45,408 bases of DNA, from positions 1-45,408 of the forward strand of contig JAJPJN010000033.1 in NCBI GenBank assembly GCA_021324185.1, in the 5' to 3' direction. Shown piece by piece: positions 1-45,408 of the stretch (its first letter is position 1; each line of letters opens with the position of its first letter). Origin of the DNA: Terriglobia bacterium. GTDB lineage: Bacteria > Acidobacteriota > Terriglobia > Bryobacterales > Bryobacteraceae. The position numbers and the translations under genes are program-made. A model generated the notes under the pieces. That model was not told the origin of the DNA, did no database searches, and saw nothing but the letters and a program-made list of their open reading frames with translations.

Positions 1-1
1 A

Positions 2-418
2 GTGACCGCCCAGGTCAGCGCCATAGCGCCCCGCGTCCTTCCGGCGCCATCGACAGAGAAGCCGTCTGTGGGCTTGGCTACAGTCCAGCAACCTGTCGTG
101 ACAACTACTGTTAATGGGTTCCGCGTGCAACTATCGGCGCTGGAACGAACCTGGTTGTCGATTATTGCTGATGGACAACAGGTTTTTAGCGGCGAGCTGG
201 ACGCGGCACAGACCAGAGCTCTCGAAGGCCATGAATCGGCACGTATACGCACGGGCAATGCCGGTGGTTTAAGCATCACATTCAACGGCAAGCAGATTGG
301 AGTTCTGGGCCCACGCGGCCAAATCCGCACGGTGGTGTTTACCAAGGATAATTACCGCGTTCTGGCGCCCGCACCAGAAACGGCCTTCTCCGCACTCATC
401 CAGAGCGGCGAATACTAG
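2..418 (+). CDS. RodZ-like protein, C-terminal DUF4115 domain (partial, cut by window edge)
   Basis: The visible part matches the C-terminal DUF4115 domain of RodZ-type proteins. The recognisable stretch begins around residue 45 (ERTWLSIIADGQQVFSGEL), continues through a 'R-GNAGG-x-x-x-x-FNGK' segment and ends in the family-typical 'LGPRGQIRTVVFTKDNY'. In RodZ this domain lies in the periplasm, behind a cytoplasmic helix-turn-helix and one membrane segment, and the protein links MreB to cell-shape control. Neither the HTH nor the membrane segment is present here, so the GTG at position 2 is probably just the first in-frame start-like codon and the gene almost certainly continues upstream. The first 35 residues are Pro/Ala/Val-rich, as expected of a linker. 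It converges with pgsA and the two ends overlap by 23 bases. Confidence 0.75.
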   Translation: MTAQVSAIAPRVLPAPSTEKPSVGLATVQQPVVTTTVNGFRVQLSALERTWLSIIADGQQVFSGELDAAQTRALEGHESARIRTGNAGGLSITFNGKQIGVLGPRGQIRTVVFTKDNYRVLAPAPETAFSALIQSGEY

Positions 419-1103
419 ACGGTTCAGCAACCGCCCGTCTTTTGTCCGCCAAGGCACCTTCGCGTGATCGGGCTGCCTTTTCGAGCCGCCTTTTCTGCCG
501 CTCCATGGTCAGCAGTTCGTGCCGCCGGCGCAGCTTGATGCTCATGTCCACCTTCCGCCAGAACTTGCGGAAATAGTCGACTGCTGAGGCAAGACCGAAC
601 ACGACGACGGCCCACATCACACCCAGCGCGTAGACACGAATTTCCGGCCAGCGAATTGACAGCATGACCAGCGCAACACCGATCACCTGCAGCATCATCT
701 TCGACTTGCCAAGTTCACCCGCTTTGATCGTGTAACCCTCGGCCGCCGCAATGCTACGCAGACCCGAAACCGCGAACTCGCGGCTGATGATCAAAATCAC
801 CATCCAGCCGGGCAGTAACCGGATCTGCACTAGCGAAATAAGTGCGGCTGAAATCAGAAGCTTGTCGGCAACCGGATCGAGCAGGGTCCCCACTGTGGTC
901 ACCTGTTTCCAGCGCCGGGCAAGATAGCCGTCCAGGAGATCCGTCAACGCAGCAGCAAGAAACACGATCAACGCAAAAAAATCGTTTGCGATGACTACGC
1001 GGTTGTCCCAGTTGACACTAAAGTTCTGCTCGACCAGTACGGCGACCAGCAGAGGCACCAGAAAAATGCGAACCAACGTCAGCAGATTGGGTAAGTTGGT
1101 CAA
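396..1103 (-). CDS. pgsA: CDP-diacylglycerol--glycerol-3-phosphate 3-phosphatidyltransferase
   Basis: It makes phosphatidylglycerophosphate from CDP-diacylglycerol and glycerol-3-phosphate, the committed step of phosphatidylglycerol and cardiolipin synthesis, at the inner membrane. The CDP-alcohol phosphotransferase signature DG-x2-AR-x8-G-x3-D-x3-D is complete (DGYLARR, then GTLLDPVADK, about residues 58-81). Several hydrophobic segments surround it. The N-terminus TNLPNLLTLVRIFLVPL is typical of PgsA and supports the TTG start at 1103, although no strong ribosome site is visible. At 235 residues it is longer than the usual 180-200. The extra part is a highly basic C-terminal tail (from about residue 185, rich in Arg/Lys) of unknown role. 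It lies 10 bases downstream of the large secreted-protein gene, so the two are probably co-transcribed. Confidence 0.92.
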   Translation of the reverse strand: MTNLPNLLTLVRIFLVPLLVAVLVEQNFSVNWDNRVVIANDFFALIVFLAAALTDLLDGYLARRWKQVTTVGTLLDPVADKLLISAALISLVQIRLLPGWMVILIISREFAVSGLRSIAAAEGYTIKAGELGKSKMMLQVIGVALVMLSIRWPEIRVYALGVMWAVVVFGLASAVDYFRKFWRKVDMSIKLRRRHELLTMERQKRRLEKAARSREGALADKRRAVAEPSSIRRSG

Positions 1104-1113
1104 TTGTTTTCAA

Positions 1114-3663
1114 CTATAAAACATGCGGTGGGCCTGCCGGCGGAGCTGCCGGAACGGGCGGCTGAGGCGCTTTGATTGTCGTTGCCCGAGCTTGTTCATC
1201 GCCGCGTAGCCACAGGAACAAACAATTCTGATTCGGTTGCGGCGCAGGAAGATTCACGGTAAGCGATTGCTTCTGGCCCTGTCCAGGAATTGGGCTCGGC
1301 AGATTGGTGACATCCATGCCGTTTGTCTGATCCCAGCCGACCTTTTGAATCATCTCCAGATTCTGGCCGGTCAAGGTGTAGGAACTCGGATGCTCGGTAT
1401 CCGTCCCATTCGGAGTGAGGGAATCGATCTGCGGCATCAGGATGATTTTCGCTAGATTGAACGGTTGCGATTTGCCGTCGCGGCCGTTATCGATCACCGC
1501 TTCCAAGTCGCATCCGGCAGGTAGCGCTGACGTGCTGTAAGACAGGAAAAGCTGATCGGGAGAGAGCCGTTGCAGGCTCGCTGCGGGCGTTTGTTCACCG
1601 ATCTGCAGCGATGCGCGGAGAGAGGTATCGTCCGCGCAGGAGAGGCGCAACGTGCTGCTGCGCTTGATGTTTTTCACGTCGAGAACGGCGGTCAGCATGC
1701 TTCCGAGAGGAAACTCGTTGGGCCGTGTTGCGATCGCTAGTCCGGCGGGCAAGGAAAGCCGCGAACTCGCAACCACCGGCAACGGGCCGGTGATTTGCAG
1801 CCCGTTTTGAATCACCTCCGGTATGGCGCGATCCTGCAGATATTCTGTAACCGGCAGCGACGTGCCCGGTTTCAAGTTGGACGTCAGTTGCACTGTGATA
1901 CTGCGCTCGGCACCGTTGCTGCCGGCCTCGCCGAGCTCCAGCTTTGCGCCCAGCGCCTCCAATCTTGCAATATCGCCCAGGCGCTCGCCTTTGAGCACGA
2001 AGTGCTGGGTGGAGACTCCTTGATTCACCAGCACGGGAAAGTTCGTGACCTTGGCAGCTTCGGACAAAATATTGAATCTCACGGGATGAGCTTTTTTATC
2101 CGGTTGCTCAATCAGCAGTTCGTAACTGCCGGGATCCAGATTCGCCGTGTCGATCTGCACGTCCATGTGATCCTGCGGGCCTTTGTACAAGCCGTTCGGA
2201 AGAATGAATTTGACGGGTTCCGGAGTAGCAAATTCGTCGCCCACCCGCTTCAGCTCCACGTTCGTCGTGAACTCGAAATCGCTGCCCGTTAGCGTGACTG
2301 GAACTTTTCCCGAATGAGCCAGCAAGCGGTCCTGCGATGCCGATTCGAGCCTGGCGGCTTCGAAGTTACTGAGATTTTTGACATGAACCAGCCCGTCGGC
2401 GGTGAACGGTGTCCAATCCCAATAGCCGCTCAAGTGGTAGTCGCCCGGGGAAATGGTGGATTTGGTGAGATCCAGCTCGAGAGCCTTTTGATTTCCAAGC
2501 TTCACAACCGGAATCTTCGCCGACTGATTCTGATTGCTCGTGAGCGCCCAATCGCGGGCCCGCTGCAAATATTTCCAGGATGGTTCCGGCACATCGACCG
2601 GCAAAGGTGTTTTCAGGCCTGCAGGCAAATAATCGGCGCTGCCGATTTTAATAGCGGGGACTGGCGCGTTCGGAATGCGGCTGGCCCAAATATAGGCAAC
2701 GCGAGTATGAGGAGGCGTGGGGTTCTTCTGCCCGCACAAATTCACTTCGGAACCCTTAATCGTTTGCGCGTAGGAACCGCGGAACTGCGTATCCGGGAAT
2801 GCAATCGACCGCAAATCGAGCAGCATGGCGGTGCCACCCGCCGCCAGCGCCACTGGGCTGCCGAAGAACAGCGCCGCCGCTGTGGTGGCTAGGCTGGCAG
2901 TTTGGCCGGTGCGCTCAGCGGTCGAACTTGCCAGCGGATTGTAGGTCGCAAGTTGCGGGTTCATTGCGGCAAACAACGTCTGCGCCTGAACGGCCGGCGG
3001 AGCGTTCTTGTCAATCTGAACCGCGAACCCGTATTGCGAGGCAAATCCGTTCAGCGCCGCATTAACGCTCGCTGAAGAGCTTTCGCTGTTGGAAAGCGCC
3101 GCCACAAGCGCTTCCGTTTGCGCCGTCTTCTCGGCATAATCCGCAAGCTGCGCGACCAGAACGTCATCCTGCGATAAAAATCTCGAAACTTTTTTCTTGC
3201 TCAATCCCGACGGCCCATACACGAAGCCCACCAGCGCAATCGTCTGGTCCATTTTCCATTCCTGGTGTTTGTCCGCGTCCTTCGGGTCGGTGACGGTCAG
3301 AATGGGCTCGTCTTTTTTCTTTTTCAGCGGGACAATCACAAGCGCGATTTCACCGGGCCGCTTTTCTTTACCGCGCAAAACGGGCGCATAAACAACCGTG
3401 TCTCCTTCGCTCAAATGATTGATGTTTTGAAACGGCAGCGGCTCGAAATTCGGCTGCGGCGATTTGACGCTCAGCTCGATAGACCCGAGCGGGGTGCCGG
3501 CGGGACAGCTCATCAGTGTGGGCGCTTCGGGCAGGGCAGCAGCAGGGTTGGCTTGTTCCCCTCCCGTGTCTGCGGACTGCTTCCCCGCTGGACTTGCGGG
3601 CTTGGTTTGCGCCCCGGCAAGGAGGGAAAACAACAGCGCAATCAATGCGGCGCGCAGAGCCAT
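1114..3663 (-). CDS. Large secreted protein of unknown function
   Basis: An 849-residue protein I cannot assign to a known family. The ATG start is followed by a signal peptide (ALRAALIALLFSLLAGAQ), so it is exported. After a Pro/Ala-rich linker comes a region with charged beta-strand character (residues ~60-150). Next is a hydrophobic Ala-rich stretch near residues 255-285 that could be a membrane or hairpin segment. The long C-terminal half looks like repeated immunoglobulin-like modules, for example 'HSGKVPVTLTGSDFEF' and 'SYTLTGQNLEMIQKVGWD', which resemble IPT/TIG strands. The tail is Pro-rich. It is immediately upstream of pgsA. A surface or periplasmic structural role is the most that can be inferred. 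Confidence 0.8.
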   Translation of the reverse strand: MALRAALIALLFSLLAGAQTKPASPAGKQSADTGGEQANPAAALPEAPTLMSCPAGTPLGSIELSVKSPQPNFEPLPFQNINHLSEGDTVVYAPVLRGKEKRPGEIALVIVPLKKKKDEPILTVTDPKDADKHQEWKMDQTIALVGFVYGPSGLSKKKVSRFLSQDDVLVAQLADYAEKTAQTEALVAALSNSESSSASVNAALNGFASQYGFAVQIDKNAPPAVQAQTLFAAMNPQLATYNPLASSTAERTGQTASLATTAAALFFGSPVALAAGGTAMLLDLRSIAFPDTQFRGSYAQTIKGSEVNLCGQKNPTPPHTRVAYIWASRIPNAPVPAIKIGSADYLPAGLKTPLPVDVPEPSWKYLQRARDWALTSNQNQSAKIPVVKLGNQKALELDLTKSTISPGDYHLSGYWDWTPFTADGLVHVKNLSNFEAARLESASQDRLLAHSGKVPVTLTGSDFEFTTNVELKRVGDEFATPEPVKFILPNGLYKGPQDHMDVQIDTANLDPGSYELLIEQPDKKAHPVRFNILSEAAKVTNFPVLVNQGVSTQHFVLKGERLGDIARLEALGAKLELGEAGSNGAERSITVQLTSNLKPGTSLPVTEYLQDRAIPEVIQNGLQITGPLPVVASSRLSLPAGLAIATRPNEFPLGSMLTAVLDVKNIKRSSTLRLSCADDTSLRASLQIGEQTPAASLQRLSPDQLFLSYSTSALPAGCDLEAVIDNGRDGKSQPFNLAKIILMPQIDSLTPNGTDTEHPSSYTLTGQNLEMIQKVGWDQTNGMDVTNLPSPIPGQGQKQSLTVNLPAPQPNQNCLFLWLRGDEQARATTIKAPQPPVPAAPPAGPPHVL

Positions 3664-3780
3664 TCTATAGTCAGGATATCGTGGGAACGTAGAACGTTAT
3701 GTCGCATGCCGCCGCAAGACACATAGCGGAGGATCCTTGCGTCAACAGCTTACAGAGCCGTCGAAACAGGAGAGAATACC

Positions 3781-5913
3781 TTGTCAACCATTCAGGCGCA
3801 GTCGCTGGAAGAGCTTTGCATTAACACCATTCGCTTTCTCTCTGCAGATGCTGTGCAGAATGCCAACTCCGGACATCCCGGAATGCCCATGGGTGCAGCC
3901 GCTATGGCCTACACGTTATGGACGAAATACCTGAAGTTCAATCCCAAAGATCCGACTTGGTTCGATCGCGATCGCTTCATCCTCTCAGCCGGCCATGGAT
4001 CGATGTTGTTGTATAGCCTGCTGTATTTGACCGGTTACGATCTGCCCCTGGACGAATTGAAGCGTTTCCGCAAGTGGGGGAGCAAAACGCCCGGCCATCC
4101 GGAGCGTGGGCATACGGTGGGCGTCGAAGTCGCCACTGGACCACTCGGTCAGGGGTTCGGGAATGCTGTTGGAATGGCTATTGCTGAGGCTTGGCTGGCG
4201 GCCAATTTCAATCGCCCGGGCCACACGATCATTGATCACTACACATATGGCATCTGCGGCGATGGCGACCTGATGGAAGGTGTCAGCCAGGAAGCCGCAT
4301 CGCTGGCAGGCCATCTTCAGCTTGGGAAGCTGATTTTTCTTTACGACAGCAACCACATTTCGCTCGCCGGCGCGACCAGTCTTTGCTTTACGGAAGATGT
4401 TGCCAAGCGCTTTGAGGCCTATGGCTGGCATACGCGGCACGTTCACGAGGGAAACGATACGGAAGAAGTCGCTAAGGCGCTCGATGAAGCGCGCGCCGAG
4501 CACCGCCGGCCATCGCTGATTCTGGTGCATACGCATATCGGCTACGGCAGCCCGCACAAGCAGGACACCTTTGAAGCGCACGGCAACCCGCTGGGCGAAG
4601 AGGAACTGCTGGCAGCGAAAAAGGCTTTGGGTTGGGGATCGATGGACAAGTTTTACCTGCCGGAAGATGCCGTCAATTTTTTCCGCAAGATAGGCGAGAA
4701 GGGTGCAAAAACGCAAGCGGAATGGGGCAAAAAGTTCGACGCCTATAAAAGAGAATTTCCGAATGAGGCGGCGCGGCTAGAGCAGATGATAGCCGGCAAA
4801 TTACCGGAAAATTGGGGTGCCGATCTTCCTAAATGGAAACCGGAGGATAAACCGATTGCGACGCGCGCTGCAGGCGGTCAGGCGCTGAACGCCTTGGCGA
4901 AGCACATTCCGAACATCATCGGGGGTTCCGCAGACCTCAATCCGTCTACCAACACCGCTTTGAAGGACATGGGCGACTTCCAGCCGCCGGAAGCAGGCGG
5001 GCCGGCTGCGCAGGGCGCAGTGGGAGGGGTATGGGGCTATGCCGGCCGCAATCTCGCCTTCGGTGTGCGTGAGCACGCCATGGGCGCAGCCGTAAACGGC
5101 ATGGCCGCGCACGGTGGAGTGCTACCGTTCAGCGCAACCTTTCTGGTTTTTTCCGATTACATGAAGCCCTCCATCCGGTTGGGCGCGCTGAGCCAATTGA
5201 AGGTGTTCTATGTGTTCACGCATGACAGCATTGGTGTCGGTGAGGATGGTCCCACGCATGAACCCGTTGAACAAATTGCAGGCTTACGCGCAATCCCGGG
5301 CTTGAACGTGATGCGTCCCGCCGATGCCACGGAAACCGCGGAATGCTGGGCCGCCGCTGTCCAGTATAATGGCCCTACGCTGTTTGCGCTCACCCGTCAA
5401 AACGTGCCGCACCTGGATAGGAGCAAGGCGACGAATATCAATGTCTCGAAGGGCGCTTACATTCTGGCCGAAGCGGAAGGCGGCGCGCCGGACGTTATTT
5501 TGATCGGGACTGGCTCGGAAGTTTCTCTGTGCATGAAGGCCTATGAAAAACTGCAAGGCTACGGCATCAAAGCGCGTGTAGTCAGCATGCCGAGCTGGTA
5601 CTTTTTCGAACGCCAGGATGAGGCTTACCGCGAAAGCATTCTGCCGCGTTCGATTAAACGGCGCGTGGCCGTGGAGGCAGGCGCTACCTACGGATGGGAA
5701 CGTTGGGCAGGCTGCGAAGGTATCGTCATCGGCATCGATCATTACGGCGCTTCTGCTCCAGGCGCCGAGATTATGAAGAATTTTGGCTTTACAGCCGAGC
5801 ACGTCACCGCAGCGGCGCTGCGGCTCATGGACCGCAATGCGGAAGCAGATAAAGAGTACGGTGGGGAGACCAGCGGCTTCGCCCCTACTGCGGCGCACGA
5901 AGGACACTCGTAA
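3781..5913 (+). CDS. tkt: Transketolase
   Basis: A thiamine-diphosphate and Mg-dependent enzyme that moves two-carbon units between ketoses and aldoses in the non-oxidative pentose phosphate pathway. The TPP motif [13 protein letters not shown] is at residues 160-172. The conserved histidines of GHPG (31) and GHG (72) are present, and the second domain carries the [10 protein letters not shown] motif with the catalytic Glu. The 710 residues cover all three transketolase domains. The start is a TTG with a good AGGAG ribosome site about 8 bases upstream (3768-3772). The next ATG in frame lies far inside the conserved region. The CHAD gene follows 24 bases later, probably in the same transcript, and gnd is a few kilobases downstream, so this is a pentose-phosphate neighbourhood. 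Confidence 0.96.
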
Positions 5914-5937
5914 GCGCTTTCTAGCGCAACGGGCGCC

Positions 5938-6933
5938 ATGCCGTATCGTTTCAAAGCGAAAGAATCCGTCCCTGATGGCATCCGCCGCATCGTGCGCGAG
6001 GAAATCGAGGACGCGACCAAACAATTAAGCCACGCCAAAGGTGCCAATCACGGCAAAGCCATTCATGAAGCACGCAAAAGCATAAAGAAGATTCGCGCGG
6101 TTGTGCGCCTGATCCAGCCGGAGCTTGGGCAAATATATAAGCAGGAAAATGGCCGCCTGGGCGAAGCGGGGCGCCGCCTGTCGGAAATACGCGACGCCGA
6201 AGCCATCATTGAAGTTTTTGACGGTCTGGTTGAAAGATATCGATTGCAACTGAAGCCGCAGGCTATTGCCGCTGTCCGACGAGGGCTGGTGAAGAACAAG
6301 ACGGAAACGGAGGCACGTGTCAGGTTGGATGCGGCCGTTCGCCAGGCCGCCTCGGTGTTGCGTGCGCTGGAGAAGAGATTGGCGGGGTGGCCGCTGAAGG
6401 CAGATGGTTTCGAGGCGATTGCGCCCGGATTCAAAAAACGATACCGGCGCGGGCAGCGCGCCATGGCGACCGCTCGTAAGCAGCCCGCTCCTGAAACATT
6501 TCACGAATGGCGCAAGCGTGTAAAGGACCACTGGTATCACGTGCGATTGCTCGAAAGCCTGTGCACCGAGGTTTTACAAACTCGTGAAGGCGCGTTGAAG
6601 GAGTTGGAGACCTGGCTTGGGGATGATCACAATCTGTTTGTGCTGTGCGGCAAACTTCGGGATGATCAGGAGCGCTATGGCGGCGCCGAAAACGTTGAGC
6701 TTTTTGCCGCTCTGATGGAGGAGTACAGCAAGGAGCTGCGGGACAAAGCTTTTTCGCTCGGCGAAAGGATCTATGAACAGAAGCCAAAGCTACTGGGGCG
6801 CGAAATGGAGCGCCTCTGGGATACGTGGCAGAATCAACCGGCAAGCATGAAAGAGGAAGGAAAACAACAGCAACGGGCCCAGAAAAAAGGCGCCGGCCAG
6901 GCACAATTTAGAGCGAAGCGAGCCCTTGCGTAA
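5938..6933 (+). CDS. CHAD domain-containing protein
   Basis: The CHAD domain is an all-helical domain with conserved histidines and many basic residues. It binds polyphosphate in the members studied and often sits next to CYTH domains. The two half-repeats are visible: 'IHEARKSIKKIRAVVRL' (about residues 41-57) and 'FHEWRKRVKDHWYHVRLLE' (about 187-205), each starting with the typical His-Glu-x-Arg-Lys. It has no CYTH domain and no signal peptide, so it is a cytoplasmic stand-alone CHAD protein. The last 35 residues are strongly basic and Gln-rich. It begins 24 bases after the transketolase stop and is probably co-transcribed with it. Substrate and partner cannot be read from sequence. Confidence 0.88.
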   Translation: MPYRFKAKESVPDGIRRIVREEIEDATKQLSHAKGANHGKAIHEARKSIKKIRAVVRLIQPELGQIYKQENGRLGEAGRRLSEIRDAEAIIEVFDGLVERYRLQLKPQAIAAVRRGLVKNKTETEARVRLDAAVRQAASVLRALEKRLAGWPLKADGFEAIAPGFKKRYRRGQRAMATARKQPAPETFHEWRKRVKDHWYHVRLLESLCTEVLQTREGALKELETWLGDDHNLFVLCGKLRDDQERYGGAENVELFAALMEEYSKELRDKAFSLGERIYEQKPKLLGREMERLWDTWQNQPASMKEEGKQQQRAQKKGAGQAQFRAKRALA

Positions 6934-6949
6934 GCGTTCAAGATCCAGT

Positions 6950-7288
6950 GCGCTTTGGTTGAAGCGGAGCGTGTGAGGGCTTTCCGGAGCAAGTGACGAG
7001 CGTATACTTGCGTTCGCAGTCAAGGAAGACCGGATTCTGATTACTTTGGATGCGGACTTCGCAAACGTAACTTCGCTTCCCGGCCGAACACCCCTGGGCT
7101 GGTACGCCTTCGCCTGCACCTGCCGACAGAGGACGCAATCAGGGATACTCTTCGCAAAGCGCTTCTCCTGCTGAAGGGTAATCGGGCGCCAATGAGGAGG
7201 ATTGCCTTATTGCTCCTGCACAAACTTTGTTTTCACAACGCGTCCCGAATGCCGCTGAGCATTTCGCTTTTCCATCGCGGCAACTAGG
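6950..7288 (+). pseudogene. Decayed DUF5615 (PIN-like, toxin-type) gene remnant
   Basis: Not an intact ORF, but two frames joined by a shift read as a DUF5615 family protein. Frame one, from about 6986, gives GASDERILAFAVKEDRILIT, then LDADFANVTSLPGRTPLG, where the LDADF acidic motif is diagnostic. From about 7099 the next frame gives LVRLRLHLPTEDAIRDTLRK and ALLLLKGN, which is the expected continuation, and it stays open to a TAG ending at 7288. In the first frame a TGA lies at about 6973-6975, just before the visible homology, so the N-terminal third is missing or frameshifted. Intact relatives are small PIN-like proteins usually paired with a DUF433-type antitoxin gene, and I see no partner here. 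Confidence 0.6.
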
Positions 7289-7363
7289 GTGTACGAGTTC
7301 TGGTTTGGGGATCGGTGCCTGCGGGAATCTGCGAAGCCGTGTCCGGACTGGACAGAAAAGATT

Positions 7364-7438
<75 letters not shown>

Positions 7439-7569
7439 GCAACGCGCCGCATGTCGCCAGCGTGCGACGCCAACGCCGGGCCATGCGGGACAAAACCTAT
7501 TAAAGCATATTTGGGCCCTTGCGTCCGAAATAAGCGGGTCGCCGCTCTGATTCGCTTTAATGGTTATTT

Positions 7570-9030
7570 ATGCAAAACGCAAGCTGCGATATCGGCCTGA
7601 TCGGCCTGGCTGTCATGGGGCAAAATCTGGTCCTGAATATGAATGACCACGGCTATCGTGTGGCTGTATTCAATCGGACCGTTTCCAAAGTCGACGAGTT
7701 TCTCGATCATGAAGCCAAAGGAACACAAGTAGTAGGCGCCCATTCCATTCAGGAACTTATCCAGTTGCTCAAGCGCCCGCGGCGGGTTATGCTCATGGTC
7801 AAAGCGGGAGAGACTGTTGATCAGATGATCGAGCAAGTCGTACCGCATCTGGAAAAGGGCGACATCATCATCGATGGCGGCAACTCGCATTTTCCGGACA
7901 CAAACCGCCGGACCAAAGACTTGAACGAGAAAGGCATTCTGTTTATCGGAACCGGCGTCTCTGGCGGAGAAGAGGGCGCGCGCTTCGGACCGTCGATCAT
8001 GCCCGGCGGGAATGTGGAAGCGTGGCCTCACGTTAAAGATATTTTCCAATCCATCGCGGCAAAGGTGGAGGATGGCACGCCCTGCTGCGATTGGGTGGGC
8101 GAGGCCGGGGCAGGCCACTACGTTAAGATGGTCCACAACGGCATCGAATACGGCGATATGCAGTTGATCTGTGAGGCGTATCAACTGCTGAAAGACGGCT
8201 TGGGTCTAAGCGCCGATGAGCTGCACGAAGTCTTTGACAATTGGAACAAGGGCGAACTCGATAGCTTCCTGATTGAGATCACAGCCGAAATTTTCACCAA
8301 GAAAGATGACGACGGCCAGCCGCTGATTGACAAAATTCTCGATACCGCCGGTCAAAAAGGAACGGGTAAGTGGACGGCCACCAGCGCGCTGGATCTCGGA
8401 ATGCCCGTGACGCTGATCGGCGAAGCAGTCTTCGCGCGCTGCCTTTCAGCAATCAAGGACGAAAGGGTTGCTGCCGCCAAGATCCTTCATGGTCCTGCGC
8501 ATAGGCAGGACTCTCACGATAAAAAAGCGTTTATTGAGGATGTGCGGCGCGCGCTCTATTGCTCAAAAATCATCTCCTATGCGCAGGGTTACATGCTATT
8601 GCGCGAGGCGGCCAAAGAGCAGGGCTGGAATCTCAACATGGGTGGCATCGCACTGATGTGGCGCGGCGGCTGCATCATCCGGAGCCGTTTTCTGGGCAAA
8701 ATCAAAGAAGCCTATGATAAGAACCCCAAACTGACCAACCTGCTGCTGGACGATTTCTTCAGTAAGACGTTGAACGACTATCAAGCCGCCTGGCGCAAAG
8801 CCGTCATTCACGCAATTGGTTTCGGCGTCCCCACCCCGGCGTTTTCCACTGCGCTCGCGTTTTTTGACGGATACCGCACGGAACGCCTGCCGGCCAACCT
8901 GCTGCAGGCCCAGCGTGACTTCTTCGGCGCCCACACCTATGAGCGCGTCGACCAGCCGCGCGGCCAGTTTTTTCATACCAACTGGACAGGGCGCGGCGGC
9001 CGGGTCGCTTCCGGGTCCTACAATGCTTAA
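7570..9030 (+). CDS. gnd: 6-phosphogluconate dehydrogenase (decarboxylating)
   Basis: It converts 6-phosphogluconate and NADP+ to ribulose-5-phosphate, CO2 and NADPH, the second oxidative step of the pentose phosphate pathway. The Rossmann nucleotide-binding motif is at the N-terminus (GLIGLAVMGQNL, about residues 9-20). It is followed by the family-specific substrate loop GTGVSGGEEGARFGPSIMPG and the catalytic region HNGIEYGDMQLICEAY. The C-terminal 'RGGCIIRS' and the tail 'RGQFFHTNWTGRGG' are also typical. At 486 residues it is the length of the long dimeric class. The ATG start has only a weak upstream ribosome site. The upstream region includes the divergent tRNA-Asn. Confidence 0.97.
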   Translation: MQNASCDIGLIGLAVMGQNLVLNMNDHGYRVAVFNRTVSKVDEFLDHEAKGTQVVGAHSIQELIQLLKRPRRVMLMVKAGETVDQMIEQVVPHLEKGDIIIDGGNSHFPDTNRRTKDLNEKGILFIGTGVSGGEEGARFGPSIMPGGNVEAWPHVKDIFQSIAAKVEDGTPCCDWVGEAGAGHYVKMVHNGIEYGDMQLICEAYQLLKDGLGLSADELHEVFDNWNKGELDSFLIEITAEIFTKKDDDGQPLIDKILDTAGQKGTGKWTATSALDLGMPVTLIGEAVFARCLSAIKDERVAAAKILHGPAHRQDSHDKKAFIEDVRRALYCSKIISYAQGYMLLREAAKEQGWNLNMGGIALMWRGGCIIRSRFLGKIKEAYDKNPKLTNLLLDDFFSKTLNDYQAAWRKAVIHAIGFGVPTPAFSTALAFFDGYRTERLPANLLQAQRDFFGAHTYERVDQPRGQFFHTNWTGRGGRVASGSYNA

Positions 9031-9080
9031 GCGGTAATTATTTCAACATCTCTGAATCTAACGGGACGGACGCAAATGAA

Positions 9081-9111
9081 GCGCACACGGCAATCGGTAC
9101 CGGTTGTGCGC
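9081..9111. promoter_or_regulatory. Inverted repeat upstream of the sugar kinase gene (possible operator)
   Basis: GCGCACA (9081-9087) and TGTGCGC (9105-9111) form a perfect 7-bp inverted repeat, with an inner CGG/CCG pairing and the central palindromic TCGGTACCGG region. There is no T-run, so it is not an intrinsic terminator. It lies just before the AGGTGA ribosome site (9115-9120) of the kinase gene. It could be an operator or an RNA hairpin, and the regulator is unknown. Confidence 0.3.
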
Positions 9112-9126
9112 CTTAGGTGAAAATAC

Positions 9127-10209
9127 ATGAAATACGGACTCGACATTCGGCAAGAAGGCGCGCTTGATTTTGTTTCCGTCGGCGGCATGGTGTATCGCCT
9201 CGATCCCGGAATTATTCCTTGGCGCAAAGCTACAGAATGCCTCATTCACGTGAGCGGCGGTGAGTTCAACGTCGCGGCGAATCTTTCTGACTGCTTCAGG
9301 ATGAATACCGGGGTCGCCACAGCTATGGTCGATTACCCCATCGGTGATCTTGTCGCCGAACGCGTACGTGCGATGGGCGTAAGGCCGTTCTACAAGCATT
9401 TCAAGCACGATGGTGTCGCAGGTCCGAACATCGCAACGGTCTACAGCGATCGCGGGCAAGGCGTGCGAGCGCCGGTTGTCTTCTACAACCGCTCTAACGA
9501 GGCGGCAGGGCGACTCAAACCAGGCGATTTCAATTGGCACGCTATCTTTTCCGGTGGAGTGCGCTGGTTTCACAGCGGCGGCATTTTCGCCGCGCTTTCC
9601 GAGACAACATCAGAAGTCATTATTGAAGGCATGCAAGCCGCGAAAGCAGCAGGCGCCATCATCTCTTTTGACCTGAACTATCGCGCGAAACTGTGGAATG
9701 TCATTGGCGGCCACGAAAAGGCAGTCGAAGTGATCCGGCGCATTGTCAGGAATGTGGACGTGCTGCTGGGCAACGAAGAGGATTTGCAGATGGGACTGGG
9801 TATTCCGGGACCCGAAGTCGCGGCGAAATCGAAGCTTGACCCGAGTGCATTTTTCGGAATGATCGATCGCGTCGTGAAGGAACATCCGCAAGTGAAAATT
9901 GTTGCTACGACTCTGCGTGAAGTTCACTCGACAAACCGGCATAGCTGGAGCGCGGTGGCCTGGATTAATGGTCAAACGTATCAGGCGCCCACGGCTGAAT
10001 TGGATGTATATGACCGCGTAGGCGGTGGTGACGGCTACGCTGCCGGGTTCATTTACGGTTTACTTACCGGAAGGTCCGAGCAGGAGGCGGTCAATCTCGG
10101 CTGGGCTCACGGCGCGCTGCTGACGACATTTCCCGGCGACACTACGATGGCCACGCTCGAGCAAGTGGAATCTCTTTCGAAAGGCGGCTCTGCCCGTATC
10201 CAGCGTTAG
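9127..10209 (+). CDS. kdgK: PfkB-family sugar kinase, probably 2-keto-3-deoxygluconate kinase
   Basis: A ribokinase/PfkB-fold sugar kinase of 360 residues. The N-terminal substrate side carries 'HVSGGEFNVAANLSDCF', and the ATP/catalytic motif is DRVGGGDGYAAGF near residue 300, with the catalytic Asp in GGGD. The GGGD form of this motif, in place of the more common GAGD, is seen in KDG kinases, which phosphorylate 2-keto-3-deoxygluconate in the Entner-Doudoroff or pectin/alginate route. That substrate is an inference; fructose or another hexose derivative is possible. The ATG has an AGGTGA ribosome site 6 bases upstream. It follows gnd by 96 bases, which contain an inverted repeat. Confidence 0.72.
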   Translation: MKYGLDIRQEGALDFVSVGGMVYRLDPGIIPWRKATECLIHVSGGEFNVAANLSDCFRMNTGVATAMVDYPIGDLVAERVRAMGVRPFYKHFKHDGVAGPNIATVYSDRGQGVRAPVVFYNRSNEAAGRLKPGDFNWHAIFSGGVRWFHSGGIFAALSETTSEVIIEGMQAAKAAGAIISFDLNYRAKLWNVIGGHEKAVEVIRRIVRNVDVLLGNEEDLQMGLGIPGPEVAAKSKLDPSAFFGMIDRVVKEHPQVKIVATTLREVHSTNRHSWSAVAWINGQTYQAPTAELDVYDRVGGGDGYAAGFIYGLLTGRSEQEAVNLGWAHGALLTTFPGDTTMATLEQVESLSKGGSARIQR

Positions 10210-10290
10210 CGAAAACAGGAATTTCGATCCAGGGCCGCCAGCGGTTGGTTTTGCGGTGCTATGATCTAACCAAGAAAGCAACTCCATCAC

Positions 10291-11343
10291 ATGCGGACGC
10301 GTCATTTGTCTCGCATTTTTTCGGGCGTCCGGCAACTCGGGCGCGGGCCGTCCCTATTCGCTCTTGTTTTAACTTCTGTCCTGTTCTGTATGCCGCTGGG
10401 GGCGCAGTCCGGCGGATCGCCCTCCCCCACTGCAAATGAGCCCGTAGCTCTCGAATCGCACAAAAGCAATGCTCCTACCGGCACGGTGGAATCCCGCCCG
10501 GTAGACCTTCGCGTCAACAAAACCCTGGTCCTTATTAATGTCACCGTGACCGACCCGTTGAACCGGTTTGTGACCGGGCTGGAAAAGGAACATTTTCGTC
10601 TTTTTGAAGATAAAGTCGAGCAGGAAATTACGCAGTTCTCCAGTGAAGACGCGCCCATTTCGATTGGACTGGTCTTTGACACGAGCGGGAGCATGGGGCC
10701 GAAGCTGCAGAAATCGCGCCAAGCCGCATCCGAATTTTTTAAGACAGCTAATCCGTCTGACGAGTTTTTCCTGGTTCAATTTAATGACCGGCCGGATCTG
10801 GCGGTATCGTTTACGACCGACACGGACAAAATTCAGAGCGCTCTGACTTTCACGCAGTCGCGCGGCCGTACGGCCCTATTGGACGCGGTCTATCTGGCCA
10901 TGCACGAAATGAAGAAGGCGCATAATCCGCGCAAAGCGATTCTCATCATCTCCGATGGTGGAGACAACAGCAGCCGGTATACAGAAACAGAAATCAAGAA
11001 TGCAGTCCGCGAAGCCGACGTGCAAATTTTTGCGATCGGAATATTCGAATCCGCCGCCAACCGGGGCCGCACGCCTGAAGAGGCTGCCGGACCCGGTCTA
11101 TTGAACGAACTTGCCGAGCAAACTGGTGGGCGTGAATACGCGGTTGAAAATGTCGCTGAGCTCCCTGATATCGCGGCTAAGATCGGGATTGAGCTTCGCA
11201 ACGAATACATTCTGGGCTATACCCCCAAAAATCGCGAGCGCGACGGCAAATATCGGAGGGTTCAGGTCAAACTGAATCAGCCGCGCGGTCTACCACCGCT
11301 GAAGGCATACTATCGGTTGGGGTACTATGCTCCCACACAGTAA
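10291..11343 (+). CDS. Secreted VWFA-domain protein (Acidobacteria 'VWFA-related' type), first of a pair
   Basis: A 350-residue protein with a Sec signal peptide (hydrophobic FALVLTSVLFCMPLGAQ ending near residue 39). Next comes a beta-rich domain starting 'LRVNKTLVLINVTVTDPLNR' and 'GLEKEHFRLFEDKVEQEI', the usual front part of the VWFA-related family common in Acidobacteria. The von Willebrand A domain carries the metal-ion-dependent adhesion site DTSGSMG near residue 130 and the later 'ISDGGDNSS'. The end 'KYRRVQVKLNQPRGLPPLKAYYRLGYYAP' is the family's C-terminal strand. Such proteins probably act outside the cytoplasm in binding, but no partner is known. Its last 17 bases overlap the next VWA gene, so the pair is translationally coupled. 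Confidence 0.88.
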   Translation: MRTRHLSRIFSGVRQLGRGPSLFALVLTSVLFCMPLGAQSGGSPSPTANEPVALESHKSNAPTGTVESRPVDLRVNKTLVLINVTVTDPLNRFVTGLEKEHFRLFEDKVEQEITQFSSEDAPISIGLVFDTSGSMGPKLQKSRQAASEFFKTANPSDEFFLVQFNDRPDLAVSFTTDTDKIQSALTFTQSRGRTALLDAVYLAMHEMKKAHNPRKAILIISDGGDNSSRYTETEIKNAVREADVQIFAIGIFESAANRGRTPEEAAGPGLLNELAEQTGGREYAVENVAELPDIAAKIGIELRNEYILGYTPKNRERDGKYRRVQVKLNQPRGLPPLKAYYRLGYYAPTQ

Positions 11344-12280
11344 AACTATTCGTAACGCTCTTTTACTACTCACCCTTGCTTCTGCTCTGCCCACATGTGT
11401 TTGGGCGCAGTTTCGAGCCGACGCCAGATTAGTTGTCCTGCATGCCAGTGTGGTGGACAAAAAAGGCAAGTTGATCACCAACCTGGACCGGGATGCGTTC
11501 AAAGTCTTTGAAAATCAGCAGCCGCAACAAATCAAAATTTTTCGGCGCGAGGATGTTCCTGTTTCCCTTGGCATCATCATTGACGATAGCGGCAGCATGA
11601 TGACCAAGCGCACGCGCGTGGAAGCAGCCGCGCTGGCCATGGTTCGCGCCTCCAACCCGCAGGACGAGGTATTCATCGTCAACTTCAACGATGACGCCTT
11701 CCTGGATGTCCCGTTTACCAACGACATTCACAAAATGGAGCAAGGCCTCGCACGCATCGATTCGCGCGGTGGCACCGCTATGCGCGACGCCATCAATATG
11801 TCCCTTGACTACGAGCGAAGTGAGGCCAAGAAAGACAAAAAGGTCTTGATGGTCATTACGGACGGCAATGACAACGCGAGCAATATCAGTCTTGAGAAGC
11901 TCGTTCAACGCGCAAATCAGAGCGACACACTTGTCTACGCCATTGGACTATTTACCGAAGAAGAGAAGCACGAAGCAACCAAGGCGCGTCGTGCGTTGAA
12001 TGAGCTGACGAACGCAACAGGGGGCTTGGCTTACTATCCCAAAGACGTAAACGAAGTGCAACAATGGGCGGTTGAAATCGCGCACGACATCCGCAATCAG
12101 TACACGATTGCATACACGCCGACGATTCAACAGCTCGATGGCAGTTACCGGCAGATCAAGGTTATTGTCGATGCGCCTGGCAAGCCGGTTGTGCGCACCC
12201 GGTCCGGCTATTACGCAACACCGGAACTGGTGAGCCCCAAGACATCTGCTGCAGTGACAAACGTGACCGCGAGCCGCTAA
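11327..12280 (+). CDS. Secreted VWFA-domain protein, second of a pair
   Basis: A paralogue of the preceding gene with the same plan. The signal peptide (NALLLLTLASALPTCVWAQ) is followed by the front beta domain ('RLVVLHASVVDKKGKLITNL', 'AFKVFENQQPQQIKIFRRED') and a VWA domain with the MIDAS motif DDSGSMM near residue 87 and 'ITDGNDNASN'. The C-terminal strand is 'YRQIKVIVDAPGKPVVRTRSGYYA'. At 317 residues it is slightly shorter than its partner and has no Pro-rich linker. It starts inside the end of the upstream gene, in a different frame. The two products may form a heteromeric complex, which is inference from the coupling only. Confidence 0.88.
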   Translation: MLPHSKTIRNALLLLTLASALPTCVWAQFRADARLVVLHASVVDKKGKLITNLDRDAFKVFENQQPQQIKIFRREDVPVSLGIIIDDSGSMMTKRTRVEAAALAMVRASNPQDEVFIVNFNDDAFLDVPFTNDIHKMEQGLARIDSRGGTAMRDAINMSLDYERSEAKKDKKVLMVITDGNDNASNISLEKLVQRANQSDTLVYAIGLFTEEEKHEATKARRALNELTNATGGLAYYPKDVNEVQQWAVEIAHDIRNQYTIAYTPTIQQLDGSYRQIKVIVDAPGKPVVRTRSGYYATPELVSPKTSAAVTNVTASR

Positions 12281-12487
12281 TTGCTCAGATTTCTTTGGAT
12301 CGCCTCCCGCGGCTACCGTCTCCGGCCCTGGGCATCGCCTTATCTTCGATGGCGTATTGAGACTTACTCCGGCGTTCCGGCCGAATCTATCACCACGCGA
12401 TTTTTTTTCCGCTACTTGTGGACCGAGCGCAGATCTCTGTGGCAATATTTGCGTTGGGTCAGCAGGATGCGGTGTTTATTGCGTTGA
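12281..12487 (+). CDS. Small Trp/Arg-rich protein of unknown function
   Basis: A 68-codon ORF starting with TTG directly after the TAA of the VWA gene (TAATTG). The composition is rich in Trp, Arg and Tyr: LRFLWIASRGYRLRPW, SPYLRWRIETYSG, RYLWTERRSLWQYLRW. This looks like a compact basic protein rather than a random frame, and I recall similar small hypothetical proteins in Acidobacteria, though I cannot verify that here. It ends 12 bases inside the 3' end of the convergent rhamnosidase gene. The zero-length spacing suggests translational coupling to the VWA gene. A chance open frame is the alternative. Confidence 0.45.
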   Translation: MLRFLWIASRGYRLRPWASPYLRWRIETYSGVPAESITTRFFFRYLWTERRSLWQYLRWVSRMRCLLR

Positions 12488-15112
12488 GCGCTCTGCCACC
12501 GTGAAAGTGTAATTGCCGGATCCGATTTTCACGATGTAGTTTTCATGCAACGTTCCGACTTGCAAAATTCCGGAGATGTTGCCGTTCGCCGTTAATGGCT
12601 GGCCGCTTTCCGTCAGAATTGGGTCTTCCACCTTTAACATGGGCAGGTGCACGGTCGCCGTGCTGCCAACCGGGATCGTAATCTTGAGTGTGTAACCAGA
12701 TCCGACTCGATGCCAAGCGCTCGTTATCAGCCCGTTTATGGTGTTCGTCGATGCCGAAAGCCAGTCGAGGCCGTGCACCAATTCGGGCTGTATGCGAATA
12801 TCTGCGTAGCCAGCGCCCTGCCCGCGATTAATGCCGGCCAGCACGTTGTACAGAAATGTTCCGGCGCTGGCAAACATGTGATGATTATGCGAATTCATCT
12901 CCGGCCCTGTGCGCTCCTGCCATAATTCCCAAAGTGTTGTCGCGCCGTGTTCAAGCATGAAGCCGTAACCGGGATAATCGGGCTGAGTTAAAACCTCGTA
13001 CGCCAGATCAGCGTGACCACGCGACGCAAGCACCGGAAATAGATATTTTGTGCCCAAAATACCGGTACTGAGATGGACGTTGTGATAGTAGTTCACATCG
13101 TCCAGCAGGCGGCTCATCGTATTGCCTTCCTCGCGGCCGCGCATCACGTGAGCATCCAGCGCCAGCACCTGCGATGTTTGAGAGCCGGTCGCATAGCTTC
13201 CATCGGCATTGCGGAAATGCTTGTTGAAGCCCTCTCGTGCGGCGGTAATCAGCTCGCGGTAATGAGCGGCATCGTCTGCTTTGCCCAGCACGTCTGCAGC
13301 CAGCACCACAACTTCGAGTGACTTGATGTAGGCCCAAGTCGCTGCCAGCAGTTTTGGTGTGGGTTCCAGAGCGACCCAATCGCCGAAATAGGAATAATCG
13401 ACAACACCATCGGGCGCATGTCTCTGTAGAAAATCCGCCCATGCCTTGATGCCGCTGTAGTGCTCAGCCAGAATGCGCCTATCGCCGTAATTCTCGTACA
13501 TAAAGCGCGCAATCAACGGATAAGCAACGCCCCATGATGGATCGCCCACTCGATCGGGGTTGAACCGGGTGATATAGGGCACGATATTCGGCACTTCACC
13601 CTGTGCGCCTTGTGCGTCCTGAATATCGCGCAGGAAATTCGTATAGAACGCCGCCATATCGAAATTCAGCATGGCGGTCTCTGACGAAAGATGGGCGTCG
13701 CCCATCCAGCCGAGACGTTCGTCACGCTGGTCGCAATCGGTCGGCACGCTCGCCAGATTCGTCTTGATACTCCAAGCGAACATGCTTTGAATGCCGTTGA
13801 GCAGCGAACTGGAAGACACAAAATTGCCGGTGCTATCGACGGCAGTATGCACTTCGCGGCCGCGAACCGCGTCGAATCCAGGTACTCCTGGATATCCGCT
13901 GATCTCTGCATACCGAAACCCGTGGTAGGTAAACCGCGGCTCGTATTCTTCGCCGGTGGGATCGCCGCGCAAAATGTATGTATCCGTGGCTCGGGCGCTG
14001 CGCAGATTGTCCACGCGGATGCGCCCATCCGGGTCCGCAAGTTCCGCATATCGGATGCGCACTTTCGTTCCCGCCGCGCCTTGCACTTTAAGCTTTACCC
14101 AGCCGCTAAAATTCTGGCCAAAATCGAAAACATAGACACCGGGCGAGGCTTCGTACATCTTGTGCGGAACAAGAGTATCAACGACTTTGATGGGCGGCAT
14201 CATCTGCGCGGAGAGCACGACATTCGGCATGTCTACGACCGTCGCCGGAGTTCCCCCTGCTGCGTCAGGCGCCTCCAAACGCGCATCGTACGTCTCGCCA
14301 TTGTAGATATCATCCATCACAATAGGTCCTTTGGACGCCATCCAACGGCTATCGCTTAGCACCTCAAATTTCTGTCCACTGGTGTACTCACCTTGAAGCT
14401 GCACGATCAGTTTGGGCGCTGCATTGTAGGCCTTGGCGTACCAGGCCCGGCCGAGCATTGCACTGAGATGGTTACGCCCTGGCTGCACTTCACGGCTCAC
14501 GTCGTATACGGAATAGAGTACGCGTTTGGTGTAATCTGTCCACGCCGGATCAAGAACGTGATCGCCAACTTTTTTTCCGTTCAGATACAGCTCGTAATAT
14601 CCTGCTGCTGCGACAAACACGCGTGCGCGCCTGACGGGCTTTTCAACGGTGAATTCGCGGCGCAGCACGTTCGCCCCGCTGATCCATTTCGCATGCCAGT
14701 CGGAAGGCTGTAATAAACCCGTGCTGAACGATGCGCTCGCGCTCCAGGGACTCACCGCATCTTGCGCATCCCAGTACCGGACGCGCCAGAAATAATCCGT
14801 GTCGGAGACCAGCGCAGCGCCTTGGTATTCCACTTGGGCCGAATCAGAAGACGCGGTCTTATTTGAATCCCACACAATGGCGTTGCTGAAGTCCGCTCGT
14901 CGCGCGATCTGAATCTGATATGCCGTCTGCTTCTGCGCCCGATCCGTATGATTCAGCAGCCAGGCGAAGCGCGGGACTATGACGTCGACGGCCTCGGGAT
15001 TTTTCAAATATTCGCAGCGCAGTTGTGAGGGGGGAAGCGGTCCAGCCATTGACAAAGAAGCCGTGAAGAGCGTAACCGCAACAATTCTATGCGAGGCAGC
15101 GCTTAGAAACAA
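12476..15112 (-). CDS. Alpha-L-rhamnosidase, GH78 family, exported
   Basis: An inverting glycoside hydrolase releasing terminal L-rhamnose from plant or microbial glycans. After a putative signal peptide (RIVAVTLFTASLSMAGP), the fibronectin-like start 'PSQLRCEYLKNPEAVDV' and the beta-sandwich domains lead to an (alpha/alpha)6 catalytic domain. That domain has the GH78 motif DCDQRDERLGWMGDAH, with the likely general acid Glu465. The second motif ATTLWELWQER has the likely base Glu729, and is followed by 'NSHNHHMFAS'. The 878-residue length is normal for the family. The start is a TTG with an AGGAGG ribosome site 6 bases upstream that lies in the 3' arm of a terminator hairpin. A later Met would remove the signal peptide. 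It is the last gene after the sigma/anti-sigma/secreted-protein set. Confidence 0.93.
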   Translation of the reverse strand: MFLSAASHRIVAVTLFTASLSMAGPLPPSQLRCEYLKNPEAVDVIVPRFAWLLNHTDRAQKQTAYQIQIARRADFSNAIVWDSNKTASSDSAQVEYQGAALVSDTDYFWRVRYWDAQDAVSPWSASASFSTGLLQPSDWHAKWISGANVLRREFTVEKPVRRARVFVAAAGYYELYLNGKKVGDHVLDPAWTDYTKRVLYSVYDVSREVQPGRNHLSAMLGRAWYAKAYNAAPKLIVQLQGEYTSGQKFEVLSDSRWMASKGPIVMDDIYNGETYDARLEAPDAAGGTPATVVDMPNVVLSAQMMPPIKVVDTLVPHKMYEASPGVYVFDFGQNFSGWVKLKVQGAAGTKVRIRYAELADPDGRIRVDNLRSARATDTYILRGDPTGEEYEPRFTYHGFRYAEISGYPGVPGFDAVRGREVHTAVDSTGNFVSSSSLLNGIQSMFAWSIKTNLASVPTDCDQRDERLGWMGDAHLSSETAMLNFDMAAFYTNFLRDIQDAQGAQGEVPNIVPYITRFNPDRVGDPSWGVAYPLIARFMYENYGDRRILAEHYSGIKAWADFLQRHAPDGVVDYSYFGDWVALEPTPKLLAATWAYIKSLEVVVLAADVLGKADDAAHYRELITAAREGFNKHFRNADGSYATGSQTSQVLALDAHVMRGREEGNTMSRLLDDVNYYHNVHLSTGILGTKYLFPVLASRGHADLAYEVLTQPDYPGYGFMLEHGATTLWELWQERTGPEMNSHNHHMFASAGTFLYNVLAGINRGQGAGYADIRIQPELVHGLDWLSASTNTINGLITSAWHRVGSGYTLKITIPVGSTATVHLPMLKVEDPILTESGQPLTANGNISGILQVGTLHENYIVKIGSGNYTFTVAERSTQ

Positions 15113-15147
15113 AAAGATCCTCCTGATTTGGGAATCAGGAGGATCTT
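15113..15147 (-). terminator. Intrinsic terminator hairpin that also contains the rhamnosidase ribosome site
   Basis: A perfect 15-bp inverted repeat: AAGATCCTCCTGATT at 15114-15128, loop TGGG (plus-strand reading), and AATCAGGAGGATCTT at 15133-15147. On the minus strand the hairpin is followed by a run of T, as in a Rho-independent terminator for the secreted-protein gene upstream. The same 3' arm carries AGGAGG, correctly spaced for the TTG of the GH78 gene. Readthrough RNA would therefore have its Shine-Dalgarno sequence locked in the stem. Confidence 0.8.
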
Positions 15148-15171
15148 ACTACAGAGGGAGGAAAGGCAAGT

Positions 15172-15972
15172 TTATTCCTGGTGTCCTTGACCGCGTGGGC
15201 CGAAGCCTGGACCCCTCGCAGGGCTAATCGTATACTTGCTCACGTCGAACAAGCTCGGGTCCGCGGATAACGATGTCACATTCAGTTCGTAATCCGAATT
15301 GCCCGTTCGCGGATCGCTGCGTTTGGCCTGAACCACGACCTGCAGGCCGGTTGAAGTGTAAATGGTTTCAGTGGATACGATGGGCGCTGCATTGCCGACG
15401 GATCCTGCAGGAATGGTGCGCGTGATCAGCTTACCCGTTGCGTCTGTTACGCCATTCAGAGATACAGGACCATTGGGAGTAAGATCTGTCACAACCACGT
15501 TGGGATTGTCAGGCCGCGTGCCGGAACGATTGCCGCCATCAAAGCCCACAGGAGGCTTATGCAGAGGACGCTGCGTACCTGTCATCGTGCTCGGATTCAG
15601 AACATACGCGTATCCGGCCACGGGATCGTCGATGAAGATGACCGTTGTCGGTCCGTTCGCCGCTAAGGGACCGCCCGTGATCGTCTGTTTTTCATAGGTT
15701 CGTCCGGCGCTATCACGAGCCACCGTAGCAGTGGTCGTGCGTGTAATCGTATTTCCATCCGCCAGCGTTTGAGTGAACGTATTCGTCGCTGTTCCGCTGT
15801 ATGGCGCGCCCGTAACCACTTTGCCCGGACGCATGCCAGGGCCGAAGAGGCCCGGCCCGAAACCACGGACGTGTGATCCGTTTGGCGGCGGCCCGGGAGG
15901 ACCACCGGATTGTGCGGCGGCTACGCCTGCAAACAAAGCAGCCGCCAAAAACATGTTGACTACTGTTTTCAT
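15172..15972 (-). CDS. Secreted protein of unknown function
   Basis: A 266-residue protein with a clear signal peptide (NMFLAAALFAGVAAAQ) followed by a Gly/Pro-rich stretch. The rest is Thr/Ser-rich and beta-like, for example 'TFTQTLADGNTITRTTTATV' and 'RDSAGRTYEKQTI', and ends 'ISPARGPGFGPRGQGHQE'. I recognise the type (small Acidobacteria exported proteins with a T-x-T beta domain, often beside sigma/anti-sigma genes) but no function. The ATG has an AAGGAGA ribosome site. It starts 43 bases after the anti-sigma gene and ends before a strong terminator, so it probably belongs to the sigma-factor operon. Confidence 0.8.
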   Translation of the reverse strand: MKTVVNMFLAAALFAGVAAAQSGGPPGPPPNGSHVRGFGPGLFGPGMRPGKVVTGAPYSGTATNTFTQTLADGNTITRTTTATVARDSAGRTYEKQTITGGPLAANGPTTVIFIDDPVAGYAYVLNPSTMTGTQRPLHKPPVGFDGGNRSGTRPDNPNVVVTDLTPNGPVSLNGVTDATGKLITRTIPAGSVGNAAPIVSTETIYTSTGLQVVVQAKRSDPRTGNSDYELNVTSLSADPSLFDVSKYTISPARGPGFGPRGQGHQE

Positions 15973-16015
15973 TCTTATTTTCTCCTTGTCTGCAATCCCC
16001 CAAAACTGTTCTCCT

Positions 16016-16642
16016 CTACTCGAAATTCAGCACATGCACACCGAGCGGCTGCCCGTCGATTCCTAAGAGAACATCGGCCAGTACGGATTCATCGCTGCTG
16101 GCGGCTTCAATCGAAATCGGTTCAAAGTGCACGCCTGCATCGGCTAACGAGGTCACCGGAACCTGCATTTGCACGATATGTGTCTGGATGGGAAGATCCG
16201 GATTTGAATAGGGAAGAGGCACAAAGGTTTCGCCATCCACATCGAGAAGCGCGGTCGATTGCTGTGCATCCGGAGCAGCTCTAAAAACTTTTTCTTCCGG
16301 TCTTAGGAAATGCGGCGCCAGAATCAATCCAAGAGCGAGCGATGCGGCCGCTGCCATTCCCCAAACGGCCGGCTGAAATATTCTCCTCGAGGCCGGTGCC
16401 GGCTGCACCTTCGTTTTCAGCAGCCGATTCAGGGCATCCCGCTCGGTGACCGAATACTCAATCTGGATGGAGCCGATATAGTGCTCGAGCGATTTCGAGA
16501 CGCCGCCCAAATGATGGTAGCGGTGCCTGCATTCAGCGCAGGTATTCAAGTGCTGCTCGACGGCAGATGCCTCATTAGCGGCTATCTCGTCGTCCAGGAA
16601 CCGCACCAAAATATCATTCGAAATATGTTGCGGCTTTTTCAT
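16016..16642 (-). CDS. Zinc-finger anti-sigma factor (transmembrane)
   Basis: A single-span membrane protein that would hold the neighbouring ECF sigma factor inactive. The ZAS zinc-binding motif is present at the N-terminus as His31-x3-Cys35-x2-Cys38 (HLNTCAEC). A single hydrophobic segment lies at residues about 93-113 (WGMAAAASLALGLILAP), with a 95-residue periplasmic domain behind it. The start ATG overlaps the sigma-factor stop (ATGA at 16639-16642), the classical arrangement for a coupled sigma/anti-sigma pair. The periplasmic part has no recognisable sensor domain. Confidence 0.88.
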   Translation of the reverse strand: MKKPQHISNDILVRFLDDEIAANEASAVEQHLNTCAECRHRYHHLGGVSKSLEHYIGSIQIEYSVTERDALNRLLKTKVQPAPASRRIFQPAVWGMAAAASLALGLILAPHFLRPEEKVFRAAPDAQQSTALLDVDGETFVPLPYSNPDLPIQTHIVQMQVPVTSLADAGVHFEPISIEAASSDESVLADVLLGIDGQPLGVHVLNFE

Positions 16643-17196
16643 AAGAATTCCTTCAATTTTTCGAGCCCGCGTTGTACGTTTTCACCAACAGCGGAAACGG
16701 ATAAATTCAAAGCTTCGGCGATTTCGCGATATTTCAAACCCTGAGCCCGCAGCGCCAGACACTCCCTTTGCGCAGTACTAAGCGCTTTAATCGCTTGCCG
16801 CAACCGGACGGTACGCTCGTTTTCGAGCAACTCTTCCTCAGCAGACAATGAATTCGCTCTTACGTCGAAGCGAACGCTATCATCCAGCGCGTGCGTCCGG
16901 GTCACTCGGGCCGCGCTCTGAGCGTTGCGCGCCATGTTGCGCGCTACCTTGTACAGCCAGGCTCGCAGGTTCCCGCGATCTCCGTTTGCCAGCAGATGTT
17001 CGTGCAATTTCACGAACGCGTCTTGAACAATCTCTTGCGCCAAGTCGGCGCTTACGCCTAGAAAAACCAGGTACCGGCGAATTGCAACGTGTTCCTGATC
17101 GTAGAGTTCAAGAATCAGTTGGCGAGTGGATGTATCTTCCAAGTACTGGGGCACGCACCCTGCCTTGGGCAGCGGCAGAGTTTCAGTCGAATTCAT
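16639..17196 (-). CDS. ECF-type RNA polymerase sigma factor
   Basis: A 185-residue sigma-70 family protein with region 2 (about residues 30-95, including 'LAQEIVQDAFVKLHEHL' and 'RAWLYKVARNMARNAQ') and region 4. The region 4 helix-turn-helix is 'YREIAEALNLSVSAVGENVQRG' near the C-terminus. Region 3 is absent, which identifies the ECF group. It is coupled to the downstream anti-sigma gene by an ATGA overlap. The natural targets probably include its own operon; the secreted protein and the rhamnosidase downstream are candidates. No clear ribosome site is visible before the ATG. Confidence 0.93.
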   Translation of the reverse strand: MNSTETLPLPKAGCVPQYLEDTSTRQLILELYDQEHVAIRRYLVFLGVSADLAQEIVQDAFVKLHEHLLANGDRGNLRAWLYKVARNMARNAQSAARVTRTHALDDSVRFDVRANSLSAEEELLENERTVRLRQAIKALSTAQRECLALRAQGLKYREIAEALNLSVSAVGENVQRGLEKLKEFL

Positions 17197-17489
17197 ACGA
17201 GGTCTTACATTCTATTGTCCAGCGCGGGGATGATCATCTTTGCGCCCGGAATTGTTAGCGAGGGCCACAAGAGGGCTTTGTGGGGAGTTGCACTTGGGGT
17301 TGGGGGAAAACCCTCCTGTGGCCTGCCGTCTCGCATGCTAGGTGCCTATAGAACAAACGAGCGCGGAGTTTTTCCGGGTCATGCGAAAAAAGTTCTTCGA
17401 TGTCCCATGAGCCCCTCTAGCACCGGATTCTTCTGCTACTGGCACGTTGCCTCCATCTAATCTCATAGCGCGGGCAGCCACAATGAGAT
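17197..17489. other. Divergent intergenic region, no gene seen; contains a large imperfect hairpin
   Basis: This 293-base gap separates the divergent sigma and EamA genes. No credible ORF is present. It carries the structured element described separately at 17263-17323. Promoters for both genes must lie here, but I do not see clear -35/-10 boxes. Confidence 0.6.
17263..17323. repeat. Long imperfect inverted repeat with G-tracts and competing pairings
   Basis: GGCCACAAGAGGG (17263-17275) pairs with CCCTCCTGTGGCC (17311-17323) with one mismatch. Two alternative hairpins use the same bases: CCACAA (17265-17270) with TTGTGG (17278-17283), and GGGTT with AACCC nearer the 3' side. The 35-base loop contains GGGG, GGGG and GGGGG tracts. 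There is no T-run, so it is not a simple terminator. Confidence 0.5.
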
Positions 17490-18422
17490 TTGGGAACCTT
17501 GACTAATAACGCCCGGCGAAGCTTTTGGAGGACTCTTCTCGCTTTCGCGATCATCTATTTTGTCTGGGGTTCTACGTTTCTCGCGATTCGCATTGGTGTG
17601 CGCGAAGTTCCGCCCCTCACGCTGGCGGCGATGCGGTTCCTCGTGGCAGGCATCGTCCTTTATGGTTGGATGATCCTTCAGGGCGAGCGGTCACCGAGCC
17701 GGCGGCAATGGCTCTCGGCACTTCTGCTTGCTGCACTGATTTTCGTTGTCGATTATGGACTTCTTTTCTGGGCGGAGCAACGCGTTCCGTCCGGTATTGC
17801 TGCGGTCATGATGGCGACGATTCCGCTGTTTATGGCGCTCTCTGAGATCCTTTTTCTGCGAACGCAACGGCTCACCATCCGGCTTGCATTAGCTCTCGTC
17901 ATAGGACTCGCCGGAGTCAGTGTGCTGATGAGCCATTCATTTCGGCTCGACGACGTGCCCATCAACAGGTCAGGTGCGGTAGCTCTTCTCGTCGCATCGA
18001 TAAGTTGGTCGGTTGCGTCAGTCCTCACGCGTAAGCTTCCGCTGCCGGAATCAAAACTGATGAGTTCCGGGTCGCAAATGCTTGCCGGGGGAGCGCTATT
18101 GGCCATTGCTGCTGCACTGTTCGGCGAGTTTGCGAAATTTCATCCGCTGTCCGTCTCAGTGGCGGCCTGGGCATCGTTGCTGTACCTCATAATCGCCGGG
18201 TCTATCGTGGCGTTTACAGCTTATGTGTGGTTGATTCACCATGAATTGCCAACGAAGGTGGGCACCTACGCATACGTGAATCCGATAGTGGCGGTTTTGC
18301 TCGGATACTTCGCGGGCGGCGAGCCACTAGGCGTCCGAACAATTCTTGGGACGGCCTTCGTTCTTATTAGCGTAGTCGTACTTACGACAGCACGCCCCTA
18401 TCGAATTTCTTCTGCCGAATAG
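17490..18422 (+). CDS. EamA/DMT-superfamily transporter (RhaT/YdcZ-like)
   Basis: A 310-residue membrane protein with the EamA pattern: two homologous halves of five hydrophobic segments each. The N-terminal motif 'IIYFVWGSTFLAIRIGVREVPPLTLAAMRFL' is characteristic of the drug/metabolite transporter superfamily, and the second half has 'AYVWLIHHELPTKVGTYAYVNPIVAVLLGY'. It probably exports amino acids or small metabolites, and the substrate cannot be inferred. The only start giving the full first helix is the TTG at 17490 (or the TTG three codons later). Its 3' end overlaps the convergent DUF4015 gene by 25 bases. Confidence 0.9.
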   Translation: MGTLTNNARRSFWRTLLAFAIIYFVWGSTFLAIRIGVREVPPLTLAAMRFLVAGIVLYGWMILQGERSPSRRQWLSALLLAALIFVVDYGLLFWAEQRVPSGIAAVMMATIPLFMALSEILFLRTQRLTIRLALALVIGLAGVSVLMSHSFRLDDVPINRSGAVALLVASISWSVASVLTRKLPLPESKLMSSGSQMLAGGALLAIAAALFGEFAKFHPLSVSVAAWASLLYLIIAGSIVAFTAYVWLIHHELPTKVGTYAYVNPIVAVLLGYFAGGEPLGVRTILGTAFVLISVVVLTTARPYRISSAE

Positions 18423-19645
18423 AGATTCCGCGGATTCCAAAGCAACCAGCCATCGGCGCCGAAGTCCTGAGCTGCCTTGATCTGCGCCTGGATCTCCTTG
18501 GGGCCGAATTGCCGGTGATCGAAAGCGTAATCTGCAAAGGCCTGTAACCAGGGCCGGAAGCGTATGGGACCGATCTGTGTTCGCTCGCCAGCGCGATCAA
18601 GTGTCAATCGGACAATATCGTAGGGATGGGCGATGGGATCGCGATATTTCGGGATACCGAAACTGAAACCGGATGGGTAGAGCATCGGACAGATGTAATC
18701 GAGAATTTCGGAGACGTCATTGATCCTCTGCCCGATGCCGGTATCGCCTTTGTTCCAGCAAATGTAGCCAAACACATCGGCCGAGAGAAACACGTTGTAC
18801 GGAATAAGCCTCCGCCGTGCTTCACGCAGAAATCCATCGATGGTTTGCGGGCGCGATTCCTCCGTGCTCGCTTGCGAAAACTCGACGTCCTTTGCATCGG
18901 GGAAGCGAACGTAATCAAATTGAATCTCGTCGAAACCGGCCTTGGCAGCGGCGACCGCAAGATCGATGTTGTAATCGCGCACTTCGGCTGAGAATGGGTC
19001 ACACCATGTCAAGCCTTCCCGATCTTTGAAAATTTCCTCTCCGCGGCGGACCGCAAGCGCAGGACGCGCTGTGCACAGCATGTTGTCTTTGAATGTGACG
19101 ATACGGCCGATGGCGTAAATGCCCTGCTTATGTAGCCGGTCTAGCAGGCTTTGTATGTCCGGAATCGTGATGATCTTCTGCGCGCCGATTTGACTGGCTA
19201 GAGGTACGCCTGTAGCGAAAGAAACACGCCCCAGGTCTCCCTTGACATCGATCACGATTGCATTGATCAGCTTCTGCTGAGCAAGATGAATGATTGGTTC
19301 ACGTACACTGGCGGTGCCCACGCCCCAAAACGAAAGATAAACTGCGCGTGGAACAAGCGGTGTTAACTTCAACTGCAACGCCTGGACGTTCTGCGGGTTG
19401 GCGTTGATTTGGCATCGACCATAACCGTAGGCCCTGGCGTTGACCACCACCCTTGGTCCGTTTCCTTCGATGTGGAACTGGCCCTTTGCATCCGTCCGGA
19501 CGACGGTGGTTACCACAGTCACGATAGCTCCCGGAATCGGCTTGCCTGAAACGGCGTCCGCAACAGAGCCGGAGTAAGCAGCTCCGAAGGCATACGCCAC
19601 TGTTATCCCGATGCAAATGGCGGTACGAAAAAACAGGTTTAGCAC
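18398..19645 (-). CDS. DUF4015 putative glycoside hydrolase with N-terminal regulatory-type domain
   Basis: A 415-residue exported protein. A signal-like segment (FFRTAICIGITVAYAFGAAYSG) is followed by a carboxypeptidase-regulatory-like beta domain (GSVADAVSGKPIPGAIVTVV, about residues 26-95). The main domain is DUF4015 ('putative glycosyl hydrolase'). Its markers are 'YLSFWGVGTASVREPIIHLA', 'INAIVIDVKGDLG', 'GFDEIQFDYVRFPD' with acidic residues likely in the active site, and 'DVFGYICWNKGDTGIGQ'. The fold is a TIM-barrel relative, and the substrate is unknown. The start is a GTG with a poor ribosome site. It lies 62 bases behind the diheme cytochrome gene and could share its transcript. Confidence 0.85.
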   Translation of the reverse strand: MLNLFFRTAICIGITVAYAFGAAYSGSVADAVSGKPIPGAIVTVVTTVVRTDAKGQFHIEGNGPRVVVNARAYGYGRCQINANPQNVQALQLKLTPLVPRAVYLSFWGVGTASVREPIIHLAQQKLINAIVIDVKGDLGRVSFATGVPLASQIGAQKIITIPDIQSLLDRLHKQGIYAIGRIVTFKDNMLCTARPALAVRRGEEIFKDREGLTWCDPFSAEVRDYNIDLAVAAAKAGFDEIQFDYVRFPDAKDVEFSQASTEESRPQTIDGFLREARRRLIPYNVFLSADVFGYICWNKGDTGIGQRINDVSEILDYICPMLYPSGFSFGIPKYRDPIAHPYDIVRLTLDRAGERTQIGPIRFRPWLQAFADYAFDHRQFGPKEIQAQIKAAQDFGADGWLLWNPRNLYSAEEIR

Positions 19646-19707
19646 CTATGAATTCGTGCCGAAGATGGCCCAGGATTCTCAAGTTAACGAGATCCCAACC
19701 CTTACCC

Positions 19708-20643
19708 TCATCGCGGTGGCATTCCCAAAGTTCGCTTCAGCGCGGTTAGCCGCTCTAAACTGCCCAGCGTATATAAAAAGGCCGTGATATCAAGGGCTTC
19801 GTCGGATTTCACATTCAGATTCGGCATAACTGTGCCGGGTTTGAATTGTTGGGGGTTCATGACCCAGGCCGTAACATTCGAAGGAACATTGACTAACGAA
19901 CCCGCAATGTACTGCCGCTCGGCCAATCCCGTAAGCGGCGGTCCGACGCGGGCCGGGTTTAGATCGGGAATTGTGTGACAACTTTGGCAACCATAACGCT
20001 GAACCAATTCGAACCCCTTCCTGGCATCACCGTGCTCCTTGAGTTGCGAAAACCCGTAATCGTCATGCGGCCACCAATGCAGCGATGAATCGGTAACGCC
20101 CTGGTCCTGCGCGACCGTCAAACGCTTGTAATCAGCCGGCGATAGAAAAACCATCCGGCGAAGAAAAGCCACGATGCCCCATATGTCCGTCTCGCTAAGG
20201 CGTGGCTGGAAGCCGGGCATTCCGCTGAGTTTCAGCCCGTGCGAGGTAATCCAGAACAACTCGGAATCGTCCCATTTATTTGCCGCGATCAGCAAGGACG
20301 GCGGCTTGGGATCGATGCCGCGGCCAATTTGTTCATTCGCGGCGCCGGGCGCGCCGTGACACGGTTGGCAATTCTTGCGGTAGAGAATCAGGCCGCGCTT
20401 GAGTAGCGAGGAATCGCGAAGATTGGGCGGGTGCATCCCACGGCTTCGAATCTGGACGGCCCGCGTCTTGCCAGCCTGCAGCATCCAGCGTACGAACGTG
20501 AGGTGCGGCTGGTCCGCTGCAATGTTATAGAGTCCCGATTCCATAAACAACAATCCACCAAGTATCGACAGAATGATGAAAATGCCGATCCCAGTGAGCG
20601 CGGCCGTAATGGTGCTGCGATTGATGGCAAATGATAATTTCAT
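19708..20643 (-). CDS. Membrane-anchored diheme cytochrome c
   Basis: A 311-residue protein with an N-terminal membrane anchor (about residues 13-35) and two CXXCH heme c sites: C92-QP-C95-H96 and C219-QS-C222-H223. Methionines suited as axial ligands occur in 'LSGMPGFQP' and 'GTVMPNLNV', each behind its heme. Both halves have the class-I cytochrome c layout, ending in 'ALDITAFLYTLGS'. It would carry electrons at the periplasmic face of the membrane. Its ATG overlaps the TGA of the upstream monoheme cytochrome (ATGA), so the two are co-translated. Partners such as a terminal oxidase are not in the window. Confidence 0.92.
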   Translation of the reverse strand: MKLSFAINRSTITAALTGIGIFIILSILGGLLFMESGLYNIAADQPHLTFVRWMLQAGKTRAVQIRSRGMHPPNLRDSSLLKRGLILYRKNCQPCHGAPGAANEQIGRGIDPKPPSLLIAANKWDDSELFWITSHGLKLSGMPGFQPRLSETDIWGIVAFLRRMVFLSPADYKRLTVAQDQGVTDSSLHWWPHDDYGFSQLKEHGDARKGFELVQRYGCQSCHTIPDLNPARVGPPLTGLAERQYIAGSLVNVPSNVTAWVMNPQQFKPGTVMPNLNVKSDEALDITAFLYTLGSLERLTALKRTLGMPPR

Positions 20644-21038
20644 TGCAGCGTGTAAAGGTACGCGGCGATGTCGCGCGCCTGTCGTTCCGTCACGCCGAGA
20701 TCGGGCATTGCATTGCCGGGATCAATGTCCTGAGGCTTTGAAATCCAGCGGGAAAGATTTTCGGGCGTGTTGACCAACAAGCCTGCGACGTAGTAACGGG
20801 CTCCGAACCCTTGAAGCGTTGGGCCCACCGTTCCCTTCGCCCCTGCTATTCCCGGAATTACATGGCAAGTGCCGCAACCGTATGCGTAGATGAGGTGCTG
20901 GCCGACTTTGACATCACCGCCCATCGCCTGCTGCCCCAGTTCTGTTTCTTCATGCCCGCCACAAGCAGAGAGAAGCATCACAAACAGGGCCAAAGCGCAC
21001 CAGGCGAGACGCACCTTCGCGAAGATAACATAAGGCAC
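20640..21038 (-). CDS. Monoheme cytochrome c lipoprotein
   Basis: The real gene is shorter than the longest open frame. Starting at the GTG at 21038 gives 132 residues with a lipoprotein signal peptide (lipobox LLSACG, lipidated Cys at about 26). One heme site follows (C55-GT-C58-H59), with Met ligand in 'GNAMPDLGV'. The extra N-terminal part of the longer frame lacks a signal peptide and is low in hydrophobicity, so it is rejected. The product would be an outer- or inner-membrane-attached electron carrier. The stop overlaps the start of the diheme cytochrome. Its start is only about 9 bases from the start of the divergent kdp histidine kinase. Confidence 0.82.
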   Translation of the reverse strand: MPYVIFAKVRLAWCALALFVMLLSACGGHEETELGQQAMGGDVKVGQHLIYAYGCGTCHVIPGIAGAKGTVGPTLQGFGARYYVAGLLVNTPENLSRWISKPQDIDPGNAMPDLGVTERQARDIAAYLYTLQ

Positions 21039-21047
21039 GGCACGCCG

Positions 21048-22460
21048 ATGAGAATGGACCCGCTGCGCACACCTCTGCGTTACCTGGCGTGCCTTGTCTG
21101 GATCGCCGTAATCACAGGCGTCTGTTACGCCGCCCATGTGAACGCAACGACGGCCGCACTCGCCATGCTGCTGCTGGTTTTGGGCGCCGCCACGCGCTGG
21201 GGCTTCCGTGAGTCTGTGGTTACTTCCGCTGCCGCCATGCTGGCCTTCAATTACTTCTTTTTGCCGCCGGTCGGCAGCTTCACCATTGCCGATTCCCAAA
21301 ACTGGATCGCCCTCTGCGCATTTCTCATAACCGCGGTCGTGGTGAGCCGGCTCTCTGCGCGCGCCAAGGCACAGACACGCGAGGCCCTCGTGAAACAGCG
21401 CGAAATCGAGCGGCTCTATCAACTAAGCCGTGCCATGTTGATGGACGAGTTCTCTGATCTGCTCCACACCGCTCTAATTCCTGCAGCGCAGATTTTTTCC
21501 CTCGAGCACATTACGTTTTACGATACGGATTCGAAACAGATAACTGGTCCCGCCAAAGCAGCGAATTGGACGGAAACTGATCTAGTGCGCGTAGCGAGTT
21601 CAGGCGAACCTGTGCTTTCCCCCGCATCTGCAATCATTCCCGTCCGTCTGGGGAACAGAATTGTCGGCAGTTTGGCCTTAAGCGGACCACCACTCGGTGA
21701 AGCTGAACGGGATTCCATTGCCAATCTCATCGCGATCGCGTATGAACGCGCGCGAGCGCTGGACCGCGCCGCGGCGGCTGAGGCCGCACGGCAAGGCGAG
21801 AAGCTGAAAACTCTTCTGCTGGATGGAATTGCCCATAACCTCAAAACTCCACTTACCGCTATCAAGACCTGCGTCACTACGCTGCTCACCGTTCCGCCGC
21901 AAAACGATGAGCAGCGCCTGGAAATGTTGAGCATTATCAGCGAAGAAGCAAATCGCCTTCAACACACGATTACGGAAGCCGTTCAGTTGGCGCGAATCGA
22001 ATCCGGTAAGATTACTCTCGAACGCCGGCCGGTCTGCATGCGTGATTTGTTTCGGACCACCATCGCCGCGCTAGGCGACAGCGAACGCTATCAGCTATCC
22101 GTAGATGCTGAGCTGGTTGTACAGTCGGACCCGGACCTGCTCAGCGAGGCCATTCGCCAACTTTTAGAAAACTCTCACAAGTATGCGGCTGCTGCCACGC
22201 CGATTGAGATTAGGGCTGCCATGGACAGCGGCTCGGTTTTGGTACAGGTTTTCGATCGCGGGCCCGGTATCAGCCCCAGTGAGATCAATCGCATCTTTGA
22301 AAAATATTTTCGTGGCACGCGAGCCCGGCAAACGGTACAGGGCACAGGAATGGGGCTCGCGATTGCCAAAGGCATCATAGAAGCCCACGGCGGTGGTATC
22401 TGGGCGGAAAATCGTCCGGGCGGCGGCGCGATATTCTCGTTTCAGCTTCCGCTTACATGA
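21048..22460 (+). CDS. KdpD C-terminal half: membrane sensor histidine kinase lacking the KdpD N-domain
   Basis: A 470-residue histidine kinase equal to the C-terminal half of KdpD. It has hydrophobic DUF4118-type segments (about residues 10-100), a GAF-like region (about 125-235), then HisKA with phospho-acceptor His263 (IAHNLKTPLTAI). The HATPase follows with the N-box LLENSHKYA and the G-boxes DRGPGI and GTGMGLAI. The N-terminal Walker-type sensor and USP domains of classical KdpD are absent and lie in two separate genes after kdpC. The start was placed at the ATG at 21048 (the ATG at 21054 is an alternative), because the longer frame upstream has no family resemblance. It overlaps kdpE by ATGA. 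It phosphorylates KdpE when K+ is low, going by the Kdp family. Confidence 0.88.
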   Translation: MRMDPLRTPLRYLACLVWIAVITGVCYAAHVNATTAALAMLLLVLGAATRWGFRESVVTSAAAMLAFNYFFLPPVGSFTIADSQNWIALCAFLITAVVVSRLSARAKAQTREALVKQREIERLYQLSRAMLMDEFSDLLHTALIPAAQIFSLEHITFYDTDSKQITGPAKAANWTETDLVRVASSGEPVLSPASAIIPVRLGNRIVGSLALSGPPLGEAERDSIANLIAIAYERARALDRAAAAEAARQGEKLKTLLLDGIAHNLKTPLTAIKTCVTTLLTVPPQNDEQRLEMLSIISEEANRLQHTITEAVQLARIESGKITLERRPVCMRDLFRTTIAALGDSERYQLSVDAELVVQSDPDLLSEAIRQLLENSHKYAAAATPIEIRAAMDSGSVLVQVFDRGPGISPSEINRIFEKYFRGTRARQTVQGTGMGLAIAKGIIEAHGGGIWAENRPGGGAIFSFQLPLT

Positions 22461-23161
22461 GATCGGCAACCATCCTGGTCATTGATGACGAGCCGCAGTT
22501 GCGCCGCGCGCTCAAGGCCACGCTTGCGGTTACGGGCTACACCGTTGTTGAAGCGAAGAGCGGGGAAGAGGCGCTTCAGTCGCTCCATGAATTGCAACCG
22601 GATCTGATTCTGCTCGACTTGAATATGCCGGGAGTGGGCGGCCTCGAAACCTGCCGTGCGCTTCGCCGCATATGCGACCTTCCAATTATTATTCTTTCTG
22701 TCCGTAATTCCGAAGCAGATAAAGTCAATGCGCTCGATGCCGGTGCGGACGACTATGTCACAAAGCCGTTCGGGATCCAGGAATTGCTGGCGCGCATTCG
22801 GGCCGCTATGCGCCGCAGCTTATCCCCACCCGAAGACGAAATCCGCATCATTCATGCCGGAGAGCTGGATATTGACTTTGAAGCACGGCAAGTAAGTGTC
22901 AATGACAGAACAGTCCGGTTGACGCCAAAGGAATTTGACCTCCTGCGCTTTCTGGCAAAAAACCCCAACAAAGCAATTCCGCATCGCAAACTGCTGCAAA
23001 CCGTGTGGGGGCCTGAATACGGCGACGAAGTCGAGTATCTGCGTGTCTTTGTGAACTCGTTACGCAAGAAAATTGAGCCGGAACCATCGAAGCCGCAGTA
23101 TTTGATAACGGAACCATGGGTCGGCTATCGTTTCGTGCTGCCGAAACCGACAGACTCCTAA
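22457..23161 (+). CDS. kdpE: KdpE response regulator
   Basis: An OmpR-family response regulator of 234 residues. The receiver domain has the acidic pair Asp10/Asp11-Glu12 (IDDEP), phospho-acceptor Asp54 (LILLDLNMPG) and the switch Lys in YVTKPFG. The C-terminal winged helix contains 'VRLTPKEFDLLRFLAKNP', 'KLLQTVWGPEYGDEVEYLRV' and 'NSLRKKIE', all typical of KdpE. It activates transcription of the kdp uptake genes after phosphorylation by the KdpD kinase. The start overlaps the kinase stop (ATGA at 22457-22460), so it is translationally coupled. A 59-base gap then leads to the small membrane ORF, and this gap is the likely place for a kdp promoter or KdpE site. I see no clear boxes there. Confidence 0.95.
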   Translation: MRSATILVIDDEPQLRRALKATLAVTGYTVVEAKSGEEALQSLHELQPDLILLDLNMPGVGGLETCRALRRICDLPIIILSVRNSEADKVNALDAGADDYVTKPFGIQELLARIRAAMRRSLSPPEDEIRIIHAGELDIDFEARQVSVNDRTVRLTPKEFDLLRFLAKNPNKAIPHRKLLQTVWGPEYGDEVEYLRVFVNSLRKKIEPEPSKPQYLITEPWVGYRFVLPKPTDS

Positions 23162-23220
23162 GCCAGTTTTTACGACTCTTTTATACCCTTCTGTCTATCC
23201 TCAAATTGAAATAGCTAGAA

Positions 23221-23304
23221 ATGCTCGATTCGATTTGGTGCGCTCTCATCATTGTTTTCTTCGTGCTCGCGTGGGCATTCGTCCGTGCGTGCGACCGCTT
23301 ATAG
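23221..23304 (+). CDS. Small membrane protein of the kdp locus, 27 residues
   Basis: A 27-codon ORF from ATG to TAG: MLDSIWCALIIVFFVLAW then AFVRACDRL. It is a single hydrophobic helix followed by a short 'FVRACDRL' tail. Its stop overlaps the AGGAG ribosome site of kdpF (TATAGGAG), so translation is likely coupled. I recall similar one-helix ORFs with a 'Y/F-VR-x-C-D/E-RL' tail before kdpF in other bacteria, but cannot verify it here. It would be a second small subunit-like protein of the Kdp complex, which is speculative. It is too short for routine gene calling. Confidence 0.65.
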   Translation: MLDSIWCALIIVFFVLAWAFVRACDRL

Positions 23305-23313
23305 GAGCCCATA

Positions 23314-23397
23314 GTGGAATACGTCGTCGCAGGAATCATTTCAATTGCTCTCGGAGCCTACCTCGTTTATGCTTTACTTCGGCCGGAGAAGTTTTAA
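23314..23397 (+). CDS. kdpF: KdpF, small subunit of the Kdp K+ transporter
   Basis: A 27-residue single-span membrane protein, EYVVAGIISIALGAYLVYAL followed by LRPEKF. The 'YLVYALLRPEKF' end is the typical KdpF C-terminus. KdpF stabilises the KdpABC complex in Escherichia coli. The GTG start at 23314 has a perfect AGGAG site at 23303-23307. It ends 3 bases before kdpA. It is easily missed because of its length. Confidence 0.9.
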   Translation: MEYVVAGIISIALGAYLVYALLRPEKF

Positions 23398-23400
23398 AAC

Positions 23401-25146
23401 ATGACCTCGAACGGCTGGTTTCAGATCGCATTTTTTTTCGTATTAATCGTGGCCAGCGCCAAACCGTTAGGCTCGTTTATCGCAAACGTAATAGAAGGCC
23501 GCAAGACGTTTCTATCCCCTATCTTGGGGCCGCTGGAGCGCCTTGTTTATAAGCTATGCGGCATTGATCCAGCACAGGAACAGCGCTGGACGCAATACAC
23601 AGCCGCCTTACTTGCGTTCAGCGCCTTCAGTTGTATTCTTCTTTACGCCTTGCAGCGCCTGCAAGGCTTTCTGCCGTTCAATCCGCAGCATTATGGCGCC
23701 GGATCCGTCAGCCCCGATCTCGCCTTCAACACATCCGCGAGTTTTGGCACGAATACGAACTGGCAGAGCTATACGCCGGAAACGACGCTCAGCTATCTGG
23801 TTCAAATGGCCGGACTCACGGTGCATAATTTTCTTTCTGCTGCTGCGGGTCTGGCCATCGCAATTGCGCTCGTACGCGGCTTTGCACGCCAGTCGATAAA
23901 GACGATCGGAAATTTTTGGGCAGATCTTACGCGCTCCACGCTTTACATACTGATGCCCATGTCCCTAATCGCGGCAATATTCCTCTGCTCCCAGGGCGTC
24001 ATTCAGAACTTGCATCCATATACGGTTGTCACGACCCTCGAAGGCGCCAAGCAGATCATTGCGCAAGGCCCTGTGGCTTCGCAGGAAGCAGTCAAGATGC
24101 TGGGCACAAATGGCGGTGGGTTTTTCAACGCCAACTCTGCTCACCCGTTTGAAAATCCCACGCCGCTTTCCAACATGTTCGAAATGTTCCTCATTTTTCT
24201 GATTCCCGGAGCGCTCACTTACACGTTCGGAAAGATGGTGCGCGATACACGCCAAGGCTGGGCCATGTTTGCAGCCATGTCTCTGTTGTGGCTTGCCGGT
24301 GTAGTTACGGCTTACCACTATGAGCAGAACGGAACGCCCATCCTCGCTCGAAATGGCATTGCTGTCCAAGCATCGGCCACTCAGCCGGGCGGCAATATGG
24401 AAGGCAAAGAGACACGCTTTGGTATTGCTGATTCCGCGCTATTCGCTACGGTAACCACGGACGCAAGCTGCGGAGCGGTGAACAGCATGCATGATAGTTT
24501 CACGCCGCTTGGCGGCCTGGTGCCGCTGTTCAATATTCAACTCGGTGAAGTAGTGTTTGGGGGTGTCGGCGCCGGCCTCTACGGCATGTTGATGTTCGCC
24601 ATTTTGGCCGTATTTATCGCCGGCTTGATGGTGGGCCGCACACCAGAGTATCTGGGCAAGAAGATCGAGCAAAAGGAAGTAAAAATGGCAATGCTTTCTT
24701 TGCTCATTCTGGCCGCTTGCATTCTTCTCTTCGCGGGCGCCTCCTCTGTAATCCCTTTTGACAAAGGAAGTTATTGGAATCCGCCAGGCCCGGCGACGGC
24801 CAATCTCACAAATCCTGGGCCGCACGGCTTTTCCGAAATCCTGTATGCGTATACCAGCGGAACAGGAAATAACGGGAGCGCCTTCGGCGGTTTGAATCCA
24901 AACACGCCCTGGTACAACCTGACGATTGGGGTGGTGATGCTGTTTGGCCGCTTTTTCATGATTATTCCCTTGCTCGCCGTCGCTGGCTCGCTCGCAGACA
25001 AGAAACAAGTTCCGGTTTCGGCCGGAACATTTCCGACGCATGGGCCTCTGTTCGTCGCCTTATTAACCGGCGTTGTCATCGTCGTGGGCGCCTTGACCTA
25101 TTTCCCGGCGCTCTCGCTCGGGCCGCTAATCGAGCACTTGTTGTAA
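23401..25146 (+). CDS. kdpA: KdpA, K+-transporting ATPase K+-channel subunit
   Basis: The K+-binding and channel-like subunit of the KdpFABC pump in the inner membrane, 581 residues, a little longer than the E. coli protein. It has many hydrophobic helices and four selectivity-filter-like loops: '[15 protein letters not shown]', '[20 protein letters not shown]', '[17 protein letters not shown]' and '[19 protein letters not shown]'. These match the KdpA signature loops, and the fold is related to K+ channels (SKT superfamily). The ATG at 23401 follows kdpF immediately. kdpB starts 6 bases after its stop, so kdpF-A-B-C form one transcript. Confidence 0.97.
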
Positions 25147-25152
25147 ATCATC

Positions 25153-27279
25153 ATGCCAGTCCAAATTGAAACCAGCGTAGCCAGCCCTGCTGAGCCGCAT
25201 ATGCAGCAGGTCGCTGATGCTTTGAAACGGGGCAAACGTGCACGGCCGCTGTTCGATCCTCCGATTGTGCGCCGTGCTTTGATCGATTCATTTGCCAAGC
25301 TAAATCCGCGCACCCTTGCCAAAAATCCTGTCATGTTCGTGGTCGAGGTAGGAGCTGCGCTCACGACGGTTCTACTGTTCCAGTCCATCGCAGCCCATCG
25401 CCCGGGCTGGGGTTTCGACTTTCAAATTACTCTTTGGTTATGGTTTACCGTGCTGTTCGCAAACTTCGCGGAGGCTATGGCGGAGGGCCGCGGCAAAGCG
25501 CAGGCGGATAGCCTGCGCAAAGCGAAAACGGAAACGTTTGCGAAAAAACTGGTTAACGGAAAAATCGAAATTGTGCCGGCATCGTCGCTTCGTAAGGGAG
25601 ATATCTGCCTTTGTGAACCTAACGATCTGATTCCTGGCGATGGCGAGGTGATTGATGGTATAGCCAGCGTAGACGAATCCGTCATAACGGGTGAAAGCGC
25701 TCCCGTTATCCGCGAATCCGGCGGTGATCGCAGCGCCGTAACAGGCGGTACCAAAGTTCTTTCGGATTGGATCAAGATACAGATCACATCAAATCCCGGC
25801 GAAACGTTTCTCGATCGCATGATCGCGCTGGTCGAAGGTGCGCAACGCCAAAAGACACCGAACGAAATCGCGCTGAACATCATGATCGCCGGGTTAACGT
25901 TGATCTTCTTACTGGCATGCGTGACGCTCGCGCCTTTCGCCCAGTATGCTGTCGTTTCCGCGGGAGCCGGAAAGGTTCCCGGCCTGGTCGTGCTGGTTGC
26001 ATTGCTCGTCTGTTTGATTCCGACGACCATCGGGGGCCTGCTCTCGGCCATCGGCATAGCCGGCATGGATCGCGTCATGCAACACAACGTGCTCGCCATG
26101 AGCGGGAAGGCCGTAGAAGCAGCAGGTGACGTCAATACGCTGCTGCTCGACAAAACCGGCACCATCACGCTCGGAAACCGCCAGGCTGTTGCATTTCTAC
26201 CAGCCGAAGGCGTGACTGCAGAGGAACTGGCAGACGCGGCCCAGTTCTCGAGCCTTGCCGATGAGACGCCCGAGGGACGCAGCATCGTCGTGCTTGCGAA
26301 AGAAAAGTATGGGCTTCGTGGCCGTGAAATTTCGGCGCTCGAAGCGGAGTTCATTCCGTTCAGTGCACAGACTCGAATGAGCGGAGTGAATATGCATGGT
26401 CGTGCGATCCGTAAAGGCGCGACGGAGTCTATTAAGCGCTACGTCCTGCAAAGCGGAGGCGTTTTTTCGCAGGCCGTAAGCGAAATCTCGGATCGTATCT
26501 CTCGCGACGGCGGGACGCCGCTGGCGGTTGCGGAGAATGGCCGCGCTCTAGGCGTTATTCATCTAAAGGATGTCGTCAAAGGCGGAATGCGCCAGCGCTT
26601 CGATCAGATGCGCACAATGGGCATTCGCACCGTAATGATCACAGGCGATAATCCCCTTACTGCTGCCGCCATCGCACGCGAAGCCGGTGTAGACGATTTT
26701 CTGGCCCAGGCCACGCCAAGAGACAAGCTGGACCTTATACGCCGCGAGCAGGCGAGTGGCCGTCTGGTGGCGATGACCGGCGATGGCACGAACGACGCTC
26801 CCGCGCTCGCGCAAGCTGATGTAGGGGTTGCCATGAACACAGGCACCATGGCCGCCAAAGAAGCCGGCAACATGGTCGATCTCGATAGCAATCCGACCAA
26901 GCTCATTGAAGTCGTGGCGATCGGCAAACAGTTGCTGATCACGCGGGGCGCGCTGACTACATTTTCAATTGCAAATGACGTAGCCAAATACTTTGCCATT
27001 ATCCCGGCCATGTTCACCATCACCTATCCCCCCCTCGCCAAGCTCAACATCATGCGGCTGCATTCACCCGAAAGCGCGATTCTCGCTGCCGTCATATTCA
27101 ACGCGCTCATTATCATCGCGCTGGTCCCTCTCGCGCTGCGCGGCGTAAAATACCGGCCGCTCAGTGCCGGAGCTCTTTTGCGCCGTAACCTGCTGGTGTA
27201 CGGGCTGGGCGGTATCATCGCGCCGTTTCCGGGCATTTGGGTGGTTGACAGGGTACTCGGAATTTTGCATCTCGCTTAG
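25153..27279 (+). CDS. kdpB: KdpB, ATP-hydrolysing subunit of the K+-transporting P-type ATPase
   Basis: The P-type ATPase subunit that energises K+ import through KdpA, 708 residues. The actuator loop is [16 protein letters not shown]. The phosphorylation site is Asp333 in [10 protein letters not shown], and the nucleotide/hinge motif is [19 protein letters not shown]. The family's diagnostic '[22 protein letters not shown]' follows. The N-terminal 40 residues are longer than in E. coli, and the C-terminus has three hydrophobic helices. The stop TAG is immediately followed by the AGGAG site of kdpC. Confidence 0.97.
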
Positions 27280-27289
27280 GAGTTCAAGA

Positions 27290-27868
27290 ATGTTTTCTCA
27301 ACTCAGGCCCGCCGTTCTGATCACCATTGTGATGACCGTGCTCACCGGCCTCATTTATCCGCTCGCCATCACCGGCATAGCACAGGTGATCTTCCCTTAT
27401 CAGGCTAATGGCAGCCTGGCTGTGCGCAATGGGACGGCGGTCGGCTCCGAGCTGATTGGCCAGGCATTTACCAAGCCCGAGTATTTCCATCCGCGGCCGT
27501 CAGCCGCCGGCCCTAAGGGTTATGATGCCACCGCCTCGGGCGGTTCGAATCTCGGCCCTACAAATCCGGATCTGGCAAAGCGCATCGAGAAAGATGCTGC
27601 TGAATATCGCGCTGAAAACGGCGTGACAAGCGGAATTCCGGCCGATGCGGTAACCACTTCGGGCAGTGGCCTTGATCCCGATATCAGCCCGGCCAACGCG
27701 CTGCTTCAGGCGCGGCGAATCGCCCGCGCGCGCCAGGTTGCGGAAACTGAAATCATGGCGCTCGTCCGCAAGAACACAAAAGGACGCGAGCTCGGCTTTA
27801 TGGGCGAACCGCGCGTCAACGTGCTGCAATTGAATATAGATTTGGATTTGCAGTATCCCATGAGGTAG
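27290..27868 (+). CDS. kdpC: KdpC, K+-transporting ATPase subunit C
   Basis: A single-span membrane subunit that helps assemble the complex, 192 residues. The N-terminal helix is 'LRPAVLITIVMTVLTGLIYP', followed by 'GSELIGQAFTKPEYFHPRPS', 'ASGGSNLGPTNPDL' and 'IPADAVTTSGSGLDPDISP', all family signatures. I used the ATG at 27290, which has an AGGAG site at 27278-27282; the longer frame upstream lies inside kdpB. The first KdpD sensor gene starts 2 bases after the stop. Confidence 0.97.
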   Translation: MFSQLRPAVLITIVMTVLTGLIYPLAITGIAQVIFPYQANGSLAVRNGTAVGSELIGQAFTKPEYFHPRPSAAGPKGYDATASGGSNLGPTNPDLAKRIEKDAAEYRAENGVTSGIPADAVTTSGSGLDPDISPANALLQARRIARARQVAETEIMALVRKNTKGRELGFMGEPRVNVLQLNIDLDLQYPMR

Positions 27869-27870
27869 TC

Positions 27871-28965
27871 GTGGTTTCTAAAGAAGTGGCCCGGCCTGAT
27901 CCGGAAGAATTGCTGCGGCAGCTTCATGAAGAAGATGCGGAACAGCGTCGCGGCCGCCTCAAGATCTTCCTTGGCTACGCACCGCGCGTAGGAAAATCGG
28001 CGCGCATGTTGGATGAGGGCCGCCGCCGCGCAACACGTGGTCAGGATGTGGTGGTTGGCTGGATCCAGGCGAAGGGCGCCGAACGTGTCAAAGAATTGAT
28101 ACGCTGCTTTGAGGTCATACCGCCGGCCACGGTGAACCGGACCGAGCAGCTCGATGTGGATGCGATCCTTCGCCGCAACCCCGAGCTTTGCATCATTGAT
28201 GAACTGGCGTGGGATAATCCACCCGGTGGCCCGCATGCCCATCGCTGGCAAGATGTCGAGCAACTCGTGAACGCGGGAATCTCAGTACTTACGGCTCTAA
28301 ACCTGCAGCATGTAGCCGAGCAACAGAACAACGTCCAGCGCATTACCGGAAAGCGGGCATCGCTCTCTGTTCCGCAGGAATTCGTTCAGTCTGCGGACGA
28401 AATCGAGATTGTCGATGCATCACTCGATTCATTGAGTGAATGTGGCATCGTCAAATCACGGCTGGATGCCCAGCAGTGCTCGGAGCTGCGGGAATTGGCG
28501 CTTCTGCTTGCCGCCGAAGTGGTGGATGCGCAACTCCTGCGCTATATGAAAAGGCACGGCATACGGCAGTCCTGGAGCGCGCACGAGCGGATTCTGGTCT
28601 CCATCACTCCCAAAACCGATGCCCGGAGGATGATTGAAAGCGCCGCGCGCGCCGCAGCCCGTTTTCACGGCGAGTGGACTGCTCTTTACATCGAACAGCC
28701 GGATCTCACGCGCGAAGCGCAGGAACGAGTTGACGAATTCCTCGAATACGCGCGCAAACTGGGGGCAGAAATTCAGATTCTCAAGAACGAAACTGATGCT
28801 GTCAGCGCAATTATTCGTTTCGCCCGTGAAAGCCGCATCACGCAGCTCTTCGTCGGTCATCTGCAGTGGAAGACATGGAAACTTTGGGCGCAGCCGCCGC
28901 TGGAGCGGCTGATCAGCGCCTCCGATGGAATGGATGTCCGTATCTTCCCTACCCAGCCGGCCTGA
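27871..28965 (+). CDS. KdpD N-terminal sensor-like protein, copy 1 (diverged P-loop, USP domain)
   Basis: A 364-residue protein matching only the N-terminal half of KdpD. The P-loop segment reads 'KIFLGYAPRVGKSARML': Gly41-Lys42-Ser43 are kept, but the residue that is Gly in the classic loop is Arg39. The Walker-B-like region is 'CIIDELAWDNPPGGPHAHRW' (classic: DELAHTNAPGS), so the family His and Thr are lost. A USP domain follows, with S244-I-T246 and, after 22 residues, W269-T-A-L-Y273. This resembles the SxS-x20-FTAxY motif reported for c-di-AMP binding by Staphylococcus aureus KdpD. No membrane helices and no kinase domain are present. GTG start, 2 bases after kdpC. The 3' end overlaps copy 2 by 41 bases. 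The weaker ATPase motif suggests divergence of role, which is inference. Confidence 0.87.
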   Translation: MVSKEVARPDPEELLRQLHEEDAEQRRGRLKIFLGYAPRVGKSARMLDEGRRRATRGQDVVVGWIQAKGAERVKELIRCFEVIPPATVNRTEQLDVDAILRRNPELCIIDELAWDNPPGGPHAHRWQDVEQLVNAGISVLTALNLQHVAEQQNNVQRITGKRASLSVPQEFVQSADEIEIVDASLDSLSECGIVKSRLDAQQCSELRELALLLAAEVVDAQLLRYMKRHGIRQSWSAHERILVSITPKTDARRMIESAARAAARFHGEWTALYIEQPDLTREAQERVDEFLEYARKLGAEIQILKNETDAVSAIIRFARESRITQLFVGHLQWKTWKLWAQPPLERLISASDGMDVRIFPTQPA

Positions 28966-30016
28966 ACTATCGCGCGGCGAGCTAAAAATCTTTCTTGGCT
29001 ACGCCGCGGGTGTCGGCAAGACGTATCAGATGCTGGTTGACGCCCAGCTAATGAAAGAGCAGGGTCTCGATATTATTATCGGCTACTTCGAGCCTCACAA
29101 CCGCCCCGATACGATTGCCAAAACAGAGGGGCTGGAAACGGTGCCACGCAAGATCATTGAGCATCGCGGTGCGCGCCTGGAAGAGATGGATACCGGCGCC
29201 ATTTTGCGCCGCAACCCGCAGATCTGTGTAGTCGATGAATTCGCACATACGAATGCGCCCGGGTCGCCGCGTGCGAAGAGATGGGAGGACGTGATGATTC
29301 TGCTCGACGCCGGCATCACCGTCCTCACCAGCATGAACGTGCAGCATATCGAGAGTCTCAATGATCAGATCTGGCAAATGACCGGTGTCCGTGTGCGCGA
29401 AACGGTGCCGGATTGGGTAATTAATGAAGCCGATGACGTTGTGATGGTAGACCTGACTCCGCGCGCTCTGCTTAACCGTTTGGAGCGCGGTGTCGTCTAT
29501 CCCCCGGAGAAGGTGCGCGCTGCACTCCAGAACTTTTTTACCGAATCGAACCTGATCGCTCTTCGCGAGTTAGCTCTCCGGCAAGCAGCCCATCAAGTGG
29601 AAGACCAACGCGAAGAACTGCAGTACGAATATCCCGCAATAGTTCCAAACCCGAACCGCGGCAAAGAAAGGATTCTGATATGGCTCACGGATGATCCCGC
29701 AGCCGCGATGCTCATTCGTCGCGGACGGCGTGTAGCTGACTACTTGCAATCCGAATGTCTCGCCGTTGCCGTTTCAGACGATCACCGTGATCCGAAAGCA
29801 AAGGCGCAATTAGACCGGCACCTGAACTTCTCACGTAACATGCGCATCACCCCGGAAGTGATCTCGGCCAAAGATGCCGCCGCCGCTGTTGCAGACTATG
29901 CCCGCAATCACGGCATCACCCAAATCTTTGTAACCCGACACGTGCCTGACCTCCTCAAGCTGGTTCGCCTGGTGCGGGACCTGCAGGTGACGATTGTTTC
30001 GGAAAGGCCCAGATAG
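28925..30016 (+). CDS. KdpD N-terminal sensor protein, copy 2 (intact P-loop)
   Basis: A second, better-conserved copy of the KdpD N-terminal half, 363 residues. It has the classic loop 'KIFLGYAAGVGKTYQML' (Gly31-Lys32-Thr33), then 'GYFEPHNRPDT' and 'CVVDEFAHTNAPGSPRAKRW'. A USP-like C-terminal domain (from about residue 240, 'KERILIWLTDDPAAAMLI') lacks the FTAxY-type motif of copy 1. It has no kinase domain. Translation starts at the ATG at 28925 (or 28934) inside the end of copy 1, so the two are coupled. Stand-alone KdpD N-halves of about 365 residues are known from some cyanobacteria. Here it would have to work in trans with the kinase encoded before kdpE. Confidence 0.9.
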   Translation: MEWMSVSSLPSRPELSRGELKIFLGYAAGVGKTYQMLVDAQLMKEQGLDIIIGYFEPHNRPDTIAKTEGLETVPRKIIEHRGARLEEMDTGAILRRNPQICVVDEFAHTNAPGSPRAKRWEDVMILLDAGITVLTSMNVQHIESLNDQIWQMTGVRVRETVPDWVINEADDVVMVDLTPRALLNRLERGVVYPPEKVRAALQNFFTESNLIALRELALRQAAHQVEDQREELQYEYPAIVPNPNRGKERILIWLTDDPAAAMLIRRGRRVADYLQSECLAVAVSDDHRDPKAKAQLDRHLNFSRNMRITPEVISAKDAAAAVADYARNHGITQIFVTRHVPDLLKLVRLVRDLQVTIVSERPR

Positions 30017-30114
30017 CTTCAGGGTCTCCGAAGCAATCTGCCTGGCAGTCGGAACAGGCCGCAGATGAGCGCCAGCGCAAACAGCAGCACAACAAAAACC
30101 TGCACAAACCAGGA

Positions 30115-30381
30115 TTATGATGAGTCGAGCTTGGCCCGGTATGGAATGATCCGCAGTGACTTCAAAGGTGCGAAAGCAATTGCCGCCCAGGATCCTACTG
30201 ACTCAAACTTCTCCGTGATTACGCCGGTGGCATGTGTGCCGCTGTTCTGCAAATAAATCGGCCAGGCGATGATAGCGCCGGCCACTACCAAGAGAAGAAC
30301 AAATGTGCCGCAACCGGAACAGCCGAACGGGGCTCTTGTGTGCGGCTTTGGCTCGGTTGTCTCGGAATCGGGCGCATTCAG
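30115..30381 (-). CDS. Possible small zinc-ribbon-like membrane protein downstream of the ThuA gene
   Basis: An open frame of about 88 codons in the same frame as the ThuA gene, beyond its TAG stop. It reads 'HTRAPFGCSGCGTFVLLLVV', then 'AGAIIAWPIYL', and ends in a basic segment and TAA at 30115-30117. The Cys-x2-Cys pair before a single hydrophobic helix looks like a real small membrane protein rather than a shadow. The frame antisense and beside it is Arg-rich, as shadows of hydrophobic genes usually are. No ATG exists: CTG at 30379-30381 is the only near-start and lacks a ribosome site, so the start is unclear. After the TAA the same frame carries a further 28-codon hydrophobic stretch (FVVLLFALALICGLF) to TGA at 30019-30021. 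It may be a decayed gene. Confidence 0.35.
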   Translation of the reverse strand: MNAPDSETTEPKPHTRAPFGCSGCGTFVLLLVVAGAIIAWPIYLQNSGTHATGVITEKFESVGSWAAIAFAPLKSLRIIPYRAKLDSS

Positions 30382-30402
30382 GCTCGGCGGGGGTTGAGGT
30401 CC

Positions 30403-31242
30403 CTACGGTTTTGGATGTGACGCCGTGCTGCCTTCGGTCAACCCGAGCGCCCACTTGATTGCTTCAAAATACATCTTTTGAATGTCTGGGTCATCCCAGG
30501 ATTCTTTAGTGTGCCCAAATGTTGAATAGAACACGCGGCCCTTGCCGTACATCTTGGCCCACGCTACTGCGAAATCGCGATCCGTTCGCTGAACACGCGA
30601 ATTCGACAAATTGAGTTTACTTGCATCCAGGCTAAGCAGCACGTTTACTTTCTCGCGAGACCAGTCTTTCGGCTGGTAAATCTCGTCGTACTTGGTGAAC
30701 GCCTTCGGAAAATGCCGGACGGCTGGAAAATCCGGCTCCTCGTTGACTATGGGCGCCAAAAAAGTGCCCCAGGGATGGTCATTGAAGTACCCGCCGATCA
30801 TCTCGCCGTATTCCGGCCATTTGTAATTCGTATCGAGTGCGGCGTGCACGCCTACGAAACCTTTGCCGTCGTCGTGAATAAAGGACAGCATGTCGCGTTT
30901 TTGTGCATCGGAGAGATCGAGCTCGCCCGTCGTGCTCGCAAACACAAGCGCGTCAAAATAATTCAGTGTCTTCATGTTGCGCCCTTTCGGATCCGTCTTG
31001 GTGATCAGTTCCGTATCCGTGCGCAGCATGGCATCCCATAATTTCGTTTCATGCCCCATTTTCCAAATGGTTGCCATGGCATCCGGCACGGAATCATGCT
31101 CGAAACCTTTGGTTTCGCCGATAACCAGGACGTGAAACGTATGAAATGTCTGGGCGGCCGGCGCATCCGGTGCTTGCGCCAGTACCGGAAAAAAAAGACA
31201 ACTGAGACTAAGTAAATAAACGAGCACAGGAATTCTAGTCAT
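30403..31242 (-). CDS. ThuA-domain secreted protein
   Basis: A 279-residue protein with a signal peptide (IPVLVYLLSLSCLFFPVLAQ) and a ThuA-like domain of the class-I glutamine-amidotransferase fold. It is recognisable from 'FHVLVIGETKGFEHDSVPDA', 'GFVGVHAALDTNYKWPEYG', 'MIGGYFNDHPWG' and 'KGRVFYSTFGHTKESW'. ThuA proteins are linked to trehalose or sugar-derivative use, usually by context and without a defined reaction. The context here gives no substrate. ATG start at 31242 preferred to the TTG just before it. The divergent VTT-domain gene starts 44 bases away. Confidence 0.88.
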   Translation of the reverse strand: MTRIPVLVYLLSLSCLFFPVLAQAPDAPAAQTFHTFHVLVIGETKGFEHDSVPDAMATIWKMGHETKLWDAMLRTDTELITKTDPKGRNMKTLNYFDALVFASTTGELDLSDAQKRDMLSFIHDDGKGFVGVHAALDTNYKWPEYGEMIGGYFNDHPWGTFLAPIVNEEPDFPAVRHFPKAFTKYDEIYQPKDWSREKVNVLLSLDASKLNLSNSRVQRTDRDFAVAWAKMYGKGRVFYSTFGHTKESWDDPDIQKMYFEAIKWALGLTEGSTASHPKP

Positions 31243-31285
31243 CAAACGCTAGCTTACTGAACCGTCCGACCAGTACAATACCCCT

Positions 31286-31906
31286 TTGTCTTCTTTTTTC
31301 CGCCCGCTTCTGCGGTTTCTGTTTCGCCTCCACTACTTCGGCCCGCTTGTGCTGGGTGCGATGGATTCGTCCTTTCTGTTTTTGCCGTTCGGAAACGACC
31401 TGTTGGTGGTTGCGCTAGTTGCCCGCAACCACGACAAATGGCCCATTTACGTCGCATCAGCAGTTTGCGGTTCCACCCTGGGCGTCTTCTTTTTGGATCT
31501 GGTGGCCAGGCGGGCAGGGGAGGCCGGCATCAAGAAACTGGCCGGTGAGAAGAGGTTTGAGGCGCTTCGAAAACGATTTGAGAAATACGGCGCCTGGGCC
31601 CTCGTTGTGGCCTGCTTGTCGCCTCCGCCTTTTCCGTTCACCATGGTGGTGGCGGTAACCAGCGCGCTGGAGTACCCCCGAAAAAAGCTGTTTCCGGCGG
31701 TCGCGGCCAGCCGCGCCGTTCGCTTCGTGGCCCTAAGCATGCTAGCAATTTTCTATGGCCGCAGCATTCTCCACATCATGAATACACCTGAGTTCAAGTG
31801 GAGCATGATCGCCTTCGCATTTCTATGCTTCGTTGGTAGCGTATTTTCAGTGATGAAGTGGCTGAAGGGCCGCCGCTCGTTGAGAGGCGCTGAAGCGCCG
31901 GCCTAG
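31286..31906 (+). CDS. VTT-domain (DedA/YqaA-like) membrane protein
   Basis: A 206-residue membrane protein with the SNARE-associated/VTT (DedA) layout. The early part has 'LGAMDSSFLFLPFGNDLLVV', and the conserved 're-entrant' region reads 'AVCGSTLGVFFLDLVARRAG' and 'WALVVACLSPPPFPFTMVV'. It ends in two helices and a basic tail. Relatives are implicated in lipid flipping or membrane homeostasis. The start is a TTG at 31286; the ATG at the Met of 'MDSSFL' is an alternative that would drop about 27 residues, including the first amphipathic segment. It is divergent from ThuA and convergent with the heme-membrane-protein gene. Confidence 0.85.
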   Translation: MSSFFRPLLRFLFRLHYFGPLVLGAMDSSFLFLPFGNDLLVVALVARNHDKWPIYVASAVCGSTLGVFFLDLVARRAGEAGIKKLAGEKRFEALRKRFEKYGAWALVVACLSPPPFPFTMVVAVTSALEYPRKKLFPAVAASRAVRFVALSMLAIFYGRSILHIMNTPEFKWSMIAFAFLCFVGSVFSVMKWLKGRRSLRGAEAPA

Positions 31907-31912
31907 CTCTCC

Positions 31913-32506
31913 TCAAACCGGCTCATAGTCGATCTTCTGAACCGACGCTTTCAGTGCCCGCTTCTTCGGCTGATAACGAATGCGCCAGATAGTGGCGATT
32001 ACGATCAGCAAGGCACAAATCTCCACCAGCACCTTCTCGCCATCGAATGGATCCGGTGGATTGTTCTTGAGCTCGGGATCAATTAGAATGCCGTGCACAA
32101 AAACGAACGCGGCCGCGACATAGGAGGCGTAATGCAGCTTCTTCCAAAGCCTGCTGCCCAGCCGCGAGCGGAAATAAGAAGTCACTACAACGAAAATCAC
32201 GCAATAGAAAGCCACTGCGCCGAAACAGTTATATAGCGTCTGCTTCGGCGAATGTAAAGGCCACAGCACATCCATCACGCGAAAGCCGGCGCTACTCGAA
32301 AGCAACAAGAGAAACGGATGGAGGAACACCAGCCCAAGCGCGATGTAAGCGGTCCAGTTATGCACGTCGAAAACCGGCAACCGGCGGTGCGGCCAGCTCC
32401 GGACGGTGTTGTAGCGCGCCGAAAGAAGCAGTCCAAGCAGGATGTTGATGGTCAGTAACACCATCGCGATAAGCCCGATATCGCTCGAAAAATCGATTGC
32501 GCTCAT
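31913..32506 (-). CDS. Ferric-reductase-like transmembrane heme protein
   Basis: A 197-residue protein with about five hydrophobic helices and paired histidines suited to ligate b-type heme ('VHNWTAYIALGLVFLHPF' and 'LHYASYVAAAFVFVHGIL'), as in the ferric reductase-like transmembrane domain and MsrQ-type proteins. There is no flavin or NAD domain, so it would act as a membrane electron carrier for another protein. Its ATG lies 5 bases after the true end of the interrupted beta-barrel-like gene on the same strand, so they share a transcript. Partner unknown. Confidence 0.85.
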   Translation of the reverse strand: MSAIDFSSDIGLIAMVLLTINILLGLLLSARYNTVRSWPHRRLPVFDVHNWTAYIALGLVFLHPFLLLLSSSAGFRVMDVLWPLHSPKQTLYNCFGAVAFYCVIFVVVTSYFRSRLGSRLWKKLHYASYVAAAFVFVHGILIDPELKNNPPDPFDGEKVLVEICALLIVIATIWRIRYQPKKRALKASVQKIDYEPV

Positions 32507-32511
32507 CCAGG

Positions 32512-33441
32512 CTACTTTTTGGGGTTGCTCAGATAGTACCGGATGCCGCCAAAAATGCCGGAAAGCGTGTCCGTGAAGTACTGCTCCCCTTGCGGAGACG
32601 TTTTAAAATGATATGCTTTTTCGCCGGCAATCAGATCAAACCGGCTGACATGAATGGCAATATCTGCCTGCGCATCCCAGATCACGCTGTGATGCGGTAT
32701 CCCAAAGCCCGATCCTTTTATTTCTCACCGGAAACGCCCGCCTAACTCCTGCTCAAACTCCACGCCAAGGGTCGGCAGGAAAATATTCTTTGATCCATGA
32801 GCTGTGTTGTTATTAATAGTGCCGCTGGTGTCTTCAGTAGCGGGCTTGAATGGGGCGGCAATGTCGGTCGAAATGGTCATGAACTGGAGTTCGTACAGCG
32901 TTTTGAAATGGATATTGCCGGGCGCTCTTCGCCATGTATACGAAAGGTAATCCCAGGAGATCTTTGCGCTCTGCAGGTTGTAGTGCTGCGCCAAGTAGTC
33001 TCCGGGGCTGTATCCCTCGCTGAACACCGTCGTCGATTGCGTTATCGTTGTATTCGCATTACCCAGCACTCGAAAATAAGAAAACCGCAGCGTATTGGAA
33101 TGCCCGGTGGGAATGCCCAACTCGCCCCCAATGCCAGCGTCCGAATGGCCGGGATACGCCAGCCCCTCGAACGTCGGTGCACCCGCACCGCCGCGCAAGG
33201 CCGGTTGAGCGCGATTGAGCCAGTAAATCGGCTCAATCGAGAAACCGCCATCTTCAAGAATGTTAGGTTCTTCGGGCGGGCGCACCGGCTGCGGCGCGGC
33301 ATTCTGCGGCTGGGTACCGGAGGGAGCAGTTTGTTGCGGCGCTGGGGGCTGCACCGGCGCCTGCTGCTGCGCTTTCAATAAGGAAACATAAGCGAAAGAA
33401 CAGAAAACTGCTGTGAAGAGACCCGCTCGATGGAAAGACAT
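32512..33441 (-). pseudogene. Beta-barrel-like exported protein interrupted by an in-frame TGA
   Basis: The open frame ends at TGA 32725-32727 after 238 residues (...QELGGRFR). However, the same frame continues without further stops for 70 more codons to TAG at 32512, reading 'EIKGSGFGIPHHSVIWDAQA', then 'DIAIHVSRFDL' and 'SGIFGGIRYYLSNPKK'. This continuation has the alternating pattern and aromatic-rich end of an outer-membrane beta-barrel, so the full protein would be 309 residues with Trp (TGG) probably replaced by TGA. The N-terminus has a signal peptide and a Gln/Pro-rich linker ('QQAPVQPPAPQQTAPSG'). It is followed by 'IEPIYWLNRAQPALRGG' and strands. A true nonsense mutation, an error in the sequence, or recoding are all possible. 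It stands just upstream of the heme-protein gene. Confidence 0.7.
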
Positions 33442-33523
33442 TGTGCTTCGGACGTTTCTGTAATTTTACAGGTTTCCGAATTCGCTGGCTAACGGGCGTG
33501 CAAGCGGGCGTACAAAAAAATCC

Positions 33524-34495
33524 TCAATGTCTCTCGTTTTCCGGCGGATGTTCCGTGCGCTTCTCGCCTTGCGGCGGGCGCTCGTTGTGTTTTTCGTTGT
33601 AAATCTCTCGACTCATGTGATTCTGCTGCCGGTTGACCTGTTGCCTCTCCTGCGGGGTCAGAGTGCCGCCGTTCGCCTGCCGCTCGGTGCGGATTTCTCT
33701 GTTTAAGTTGGCCTCGCGATGTTCCAGATGCGACGCCTCATTGGCGTTCAAGCGGCCAGAAGCAATGCCGTTGGCAATCCGGCCCTGCTGGTTAAACCTG
33801 CGCCCATCCACCCGATCCATCGTCGCTGTGGCGGGCAGCCCATGGTTTACGGAAGCATATTGGGCGCGATCTGCCCTGGCTGCCTGCTGATGTGAAATCT
33901 GCATGGGCAGAGGCGCGATATGGCGTTCGTGTATCGCCATCTGCTCCTGCGGAGTGGGACGGGCCATTACGCCACCCGGACCGTTATAACTGACACGATT
34001 CACAACAACGTTGCGTATTACCGTCCGGTCCACGTACACATTTCGAATCACCGTCGTATTCACTGCCGTGACTGCCGTGTTGTAGCGGAAAACACTGCCG
34101 GCCCAGAAACCACCCACGTAACCAACTCCGAAATACCCGAAGCCATAGTTGACTCCTCCATAGAAACCGATGTGCGGCCCCCAATAGCCCGGGTGCCAGA
34201 CGTATAGGCCACTGGCAAAACCCCAATATCCCGGTGTCCACAACACCCCGACCATGGGCGGAGCTACCCACACGCCCGGCACCCAGTAATAGCCGTCATC
34301 TCCCCAAGCCCAATATCCGGGTGTCCAGATATATCCCTCCACTGGACAAGGAGGCTGCGTATAAACAGGCAAAATAGGGGGAGCAATCGTAATTGAAATT
34401 GCGACACCCGCAGAAGCCGGCCGTGGCATGGCACAGAAAAATAGCGCGATTAGGAGCGGCGTCACACCGCCTTGCAAAATTTTCTTTATCTTCAT
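33524..34495 (-). CDS. Secreted YXWGXW-type repeat protein
   Basis: A 323-residue exported protein. I start it at the ATG at 34495 because it gives a clean signal peptide (KIKKILQGGVTPLLIALFFC) and has a GGGAGA ribosome site upstream; the earlier TTG start adds 13 residues with no such support. The first half carries repeats of the type W-x-P-G-Y-W (WTPGYWAWGDDGYYWVPGVW, WTPGYWGFASG, WHPGYWG), known as YXWGXW repeats in many Gram-negative exported proteins, then a Gly/Tyr-rich stretch. The second half is polar and basic, Arg/Glu/Gln-rich (EREN-type), perhaps coiled-coil ('HLEHREANLNREIRTERQ'). Function unknown; surface or envelope role likely. Confidence 0.85.
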   Translation of the reverse strand: MKIKKILQGGVTPLLIALFFCAMPRPASAGVAISITIAPPILPVYTQPPCPVEGYIWTPGYWAWGDDGYYWVPGVWVAPPMVGVLWTPGYWGFASGLYVWHPGYWGPHIGFYGGVNYGFGYFGVGYVGGFWAGSVFRYNTAVTAVNTTVIRNVYVDRTVIRNVVVNRVSYNGPGGVMARPTPQEQMAIHERHIAPLPMQISHQQAARADRAQYASVNHGLPATATMDRVDGRRFNQQGRIANGIASGRLNANEASHLEHREANLNREIRTERQANGGTLTPQERQQVNRQQNHMSREIYNEKHNERPPQGEKRTEHPPENERH

Positions 34496-34599
34496 AGTTG
34501 TTCTCCCTGTCGGCCGTTTGGGCCCGTACACCACTTAAACTTCATTCGTCCTCACTGAGTTTACTGGCAATCAGTTAAATCAGTTTAATAGGTAGTCGT

Positions 34600-35583
34600 A
34601 TGATTGCAATCGAAATCTCATCCTTCGGCGACCCCGAAGTCTTAAAACCGGTCGACCGGCCGAAGCCAGTCGCGAATCCAGGGGAAATCGTCCTTCGAAT
34701 CGAGGCCGCTGGAGTGGCCCGCGCCGATGTCCTACAGCGCCAAGGCAAGTATCCGCCACCCTCCGGCGCATCCGATATCCCCGGCCTCGACGCTGCGGGA
34801 ATCATAGATTCTGTCGGACCGGATGTTCAAGGTTGGCACGCGGGCGATCGTGCCTGCGCAATTCTCGCCGGCGGTGGGTACGCAGAATTCGTGAATTGCC
34901 CCGCCTCTCAGGTATTGCCAATACCGCAGGGTTGGTCATCCATCGAGGCGGCGACCTTGCCTGAGAACCTGTTCACTGTCTATGACAACCTGATCACTCG
35001 GGCTGGGCTGCAAAAGGGCGAAACGGTTCTCATCCACGGGGGCGCCGGTGGCATCGGCACTATGGGGATCATGCTGAGCCGCGCGTGGAGTGCAATGCCG
35101 CTGGCGACAGCGGGCACGGACGAAAAGTGCACCGCCTGCATCAATCTGGGCGCAAAACACGCCATCAATTACAAGCAATTTGATTTCGTGGCCGAAGCAA
35201 AACGCTTGACGAACGGTGCCGGAGTGAATGTTTTGCTCGACCTGGTCGGCGGTTCCTATCTCGAACGCAACCTGGAGGTGTTAGCGCCCGAGGGCCGCAT
35301 CGCTATCATCGCGACTCAAGGCGGTAGTCGCGGCGAACTGAACATTGCAAAACTCATGTCCAACCGAGCCCGCATCATGGGATCCACCATGCGCGCGCGC
35401 ACGCCTCAGCAAAAGGGTCAACTGGCGCAGGCGCTGTTACGCGATGTCTGGCCGCTGCTACCCGCCAAGGATCCGATCCGGCCCGTGATCGATTCCGTTT
35501 TCCCGCTCCATAATGCCCGCCTCGCGCACGAGCGCATGGAAGGCGGCGCCCACATCGGTAAGATCATCCTGACCACATGCTGA
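34600..35583 (+). CDS. NAD(P)H:quinone oxidoreductase, PIG3-type MDR family
   Basis: A medium-chain dehydrogenase/reductase of the zinc-free quinone oxidoreductase group (human TP53I3/PIG3-like), 327 residues. The N-terminal catalytic domain begins 'IEISSFGDPEVLKPVDRPKP' with 'RIEAAGVARADVLQRQGKYP'. The Rossmann motif is 'LIHGGAGGIGTMGIML' and the NADP-binding region continues 'GTDEKCTACINLGAKHAINY'. No zinc-ligating Cys cluster is visible. It reduces quinones or related carbonyls using NADPH, in the cytoplasm. It converges with the PolX gene, 7 bases apart. Confidence 0.93.
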   Translation: MIAIEISSFGDPEVLKPVDRPKPVANPGEIVLRIEAAGVARADVLQRQGKYPPPSGASDIPGLDAAGIIDSVGPDVQGWHAGDRACAILAGGGYAEFVNCPASQVLPIPQGWSSIEAATLPENLFTVYDNLITRAGLQKGETVLIHGGAGGIGTMGIMLSRAWSAMPLATAGTDEKCTACINLGAKHAINYKQFDFVAEAKRLTNGAGVNVLLDLVGGSYLERNLEVLAPEGRIAIIATQGGSRGELNIAKLMSNRARIMGSTMRARTPQQKGQLAQALLRDVWPLLPAKDPIRPVIDSVFPLHNARLAHERMEGGAHIGKIILTTC

Positions 35584-35590
35584 TGCGCCG

Positions 35591-37318
35591 TCATCTGCGC
35601 GCCAGCATCTGCTCGAACTTCGTTAGGGGATGCGTATTCATGACATCTGCTGCTTCCAGCCAGCCACGCCGCGCGGTCGTGATGCCGTAGCGCATATTGT
35701 GGAGATGCGACGGCCTGTGCGCATCGGTAGAAACCGTAAACTTGCACGCCTTACGTTTGGCCGAGCGCACAAAATCGCTCGGCAGATCCAGCCGTTCCGG
35801 ACTGGCGTTGATCTCGAGCCATACGCCGCGTTCGGCAGCTTTTTCCGCCACGCGATCAAAATCGAACCGGTAGCCTTCGCGCTGCATCAGCAATCTTCCG
35901 GTCAGGTGGCCTAAAACTCGCAGGGATGGCGATTCCAACGCACGCAGGATGCGATCCGTCATCTCTTGCGCGTCCAGATTGAAATAGCTGTGTATGCTTC
36001 CGATCACGATATCGAGCTGCGCCAGCGCATCTTCGCTGATATCCATCGCGCCATCGCGCAGAATGTCGCATTCGAGTCCGGAAAAAACCCGTAGCGGCAG
36101 CCCGTCCCGATTCAGTTCCCGCACCTGCTGCGCAAATTCAACCACACGTTCTTCATCCAGGCCGTTGGCCATTGCCAGCGCTTTGGAATGATCGGTAATC
36201 GCGATGTATTCGTAGCCGAGCGCAGCCGCCGCTTCCGCCATTTCCCGTAGCGTCGCTTTCCCGTCCGTCGCGTTGGTGTGCATATGCAGATCGCCCCGAA
36301 TGTCGGTCACTTCAATTAGCTTCGGGAGCGTGCCGGCCTGCGCCGCTTCGAGTTCTCCGCAATTCTCGCGCAGCTCAGGCGGAATCCAGGCATAGCCGAG
36401 CCGGTTGTACACCTCCTCTTCTGTTTCGCCCGCCACGCGCTGGTCTCCCTCAATCGTCAGCAGGCCGTATTCGTTTAAAGTCAGTCCCTGCTTGAGCGCG
36501 TTCGTTCGTAGCACGACGTTATGTTCCTTGCTGCCGGTGAAATATTGCAGTGCCGCCCCGAAACTTTCATGCGGCAACGCGCGTACATCCACTTGCAGCC
36601 GCTCTGATCCGAAGGCCACGCTGGCTTTGTTCACGCCTTGTGCGAGAACCTCCTGCGTTTTCCAATGCTGAACAATGCGGTTCAACGCTTCTGCTGCGCC
36701 CGTTCCGGTCACGAGAATGTCAAGATCGCCGATTGTTTCGCGACCCCTGCGCAAACTTCCCGCCGCTTCTACTTTTTCGATTCCCGGTAACGAGAGAAAC
36801 TCGCTCTTCAGCTCGTCCGCGGTCCGTTGCCCAAAGCTCAACAGGAAACGGCCTGTGCTTTTCCGGTATGCTTCAATGCCTCGGAGCACTTTTTCTTCCA
36901 GCTTTGCTCCCATGCGGGGCAGCGTGCGCAGTTTTTGTTCGCGGCAGATGCGTTCCAGATCATCAACCGTACGAACGTTGTAATGTTCATAAAGAAGCGC
37001 AATACTCTTTGGCCCCAGGCCTTGAATCTTGAGCAGTTCCAGCGCTGACGCCGGATACTTCGCCAGCATCTCATCGCGCCGGTCGAAAGAGCCGCGCTGG
37101 CAGATTTCTGACAAAACAAAAGCCAGCCCTTTGCCGATGCCGGGAATATCCGTCACCCTGCGTTCCGGGTTGCACACGATATCCGCAACTCGCTCGGGAT
37201 AGCTGGCGATAATCGAAGCAGCGTTGCGATAGCTGCGAATGCGAAATGCATCTTCGCCCGCAACCTCCATGAGATCGGCGGTCTCGCTTAACAGGCGCGC
37301 AATCTCTTTATTTTCCAC
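35591..37318 (-). CDS. polX: DNA polymerase/3'-5' exonuclease PolX (pol-beta + PHP)
   Basis: A 575-residue repair polymerase. The N-terminal part has helix-hairpin-helix segments ('ITDIPGIGKGLAFVLSEI' and 'LLKIQGLGPKSIALLYEH'), then the polymerase-beta nucleotidyltransferase motif 'GSLRRGRETIGDLDILVTG', with metal-binding Asp residues in DLD. The C-terminal PHP domain contains 'DLHMHTNATDGKATLREM', 'AITDHSKALAMANGLDEE', 'LECDIL', 'IGSIHSYF', 'GHLTGR' and 'STDAHRPSHL', which keeps the metal ligands of the 3'-5' exonuclease. I use GTG at 37318 (ribosome site GGAG) because the longer frame upstream reads through the transporter's end. It overlaps the end of the CDF gene by 11 bases, so coupled. 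Confidence 0.95.
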   Translation of the reverse strand: MENKEIARLLSETADLMEVAGEDAFRIRSYRNAASIIASYPERVADIVCNPERRVTDIPGIGKGLAFVLSEICQRGSFDRRDEMLAKYPASALELLKIQGLGPKSIALLYEHYNVRTVDDLERICREQKLRTLPRMGAKLEEKVLRGIEAYRKSTGRFLLSFGQRTADELKSEFLSLPGIEKVEAAGSLRRGRETIGDLDILVTGTGAAEALNRIVQHWKTQEVLAQGVNKASVAFGSERLQVDVRALPHESFGAALQYFTGSKEHNVVLRTNALKQGLTLNEYGLLTIEGDQRVAGETEEEVYNRLGYAWIPPELRENCGELEAAQAGTLPKLIEVTDIRGDLHMHTNATDGKATLREMAEAAAALGYEYIAITDHSKALAMANGLDEERVVEFAQQVRELNRDGLPLRVFSGLECDILRDGAMDISEDALAQLDIVIGSIHSYFNLDAQEMTDRILRALESPSLRVLGHLTGRLLMQREGYRFDFDRVAEKAAERGVWLEINASPERLDLPSDFVRSAKRKACKFTVSTDAHRPSHLHNMRYGITTARRGWLEAADVMNTHPLTKFEQMLARR

Positions 37319-38249
37319 GCGCGCGCTCCATTGCCCGCGCTGCCCCAATGTTGGCCAGGTTTGCCGGTTCAACGTGCACCAGAACATCCGCCACCCAGTG
37401 CAGCCGGGCCTTGATGCGGTGTTTCACGTCTGTGGCAATCTCGTGCGAGTCCCGCACCGTCATCTCCGGATCTACTTCCAGGTGAAGATCAACGTAATAT
37501 TTCATTCCGCTGCGGCGCGCGTAACACTTCTCAATTCCCGATGCCCCGGGCACGGAGAGTGCAATTTGCCGGATTTCCGCCATTTTGGAAGGCTCCGGCA
37601 TCGTATCGATCAGCTGGCCAACCGTCTGCATCACAAGGCGAATAGACAGGAAGAAGATAATGAGCCCAATCACCATGCCGCCGATATGATCCGCTGTGTG
37701 AAACCGGCGCGGACCACACAGCGTCAGGACCACCGCCACAAACGCGACCGTCGTAGATAAAAGATCAGTGATGTCGTGCCAGGCGTCTGCTTCTAACGCG
37801 CTGCTTGCGATGCGCTTGCCCACACGAAATTTCGTGGCGGATAGGGCGGTTTTTAGCAGGAAGGCCGCAAATAGAGGGTACAAAGCATAAAACTGCAGCT
37901 CGCTCGATTCATGAAACCGAACCAGGCCGTTCCAGAAAATCGCTGCTCCCGTCAATAACAAAAGCGCGCCAACCCCAAGTCCAGCCAGAGTCTCATAGCG
38001 CCCGTGCCCATAGGGATGTTCGTAATCCGGCGGCCGGCTCGCTAGCCAAAGCCCCGCATACACAAGGCCGGACGAGAGCACGTCGGCGGCCGCTTCGCAT
38101 CCGTCGGAGATGACGGACGCCGAACCCACATGGATGCCGACAATGATTTTGGATACAGCTAACGCCACGCCGACGCTCATGCTGAGCAGAGCGATGCGGC
38201 GGCCGACCAGTTCCTCCCGGTCAACCCGCGCGGGCCCGCGCTTCACCAT
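37308..38249 (-). CDS. Cation diffusion facilitator (CDF) metal efflux transporter
   Basis: A 313-residue six-helix transporter, exporting Zn2+, Co2+, Fe2+ or Mn2+ in exchange for protons. The helix-2 metal-site region is 'SASVISDGCEAAADVLSSG', where the usual second-site His of the family is Glu, and helix 5 has 'ADAWHDITDLLSTT' with His-x3-Asp. The C-terminal metallochaperone-like domain is present ('YYVDLHLEVDPEMTVRDSHE'). Metal specificity cannot be read. The Met at 38249 fits the family better than the earlier one. The gene precedes PolX with an 11-base overlap. Confidence 0.9.
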   Translation of the reverse strand: MVKRGPARVDREELVGRRIALLSMSVGVALAVSKIIVGIHVGSASVISDGCEAAADVLSSGLVYAGLWLASRPPDYEHPYGHGRYETLAGLGVGALLLLTGAAIFWNGLVRFHESSELQFYALYPLFAAFLLKTALSATKFRVGKRIASSALEADAWHDITDLLSTTVAFVAVVLTLCGPRRFHTADHIGGMVIGLIIFFLSIRLVMQTVGQLIDTMPEPSKMAEIRQIALSVPGASGIEKCYARRSGMKYYVDLHLEVDPEMTVRDSHEIATDVKHRIKARLHWVADVLVHVEPANLANIGAARAMERARGK

Positions 38250-38269
38250 ACGCTTCGAGCATAACGCGC

Positions 38270-38305
38270 AAAAAAAAAACGGCGATGCCGGGTTTGCCGG
38301 CATCG
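38270..38305 (-). terminator. Rho-independent terminator of the S8 protease gene
   Basis: On the minus strand, CGATGCCGG (38305-38297) pairs with CCGGCATCG (38291-38283), with a five-base loop, followed by about ten T (38279-38270). It lies 32 bases after the protease stop and before the CDF gene start. Confidence 0.9.
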
Positions 38306-38336
38306 CGCGTGTAGAAGAAGCGGGAAGTTGTGCGGT

Positions 38337-40124
38337 TTATGGCTCGCCCGTAATGGCAACGCTTGCCGCCTTGGGACCGGATGCGCCCCAGATGGATTGC
38401 GAAGCCCAGATGGATTGCGAAGCCCAGATGGATTGCGAAGCCCAGATCGACTGAGAGGCCCAGATTGACTGAGACGCCCAGATCGACTGCGCAGCCCAGA
38501 TGCACTGATCCGCATTCAGGACCGACGCGCCCCAGATCGATTGCGACGCCCAGATGGATTGATTTGCGTAGTTGGAGCTAAGAAATACGCTGCTCGGTGC
38601 ATAAGATAAGGTCACGGCTCCTGTCGAGCTGTTATAGACGGCCGTCGGTGAAAGCGCAGGCACGCCGGCCGCGGGCACATTCTGAATGTTTTGAATCGCT
38701 GCTTGTAGATCCAGATATCCCGCCCCGATGGTGAAAATGTCGTAGTAGTCCGTATAAGTGCCGGTTGAATCGGTTACCGTGCTCGATTGCGGAAACTCTT
38801 TGGTTCCGGAAAGCGTGCCACCGGCGGTGCGCATCAACAGCGCCTTCACCTGGTCTGGCGTGAGATTGGAATTCACGCTCAGAATGTCGGCGATTGCGCC
38901 GCTGACCACGCCGGCAGCCATGCTGGTACCGCTCAGCGTGAACCATTGGCTAGAGGTTTTCTTGCCCTGCCCGTGATTTGTGTCCATGTAATAAGACTGG
39001 GCCACGTTGTTAGTGGGGTATTGCTGTTCTAGCGTTGCGTTCGTATACAGCGAGACGATCAGATTGCCGGGCGCCACGAGATCCGGCTTAACAATGTGGT
39101 CTACCAGCGTCGGCCCTTTTGAGCTATAGCTAGCCACCAGGTCGTCGGAGCGCTGCGGCGTGCCTTCAGTCTTCATTGAGCCAACGGTAATGACATAGGG
39201 ATCGTTTCCAGGTGCGTTAATGGTTCCATATCCCTGTTCTCCGAAGCTGTTGTCGCGGCCGTCATTCCCTGCCGCCACCACCACCGCGATACCCGCTTGC
39301 CACGCCTTCTCCACCGCCTGGCAAAGAGGATCCTGCTGATAGCTCTCGTATACCGGGCGGCCGAGCGAGAGATTGATTACACGAATGTTGTATTTGGATT
39401 TCAGTGCAATCGCCTGTTCAATGGCCGCAATGACGGCGCTATCAGTCGCTTGCCCGTTTGCATCCAATACACGCAAGTCAATCAGGTTTGCGTTGGGAGC
39501 GATGCCGATGAAGGATCGCGTACAGTTATTGCATGTAGGAGCCGCCGTCGCCGCTCCATTCGAAGCGATGATACCCGCGACGTGCTGGCCGTGGCCGTAG
39601 TGATCCGTAGCGTCGCCAGTACCTGTGAAGTCCTGCGAGTAGACCACGCGCGATGTAGAAAGAAGCTTCAGACCGGCAACCGACAACAGAGCCTGGGATA
39701 GGTTTGGATCGTTTGGCGTGATACCGCTGTCGATAACCGCGACGCCGATACCGGTTCCGACGGCCGGTACCGCAAGATTCCACGCGTAGCTGGCATTGAC
39801 GGCTGCAGCCGTCAAGTCCAGCTTTGCCTCCAACGGCCGGTCAGGAGTAATGTAGGCCACATCCGGATCAGAGGCCAAGAGATTAATAACAGAACCGGGC
39901 ACCGTGTAAGCGCTAGCGTTGATCAGCGAATGTACCTTTTGCAGTACGCCGCCGAGTTCGATGACCTTGCGGTGCTTGTTGTCATCCGGAGAGGACTTCC
40001 ACTGCACGATAACGTTGACAGAGGGCATTTGCTCCAGATTCTTCAAATCCGGGGAGACTTTTTTCGGGGCCGCCCAGCTCGCGGCGGCAAGGAGTAAGGA
40101 GAGGGCTACCAATCGTCGTGTCAT
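38337..40124 (-). CDS. Exported S8 subtilisin-like protease with C-terminal Trp hexapeptide repeats
   Basis: A 595-residue subtilase from the ATG at 40124 (a TTG three codons earlier is the alternative). After the signal peptide (RRLVALSLLLAAASWA) and an inhibitor-like prodomain (about residues 35-105), the catalytic triad is Asp132 (VAVIDSGI), His178 (GHGQHVAGI) and Ser401 (LSGTSMAAG), with the oxyanion Asn287 in 'AAGNDG'. The C-terminus, from about residue 515, is an array of hexapeptides SQSIWA repeated about nine times ('ANQSIW', 'ASQSIW' and variants), ending in 'GASGPKAASVAITGEP'. Similar Trp-containing repeats occur at the end of S8 proteases in Acidobacteria and Actinobacteria; their role (surface anchoring or binding) is unknown. 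A strong terminator follows. Confidence 0.93.
   Translation of the reverse strand: MTRRLVALSLLLAAASWAAPKKVSPDLKNLEQMPSVNVIVQWKSSPDDNKHRKVIELGGVLQKVHSLINASAYTVPGSVINLLASDPDVAYITPDRPLEAKLDLTAAAVNASYAWNLAVPAVGTGIGVAVIDSGITPNDPNLSQALLSVAGLKLLSTSRVVYSQDFTGTGDATDHYGHGQHVAGIIASNGAATAAPTCNNCTRSFIGIAPNANLIDLRVLDANGQATDSAVIAAIEQAIALKSKYNIRVINLSLGRPVYESYQQDPLCQAVEKAWQAGIAVVVAAGNDGRDNSFGEQGYGTINAPGNDPYVITVGSMKTEGTPQRSDDLVASYSSKGPTLVDHIVKPDLVAPGNLIVSLYTNATLEQQYPTNNVAQSYYMDTNHGQGKKTSSQWFTLSGTSMAAGVVSGAIADILSVNSNLTPDQVKALLMRTAGGTLSGTKEFPQSSTVTDSTGTYTDYYDIFTIGAGYLDLQAAIQNIQNVPAAGVPALSPTAVYNSSTGAVTLSYAPSSVFLSSNYANQSIWASQSIWGASVLNADQCIWAAQSIWASQSIWASQSIWASQSIWASQSIWASQSIWGASGPKAASVAITGEP
38391..38498 (-). repeat. 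18-bp tandem repeats encoding SQSIWA hexapeptides
   Basis: Three identical 18-bp copies (38391-38408, 38409-38426, 38427-38444, plus-strand reading GATGGATTGCGAAGCCCA) are followed by three diverged copies to 38498. Further isolated units lie at 38535-38552 and just beyond. The period keeps the reading frame of the protease. Identical DNA copies suggest recent expansion by slippage or recombination. Confidence 0.85.
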
Positions 40125-40367
40125 ATTTATCAACCGTTCAGAACTGTGTTTGTGTTTTCTGATCTACAAATGCCTTATCGGGGCAATTTGTCAAAACTCG
40201 GTGCCGATCGGCCCGGCTCGGTCCTAGTACTTTTGATTGCTCGTACGCCCGCAGCCCACATTTGAAACAGGTGTACCTAAATGAAAATCCATATACATGG
40301 GTACTTTTCCGAACTGATTGGTTAGCACGCTCGAACCGCGCAGCGGAAAACTAAATAAGGAAGAAGA
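40125..40367. other. Divergent intergenic region between the S8 protease and hfq
   Basis: No gene is seen. On the minus strand TTGACA (40194-40189) could be a -35 box for the protease gene with a poor -10. A direct AAGGAAG ribosome site precedes hfq. The stretch GTGTACC...GGGTAC near 40270-40304 forms a weak inverted repeat of unknown meaning. Confidence 0.4.
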
Positions 40368-40661
40368 ATGGACAAGCTTGCGCAGAATATTCAGGAGGCT
40401 TTTCTTAACAACGCCAGGAAAGATAAGACATTCTTGACAATTTATCTGATGAGCGGGGTTAAGCTTTCCGGACGGATCAAGAGTTTCGACAAATATTCAG
40501 TTGTGCTGGAGGCCAACAACCAGGAACAACTGATCTTCAAACACGCGATTTCTACTGTCGTGGTCTCAAAACCAATGCACAGCGCAGCCGGCCATTCTTC
40601 CGCTTCCACCAGTACCCCCGGCGCCCCACTTCCGCCCGCCGAGTCTGTCGACCACGCCTAA
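40368..40661 (+). CDS. hfq: RNA chaperone Hfq
   Basis: A 97-residue Sm-like RNA chaperone that forms hexamers and helps small RNAs pair with mRNAs. The Sm core covers residues about 7-66: '[20 protein letters not shown]', '[20 protein letters not shown]' and 'FKHAISTVV', in place of the E. coli YKHAIST motif. A Ser/Thr/Pro-rich flexible C-terminal tail follows. The ATG has an AAGGAAG ribosome site. hflX begins 3 bases after the stop, the same hfq-hflX order seen in many bacteria. Confidence 0.97.
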
Positions 40662-40664
40662 GGT

Positions 40665-42011
40665 GTGCCGGAACGTACCCTCGTCGTTGGCATCCAGCTA
40701 CGATCTCGCAGACGCTCTTCTCTACCGCACTCCGATTCTGCTGGGAGGACGGCTACAAGGAATCACGAAATCGAGATCACGCCGGAAGAATCTTTGGAGG
40801 AGCTCGCAGTTCTCGCCACGAGTGCCGGCGCCGAGGTCATCGACCGGGTCCTACAGATCCGCGTCAGACTCGATCCCGCCACCTTAGTAGGATTCGGCAA
40901 GCTCGCCCAGATTCAGCAAAAGGTAGAAGCGGAAGAGATCGAGACCGTCATTTTCGATCATGAGTTGACGCCCACGCAATTGCGTAATCTGGAACGGCGT
41001 CTGGGCATTAAGGTGCTCGACCGGACGCAGTTAATCTTAGATATATTTGCCCGCCGTGCGCGCACCAGTGAAGGTCAACTGCAAGTAGAGCTGGCGCAAC
41101 TGAATTATCTACTGCCGCGCCTGGCAGGACGCGGTACGCAGATGTCCCGGTTAGGCGGCGGCATTGGAACCCGCGGGCCCGGCGAAACTCAATTAGAAAC
41201 CGATCGCCGCCGCATTGCTCGCAGGATCGCCAAATTGAAACGCGAGATCGAACGTGTTCGGGCTACCCGCGGCGTTCAGCGTTCACAACGGCAAGCCGTA
41301 CCGCTCTCAACCGTAAGTCTGGTCGGCTACACGAATGCCGGCAAATCCACCCTGTTTAATCGCGTCACCGGCGCCAGCGTTTTGGCCGATGCGCGAATGT
41401 TTGCCACCCTCGATCCTACAGTGCGGCAGATCCGGCTGCCTTCCGGCCGCCGGGTGCTACTGAGTGATACGGTAGGTTTCATTCGCAATCTGCCAACAAC
41501 TCTCGTTGAGGCTTTTCGCGCCACCTTGGAGGAGGTCACAGCGGCCGCCCTCTTGTTACACATCGTGGATATAACCTCGCCAACCGCAGCCGCGCAAACT
41601 GCACAGGTCCTGGAGGTGCTTGGGGAAATCGGCGCCGAAACCACGCCCCAGGTGCTCGTACTGAATAAAAGCGATCGGATGCCCCCTGAGTATCGCAACC
41701 AGGACCTGGCGACCCTCACCCATAGATTGCTCGGCGAAACGGCGCGGCAGAACGCCACCCAAGCCGTTTTGATCTCCGCCCAAACAGGGGATGGCTTAGA
41801 TGGGCTATTAAATGTTATCGATCGCCAATTAGCAGAGGACCCGGTAACGCGCCAGAAGTTCAGGCTCCCATTGAGCGAAGGCCGCGCCATGCATCTGCTG
41901 CACGACCGCGCTGCCGTAATCTCCAGACACTATGCGGACGATTATTGCGAAGTTGTTGCCGATACCCCGGAATCCATTCGCCAAAAGCTAGCCGAGTTCG
42001 TTGTGGAATAG
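40665..42011 (+). CDS. hflX: GTPase HflX
   Basis: A ribosome-associated GTPase that splits stalled ribosomes in other bacteria, 448 residues. The N-terminal HflX domain includes 'RTLVVGIQL' and the family motif 'SRLGGGIGTRGPGETQLETD'. The G domain has G1 'GYTNAGKST' (about residue 220), G3 'DTVGFI' and G4 'NKSD'. The GTG start at 40665 (ERTLVVGIQ...) fits the family's usual N-terminus. It is translationally close to hfq. Confidence 0.95.
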   Translation: MPERTLVVGIQLRSRRRSSLPHSDSAGRTATRNHEIEITPEESLEELAVLATSAGAEVIDRVLQIRVRLDPATLVGFGKLAQIQQKVEAEEIETVIFDHELTPTQLRNLERRLGIKVLDRTQLILDIFARRARTSEGQLQVELAQLNYLLPRLAGRGTQMSRLGGGIGTRGPGETQLETDRRRIARRIAKLKREIERVRATRGVQRSQRQAVPLSTVSLVGYTNAGKSTLFNRVTGASVLADARMFATLDPTVRQIRLPSGRRVLLSDTVGFIRNLPTTLVEAFRATLEEVTAAALLLHIVDITSPTAAAQTAQVLEVLGEIGAETTPQVLVLNKSDRMPPEYRNQDLATLTHRLLGETARQNATQAVLISAQTGDGLDGLLNVIDRQLAEDPVTRQKFRLPLSEGRAMHLLHDRAAVISRHYADDYCEVVADTPESIRQKLAEFVVE

Positions 42012-42052
42012 GGAGCTGAACATCGGCAGTTCTGCTTTCGTATATTCGAGCA

Positions 42053-42766
42053 ATGAAGAAAAGTTCTTCTCTATCCATTCTCCCTATGCTGGGATTGACG
42101 CTGTGGCTCGCCGGCTGTGAATTCGACAATGTGGTGACCGGCCCAGTCAAAAACGAAGCCATTTCACTCGACCTCAACAACGCGCAGCGCGCCAACATCA
42201 ATTTCGTGATGCGGGCGGGGGAACTCGAGGTCCGCAGCGGGGCATCCAAGCTTCTCGAAGGCAACGTGGAATATAACGTCCCGAGTTGGCGGCCGCGTGT
42301 CACCGATAACAACAACGGACAGACAGCGGACGTTTCTATCGTGCAGCCGGAACGCGGTCATTCCGGCGGCAACTTCCGGAACCGCTGGGATTTTGAGTTG
42401 AACAACTCCGTCCTTCTCAATCTGGAACTGAATTGCGGGGCCGGCCGCGCCAGGCTCGAACTCGGCGACCTGAATCTGCAAAATGTGAATCTCCACATCG
42501 GGGCCGGGGAAGTGGATCTCGATCTGGAAGGCCACCCCTCCCACGGCTACGAAGTCAACATTGCCGGCGGCGTTGGCAAAGTCATTATTCGCCTCCCACG
42601 AAATGTCGGTATCCGGGCGGAAGCCCACGGTGGTCTGGGCAGTATCGAAGTGCAAGGGTTAACCAAACACGATGACTACTACTCGAACGATCTCTACGGA
42701 AAAGGAAATGTAAATCTGAATATCCGGGTGGAAGGCGGAATCGGCGAAATCCGTATCCTCGGATGA
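42053..42766 (+). CDS. Toastrack-type (LiaF/DUF2154-like) lipoprotein
   Basis: A 237-residue lipoprotein with a lipobox (LAGC, Cys at about residue 22). The beta-helix-like domain is composed of short strands such as 'LRVNLE-type' repeats: 'RANINFVMRAGELEVRSGAS', 'VNLHIGAGEVDLDLEG', 'GVGKVIIRLPRNVGIRAEA' and 'NLNIRVEGGIGEIRIL'. This pattern matches the toastrack domain of LiaF- and DUF4097-like envelope proteins. It stands alone between hflX and the HEAT protein, and the sensor or structural role is unknown. Confidence 0.75.
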   Translation: MKKSSSLSILPMLGLTLWLAGCEFDNVVTGPVKNEAISLDLNNAQRANINFVMRAGELEVRSGASKLLEGNVEYNVPSWRPRVTDNNNGQTADVSIVQPERGHSGGNFRNRWDFELNNSVLLNLELNCGAGRARLELGDLNLQNVNLHIGAGEVDLDLEGHPSHGYEVNIAGGVGKVIIRLPRNVGIRAEAHGGLGSIEVQGLTKHDDYYSNDLYGKGNVNLNIRVEGGIGEIRILG

Positions 42767-42814
42767 GGGTTATTCTACTGACACTTGCGCGGAATCCTGC
42801 GAAAATGAGGGCAC

Positions 42815-43648
42815 ATGACGATCTTGGCCCTCCTTCTTATCGCGGCGTCTATGGCGCAATCCGGCGCGCAAACTCCCGCTGAACCGGCGGAGACTCCGGA
42901 TGCCGCTTGGAAGATCCTGCAGGCCGGCCTCGACGACAAGAGCGCGGACAAGCGCGCCAAGGCCGCTCACGGGCTTGGTTTTTTGCCGAACAATCCCAAA
43001 GCCCAGGAGCTGGCTGAAAAATCTTTAGCCGATCCCAGTGCCGACGTGAGAGCTGAGGCGGCCTCCGCTTTGGGCGAGATGGGAGCCGCCTCGGCCCAGC
43101 CCAAGCTCGTGGAAGCGTTGAAAGATAAAGATCTGAAGGTGGTCGTCGCCGCGGCGGCTTCCTTGTATACGTTCAAAAACCCGGCCGCTTACGACGTCTA
43201 TTACGCGTTGTTGACCGGGGAGCGGAAACGGCCTGGCTTTTTGCAATCCCAGCTTGAAACGCTGCGCGACAAAAAGCAGATAGAAAAGTTCGTTTTCCAG
43301 GCAGGACTCGGTTTTGTCCCCTTCGGAGGCATGGGTTTGGAAGCGTGGCAACAGCTAACTCGTGACCCGCTTACGGCCATCCGGGCAGTTGCGGCAGAAA
43401 AGCTCGCCACAGACCCGGATCCCACCACAGGGGAGGCTCTCGGGCGCGCCTGTTCCGATAGCAAATGGAGAGTTCGCCTGGCCGCCGTCGAAGCAATTGC
43501 AAAGCGCGGCGATCCCAAGCTGCGGTTTTCCGTTGGTCCGCTACTCTATGACAGCAACGACGACGTCCGTTTCGAGGCTGCTGCGACGGTAATCCGCTTG
43601 TCTTCGCCTGCTACAGCGCCGGCTCGCAGGAAAGCCCGCGGGCGTTAG
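42815..43648 (+). CDS. Exported HEAT-repeat protein
   Basis: A 277-residue protein with a short signal peptide (TILALLLIAASMAQSGAQ) and repeated helix pairs typical of HEAT/PBS-lyase-like repeats ('ADVRAEAASALGEMGAASAQ', 'DLKVVVAAAASLYTF', 'WRVRLAAVEAIAKRGDPKLR', 'DVRFEAAATVIRL'). It is a binding scaffold and no partner is evident. It ends 2 bases before the convergent LMF gene. Confidence 0.8.
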   Translation: MTILALLLIAASMAQSGAQTPAEPAETPDAAWKILQAGLDDKSADKRAKAAHGLGFLPNNPKAQELAEKSLADPSADVRAEAASALGEMGAASAQPKLVEALKDKDLKVVVAAAASLYTFKNPAAYDVYYALLTGERKRPGFLQSQLETLRDKKQIEKFVFQAGLGFVPFGGMGLEAWQQLTRDPLTAIRAVAAEKLATDPDPTTGEALGRACSDSKWRVRLAAVEAIAKRGDPKLRFSVGPLLYDSNDDVRFEAAATVIRLSSPATAPARRKARGR

Positions 43649-43650
43649 GT

Positions 43651-45111
43651 CTACTGACCCGTAAGCGCAACCGGGCCAAGCCACGTGCCCTTCAGTTCAC
43701 GTTGCCAAACGGCGCCAGACCGTGCCCGCACAGCGGGTGTAGTGAACTGATAATCGTACAGCAAGACCCGTAGATAGCGCGGTGGCTTCGAAAAGGGCGG
43801 CGGATCGAGCAGCCCGAGCACGGCCGGCTGGCCGGTCAAAAGCCGATACAAGAGATTGCGCATCCATTGAGTCTCCTGGACGTCGCCGAGCGCTGCAAAC
43901 CACATCTGCCAGTCGAGACGAGGTTGGTACGGGGCTATCTGCGGCAGACCGCGATGAAGCTCGCCAGGCTTGTAGCGGAAGGAGTATTCGCGCCAGTTCG
44001 CTTGATCGTCAGACCCCTCGATAATGAGTTCGGGGCGCGTCGTCGTCATAGTCGCAAACAGCCCGTAGGTATTGACAAGTTCGAATGGCCCGATGAATAC
44101 GAACGCCTTACGCGCGAAGCGGACAGAACCTGGTGCAGCCATCCCGATCAGCTCGAGTCCTCCCAGCACCATGAGTAATGCAACCACGAGAGTTGATGCT
44201 GTCATCCATGCAGGGCTGGAACCGTAAGCGGCCTTAGATCTTGGAAAAGTTTTGCGGAGGAGACTTGCGATAGGAGCGAACGTCCGATCGTCAAATCCCC
44301 ATAGGCAAAGCGCTAACGTGAGCAGATTAAAGAAGGCGTAATTTCCGGTGAGGATGATCGCCAATTGCAGAAGCAAGAGGAATCCAACGCCGACGTGGCG
44401 CAGCCGCCGCGGACAGAATAAGAGAAACGGCGCAATCCATTCAATCGCCAGAGTGAGCGCCGTCATGGAATCGAGTATCCAGGGCGGCAGGCGATACGCG
44501 TAGTAGGCGACCGGGTTTGGAAGTGGCTGTGTCATGAAATGAAAGCGCAGCGCGTGGAAATTGCGCCAGTTTGGATCGTTCGACAAAATCTTGACCAGGC
44601 CGGATTCGAACATTAACCGGAACAACAGAAAGCGGTATGCCCAGACAAGCCAGGGTGTGCGCATGAAGAACGCAAGAAATCCTGCCTCGAGTAGCAGCGC
44701 ATCCCATTGAAAGTTGGAAAAGGGCGCTCCGGTCGAAACAATGGAGAGGTACAGTATCCAGCAGAGGATCGCCGCGACGCGCGAGAAAACGCCAGCCAGT
44801 AGTAACAGCGCCGCGATGCAGCCCAGGATGCAGCACGACACCAGGGCCGCGTTAGACGAGTTCAGCCAGAAGAGCGTAGGGATCTGATTGAAGGCCGAAG
44901 TGCCGAGTTCACGTTGAATAGCCGGCAGGATTTGTGCGATGGGCAGGATCCCGCCTGAGCCGTACAAACCCGTCATCTGCGGCCACCAGGACGCAAACGC
45001 GGACAGATAGACAAGCCCGAGCAGGCGCATAAAAAGTGCTTCGGTTAACTCATAATCGTGCGGCTGGCTGATAATCTGCTGGAACCTTTTCGCTAACGGC
45101 CACCGCTCCAT
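43651..45111 (-). CDS. Lipase maturation factor family membrane protein
   Basis: A 486-residue multi-span protein. The features are those of LMF proteins: 'LTEALFMRLLGLVYLSAFAS', 'GLYGSGGILPIAQIL', 'NFQWDALLLEAGFLAFF' and 'FRLMFESGLVKILSNDPNWR'. A C-terminal soluble domain follows ('RPELIIEGSDDQANWREYSF'). In animals LMF1 helps fold secreted lipases; bacterial members have no proven role. The ATG at 45111 is preferred because the longer frame would run across the tRNA-Cys gene. Confidence 0.85.
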   Translation of the reverse strand: MERWPLAKRFQQIISQPHDYELTEALFMRLLGLVYLSAFASWWPQMTGLYGSGGILPIAQILPAIQRELGTSAFNQIPTLFWLNSSNAALVSCCILGCIAALLLLAGVFSRVAAILCWILYLSIVSTGAPFSNFQWDALLLEAGFLAFFMRTPWLVWAYRFLLFRLMFESGLVKILSNDPNWRNFHALRFHFMTQPLPNPVAYYAYRLPPWILDSMTALTLAIEWIAPFLLFCPRRLRHVGVGFLLLLQLAIILTGNYAFFNLLTLALCLWGFDDRTFAPIASLLRKTFPRSKAAYGSSPAWMTASTLVVALLMVLGGLELIGMAAPGSVRFARKAFVFIGPFELVNTYGLFATMTTTRPELIIEGSDDQANWREYSFRYKPGELHRGLPQIAPYQPRLDWQMWFAALGDVQETQWMRNLLYRLLTGQPAVLGLLDPPPFSKPPRYLRVLLYDYQFTTPAVRARSGAVWQRELKGTWLGPVALTGQ

Positions 45112-45219
45112 GCGCCAGTGATGAGTGTAACGAAGGAGCCTGCGCGCACAGGCGTCTGCGCCCGTCTTGCGCGGGGAATTACTGTATGTGCTATGTTGCG
45201 AAAGGAATCGCTTCCACCC

Positions 45220-45294
<75 letters not shown>

Positions 45295-45330
45295 ACAAAT
45301 TCGTTCGTGTAAACTTCTTTCTGTAAATTA

Positions 45331-45360
45331 AGCTCCGGAACACGGAGAAGCTGTTTTGTT
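45331..45360 (+). terminator. Possible weak terminator after tRNA-Cys
   Basis: CTCCG (45333-45337) pairs with CGGAG (45343-45347), and the outer AGC/GCT bases add to it. It is followed by a T-rich stretch (TGTTTTGTT). The stem is short, so confidence is low. Confidence 0.35.
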
Positions 45361-45370
45361 CTGGGCCGTA

Positions 45371-45390
45371 AGCGAAGGCGAGCGAAGGCG
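45371..45390. repeat. Tandem AGCGAAGGCG decamer at window edge
   Basis: Two perfect copies of AGCGAAGGCG are followed by a diverged third (AGGCGAAGCG). The array runs off or stops at the window end, so its extent is unknown. Confidence 0.6.
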
Positions 45391-45408
45391 AGGCGAAGCG
45401 AAGGGCCA

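Follow-up and report, generated by a model that had tools for sequence, protein, structure and literature searches.

The kdp locus described here lies in the window (i.e., the whole 45,408-nucleotide stretch of Terriglobia DNA that was analyzed) and includes two short KdpD-like proteins, which we term copy 1 and copy 2. In the reading to which we give moderate credence, copy 1 is a pseudokinase that serves as a sensor, copy 2 is a kinase that inhibits KdpB, and the locus was acquired by a genus without diadenylate cyclase, in which the pocket of copy 1 is drifting. We also put forward, as a possibility that falls clearly short of probable, a more general mechanism for Terriglobia. This mechanism would be a split, messenger-gated serine kinase, in which a c-di-AMP-binding pseudokinase (copy 1) allosterically controls the kinase (copy 2) that acts on KdpB. 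A new loop, C-x-T-P-R-[SA]-[NS]-A, would replace the SxS..N residues, and the pocket would change while the frame survives once a lineage loses c-di-AMP or the locus enters a lineage without it.

The window carries a complete locus of the split type on the plus strand, with a separate histidine kinase (HK), KdpE, kdpFABC and two short KdpD-N/USP chains. The HK chain of the split KdpD (20811..22460) has DUF4118, HisKA and HATPase_c domains by Pfam and no KdpD-N domain, and it is followed by a KdpE-like response regulator (22457..23161; Pfam Response_reg and Trans_reg_C). A small membrane peptide read from the sequence (23314..23397, probable GTG start) is KdpF-like. Next are kdpA (23401..25146; Pfam KdpA, 819.7 bits), kdpB (25153..27279; named from its sequence and the operon order) and kdpC (27290..27868, with its ATG at 27290; Pfam KdpC, 255.5 bits). 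The TGES of E. coli KdpB is kept in the window's KdpB, where it was read at residues 179-182. In the E. coli protein the TGES serine is Ser162, to which Ser182 (25696-25698) of the window corresponds; regulation through Ser162 is reported in PMC11018627.

Copy 1, a predicted pseudokinase-type sensor paralogue of 364 amino acids, occupies 27871..28965, and copy 2, by sequence an intact serine-kinase paralogue, occupies 28925..30016, both again on the plus strand. The frame of copy 2 overlaps the end of copy 1 by 41 nt, and a second ATG of copy 2 is at 28934. Both proteins belong to PF02702 (KdpD N-terminal domain; cut-off 26.1 bits), with copy 1 scoring 183.8 bits over profile positions 1-169 of 210, and copy 2 scoring 299.6 bits over positions 2-210.

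Among the best 80 of 295 related loci, all bear Acidobacteriota names, mostly of Terriglobia and Bryobacterales. In PMC11018627, split KdpD systems, in which an atypical serine kinase (ASK) is separate from the HK, are reported as commonest in Acidobacteriota and Chloroflexota, and they comprise a KdpD/Usp chain and a TM/DHpCA chain, as in the window. However, the window differs from these reported systems in having two diverged KdpD/Usp chains in tandem. In the passages of that paper that were consulted a second, degenerate KdpD/Usp chain is not mentioned, and its main text does not contain the terms "two copies", "degenerate" or "catalytically inactive". Among the open-licence papers listed by literature searches, likewise none deals in its title or abstract opening with a short KdpD that is both second and degenerate.

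Copy 1 and copy 2 fall into separate clades of a 54-protein KdpD-N tree, each with support of 100/100. The two are ancient paralogues within the KdpD-N/USP proteins of Terriglobia (Acidobacteriota), and their genes as a rule abut or overlap. Among 80 named loci, 79 could be assessed, and in 70 of these copy 2 adjoins copy 1 and shares its strand, with a median gap of -4 nt. When the loci are divided by whether a diadenylate cyclase was found in their genome, copy 2 is beside copy 1 in 57 of 58 positive cases, in 11 of 19 negative ones and in both of the two that match weakly. Seven of the nine named loci that have no neighbouring copy 2 come from the window's own genus. Two other genomes of this genus, G005 and G001, have copy 1 downstream of kdpABC with no copy 2 alongside. 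In G005, copy 2 is located elsewhere, beside an HK and KdpE; in G011, the copies are adjacent. The loci behind these observations are L043 4017-7292, L044 8715-9818, L045 8483-9586 and L049 6940-9190.

In E. coli KdpD, whose N-terminal part is an atypical serine kinase, the mutations D109A and E110A abolish phosphorylation of KdpB, and W39A/R190A nearly does so, according to Silberberg 2024 (PMC11018627). Equivalents of its Walker A, D109, E110, aromatic 39 and R190 are all found in copy 2 of the window, namely Walker A GYAAGVGKT (28997..29023) with its GKT, Walker B CVVDEFAHTN (29225..29254) with its Asp-Glu, the aromatic residue, and the segment RLERGVVY (29477..29500), which contains the Arg190 equivalent and is not in copy 1. 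The same residues are almost constant among copy 2 relatives: each position of GKT is kept in 69 or 70 of 70 rows, aromatic 39 in 69-70 of 70, and D109, E110 and R190 in 70 of 70. The equivalents of E110 and R190 are also present in 17 of 17 rows of a second alignment. The window differs from E. coli in that its kinase chain is separate from the HK, and in that copy 1 is without parts of the site.

For copy 1, 200 rows were collected, of which 54 were duplicates, leaving 146 distinct rows. The P-loop Lys is present in 144 of these and the Walker B Asp in all 146. The catalytic Walker B Glu, however, is lost in 125 of the 146 (G 118, Q 3, S 2, A 1, P 1). The window's copy 1 is one of the 21 that keep it, and the other 20 are all from cyclase-positive genomes. 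Thus the window's protein has both a Walker A, GYAPRVGKS (residues 35-43; 27973..27999), and a Walker B region, CIIDELAWDNPPGGP (28189..28233), in which the Glu that has gone from most copy 1 relatives is present. This retention of GK[ST] and Asp-Glu, in the window as in the 20 cyclase-positive rows, is what might be expected if copy 1 were itself a second serine kinase, active on a different target. We regard that explanation as improbable, because not one of the 146 copy 1 rows, whether or not it keeps the Glu and the window's own among them, has the segment RLxxGxVY with its adenine-contacting Arg, which is present in 136 of 142 distinct copy 2 rows, and because the AHTN loop is altered to AWDN. 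In the window's copy 1, the place aligned with Arg190 is occupied by Cys. An Arg does align at position 190 in 60 of the 146 rows, so this residue taken singly is not uniformly lost. Two copy 1 sequences with the same residues as each other, L029 1471-2535 (minus strand, genome G023) and L133 7866-8930, have lost the P-loop Lys (GMGVS) and retain the cyclase-type pocket loop.

The original prediction had also assigned the two copies a division of labour, with copy 2 ATPase-like and copy 1 responding to a nucleotide second messenger. At the level of the family this idea holds up, since the kinase of copy 2 is by sequence intact, whereas features of the kinase site have gone from copy 1. The short motif from which it had been derived does not. 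This motif consists of S244-I-T246, 22 residues and W269-T-A-L-Y273, which are indeed present in copy 1 (28600-28689) and had been likened to the c-di-AMP motif SxS-x20-FTAxY of S. aureus KdpD (Moscoso 2015, PMC4686210). The first element lies in USP strand b1 and the b1-a1 loop, RILVSITPKTDAR (28588..28626; S244, T246, K248 and D250), and the second, WTALY (269-273), in strand b2 (28675..28689). However, the likeness is out of register by two residues. A phmmer alignment to 7ji4, MAFFT and hhalign agree that S244, S246, N249 and Y271 of S. aureus correspond to T246, K248, A251 and Y273 of copy 1, so that the serines S244 and S246 face T246 and K248. The strands of the copy 1 model (b1 at 240-245 and b2 at 268-274) are consistent with this register.

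In Dutta 2021 (PMC8214093), the c-di-AMP consensus is narrowed to (A/G/C)242, S244, S246, N249 and Y/F271, and F267, T268 and A269 of S. aureus are placed off the ligand interface. At the five consensus positions the window's copy 1 has S, T, K, A and Y, a strict match at one of five (Y273). The same paper gives a point of reference, in that the M. tuberculosis USP, which also matches one of five positions, has an affinity for c-di-AMP about 0.7% as high as that of S. aureus. No alignment row, of 24 for copy 1 and 17 for copy 2, has the complete set of five consensus residues in register, and neither does any of the 146 distinct copy 1 rows.

The motif is not an effect of composition, given that a loose pattern, [ST]x[ST]-x19-23-[FW]TAx[YF], which was defined after the sequence had been inspected, occurred in 0.025% of 20,000 shuffles of the USP part of copy 1. 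It is also not conserved. With duplicates included, the window's row is the only one of 200 for copy 1 to show the loose pattern, which is found in 0 of 182 copy 2 rows, while the strict SxSx20FTAxY occurs in none of either set. WTALY is private to the window among the 200 rows, and WTA occurs in 1 of the 146 distinct rows. The column of the window's S244 holds Cys in 94 of 96 distinct rows from cyclase-bearing genomes, and this first serine of the claimed motif is a lineage-specific change. As to copy 2, which had been said to have no such motif, it is true that it has no element like FTAxY (it has CLAVA). However, it too has Thr at the column equivalent to S. aureus S244, which is S or T in 17 of 17 copy 2 rows, and hence this residue does not tell the copies apart.

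An AlphaFold2 model of copy 1 has a mean pLDDT of 91. Among its Foldseek matches to solved structures, the KdpD N-domain 2r8r scores Z 26.4, and the USP half comes closest to 7ji4, in which the S. aureus domain is complexed with c-di-AMP (Z 17.4; rmsd 2.3 for 123 residues); the next USP structure is at Z 13.4. As modeled, copy 1 has the USP fold of the c-di-AMP-binding KdpD domain. According to PMC8214093 and PMC4686210, the S. aureus USP (7JI4) has Tyr271, Gly329 and a hydroxyl at 244 in common with the window's copy 1. Its Gly329, for which PMC8214093 describes contact with the inner ribose of c-di-AMP, aligns with Gly329 of copy 1 (28855..28857). There are also differences: S. aureus KdpD is a full-length histidine kinase and copy 1 a short chain, and Ser246 and Asn249 are replaced by Lys and Ala in the window's copy and mostly by Arg and Ala in its family. 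The ATP-binding USP loop (USPFG, G-x2-G-x9-G-S/T) was looked for after strand b4, where copy 1 has GHLQ (329-332) and no second Gly.

Neither the window's genome, which is 96.85% complete, nor any other sampled member of its genus (17 genomes, its own included) yielded a diadenylate cyclase (DAC; PF02457). Within that sample, the domain was found in 18 of 19 other genera of the same family, and it matched in 11 of 14 control genomes. Absence of the enzyme had been named in advance as one outcome that would refute the prediction, and by that standard the prediction is refuted for this genome. Other markers of c-di-AMP add little. The riboswitch RF00379 has no match in the window's genome, but because it matches in just 2 of the 14 controls, its absence is weak evidence. 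The PgpH-type phosphodiesterase PF07698 is uninformative, since no match exceeded the cut-off in any of 60 genomes, even those with a cyclase; two matches below the threshold came from a single genome.

A mis-binned contig was considered as a cause of the missing cyclase and excluded, as the genes that flank the kdp locus on both sides match the window's own genus best. HflX and PolX have their best matches there, and a flanking DUF4015 protein reaches E <= 1e-60 in 9 of the 17 genus members versus 0 of 23 other genomes. The flanks are thus of the genus type, and the contig is not a stray.

We therefore reject a c-di-AMP motif of the S. aureus type in the window's copy 1, based on its register, its poor conservation and the lack of a cyclase. 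The window's protein is very improbable as an S. aureus-type sensor that acts through S244/T246 and WTALY. Two key columns do have conservative residues, T246 and Y273, and the USP half is closest to 7ji4; these points would fit such a sensor, but they are outweighed by the shifted register, the single strict consensus match, the cyclase-less genome and genus, and the privacy of WTALY.

The situation is different for the copy 1 family as a whole, whose pocket comprises the loop C-x-T-P-R-[SA]-[NS]-A, a Tyr in b2 and Gly329. For this analysis, cyclase status was assigned to the genomes of the named loci, of which 26 of 30 and 33 of 49 were positive in two sets that share one genome and include two weak positives; negative calls in these genomes were made without completeness figures. 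Copy 1 was also sought in a class-wide sample, for which 399 genomes of at least 90% completeness were requested, 208 of them cyclase-positive. Two copy 1 rows were placed in neither class. Their genomes (those of L129 and L110) gave weak cyclase-like matches only (G115:C267:44919-45272, E 3.7e-9; G097:C378:10550-10912, E 6.7e-7). These matches sit in long frames of 466 and 467 amino acids, which are perhaps a divergent cyclase family. L084, L090 and L112 keep C-x-T-P-R and are suspected false negatives, as incomplete genomes can mislead, but we counted them as negative. New rows were aligned with MAFFT --keeplength, which drops insertions; counts of motifs and segments on the untrimmed sequences were identical.

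The conservation of the pocket follows the presence of the cyclase. In an initial set of 89 distinct rows, C242 and T244 (S. aureus numbering) are invariant in 58 of 58 positives, whereas negatives keep them in 17 of 29 and 12 of 29 rows, respectively. Over all distinct rows, C/A/G-x-T-x-R occurs in 87 of 96 positives versus 5 of 48 negatives, and in held-out rows in 34 of 38 versus 2 of 19. In held-out rows from outside the window's family, the corresponding figures are 4 of 6 and 1 of 17, and single pocket positions there are mostly non-significant, with R246 and Q274 as exceptions. Copy 1 has similar mean entropies in its kinase half (1.39 bits) and USP half (1.44 bits), and so the contrast sits in the pocket columns and not in the USP domain as a whole. 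In copy 2, the kinase half is at 0.96 versus 1.63 bits for USP (cyclase-positive rows), and pocket columns 242 and 329 are variable.

We compared this pattern with the contacts in the S. aureus structure, taken from Dutta (PMC8214093), which prints both Leu334 and Leu344 (344 was used). Of 15 contact columns, 14 were usable for copy 1, and 11 or 13 for copy 2. When 354 columns were ranked by fit to the cyclase, the top five were S. aureus 274, 344, 244, 246 and 272, four of which are reported c-di-AMP contacts (hypergeometric p 7.6e-6). With the window's own-genus clade left out, the enrichment is weaker, although as a group the contact columns are still distinct (rank test p 0.002), and the contacts in the top five fall from four to two; they fall to one when the three doubtful negatives are also left out. 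Copy 2 has no such enrichment (p 0.35). The column that tracks the cyclase best is S. aureus 274 (Q276 of the window), a Gln beside b2 (91 of 96 versus 9 of 48), which is outside the contact set taken from PMC8214093.

Because relatedness could produce such an association, we also examined 16 phylogenetically independent pairs. The pocket is better in the cyclase-positive partner in 13 pairs and worse in one, with two ties; the five residues scored here had been picked on the discovery rows, and the pair tree was built without the pocket columns. With contact columns preset from the S. aureus structure, 12 pairs are better, 2 worse and 2 tied (p 0.0065). Loss at contact columns is 0.214 versus 0.033 at columns matched for conservation, a difference reached in 0 of 3000 draws. 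In the copy 2 control, the pairs also lean slightly toward this outcome (9 better, 3 worse and 2 tied; p 0.07). Chance and kinship as causes of the link between pocket and cyclase were thus tested with held-out rows, independent pairs, matched columns and copy 2, and the link persisted in the held-out rows and the pairs.

The near-constancy of this pocket in organisms that make c-di-AMP is most simply explained if it binds c-di-AMP. The suggestion that copy 1 is second-messenger-like survives for the family, where the pocket is conserved chiefly in the presence of a cyclase, though not for the window's copy. Alternatively, the pocket might be conserved for some other nucleotide or partner (AMP, ATP or a USP-like partner) whose use accompanies the cyclase. 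In support of this, the residues that contact the outer AMP in S. aureus, Ser246 and Asn249, are replaced throughout the family (0 of 146 rows have either), and the pocket of the window's own genus is altered in a consistent manner, with Ser244 in 12, Asp248 in 11 and His271 in 12 of 13 rows (e.g., L012 1483-2586). The pocket of this cyclase-less genus looks remodelled rather than random, as if another ligand had taken over. We nevertheless judge the alternative unlikely, if far from negligible, given that it is chiefly the columns of c-di-AMP contacts that change, and that the pattern recurs in 13 of 14 informative pairs.

The window's copy 1 does not group with the other proteins of its genus. 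It falls with L066-L075 and L109, all of which are in cyclase-bearing genomes, with support of 100/100, and the window's KdpB groups at 99/94 with the six of these loci that have a full kdpB. The own-genus rows form a clade apart from the window in both trees. From this phylogeny, the window's kdp locus appears to have been acquired horizontally from a cyclase-bearing lineage by a cyclase-less genus. In and beside the pocket, the window's copy 1 differs from L066-L075 by C244S, R248K, S249T, N/S250D and V274I. A genus without detectable cyclase and an apparently acquired locus would explain the first four changes as drift of the pocket. C244S is the change that produced the serine with which the claimed motif begins. 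The simplest account is that the locus entered a genus without c-di-AMP, where the copy 1 pocket is no longer kept constant. The window's genome also has a second, partial kdp locus, L042 on contig C1 (kdpB 1-1035, kdpA 1043-2842 and KdpD-N 5221-6342 on the minus strand; HK 6166-7842 on the plus strand), whose KdpD-N/USP protein is a third, different chain that pairs with that of G059 at 100/100.

It might seem that copy 1 is a functionless leftover in this genome, decaying after loss of the messenger, as the pocket has changed at otherwise invariant columns and there is no cyclase. However, the frame and the P-loop are intact and the gene overlaps copy 2, and among positions that are invariant in the clade, 12 of 119 away from the pocket have changed compared with 2 of 5 within it. 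We consider such decay to be quite unlikely. In the reading that we prefer, i.e., a sensor with a drifting pocket, the window's copy 1 most likely functions in the absence of c-di-AMP or uses a different nucleotide.

The mechanism that we propose can be set against the systems characterized to date. Copy 2 would be the functional atypical serine kinase and would shut the pump by phosphorylating KdpB at Ser182, the serine of its TGES. Copy 1, whose kinase site is partly lost, would serve copy 2 as a subunit that senses a ligand and has a regulatory role, most likely by binding or scaffolding it. In relatives that have the messenger, copy 1 would make copy 2 respond to what is probably c-di-AMP. 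In PMC11018627, the KdpD proteins of E. coli and Deinococcus geothermalis are described as phosphorylating E. coli KdpB and stopping the pump, and the D. geothermalis KdpD/Usp serine kinase as activated by c-di-AMP. The latter protein, a regulator of KdpFABC, has the same short two-domain architecture without an HK. However, D. geothermalis has kinase and sensor on one chain, whereas in the window they are proposed to be on two paralogues, with the c-di-AMP signal as a proposed parallel.

The short KdpD loops examined from Deinococcus (L039 5956-7053 and L062 301-1389) have A-x-A-x-E, with Thr at 271. These USP loops, from D. radiodurans and D. ficus, are unlike those of both window copies. 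If the D. geothermalis protein resembles them, then the S. aureus motif is unnecessary for a response to c-di-AMP.

Short KdpD proteins have recently been shown to be serine kinases that act on the potassium pump, with c-di-AMP as a switch in one case. If kinase and sensor have parted in Terriglobia, the path from messenger binding to kinase output could be tested with two small soluble proteins, and the repeated absence of the cyclase among relatives supplies natural controls. If it is true, our proposal would also extend the known modes of c-di-AMP binding by a pattern not captured by the current consensus motif.
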